Source: Microbacteriaceae bacterium (GTDB taxonomy: Bacteria > Actinomycetota > Actinomycetes > Actinomycetales > Microbacteriaceae). Taken from it: DNA of 11,572 nt. A program made the position numbers and the translations under genes. Location of the stretch: NCBI GenBank assembly GCA_025464125.1, contig JAODLU010000312.1:1-11572 (forward strand). The letters are read 5' to 3'. Below the pieces are notes generated by a model, which searched no databases, had not been told where the DNA came from, and saw only the letters and a list, made by a program, of their open reading frames with translations. This document shows, in pieces, positions 1 to 11,572 of the stretch (positions are counted from its first letter, which is position 1; each line of letters opens with the position of its first letter).

Positions 1-198
1 GCCGAGATCGTTGGTGCCGATGAGAAGCACGATCTCATCGGGATCTATGGCGACCACCTCGTCGAGCCTGGCCAGTACGTCATCGGTCGTGCTGCCGCCG
101 ACGCCCAGGTTCTGCACTTGCTGCCCGGGAAACCAGGCCTCCCAGTCGCCATCGGCTGTGATGCTGTCGCCGAGAAAAACTACCCTGTCTCCAGTCAT
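1..198 (-). CDS. SGNH/GDSL hydrolase, N-terminal part (cut by window edge)
   Basis: This is the first 66 codons of a gene that runs off the left edge. Three SGNH-hydrolase blocks are visible in order: block I V-F-L-G-D-S-I-T with the nucleophile Ser at residue 12, block II with the oxyanion Gly (N-L-G-V-G-G-S, about 36-42), and block III G-T-N-D with the oxyanion Asn (about 61-64). The family hydrolyses ester bonds in lipids, acylated sugars or similar substrates; the substrate here cannot be told. No signal peptide is seen with this start. I chose ATG at 198 because AGAGG lies 7 nt upstream and block I begins a few residues later. In-frame ATGs at 213 and 243 are alternatives; the one at 243 begins 2 nt after the stop of the upstream glycerophosphodiesterase gene, so the two are probably co-transcribed. 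The catalytic Asp-x-x-His lies outside the window. Confidence 0.88.
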   Translation of the reverse strand, partial: MTGDRVVFLGDSITADGDWEAWFPGQQVQNLGVGGSTTDDVLARLDEVVAIDPDEIVLLIGTNDLG

Positions 199-245
199 TG
201 TGTGACCTCTCATGGTTGCGTTCGCGAACAAACGCTCCTCCATGA

Positions 246-1157
246 TTACCCTGAGTGCTGGGAATTACCAGCACGCGCCACCGTTTCCGCCCTGCTTTTG
301 GCGATCCAGGTGCCGAGATGTGACGGTGTGTCAGTGATTATTCCGTCGATCCCGAGCCCCTGCGCCCGCTTCCACAGCGTCGAAGTGTCGAGCGTGTACA
401 GCACGAGCTGCAGGCCGGCTTTGTGCATCCGAGCCACTACCGAGGGATGCTTTTTCACTGAGGCTTCGCTGGTCACGATAGCGATCGCTCCGACAGACTT
501 CGCCAGGATCACAGGCTTCCAGGGCAGGGTGTGCCGGATGATGACCCGCGGGAAGGCCGGCGCCACGTCCCACAGGTTTTCGAGGGTCAGCCGGTCGAAA
601 CTGGCCATCACGACCCGGTCCTGCACTCCGTAGTGGTAGATGAGATCGGTGACTATGCGCACCTGTTGGGGCGTCCACCAGCCCTTGAGTTCGAGCATCG
701 CTTTTTTGGTCGAGTCGCTGAACAACTGGAGAAACGAATCGAGCGTCGGGATGCGCGTGCCGGCGAATGCCGGGGAGAAGAAGCTGCCTGCGTCAAGGCG
801 CTGCAGCTGGGCCAGTGTGAGCTCGGCGACACGGCCCGTGCCGTTAGTGGTGCGATCGACTGTCGAATCATGGATCAGCACGGGAACGTTGTCCGACGAG
901 AGCTGGATATCGGTCTCGAGAAACTCGACCTCGCTGGCCATCGCCAGCCTGAACGCCGGCAGGGTGTTCTCCGGGGCGAGTTCCTGGTCACCGCGATGGC
1001 TGGCCACGAACGCGGCCTGTCCGGGCGCCCGCAGCGAGCCGAGCATGTTGCTCGCGTACACGCGGGTCGCATCCGGAACCAGCAGCAGGATCGCGACAAG
1101 TCCGAGCGTGAGGCAGGCGGCGATGAGTCCGCGCAGCCGTGGGTGAGCTGTCGCCAT
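246..1157 (-). CDS. Glycerophosphodiester phosphodiesterase, membrane-anchored (GDPD family)
   Basis: The 303-aa product is a complete GDPD-family TIM barrel, which hydrolyses glycerophosphodiesters to glycerol 3-phosphate and an alcohol. The metal and catalytic motifs are present: H-R-G at about 54-56, E-N-T at 63-65, E-T-D at 81-83, the catalytic H-D at 96-97, and L-E-L-K at about 155-158. Residues 9-27 form one hydrophobic segment after a short basic N-terminus, without a lipobox Cys, so the enzyme is probably secreted or anchored outside the membrane. The ATG start is preceded by AGGA 11 nt upstream. A 100-bp gap separates it from the SDR-DUF2867 gene, so it may have its own promoter; that gap holds an 11-bp-spaced direct repeat and a perfect palindrome, reported separately. 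The SGNH hydrolase follows within 47 bp on the same strand. Phosphate salvage from lipid head groups or teichoic-acid material is a plausible role (inference). Confidence 0.92.
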   Translation of the reverse strand: MATAHPRLRGLIAACLTLGLVAILLLVPDATRVYASNMLGSLRAPGQAAFVASHRGDQELAPENTLPAFRLAMASEVEFLETDIQLSSDNVPVLIHDSTVDRTTNGTGRVAELTLAQLQRLDAGSFFSPAFAGTRIPTLDSFLQLFSDSTKKAMLELKGWWTPQQVRIVTDLIYHYGVQDRVVMASFDRLTLENLWDVAPAFPRVIIRHTLPWKPVILAKSVGAIAIVTSEASVKKHPSVVARMHKAGLQLVLYTLDTSTLWKRAQGLGIDGIITDTPSHLGTWIAKSRAETVARAGNSQHSG

Positions 1158-1197
1158 TGACGAGCCATTCCTGCGGGTGAGCTAAGGGCAAACGGGT

Positions 1198-1209
1198 CGC
1201 AACGTTGCG
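1198..1209. promoter_or_regulatory. Perfect 12-bp palindrome, possible LacI/GalR-type operator
   Basis: CGCAACGTTGCG is a perfect palindrome with a central CG, ending 41 bp upstream of the glycerophosphodiesterase ATG. A symmetric AACGTT core flanked by GC is the style of site bound by LacI/GalR-family repressors. No such repressor gene is in the window, so the binding protein is unknown. A chance palindrome in GC-rich DNA is possible. Confidence 0.3.
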
Positions 1210-1232
1210 GCCACCGCACAGACTACCGCGCT

Positions 1233-1249
1233 CGTTACCCTTCCGTTAC
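1233..1249. promoter_or_regulatory. Direct repeat CGTTAC with 11-bp period (PHO-box-like)
   Basis: CGTTAC occurs at 1233-1238 and again at 1244-1249, exactly 11 bp apart, in the gap upstream of the glycerophosphodiesterase gene. Actinobacterial PhoP sites are 11-bp direct repeats beginning GTTCACC or similar, and Streptomyces glpQ genes of this family are PhoP-controlled. The repeat matches the spacing and partly the sequence. Regulation by phosphate is an inference. Confidence 0.3.
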
Positions 1250-1257
1250 GTTGACGC

Positions 1258-2736
1258 TTACCCCTTTTCGCGGGACGCCTGCACTACCGCGGTCTGCGTG
1301 ATTTTGTTCGCCATACCGTTGAAGATCGCGCCATGGAACGGCAGGATGCTGAACCAGTACAGTCGACCGGCGAGCCCCATAGGGAAGAAGATCGCCCTCT
1401 GCCGGTAGTCGGATCCACCGTCGTCTGCGGCGGTCACGCCGAGCTCGAGCCAGGCAGCCCCCGGCACTTTCATCTCGGCGCGAAGCCGAAGGAAGCGACC
1501 GCGCTCCACTTTCTCGACTCTCCAGAAGTCGAGCGCGTCGCCGGCGTTCAGCCTGCTGGGATGACGCCGGCCTCGGCGAAGGCCGACACCGCCAACGATC
1601 TTGTCTGCCCAGCCGCGCAGCGCCCATGCAAGCGGGAAGGAATACCAGCCGTTGTCTCCGCCGATACCCTCGATCACCGTCCAGACCTCAGCCGGAGGCG
1701 CCGTCGTGTGGCGTTGCTTCAGGTCGGTGAACACCGTGTGGCCCGTCCACTCGGGGTCGCTCGGCAGCAGGTCGCTCGGGGCTCCCTGCACTGCGGAATC
1801 CTGCCAGCTGGTCTCCACCTCGCCGGCCCTCATCTTGTCGAGGGCAAGTCGCACCGACCGGCGGTACCCGGTCAGGCCGCCGTCCGGTTTCGGTATGTAA
1901 TCGTCGATATCGTGCTCGTGCACGACGCAGTCGTACTGCAGTGACGCGATGATCGGCACGGCGAGCGATCGGGGAATGGGGGTCACCAGGTTGACCCACT
2001 GCGAGGCCAGCCATGGCGTGAGCACGGGCAGCGACGCGATGGGGCGCTGCCTTAGTCCGGCTTCCAGCGCGTAACCGTTCATCATCTGGCCGTAGCGCAG
2101 CACATCGGGGCCACCGATGTCGAAGGTGCGGTTGACGGCATCCGGCAGCTCGGCAGAGGCAATGAGGTAGTAGAGCACGTCGCGAATCGCGATCGGCTGG
2201 ATGAAGTTGCGCACCCACCTGGGTGCTGGCATGTACGGCAGCACATCGGTCAGGTGGCGGATCATCTCGAACGATGTGGACCCCGAGCCGATGACGACTC
2301 CAGCCTGCAGCGCTGCAGTCGGCACACCCGAGTCGAGCAGGATGCGGCCGACCTCTGCCCGCGAGCGCAGGTGGGGCGAGAGCTTGCCATCCGGGTGCAG
2401 GCCGCCGAGATAGACGATGCGCCGGATGCCCGCAGCCTTCGCCGCGCCGGCCACGTTTGTGGCTGCCGCCCGCTCCGCGCTTTCGAACTCGCCTTTGGCC
2501 CCCATCGAGTGCACGAGGTAGTAGAGCACCTCGATACCCTCGAATGCCGTTGGCAGTGTCGAAGGGTTCGCAAGGTCGCCTTTCACTACCTCGACGCGAT
2601 CGGCCCACGGCACCTCGCTGAGCCGTGCAGGGTCCCGCACAAGCACACGCACGTCATAGCCCGCCTCGAGAAGGCGCGGAACAAGCCGACCGCCGATGTA
2701 TCCGGTCGCGCCTGTGACAAGTACTTTTCTGCTCAT
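1258..2736 (-). CDS. SDR-family NAD(P)-binding protein with C-terminal DUF2867 domain
   Basis: The 492-aa protein has two parts. Residues 1 to about 285 are an extended SDR-like Rossmann fold with the nucleotide motif G-A-T-G-Y-I-G-G at 9-16, an acidic D in K-G-D-L near 52-55 and the Y-Y-L-V-H-S segment at 72-77. Residues about 335-492 are a DUF2867 domain, recognisable by D-N-G-W-Y-S-F near 361-367 and L-D-F-W-R-V near 402-407. A classical YxxxK active site is not evident, so an isomerase/reductase activity is not assured; such proteins are usually annotated only as NAD(P)H-binding oxidoreductases. ATG at 2736 is preferred because beta-strand 1 starts directly after it. An in-frame GTG at 2757 with AGG 4 nt upstream would add seven residues. 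The gene lies 43 nt (22 nt with the GTG) downstream of the half-ALDH gene, so read-through from the deo operon is likely. Its substrate is unknown. Confidence 0.88.
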   Translation of the reverse strand: MSRKVLVTGATGYIGGRLVPRLLEAGYDVRVLVRDPARLSEVPWADRVEVVKGDLANPSTLPTAFEGIEVLYYLVHSMGAKGEFESAERAAATNVAGAAKAAGIRRIVYLGGLHPDGKLSPHLRSRAEVGRILLDSGVPTAALQAGVVIGSGSTSFEMIRHLTDVLPYMPAPRWVRNFIQPIAIRDVLYYLIASAELPDAVNRTFDIGGPDVLRYGQMMNGYALEAGLRQRPIASLPVLTPWLASQWVNLVTPIPRSLAVPIIASLQYDCVVHEHDIDDYIPKPDGGLTGYRRSVRLALDKMRAGEVETSWQDSAVQGAPSDLLPSDPEWTGHTVFTDLKQRHTTAPPAEVWTVIEGIGGDNGWYSFPLAWALRGWADKIVGGVGLRRGRRHPSRLNAGDALDFWRVEKVERGRFLRLRAEMKVPGAAWLELGVTAADDGGSDYRQRAIFFPMGLAGRLYWFSILPFHGAIFNGMANKITQTAVVQASREKG

Positions 2737-2779
2737 GCCAGGCACGGTACGCCGCACCCGGCCTGCCGGATCGGTATCG

Positions 2780-3634
2780 CTAAATCAGGGCTTTCGTGTG
2801 CCAGATGGTCTTGGTCTCGGTGAAGAAGGTGACGCGCTCGACGCTCGGCGCCGGCACCCCGGACTCCGGCGCCAGCACGCGCTTGAGGGTATCCGCTGCG
2901 GATACCTGCAGGCTGATCCAGTCGAGCGCCTCGGCTCCCGCGAGGTCGAGAGCGTTTACGTCTGCATGGCTTGCAAGCCACGGGGCGATCTCGGCCGCCG
3001 AACCGGTGAGCACGTTGACCACTCCCCCTGGCACGTCACTCGTGGCCAGCACCTCGGTGAGACTGATGGCGCTGAGCGCGAACTTCTCGCTCGCAATGAG
3101 CACGACGGTGTTGCCGCTCAGGATGGCCGGAGCCAGCACACTCACGAGCCCGAGGAGGGAACTCTGCTGGGGCGCGACGATGGCGACGACTCCCGTGGGC
3201 TCCGGCGTCGAGATGTTGAAGTATGGACCGCTGACCGGGTTGCCGTTACCCGCGACCTGCAGGTACTTGTCAGCCCAGCCGGCGTACCAGACCCACACGT
3301 CGATGGCTGCGTCGACCTGGCGTGCGGCCGCAACTGCTGGGACACCCTCCGACTGGCGGATCTCGTCGATGAACTGGGCGCGACGGCCCTCGAGCAGTTC
3401 GGCAATGCGGTACAACACCTGGCCGCGGTTGTAACCGGTCGCCCCTGACCATCCGGGGAAGGCCGCTCGGGCCGCGACGACCGCATCACGGGCATCCTTG
3501 CGGGAACCCTGTGCAGCGTTGGCGAGGAACGCCCCTTTGCTGCTCAGGATCTCGTATACGCGACCTGACTCGCTGCGGGGAAACTTGCCGCCGATGTAGA
3601 GCTTGTATGTCTTGGGTACTGCCAGCCTGGTCAT
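2780..3634 (-). CDS. Half-length aldehyde dehydrogenase homologue, predicted non-catalytic (ALDH16 C-terminal-domain-like)
   Basis: The 284-aa product aligns with roughly the first half of an ALDH and stops where the E-L-G-G-K motif would be, so the catalytic Cys domain is absent. The NAD-site positions it does cover are altered. P-W-N-F of the neighbour is P-Q-Q-S here (155-158), which removes the catalytic Asn. The adenosine-binding Lys of I-K-P-A-E is Ile180. F-T-G-S-T is L-A-G-A-E (231-235). The fold core is otherwise kept (Y-I-G-G-K at 13-17, Y-A-G-W-A-D-K at 117-123). The reading frame is open and its ATG overlaps the stop of the full-length ALDH gene by ATGA, with AGGGGAG 7 nt upstream; it is therefore a maintained gene, not decay debris. 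ALDH16 enzymes carry just such a truncated pseudo-domain fused behind the catalytic one. I infer a structural or regulatory partner of the upstream ALDH. Confidence 0.88.
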   Translation of the reverse strand: MTRLAVPKTYKLYIGGKFPRSESGRVYEILSSKGAFLANAAQGSRKDARDAVVAARAAFPGWSGATGYNRGQVLYRIAELLEGRRAQFIDEIRQSEGVPAVAAARQVDAAIDVWVWYAGWADKYLQVAGNGNPVSGPYFNISTPEPTGVVAIVAPQQSSLLGLVSVLAPAILSGNTVVLIASEKFALSAISLTEVLATSDVPGGVVNVLTGSAAEIAPWLASHADVNALDLAGAEALDWISLQVSAADTLKRVLAPESGVPAPSVERVTFFTETKTIWHTKALI

Positions 3635-5106
3635 TTGGATGCTCCCCTGGTGGTCGCTGCGCTGGCAACTGCCGAACTGGTCAGGTATGCGGCGAGGCCG
3701 TGCCTGCCACCCTCGCGCCCGTAACCCGACTCTTTATATCCGCCGAAAGGAGATGCCGGATCGAACTGGTTGAACGTGTTGGCCCAGATGACGCCTGCCC
3801 GCAGTTTGTCGGCCACCGCAAGCACCCTCGAGCCCTTGTCGCTCCAGATGCCCGCTGACAGCCCGTACGGCGTGTTGTTGGCTTTCGCGATCGCTTCGGC
3901 CGGGGTGCGGAAGGTGAGAACACTCAGCACGGGGCCGAATACCTCGTCACGGGCAATCCTGTTGCTGGTCGAGACGTTAGTGAAGATGGTCGGAGCGAAC
4001 CAGAAACCTTTTGCTGGGAGTTCGCATGGTGCAGTCCACCGCTCGGCGCCCTCAGCCTCCCCGATATTCGACAGCTCACGTATGCGCTCGAGCTGAGCCT
4101 TCGAGTTGATCGCACCGATGTCAGTGTTCTTGTCGAGCGGATCACCAAGACGCAGCGTGCTCAGCCTGTCTTTGAGCCTGTCGACGACCTCATCGTGCAC
4201 GTTCTCCTGCACAAGCAGGCGCGACCCCGCGCAGCAGACGTGACCCTGGTTGAAGAAGATGCCATTGACGATTCCTTCGATGGCCTGGTCTATTGGCGCG
4301 TCATCGAACACGATGTTCGCGGCCTTGCCCCCGAGTTCCAGGGTGAGTTTCTTGCCCGTGCCGGCAGTGGACTTCGCGATGGCGCGGCCTACGGCTGTTG
4401 AGCCGGTGAAGGCAACCTTGTTCACGTCAGGATGGTTGACCAGCAGCGACCCTGTCTCGCCGGCACCGGTGATGATGTTGACCACGCCATCCGGAAGCTC
4501 TGCCTGCTGCAGGATCTCGGCGAAGAGCAGCGCGCTGAGGGGCGTGGTCTCGGCAGGTTTGATGACGACGGTGTTGCCAGCGGCCAGTGCTGGTGCGATC
4601 TTCCACGCGAGCATGAGGAGAGGAAAATTCCATGGGATCACCTGGGCGGCAACTCCGAGCGCCCGCGGATTTGCGCCGAGCCCCGCATAGTCGAGCTTGT
4701 CGGCCCAGCCGGCGTAGTAGAAGAACCACGCTGCAACCAGGGGCACGTCGACGTCCCGGCTTTCCTTGATGGGCTTGCCATTGTCGAGGCTCTCGGCCAC
4801 GGCGAGTTCGCGCGCACGCTCCTGCACGAGGCGGGCAATGCGGAACAGGTACTTGCCCCTGTCGGCCCCGCTGAGCTTCGACCATGTTCGGTCGTACGCC
4901 CTGCGGGCAGCGCCCACCGCCGCGTCGACGTCTTTCGCGTTCGCCGACGAGATCTCAGCGATCGTCTCCTCGGTGGCTGGCGAGATCGTGGAGAACGATT
5001 TGCCGTGCCCCTTCACGAACGAGCCGTCGATGAAGAGCCCGTAGCTCTTTTTCAGGTGCAGGATCGAGGTCGATTCCGGTGCTGGTGCGTAGTCGAGAAA
5101 GCTCAT
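3631..5106 (-). CDS. NAD(P)-dependent aldehyde dehydrogenase, full length and catalytic
   Basis: At 491 aa this is a normal-length ALDH, oxidising an aldehyde to the acid. All key residues are visible: P-W-N at 158-160 (catalytic Asn160), Lys183 in I-K-P-A-E, F-T-G-S-T at 233-237, the general base Glu257 in L-E-L-G-G-K, the nucleophile Cys291 in G-H-V-C-C-A-G, and Glu388 with F-G-P at 390-392. It starts 4 nt after the deoC stop and ends in an ATGA overlap with the half-ALDH gene. Next to deoC, the likely substrate is acetaldehyde released by the aldolase, giving acetate (inference from context). The combination with the downstream pseudo-ALDH resembles the N-terminal catalytic part of ALDH16. 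The start codon has only a weak Shine-Dalgarno (TGGA in the deoC tail), consistent with translational coupling to deoC. Probably cytoplasmic. Confidence 0.95.
   Translation of the reverse strand: MSFLDYAPAPESTSILHLKKSYGLFIDGSFVKGHGKSFSTISPATEETIAEISSANAKDVDAAVGAARRAYDRTWSKLSGADRGKYLFRIARLVQERARELAVAESLDNGKPIKESRDVDVPLVAAWFFYYAGWADKLDYAGLGANPRALGVAAQVIPWNFPLLMLAWKIAPALAAGNTVVIKPAETTPLSALLFAEILQQAELPDGVVNIITGAGETGSLLVNHPDVNKVAFTGSTAVGRAIAKSTAGTGKKLTLELGGKAANIVFDDAPIDQAIEGIVNGIFFNQGHVCCAGSRLLVQENVHDEVVDRLKDRLSTLRLGDPLDKNTDIGAINSKAQLERIRELSNIGEAEGAERWTAPCELPAKGFWFAPTIFTNVSTSNRIARDEVFGPVLSVLTFRTPAEAIAKANNTPYGLSAGIWSDKGSRVLAVADKLRAGVIWANTFNQFDPASPFGGYKESGYGREGGRHGLAAYLTSSAVASAATTRGASK
3642..3648 (-). 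promoter_or_regulatory. Shine-Dalgarno AGGGGAG of the half-ALDH gene
   Basis: AGGGGAG lies inside the last codons of the full-length ALDH gene, 7 nt before the ATG of the half-ALDH gene. It shows that the second protein is initiated on its own, coupled to termination of the first, instead of being made by frameshifting. Confidence 0.7.
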
Positions 5107-5110
5107 CGTC

Positions 5111-6139
5111 TTAGTCCATCGTCACGTAGTCGGGGCCGCTGTAATGGCCTGTGGTCAGTTTCTGGCGCTGCAGAAGCACGTCGTTCAGGAGGCTCGACGC
5201 GCCGAAGCGGAAGAGGTGCGGCTGCAGCCACTCCTCCCCAACCGTCTCGGCAACAGTCACGAGGTACTTGATCGCGTCCTTGGACGTGCGGATTCCGCCA
5301 GCCGGCTTCACACCGATCCTCTGCCCACCAGAAGCCCCGCCGGTCAGCCGGTACCAGTCCGCGACGACCTGGAGCATGAGCAGTGTGACCGGAAGGGTTG
5401 CGGCTGGAGACACCTTGCCTGTCGAGGTCTTGATGAAGTCGCCACCAGCGAGAATCGCGAGCCAGGATGCCCGGCGCACGTTGTCGTACGTGTTCAGTTC
5501 TCCGGTCTCCAGGATCACCTTCAGGTGCGCGTAGGTGCCGTCCTCACGACGACATGCCTCCTTGACCGCGACTATCTGGTCGAAGACGAGGCCGTAGCTG
5601 CCTGAGAGGAAAGCACCGCGGTCAATGACCATGTCGATCTCGTCAGCGCCAGCTGCAACTGCATCCTTCGTGTCCGCAATTTTTACCGGGAGCGAAGCCC
5701 GACCGCTCGGGAAGGCCGTGGCGACTGCCGCGACATTGATGCCGTCATCACGGCCGGCCGAGTGCGAAGATCCGAGGGCTGCGACGGCGTACGGAACCAT
5801 GTCGCCGTAGACGCAGACAGCAGCCACCCGCGGGGTGCTGGGGTCCGAGGCATCCGGTGTCATGGCCTTGGCTACGAGCGAGGAGATCTTGCCTGGAGTG
5901 TCAGCGCCCTCGAGCGTGGTGAGGTCGATCAGCTCGATGATCTTGTCGAGCGCCCAGGCCTTCGACGTCGTCTTGATGGAACGTGTGCCGAGCGCGGCCG
6001 CACGGGCTTCGAGCCCCACGGCATCGACGCCCGGCAGGCCCTCGAGGTGCAGACGGAGGCTCTTCTCGGTGAGGTCGCCGCCGATCAGGTCGGTCGCCCT
6101 CTGTGCCGGGGCCAGTGCCACGGCTCGGTCGATTGTCAT
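5111..6139 (-). CDS. deoC: Deoxyribose-phosphate aldolase (long form)
   Basis: This class I aldolase cleaves 2-deoxy-D-ribose 5-phosphate into D-glyceraldehyde 3-phosphate and acetaldehyde, the last step of deoxynucleoside catabolism. Diagnostic motifs are D-F-I-K-T-S-T-G-K with the Schiff-base Lys237, G-V-K-P-A-G-G-I-R-T with the second active-site Lys278, E-I-D near 167-169 (counterpart of Asp102 of the E. coli enzyme) and R-F-G-A-S-S-L-L near 311-318. At 342 aa it is about 80-90 residues longer than the E. coli type; the extra sequence is mainly the N-terminal 60-70 residues, as in other long-form bacterial enzymes. The ATG overlaps the stop of the SorC-type regulator (ATGA) and has AAGGAAG 4 nt upstream. 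The ALDH gene follows after 4 nt. The operon arrangement implies co-expression with its own regulator and with an acetaldehyde-removing enzyme. Confidence 0.96.
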   Translation of the reverse strand: MTIDRAVALAPAQRATDLIGGDLTEKSLRLHLEGLPGVDAVGLEARAAALGTRSIKTTSKAWALDKIIELIDLTTLEGADTPGKISSLVAKAMTPDASDPSTPRVAAVCVYGDMVPYAVAALGSSHSAGRDDGINVAAVATAFPSGRASLPVKIADTKDAVAAGADEIDMVIDRGAFLSGSYGLVFDQIVAVKEACRREDGTYAHLKVILETGELNTYDNVRRASWLAILAGGDFIKTSTGKVSPAATLPVTLLMLQVVADWYRLTGGASGGQRIGVKPAGGIRTSKDAIKYLVTVAETVGEEWLQPHLFRFGASSLLNDVLLQRQKLTTGHYSGPDYVTMD

Positions 6140-7077
6140 GCTGCTTCCTTTTCCAGTAGCGCGAGCGCGGTCGCCTCATCGGTTATGAGCACGGTGCACA
6201 GTCCGCTTGCGACGACTGACCGAGCCACCCGGTGTTTTGCTGCGCCGGCGATGACGGCAATGGACAGGTGGGCCGCACGAATCCTGTCGTGACCGAGACC
6301 GATAGTTCGTTCATCCAGTGCATGGTCGACGATTGCCCCACGCGCGTCTATGTAACGTCCGACCACGTCTCCCACCGCGCCGGCCTTCGCCAGCCTGGCG
6401 ATGTCGCCTGCGCTGAGGTAGCCGCTCTCGACCAGCACCGAAGTCTCGTCCGCGACACCGGCACTGAACAGGTATGCAGAGGCTCCTGCTGCCAGATCGA
6501 GCACGCGCCCGACAGTTCGATCTGCTTCGATGGCGACGCGCGTCTCCGCCCGCTCGAGAATGGCGGGAGTGGGGAGGAGGGTTGCCGAGCCACCGCCCTT
6601 GCTTGCAATCGTCACAGCGGTGGCCGCAGCATTGCTGCCCCGGGATGTCAGGCTGACACCACCGTTCACCTGAACTACGTCCACAGCGGTGGACCAGCCC
6701 TCCGGCAGGCTGCGAGCGACTTCTTCCAGGGTCCTGCCCCAGCTCACGCCGAGCACGAGCGGCGCCGGTCGGAGTTCCTGGAGGTAATCTGCAGCGGCCG
6801 AAGCCACTCGCGCCTGCGCCTCCTGCTCCCCCGCCGGAACGACTACGGCGTCGCGCAGTCCGAAGCGTTCGCAGAGCGCGCGTTCCGCAGGCAGGCGTCG
6901 GGCGCGGGGATGCACGATCTCGATGCGCACTATGCCGTCTTCGCGAGCTTGCGCGAGCAGGCGTCCGACCTTCCAGCGCGTGACCTTCAGAAGGGAACCG
7001 ATCTCATCCTGCGTGCGATTGTCTTCGTAATACAACTCGGCGGCGCGAACGAGCAGGGTGTCATCTGCAACGGTCAC
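6136..7077 (-). CDS. SorC-family sugar-binding transcriptional regulator, probable regulator of the deo operon
   Basis: The 313-aa protein has an N-terminal helix-turn-helix at about 18-47 (R-T-Q-D-E-I-G ... T-R-W-K-V-G-R-L-L) and a SorC-type phosphosugar-binding domain over the remainder, with V-L-G-V-S-W-G-R-T near 106-114, V-V-Q-V-N-G-G near 132-138 and L-L-P-T-P-A near 165-170. Bacillus subtilis DeoR, which senses deoxyribose 5-phosphate and represses its deoC (dra) operon, belongs to this same family and is the same length, so a DeoR-like role is a reasonable inference. I chose GTG at 7077 because AGGAGG lies 4 nt upstream. A TTG at 7101 would add 8 residues but falls inside the predicted -10 element. 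It is the first gene of the tight regulator-deoC-ALDH-half-ALDH operon and would therefore autoregulate. Whether the effector-binding Lys of B. subtilis DeoR is conserved needs an alignment; the V-Q-V-N-G-G segment has Asn where a Lys might be expected. Confidence 0.9.
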   Translation of the reverse strand: MTVADDTLLVRAAELYYEDNRTQDEIGSLLKVTRWKVGRLLAQAREDGIVRIEIVHPRARRLPAERALCERFGLRDAVVVPAGEQEAQARVASAAADYLQELRPAPLVLGVSWGRTLEEVARSLPEGWSTAVDVVQVNGGVSLTSRGSNAAATAVTIASKGGGSATLLPTPAILERAETRVAIEADRTVGRVLDLAAGASAYLFSAGVADETSVLVESGYLSAGDIARLAKAGAVGDVVGRYIDARGAIVDHALDERTIGLGHDRIRAAHLSIAVIAGAAKHRVARSVVASGLCTVLITDEATALALLEKEAA

Positions 7078-7081
7078 GGCG

Positions 7082-7087
7082 CCTCCT
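7082..7087 (-). promoter_or_regulatory. Consensus Shine-Dalgarno AGGAGG deciding the regulator start
   Basis: A perfect AGGAGG sits 4 nt before the GTG at 7077. It supports that start over the upstream TTG at 7101 and suggests good translation of the regulator. Confidence 0.65.
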
Positions 7088-7100
7088 GGCTCACCGACCA

Positions 7101-7129
7101 AGGCTAGGCGGTGTTCGCTGCAGAATCAA
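7101..7129 (-). promoter_or_regulatory. Predicted promoter of the regulator-deoC-ALDH operon
   Basis: On the minus strand TTGATT (7129-7124) and TAGCCT (7106-7101) are separated by 17 nt, matching the housekeeping -35 TTGACA and the actinobacterial -10 TANNNT. The start point would be near 7094, giving a leader of about 17 nt that holds the AGGAGG. The -35 overlaps the TGA of the SRPBCC gene. This makes the deo operon separable from the SRPBCC gene upstream. Confidence 0.5.
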
Positions 7130-7614
7130 CGGATGTTGTCTTTTTCGCTCATATGAGCAAGCGCATGGGCATGTGTGGCTCTCCAGTCGTCCCAGCGCAC
7201 AGGATGCCCGCGCAGCAGCTCCTCGAGCCTGTCGAGTGCGAGCGCCCACCCGATCGCTGCGGAGCCGCGCGCAGCTGCACCCGCGAGCTCGCACACGGTG
7301 AGCCCGAGCACCGTGCCATCGCCGCGCGAACCGCCGGGTACTGCGGCCAGTTCGAAAGCAAAGGAGCCGCGGTTGTCAGTCACAACATGAAGTCTGGTGC
7401 GATGCTCGAAGGCGGTGACGCGCCCTGCAGTCGTGGCTGGATACGAGCCATCCAGCCAGCGGATGCCCACAGCCCCGTCCACGCTGGGCTCGAGCGCGAC
7501 ATCCCCGAGCCACCCCTCAAGCAGTACGGGGTCGATGAGCGCGTCCCAGACGATTATGGGCGCAAGGTCGACCTCTCGCGAGAAGTGCAGATCCGCCCCG
7601 GCCACGAGCGCCAC
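7126..7614 (-). CDS. SRPBCC (START/AHSA1-like) domain protein
   Basis: The 162-aa product shows the AHSA1/SRPBCC pattern: an opening beta-strand (H-F-S-R-E-V-D-L), then P-I-I-V-W-D-A-L-I-D-P at 19-29 with E-G-W-L at 33-36, a run of beta-strands to about residue 110, and a long C-terminal helix (about 115-135) that normally closes a hydrophobic cavity. Such proteins bind hydrophobic ligands or assist other proteins; no catalytic function can be assigned. The start is GTG at 7614 with a poor Shine-Dalgarno; a GTG three codons later is possible. It is divergent from the ROK kinase across only 33 bp and lies 48 bp upstream of the SorC-type regulator on the same strand. The predicted deo promoter overlaps its stop codon, so it may be transcribed both alone and as the first gene of a longer transcript. 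No link to deoxyribose metabolism is evident. Confidence 0.85.
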   Translation of the reverse strand: MALVAGADLHFSREVDLAPIIVWDALIDPVLLEGWLGDVALEPSVDGAVGIRWLDGSYPATTAGRVTAFEHRTRLHVVTDNRGSFAFELAAVPGGSRGDGTVLGLTVCELAGAAARGSAAIGWALALDRLEELLRGHPVRWDDWRATHAHALAHMSEKDNIR

Positions 7615-7635
7615 TCTACGCGGCGACCGGTCGAA

Positions 7636-7641
7636 TAGGCT
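7636..7641 (+). promoter_or_regulatory. -10 element TAGGCT, predicted leaderless start of the ROK gene
   Basis: TAGGCT fits TANNNT and ends 6 nt before the ROK ATG, which puts the expected transcription start on or next to the A of the ATG. There is no Shine-Dalgarno in front of that ATG. No convincing -35 is seen at the expected place. Confidence 0.4.
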
Positions 7642-7647
7642 TGCCGC

Positions 7648-8610
7648 ATGACATCAACGCCTCGCCCAGGAGGCGGCAGCACCACGGCATTCGCCCTGGC
7701 AATGGACCTCGGGGGCACCAAGGTCGAGGCGGCCCTGGTCGATGACACAGGCACCGTCTACCAGCCGAGCAGATTCCGAGCAGCGACCGGGCCGGCCAGC
7801 ACTTCTGCCGGACTGGCTGCCGCGGTCGAGGACGTGATTGTGCGCGCGCTGGCGACGCTCCCCCCTGACGCCCTGATTGTCGGCGTCGGCATCGGGTCGG
7901 CCGGCCCGATCAACGAGGCGGAGGGGCGCGTTTCCCCGCTGAACCTGCCGGCCTGGCGCGAGTATCCGTTGCGGGACCAGGTGATCGCCGCAGTGCCTGG
8001 CATCCCGGTCACCCTTCGCATGGACGGCATCTGCATTGCGCTCGCCGAACACTGGGTCGGGGCAGGCCGGGGCTACGACAATGTCATGGGCATGATCGTG
8101 TCGACGGGCATTGGTGGCGGGCTCATCCTGCACGGCAACACCGTCTCGGGGCCAACAGGCAACGCTGGGCACATCGGGCACGTGGAGGTGGCCGGTTTCG
8201 ATGACCCGTGCCCGTGCGGAGGTGCTGGATGCGTTGAAGCCGTGGCCTCAGGACCCCACACTGTCGCCTGGGCGCGAAGCCGGGGCTGGGGCGGAGCAAC
8301 CGGCGAAGAACTTGGCGAGAGCTACAGGGCCGGCGACCCCATCGCGGCTGCGGCGATCGAACGCTCAGGTCGTGCCATCGGGCAGGCCATTGCCTCGGCG
8401 ACATCCCTGGTCGACCTGGAGCTTGTGGCCATCGGCGGCGGGTTCTCGCATGTCACGCCAGACCTGTTCGACCACATCCGCACTGCAATCGCGAAGCGCT
8501 GGCAGTTCGGTTTCGTCACCAAGGTGAAGGTGGTGCCATCAGGGCTATCGAGCGATGGACCCCTCGTCGGCGCTGCGGCACTCGTGCATCGGGCCAGCTT
8601 CGTCGGCTGA
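7648..8610 (+). CDS. ROK-family sugar kinase
   Basis: The 320-aa protein is a ROK kinase, ATP-dependent on a hexose or amino sugar. It has the phosphate-binding motif D-L-G-G-T-K at 20-25, the catalytic Asp126 in R-M-D-G, S-T-G-I-G-G-G at 152-158, the zinc site formed by His178 and C-P-C-G-G-A-G-C (Cys188, Cys190, Cys195), followed by V-E-A-V-A-S-G, and A-I-G-G-G-F at 261-266. There is no N-terminal helix-turn-helix, so it is an enzyme and not a NagC/Mlc-type repressor. Two signature positions are unusual: D-G replaces the common D-A-N after the catalytic Asp, and H-I-G-H (175-178) replaces the E-x-G-H of typical glucokinases, so I do not assign glucose. The ATG at 7648 is probably leaderless; ATG at 7702 is an internal alternative just before D-L-G-G-T-K. 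It is divergent from the SRPBCC gene and convergent with the MFS gene, so it is likely transcribed alone. Confidence 0.93.
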   Translation: MTSTPRPGGGSTTAFALAMDLGGTKVEAALVDDTGTVYQPSRFRAATGPASTSAGLAAAVEDVIVRALATLPPDALIVGVGIGSAGPINEAEGRVSPLNLPAWREYPLRDQVIAAVPGIPVTLRMDGICIALAEHWVGAGRGYDNVMGMIVSTGIGGGLILHGNTVSGPTGNAGHIGHVEVAGFDDPCPCGGAGCVEAVASGPHTVAWARSRGWGGATGEELGESYRAGDPIAAAAIERSGRAIGQAIASATSLVDLELVAIGGGFSHVTPDLFDHIRTAIAKRWQFGFVTKVKVVPSGLSSDGPLVGAAALVHRASFVG

Positions 8611-8626
8611 TTCCTGGCCGGGACGC

Positions 8627-9892
8627 TCAGGTAACGACAGGCCGGGCGGCGAGTTCGTCTTCGAGGAAGCGGGGTCTCGCGGCCTTCGCTCCGGCAACGA
8701 AACCTGCACAGCCTGTGACAACCAGCACCACCAGCGGCACCACCCACCCCCCGGTGATGTCATGCAGGATGCCGATCACCAGCGGGCCGAGCGCTCCAAC
8801 CGAGTAGCCGACGCCCTGGGCGAATGAGCTGAGTGCAACCGAGCCCTGATGGGTTCGGGTTCGCACGTTGATGAGGGTCAGGCAGACCGCGAACAGGAGC
8901 GGGCCGCTGCCGGCCATCGCCACCCAGAGCCACGTCAGCGGCACAGGCGCCAACAGCAGGCCGAGGTAGCCGACGATGAAGAAGGAGAGGCCCATGTAGA
9001 TGATCGACCGGATGTGCCCGTATCGCACGATCACCCACGGCAGCAGCAGCCCCCACGGCGCACCGACGAGCGCCAGCAGGGCAAGCAGTGCGCCAGCCTG
9101 CGATGGCGTTGCGTCGGCGCGGTCCCGCACGATCTCAGGGAGCCACGCGAAGAGTGAGTAAATGTGCGCGGAAGAAAGCGCAATGAGGGCGGCAAGAGTC
9201 CACGCTGTTCCCGACCTCCAGATGCGATGCGCGAGCGCCGGCGCAGGCTCTTCGATTTCGGGCGTCTCGTCACCGGCCTCGGTCGAGTCGCGCAAGCGCT
9301 GGCGCTCCCTGCGGTGCTGCAGGAGCACGGAGACCCACGGCACGAGCGCGATGGCGGCCACAGCTGCCCAGACGACCAGTGAGAACCTCCACCCGGCACT
9401 GTCGGCGAGCGGGGCCGCGACAATCGCGGGAATTGCCGAACTGACGCCGAGGAGGGTGACATAGACAGCCGTGACGAGGCCAACCCTGTCGGGAAAGTAG
9501 CGCTTCACCGCCGGTGGCAGCAGCACGTTGCCAACGCCAGCCGCGAGCAGCGCCACGATGCTGCCGAAGACGAGGGATGCCGCACCTGAGGCGATGGCCC
9601 TCAGCACGTGACCAGCCACCAGCACGACTAGGGCGATGACGAGCATCCGCTCCAGGCCCACACGCTTGGCGAGGAATCCGGTGAAGAAACCCGAGATGGC
9701 AAATGCGAGCGGCGGCACTGCTCCGATGATGCCGAGCGTGATGCTGTCGAGCGGAATGTCGCGGCCGATTTGGGCCGTGATAGGAGAAATCGCAGCGACC
9801 CCCGTGCGCAGGTTGAAGGCCACGAGGATGATGCCGATAAGTGCCATGGTGCGGCCAGCCCAGAGCGATCGTCTGGACCCGGCGGTAGTCAT
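8627..9892 (-). CDS. MFS transporter, CynX/NimT family
   Basis: The 421-aa protein has 12 predicted membrane helices, roughly at 14-36, 50-74, 80-101, 103-127, 137-162, 167-190, 229-254, 263-288, 293-316, 318-342, 352-378 and 381-403, with a charged cytoplasmic loop (191-228) between the two six-helix bundles. The N-L-R-T-G-V-A-A-I-S-P-I segment at the end of helix 1 (27-38) is the hallmark of the CynX/NimT (cyanate/2-nitroimidazole) branch of the major facilitator superfamily. F-x-A-K-R-V-G-L-E-R near 73-82 is the loop 2-3 signature of MFS. The substrate is unknown; family members move small organic anions or toxic compounds. ATG at 9892 has no Shine-Dalgarno, but TATAAG lies 9 nt upstream, which suggests a leaderless message. 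Its stop is 16 bp from that of the ROK gene, with no clear hairpin between, so the two transcripts probably overlap. Confidence 0.92.
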   Translation of the reverse strand: MTTAGSRRSLWAGRTMALIGIILVAFNLRTGVAAISPITAQIGRDIPLDSITLGIIGAVPPLAFAISGFFTGFLAKRVGLERMLVIALVVLVAGHVLRAIASGAASLVFGSIVALLAAGVGNVLLPPAVKRYFPDRVGLVTAVYVTLLGVSSAIPAIVAAPLADSAGWRFSLVVWAAVAAIALVPWVSVLLQHRRERQRLRDSTEAGDETPEIEEPAPALAHRIWRSGTAWTLAALIALSSAHIYSLFAWLPEIVRDRADATPSQAGALLALLALVGAPWGLLLPWVIVRYGHIRSIIYMGLSFFIVGYLGLLLAPVPLTWLWVAMAGSGPLLFAVCLTLINVRTRTHQGSVALSSFAQGVGYSVGALGPLVIGILHDITGGWVVPLVVLVVTGCAGFVAGAKAARPRFLEDELAARPVVT

Positions 9893-10103
9893 CCATCACA
9901 TCTTATAGACGGCTGTGTGCACTCCTTCCCGCCTGTGTGACCGTGTTAGTGTGTTTCAGTCGGGCTACACAATCCCGACGGCAGTCTGCGGTTCTGCTAC
10001 CCATTAGCTTGTACCTCTGCTGATGACCGAGCTCGCCACTTTGCTCGTCGCATAACCGCTCCGAAGAGACCGCCTACGACAATGACGTTGAAGGAATTTC
10101 ACT
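9893..10103. promoter_or_regulatory. Divergent intergenic region with an inverted repeat
   Basis: This 211-bp gap must hold the promoters of both the MFS gene and the flavoprotein gene. An inverted repeat GTCGGG / CCCGAC with a 9-nt centre lies at 9959-9979, and CTGTGTG occurs twice (near 9913 and 9932). A clear -35/-10 pair for the plus-strand gene was not found; TAGCTT at 10005-10010 is a weak -10 candidate. The end of the region carries AAGGA (10091-10095), the Shine-Dalgarno of the plus-strand gene, 8 nt before its ATG. Confidence 0.45.
9902..9907 (-). promoter_or_regulatory. -10 element TATAAG for the MFS gene, probable leaderless transcript
   Basis: TATAAG on the minus strand (5 of 6 to TATAAT) places the transcription start near 9895, within a few bases of the ATG at 9892. 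The -35 position is GGGAAG, not a consensus hexamer. An out-of-frame ATG at 9896 could compete for initiation. Confidence 0.4.
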
Positions 10104-11309
10104 ATGACTCGTACCACTGTCAAGCCGGGGCCAATCGCTGACGCGCTGGCCAAATACGGTCCGATCCTCGACCGCGAAGGTGCAGAGGGCGCGCGGCTCG
10201 GCCGACTCACCGATGTAGCCGTTGAGGCCTTCATCGCCGGCAACTTCACGGGCACTTCCATCCCGAAGGAATTCGGCGGCTACGGCGAAGACAGCTACGC
10301 CGAGTGGGCTCGTGTTGTCGAAGAGGTGTCCCGCAACGATGGTGCCTCAGGATGGTGCCTCCAGGCGCTGAGCGGAAACTCAGGCCTCTTCATCGCCGGC
10401 CTCTCCGACGAGGGCGTCAAGAAGATGTTCGCCGGTCCGGTGCTGCCACGCACCGCTGGCATGGCGGGCCCCCGCGGCAAGGCCGTCAGGGTCGAAGGCG
10501 GCTTCATGGTCGAGGGCAAGCACCAGTTCGCCTCAGGCTCGAGCCTCGCCACACACTTCATCGCGGGAAGCATCGTCTACGAGAACGACAAGCCGGTAAT
10601 GCTGGACAACGGCGCACCGGAGATCATCGCAATCACGATGCCGAAAGACCAGGTGCGCAACACCGGCAACTGGGATGTCATCGGCCTCCAGGCCTCAGCC
10701 AGCGTCGACTACGAGATCGGCCCGGTCTTCGTGCCGGACGACCAGGTAGTTCACCTGAACCCGTGGCCCGACCCCGTGCAGCGCGGTTCGCACTCCATGC
10801 GCATGGGCTTCTCCGTGCGTGCCATCGGCGGCCACACCCCGGTTATCCTCGGAATCGCCCAGCGCTCGCTGGAGGAGATCGCGAAGCTCGCGCCAACCCG
10901 CCAGCGCAAAGACGGCCCGTACCCCGCAGTGGGCGACCAGCCGCACTTCCTGCACGAGCTCGCCCTGCGCGAGGCCGAGCTGCACTCCGTGCGTCTCGCC
11001 ATGCTCGACTACTACGAGCAGGTCGACGACTTCGCGGACAACACAACGGGGCCAGTCGGCCAGGAGTGGGGCGACCGTGCGCAGCAGCTTGGCCGCTACG
11101 CACACGACATCGCAATCAAGGCGGTCGACTTCGCGTACGAGTGGTCAGGCTCCGCGGGTCTTCGCCAGGGTAACGTCATCGGGCGCAACTTCCTCAGCCT
11201 GCACGCGATCAACCAGCACATCATCGCTGACCGCTACACGCTGATCGACGGGTCGCGCACGGTTATCGCGGAACTCGCTGCGAGCACTGCGGCGTTCTAC
11301 GCGGCCTGA
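10104..11309 (+). CDS. Acyl-CoA-dehydrogenase-fold flavoprotein, probable flavin-dependent monooxygenase (HsaA/DszC-like)
   Basis: The 401-aa protein has the three-part acyl-CoA dehydrogenase fold: helical N-terminal part (about 1-115, with S-R-N-D-G-A-S-G-W-C at 76-85), beta middle part (about 116-225, with G-K-H-Q-F-A-S-G at 138-145 and G-N-W-D-V-I-G-L near 188-195), and a helical C-terminal part like Acyl-CoA_dh_2 (about 235-400, with R-N-F-L-S-L-H-A-I-N-Q-H at 361-372). The S-G-W segment, the G-x-W-x-x-x-G-L segment and the R-x-x-x-x-x-H pattern are those of group D flavin monooxygenases such as HsaA and DszC. The Glu base of true acyl-CoA dehydrogenases is not apparent. Such enzymes use reduced flavin from a separate reductase and O2; no reductase is in the window, and the substrate is unknown. 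AAGGA precedes the ATG by 8 nt. It is monocistronic, ending before a strong terminator, and divergent from the MFS transporter, which may handle the same compound (inference). Confidence 0.88.
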   Translation: MTRTTVKPGPIADALAKYGPILDREGAEGARLGRLTDVAVEAFIAGNFTGTSIPKEFGGYGEDSYAEWARVVEEVSRNDGASGWCLQALSGNSGLFIAGLSDEGVKKMFAGPVLPRTAGMAGPRGKAVRVEGGFMVEGKHQFASGSSLATHFIAGSIVYENDKPVMLDNGAPEIIAITMPKDQVRNTGNWDVIGLQASASVDYEIGPVFVPDDQVVHLNPWPDPVQRGSHSMRMGFSVRAIGGHTPVILGIAQRSLEEIAKLAPTRQRKDGPYPAVGDQPHFLHELALREAELHSVRLAMLDYYEQVDDFADNTTGPVGQEWGDRAQQLGRYAHDIAIKAVDFAYEWSGSAGLRQGNVIGRNFLSLHAINQHIIADRYTLIDGSRTVIAELAASTAAFYAA

Positions 11310-11329
11310 TTCGCCGTAGCGCAAGCATA

Positions 11330-11367
11330 GAAGAAGGGACCCGGCCAACTGGCCGGGTCCCTTCTTC
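11330..11367. terminator. Strong bidirectional intrinsic terminator
   Basis: Two perfectly complementary 18-nt arms (11330-11347 and 11350-11367; arm core GGGACCCGGCCA) enclose a 2-nt centre, so the loop will open to about 4-6 nt. The outer stem is GAAGAAGGG / CCCTTCTTC, giving T-rich 3' ends in both directions, though without a long uninterrupted U tract. It lies between the convergent flavoprotein gene and the right-edge gene, 20 bp after the first stop and 13 bp from the second. Confidence 0.9.
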
Positions 11368-11380
11368 ATTCACTCGGCCG

Positions 11381-11572
11381 CTACTTCAGCAGCCACGCCT
11401 TCATGTAGTTCTCGGGGTTGCCCTTGAACACACCGCGTGGCATCGATGCAGCATTCGACTTATCGGCGACGTACACCGATCCGTGGGGCTGCGGGTCGAA
11501 CTTGTCACCAACGCTGAGGTGCGCGAAGATATCTGTCGCATCCCAGTAGGCACCCTGTGAGTCCGGCCCGAC
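11381..11572 (-). CDS. Unidentified protein, C-terminal 63 residues (cut by window edge)
   Basis: An open frame enters from the right edge and ends in TAG at 11383-11381. It stays open over its 64 codons, shows GC-rich third positions like its neighbours, and ends 13 bp from the bidirectional terminator. The visible tail contains G-A-Y-W-D-A-T-D-I-F, then D-P-Q-P-H-G-S-V-Y-V-A-D-K, and closes with N-P-E-N-Y-M-K-A-W-L-L-K. I do not recognise the family from this piece. It is soluble in character, with no membrane segment in the part seen. Confidence 0.7.
   Translation of the reverse strand, partial: VGPDSQGAYWDATDIFAHLSVGDKFDPQPHGSVYVADKSNAASMPRGVFKGNPENYMKAWLLK

Follow-up and report, generated by a model that had tools for sequence, protein, structure and literature searches.

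A probable two-gene form of ALDH16 in a deoC operon of a Microbacteriaceae bacterium

The window, which is the whole stretch of DNA analysed here, is a contig of 11,572 bases from a 2.1 Mb assembly that is 65% complete. Its minus strand carries, in order of transcription, a regulator gene, deoC, a gene for an aldehyde dehydrogenase (ALDH) of 491 aa and a gene for a protein of 284 aa, called the half below. The regulator (6136..7101, minus strand) matches PF04198 with 182.5 bits, and its start is likelier the GTG at 7077, which goes with AGGAGG, than 7101. Because its score of 219.9 bits with the DeoR repressor model NF053881 lies below the 420-bit cut-off, it is named only a SorC/DeoR-type sugar-sensing regulator. 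The deoC gene (5111..6139, minus strand) encodes a deoxyribose-phosphate aldolase of 342 aa and passes the curated cut-off of TIGR00126 (160.6 vs 117.3 bits). It lies directly upstream of the ALDH gene (3631..5106, minus strand), which is followed by the gene of the half (2780..3634, minus strand). ATGA overlaps occur at both the regulator/deoC and the ALDH/half junctions, and the half gene has a Shine-Dalgarno sequence of its own, AGGGGAG (3642..3648, minus strand), 7 bases before its ATG. Both open reading frames, their overlap, this Shine-Dalgarno sequence and the adjoining deoC had been described in a sequence-only reading of the window and were all confirmed.

The half had been taken to cover only the N-terminal half of an ALDH. 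This is incomplete: the extreme C-terminal strand of the ALDH fold is kept besides the Rossmann part, and the catalytic domain is missing between the two. The TETKTIW region (residues 271-281; 2792..2824, minus strand) matches the C-terminal strand of ordinary ALDHs (e.g. YTETKSVFV), and DSSP assigns a strand to residues 272-280 of the predicted model (pLDDT 93.3). In structural alignment, residues 8-284 of the model pair with residues 7-482 of an ordinary ALDH chain of 484 residues. Since the half aligns from near the start to the last residues of ordinary ALDHs, it is best described as an ALDH minus its catalytic domain and with its oligomerisation flap kept. Besides the C-terminal strand, this flap comprises a hairpin (residues 128-147; 3194..3253, minus strand) with modelled strands at 130-133 and 138-146. 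The first three Foldseek ranks for the model are all ALDH16 structures (TM 0.89-0.90). In the PDB, the half matches the C-terminal domain of Loktanella ALDH16 best (6mvr and 6mvu, residues 500-762), with 157 bits vs about 103 bits for the best ordinary ALDH. The predicted fold of the half is that of an ALDH16 C-terminal domain, with Rossmann domain and flap and without catalytic domain. Liu and Tanner reportedly described the flap in 2019 as part of the C-terminal domain in the ALDH16 crystal structure.

The best PDB match of the 491-aa partner is an ALDH16 protein too, through its N-terminal part (552 vs 427 bits). Asn160, Glu257 and Cys291 (codon at 4234..4236, minus strand), which we take from ALDH numbering to be active-site residues, are intact. 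They and the lysine presumed on the same grounds to belong to the NAD site are present in 85/85 split and 107/107 fused catalytic parts; the cysteine also stands in this column in all 24 ordinary enzymes, which were taken from the matches of our genome searches. In the halves the cysteine column is a gap (85/85) and the NAD-site lysine is replaced (85/85). The hairpin segment behaves in the opposite way. It has 24 residues in 85/85 halves, 21 in 106/107 fused C-terminal domains and 20-31 (median 21) in the 24 ordinary ALDHs, whereas it has 13 residues in 83/85 split catalytic subunits (4657..4695, minus strand, in the window; the remaining two have 14 and 22) and 11 in 107/107 fused catalytic parts. 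The C-terminal strand motif, scored with a rough pattern, is found in 70/85 halves, 101/107 fused C-terminal domains and 17/22 ordinary ALDHs (2 more unplaced), compared with 0/85 split catalytic subunits and 1/106 fused catalytic parts (1 more unplaced). When modelled alone from a 23-row alignment, the catalytic subunit reached a pLDDT of 82.1, with low confidence at residues 1-6, 446-463 and 479-491, and at 141-151, the expected hairpin site, the model shows no strand as long as three residues. The two chains are mirror images of each other: the partner keeps the active site, with its hairpin shortened and its C-terminal strand gone, and the half does the opposite.

Trees place both proteins with ALDH16. 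The half-proteins share a clade with the C-terminal domains of fused ALDH16 (SH-aLRT 100, branch 1.17), and none of the 24 N-terminal halves in the tree, those of the partners included, falls within it. This bears out the earlier suggestion that the half belongs with ALDH16 C-terminal domains and not with the N-terminal halves of ordinary ALDHs. The split and fused catalytic parts likewise form one clade, with support of 99/98 against four ordinary ALDHs and an SH-aLRT of 99 against six.

The distribution of the two forms was surveyed in Actinobacteriota, Pseudomonadota and Verrucomicrobiota. The profile of the half matches 92 of 396 actinobacterial genomes with at least 313 bits, the window's own genome included, and the next match of any kind reaches 151 bits; 91 of the 92 have both genes. 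With the window's own genome left out, and with the catalytic subunit as query for the ALDH (E up to 1e-165), 90 genomes have both genes, one has only the half (G245) and one only the ALDH (G186); in both genomes the contig breaks off next to the lone gene, on the side where its partner would be expected. Flanks were examined for 80 of 116 actinobacterial matches, of which 78 were usable and 2 were cut. The ALDH gene is upstream of the half gene in 78/78 of these loci, and none of the 78 has a fused ALDH16. Upstream on the same strand, deoC is found within 700 bases in 70 loci and further away in 4; in 3 loci the contig stops before any deoC is reached, and in one (L209) about 2.2 kb of upstream sequence gave no match to deoC. 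By half starts chosen by rule in 77 loci, 65 overlap the stop of the ALDH gene (35 by four bases); the others leave a gap of up to 60 bases (6 loci), up to 300 bases (3) or more (3). A Shine-Dalgarno-like word precedes 62 of 85 half starts, those of Verrucomicrobiota included. Pfam searches on 10 neighbouring genes in four loci (L068, L218, L328 and L329) gave no common gene besides the operon.

Fused versions beside deoC, for which a survey had been suggested, were found in several places. A scan of named genomes with a profile led by the Loktanella domain gave at least 589 relatives; the best 80, nearly all from Rhodobacterales, comprise 78 single chains and 2 cut ones, a result that leans to fused forms because only the most similar 80 were kept. 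In these 78 single-chain loci deoC is directly upstream in 74 and further away in 2, and 2 begin at a contig end. In Pseudomonadota, 45 of 348 genomes have the family, with 46 matches of at least 268 bits that all lie in frames of 768-889 aa; a match of 175 bits (L280, genome G687) was an ordinary ALDH and was dropped from the family counts. All 29 loci of Pseudomonadota with flanks are fused, with deoC directly upstream in 27, further away in 1 and a contig start in 1. On a Sinorhizobium meliloti plasmid, a DeoR-family regulator, deoC and an ALDH of 794 aa are consecutive. DUF1487, a label carried by fused proteins, matches the ALDH catalytic part only. No relative was found in the viral contigs searched, and our protein-database searches, with the best 120 of about 8000 scored in each and possibly ordinary ALDHs among them, tell little on other phyla; halves from Leifsonia are among the matches listed.

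In Verrucomicrobiota, 10 of 115 genomes match, 8 of them with a split, 1 with a fused and 1 with a cut form. The split loci all have deoC upstream (8/8), and in 6 of the 8 over 300 bases separate the ALDH gene from the half that follows it (0.5-1.9 kb possible). The gene between the two encodes a POT-family transporter (3 loci tested) or a PDDEXK_3 protein (2 loci tested). Since whole genes stand between ALDH and half in these loci, the half is an independent gene. Tight coupling of the pair is accordingly not universal, as these 6 loci and 3 of the 77 actinobacterial ones have the half more than 300 bases away.

Homology, fold model, gene order, co-occurrence, module loss and covariation (below) make it probable, in our judgement, that the window encodes a split ALDH16, in which a flap-poor catalytic subunit works with a docked pseudo-subunit devoid of a catalytic domain, both from one DeoC operon, and most likely oxidises acetaldehyde. 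The two-gene ALDH16 proposed earlier is thus well supported by the tree, the PDB and fold matches, the co-occurrence, the complementary loss of modules and the covariation. According to this model, the pseudo-subunit would dock on the catalytic subunit as a second ALDH subunit would, and its hairpin and C-terminal strand would be lent to the catalytic domain of the partner. One pair would then correspond to one ALDH16 chain, and two pairs (alpha2-beta2) to an ALDH16 dimer. The pair and DeoC would be made from one operon, and the acetaldehyde that DeoC frees from deoxyribose 5-phosphate would most likely be oxidised to acetate.

Acetaldehyde is most likely the substrate, to judge from the gene neighbourhood. 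DeoC also releases glyceraldehyde 3-phosphate, which would agree with a real complex that has another substrate, such as this phosphate or a deoxysugar aldehyde. On the other side, split and fused forms alike usually have deoC next to them, and of the products of DeoC acetaldehyde is presumably the one in need of an oxidising enzyme. We consider another substrate rather unlikely.

The proposed docking was approached by covariation. Background-corrected mutual information between ALDH and half columns was computed for 81 loci that have all three genes, ALDH, half and deoC (Neff 59). The catalytic domain of the ALDH was counted from residue 262, and the flap was defined as residues 128-147 and 271-281 of the half. 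Among the 30, 60 and 100 highest-ranked pairs, those joining catalytic domain and flap number 8 (1.5 expected), 16 (3.0) and 21 (4.9). When the flap labels are shifted circularly, 5 of the 230 placements, the unshifted one included, reach these counts at each cut. Against any ALDH column, flap columns account for 20 of the top 60 (6.8 expected; 5 of 230 shifts) and 26 of the top 100 (11.3; 20 shifts). The flap has no such excess with DeoC, with 10 of the top 60 (6.8 expected; reached by 56 of 230 shifts) and 14 of the top 100 (75 shifts). A repeat on 85 split pairs again gave 16 of 60 for catalytic domain and flap, against a maximum of 3 in 60 shuffled pairings; the NAD domain and the flap share 2 of 60 vs 3.9 expected. 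In the fused set, catalytic domain and flap have 14 of 60 (3.1 expected; 10 of 231 shifts). The flap had initially been drawn more widely and the alignment had been coarser; that first analysis gave 21 of 60 in the split and 13 of 60 in the fused set, and only afterwards was the flap restricted to the modelled strands. The strongest covarying pairs of the split and the fused set do not agree beyond chance (1 shared within 2 residues, 1.8 expected). Covariation in these small sets of related sequences (81-85 pairs, Neff about 60) concentrates on the flap of the half and the catalytic domain of its partner, and points at a contact there.

This putative contact bears on the idea that the half is a free-standing NAD-domain protein, an operon regulator or a chaperone, which forms no stable enzyme complex. 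Its retained Rossmann fold and its distance of 0.5-1.9 kb from the ALDH gene in some Verrucomicrobiota would agree with such a role. However, the NAD-site lysine is replaced in every half, the partner is without the flap that the half has, the covariation points at a contact of flap and catalytic domain, and both parts are one molecule in the fused relatives. We therefore hold a free-standing role to be improbable.

The half is present in 27 of 60 genomes of relatives, with 64-84% identity. In five comparisons (four genomes of the same genus and one of another genus) its dN/dS is 0.09-0.12, next to 0.06-0.085 for the ALDH in the same comparisons and 0.064-0.078 for deoC in the four genomes where deoC is in view. 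Because of this conservation in relatives, the low dN/dS and the recurrence in Actinobacteriota, the half is not a chance reading frame. A reading of the half as a truncated paralogue of an ordinary ALDH or a decaying fragment of a recent duplication without a role might appeal to Pfam and the source databases, which label it simply aldehyde dehydrogenase, and to its recognisable kinship with the partner (35% identity). The dN/dS values speak against decay, as do its grouping with ALDH16 C-terminal domains and its occurrence with the partner in 91 of 396 genomes; moreover, the missing part is the catalytic domain, and the C-terminal strand beyond it is retained. This makes a fragment very improbable, and we rejected pseudogene readings on the tree, dN/dS, split loci in many assemblies, own start and intervening genes. 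A frameshift or assembly error in a single ALDH16 gene, which the four-base overlap and the ALDH16-like sum of 491 + 284 = 775 aa might suggest, is hardly credible and was rejected on the same grounds, given that 0/78 actinobacterial loci from different genomes are fused, that in the window the half gene begins with a start codon and Shine-Dalgarno sequence of its own and that whole genes separate the two in Verrucomicrobiota.

The history of the split ALDH16 can be followed in part. In a tree of full-length catalytic parts rooted with four long-branched ordinary ALDHs, the fused clade (100/98) is sister to the split clade (98/96), and therefore one fusion or one fission fits equally well. All 8 split Verrucomicrobiota nest among actinobacterial rows in the catalytic tree (97/95), and the fused Opitutia protein nests inside Rhodobacterales. 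In the half tree, 2 of the 8 Verrucomicrobiota rows nest among actinobacterial ones and 6 stand at an unresolved fork. Because Verrucomicrobiota rows nest in clades of other phyla, both forms of the operon, split and fused, may have been exchanged between phyla. More tentatively, ALDH16 could have begun as a heteromer that was later fused, with DeoC perhaps passing acetaldehyde directly to the complex; we see this combined proposal as possible and less than probable. It would mean that after a duplication one copy lost the flap and the other the catalytic domain, so that neither would work alone, a case of duplication, degeneration and complementation acting on structural modules. Actinobacteriota and most of the Verrucomicrobiota seen would still be heteromeric, and a later fusion, in which a quaternary contact was frozen as a tertiary one, would have given rise to the single chain of Pseudomonadota and, by extension, to the animal pseudoenzyme.

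ALDH16 is odd in the ALDH family because its tertiary contacts imitate the subunit contacts of other ALDHs. A widespread two-gene form would make the imitated contact a real subunit contact, and both states could be compared. It also offers a clean and testable case in which mirror-image losses may have left an enzyme dependent on its own non-catalytic copy. Moreover, proteins labelled aldehyde dehydrogenase can be without a catalytic domain, and the neighbouring deoC offers a physiological role for the bacterial ALDH16 family. The two-gene ALDH16 is frequent in Actinobacteriota and present in Verrucomicrobiota, and its division of modules is unusually clean. No description of it was found in the literature searched on ALDH16, on split or heteromeric ALDHs and on deoC with ALDH, in which subscription papers are thinly covered.

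The closest known system is the ALDH16 of Loktanella sp. (PDB 6MVR, 6MVS, 6MVT and 6MVU), which has two modules in the same order as here and shares the sequence clades; its fused relatives show the same module losses as the split pair, and in Loktanella salsilacus an ALDH16 relative has deoC upstream as in the window. The Loktanella enzyme is one chain, with 767 residues in the solved structure, whereas the window has two genes. The window agrees with ALDH16 in its N-terminal clade, the grouping of the C-terminal domain and the catalytic cysteine of bacterial members; in place of a single polypeptide of about 770-800 aa it has two reading frames with an ATGA overlap. The review PMC8160307 presents ALDH16 as a homodimer that mimics the classical ALDH tetramer and counts human ALDH16A1 in the family. 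PMC8160307 and PMC10650815 describe ALDH16A1 as a pseudoenzyme without the catalytic Cys; in contrast to that description, the enzyme of the window has the catalytic Cys, Glu and Asn. Classical homo-oligomeric ALDHs (ALDH1, ALDH2 and BADH) have their fold in common with the pseudo-subunit, and carry catalytic domain and flap on one chain where the window divides them over two. Operons for deoxyribonucleoside breakdown combine DeoC with a sugar-sensing regulator as here, but the operon of the window includes the ALDH pair in addition.

Both the split and the fused form of ALDH16 are present in Verrucomicrobiota (loci L127, L138, L143 and L270–L277). In the tree of the catalytic part, the fused Opitutia row falls inside Rhodobacterales and the split Verrucomicrobiota rows fall inside Actinobacteriota; these placements suggest that the operon may have been transferred in both states. 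In the tree of halves and fused C-domains, placement of six of the eight split Verrucomicrobiota rows was not settled. At three loci the ALDH gene and the half are separated by a gene for a POT-family (PTR2) transporter (L270:2403-3794, L273:2493-3836 and L274:2819-4198); at L276 and L277 a PDDEXK_3 gene occupies this position.

Where the source gives a name, half-proteins P0006-P0125 (the best 120 of about 8000 scored) are labelled "aldehyde dehydrogenase family protein" or "NAD-dependent aldehyde dehydrogenase", despite absence of the catalytic domain from these proteins. Among the ALDH16-type enzymes examined (P0005, P0260 and P0002), Pfam DUF1487 covers a short stretch of the catalytic domain, scoring just over the 23-bit cut-off in two (24.9 and 28.4 bits) and under it in the window protein (18.4 bits).

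The window regulator ORF is listed with a TTG start at 7101. GTG 7077 is preceded by AGGAGG and is more likely to be the true start. Genes in the operon-flanking stretches, 246-2757 and 7126-11309, encode a glycerophosphodiesterase, a protein with NAD-binding and DUF2867 matches, an MFS permease, a member of the ROK family and a protein resembling acyl-CoA dehydrogenases, together with an unassigned 162-aa ORF, and no connection of genes in these stretches with the operon was seen.

In Sinorhizobium meliloti (L334, CP050512.1 1445195-1455929), deoC and a DeoR-family regulator precede the fused ALDH16, and the genes that follow it encode a fucose-binding and an OsmC protein. Another fused ALDH16 (L070, JAHVJD010000003.1, 4489-6822) lies on a contig labelled Nocardioides marinus, which may reflect a mislabelled assembly, a contaminated assembly or transfer. 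This protein is one of the best 80 of at least 589 relatives, and its C-domain shares 73% identity with that of Loktanella ALDH16.
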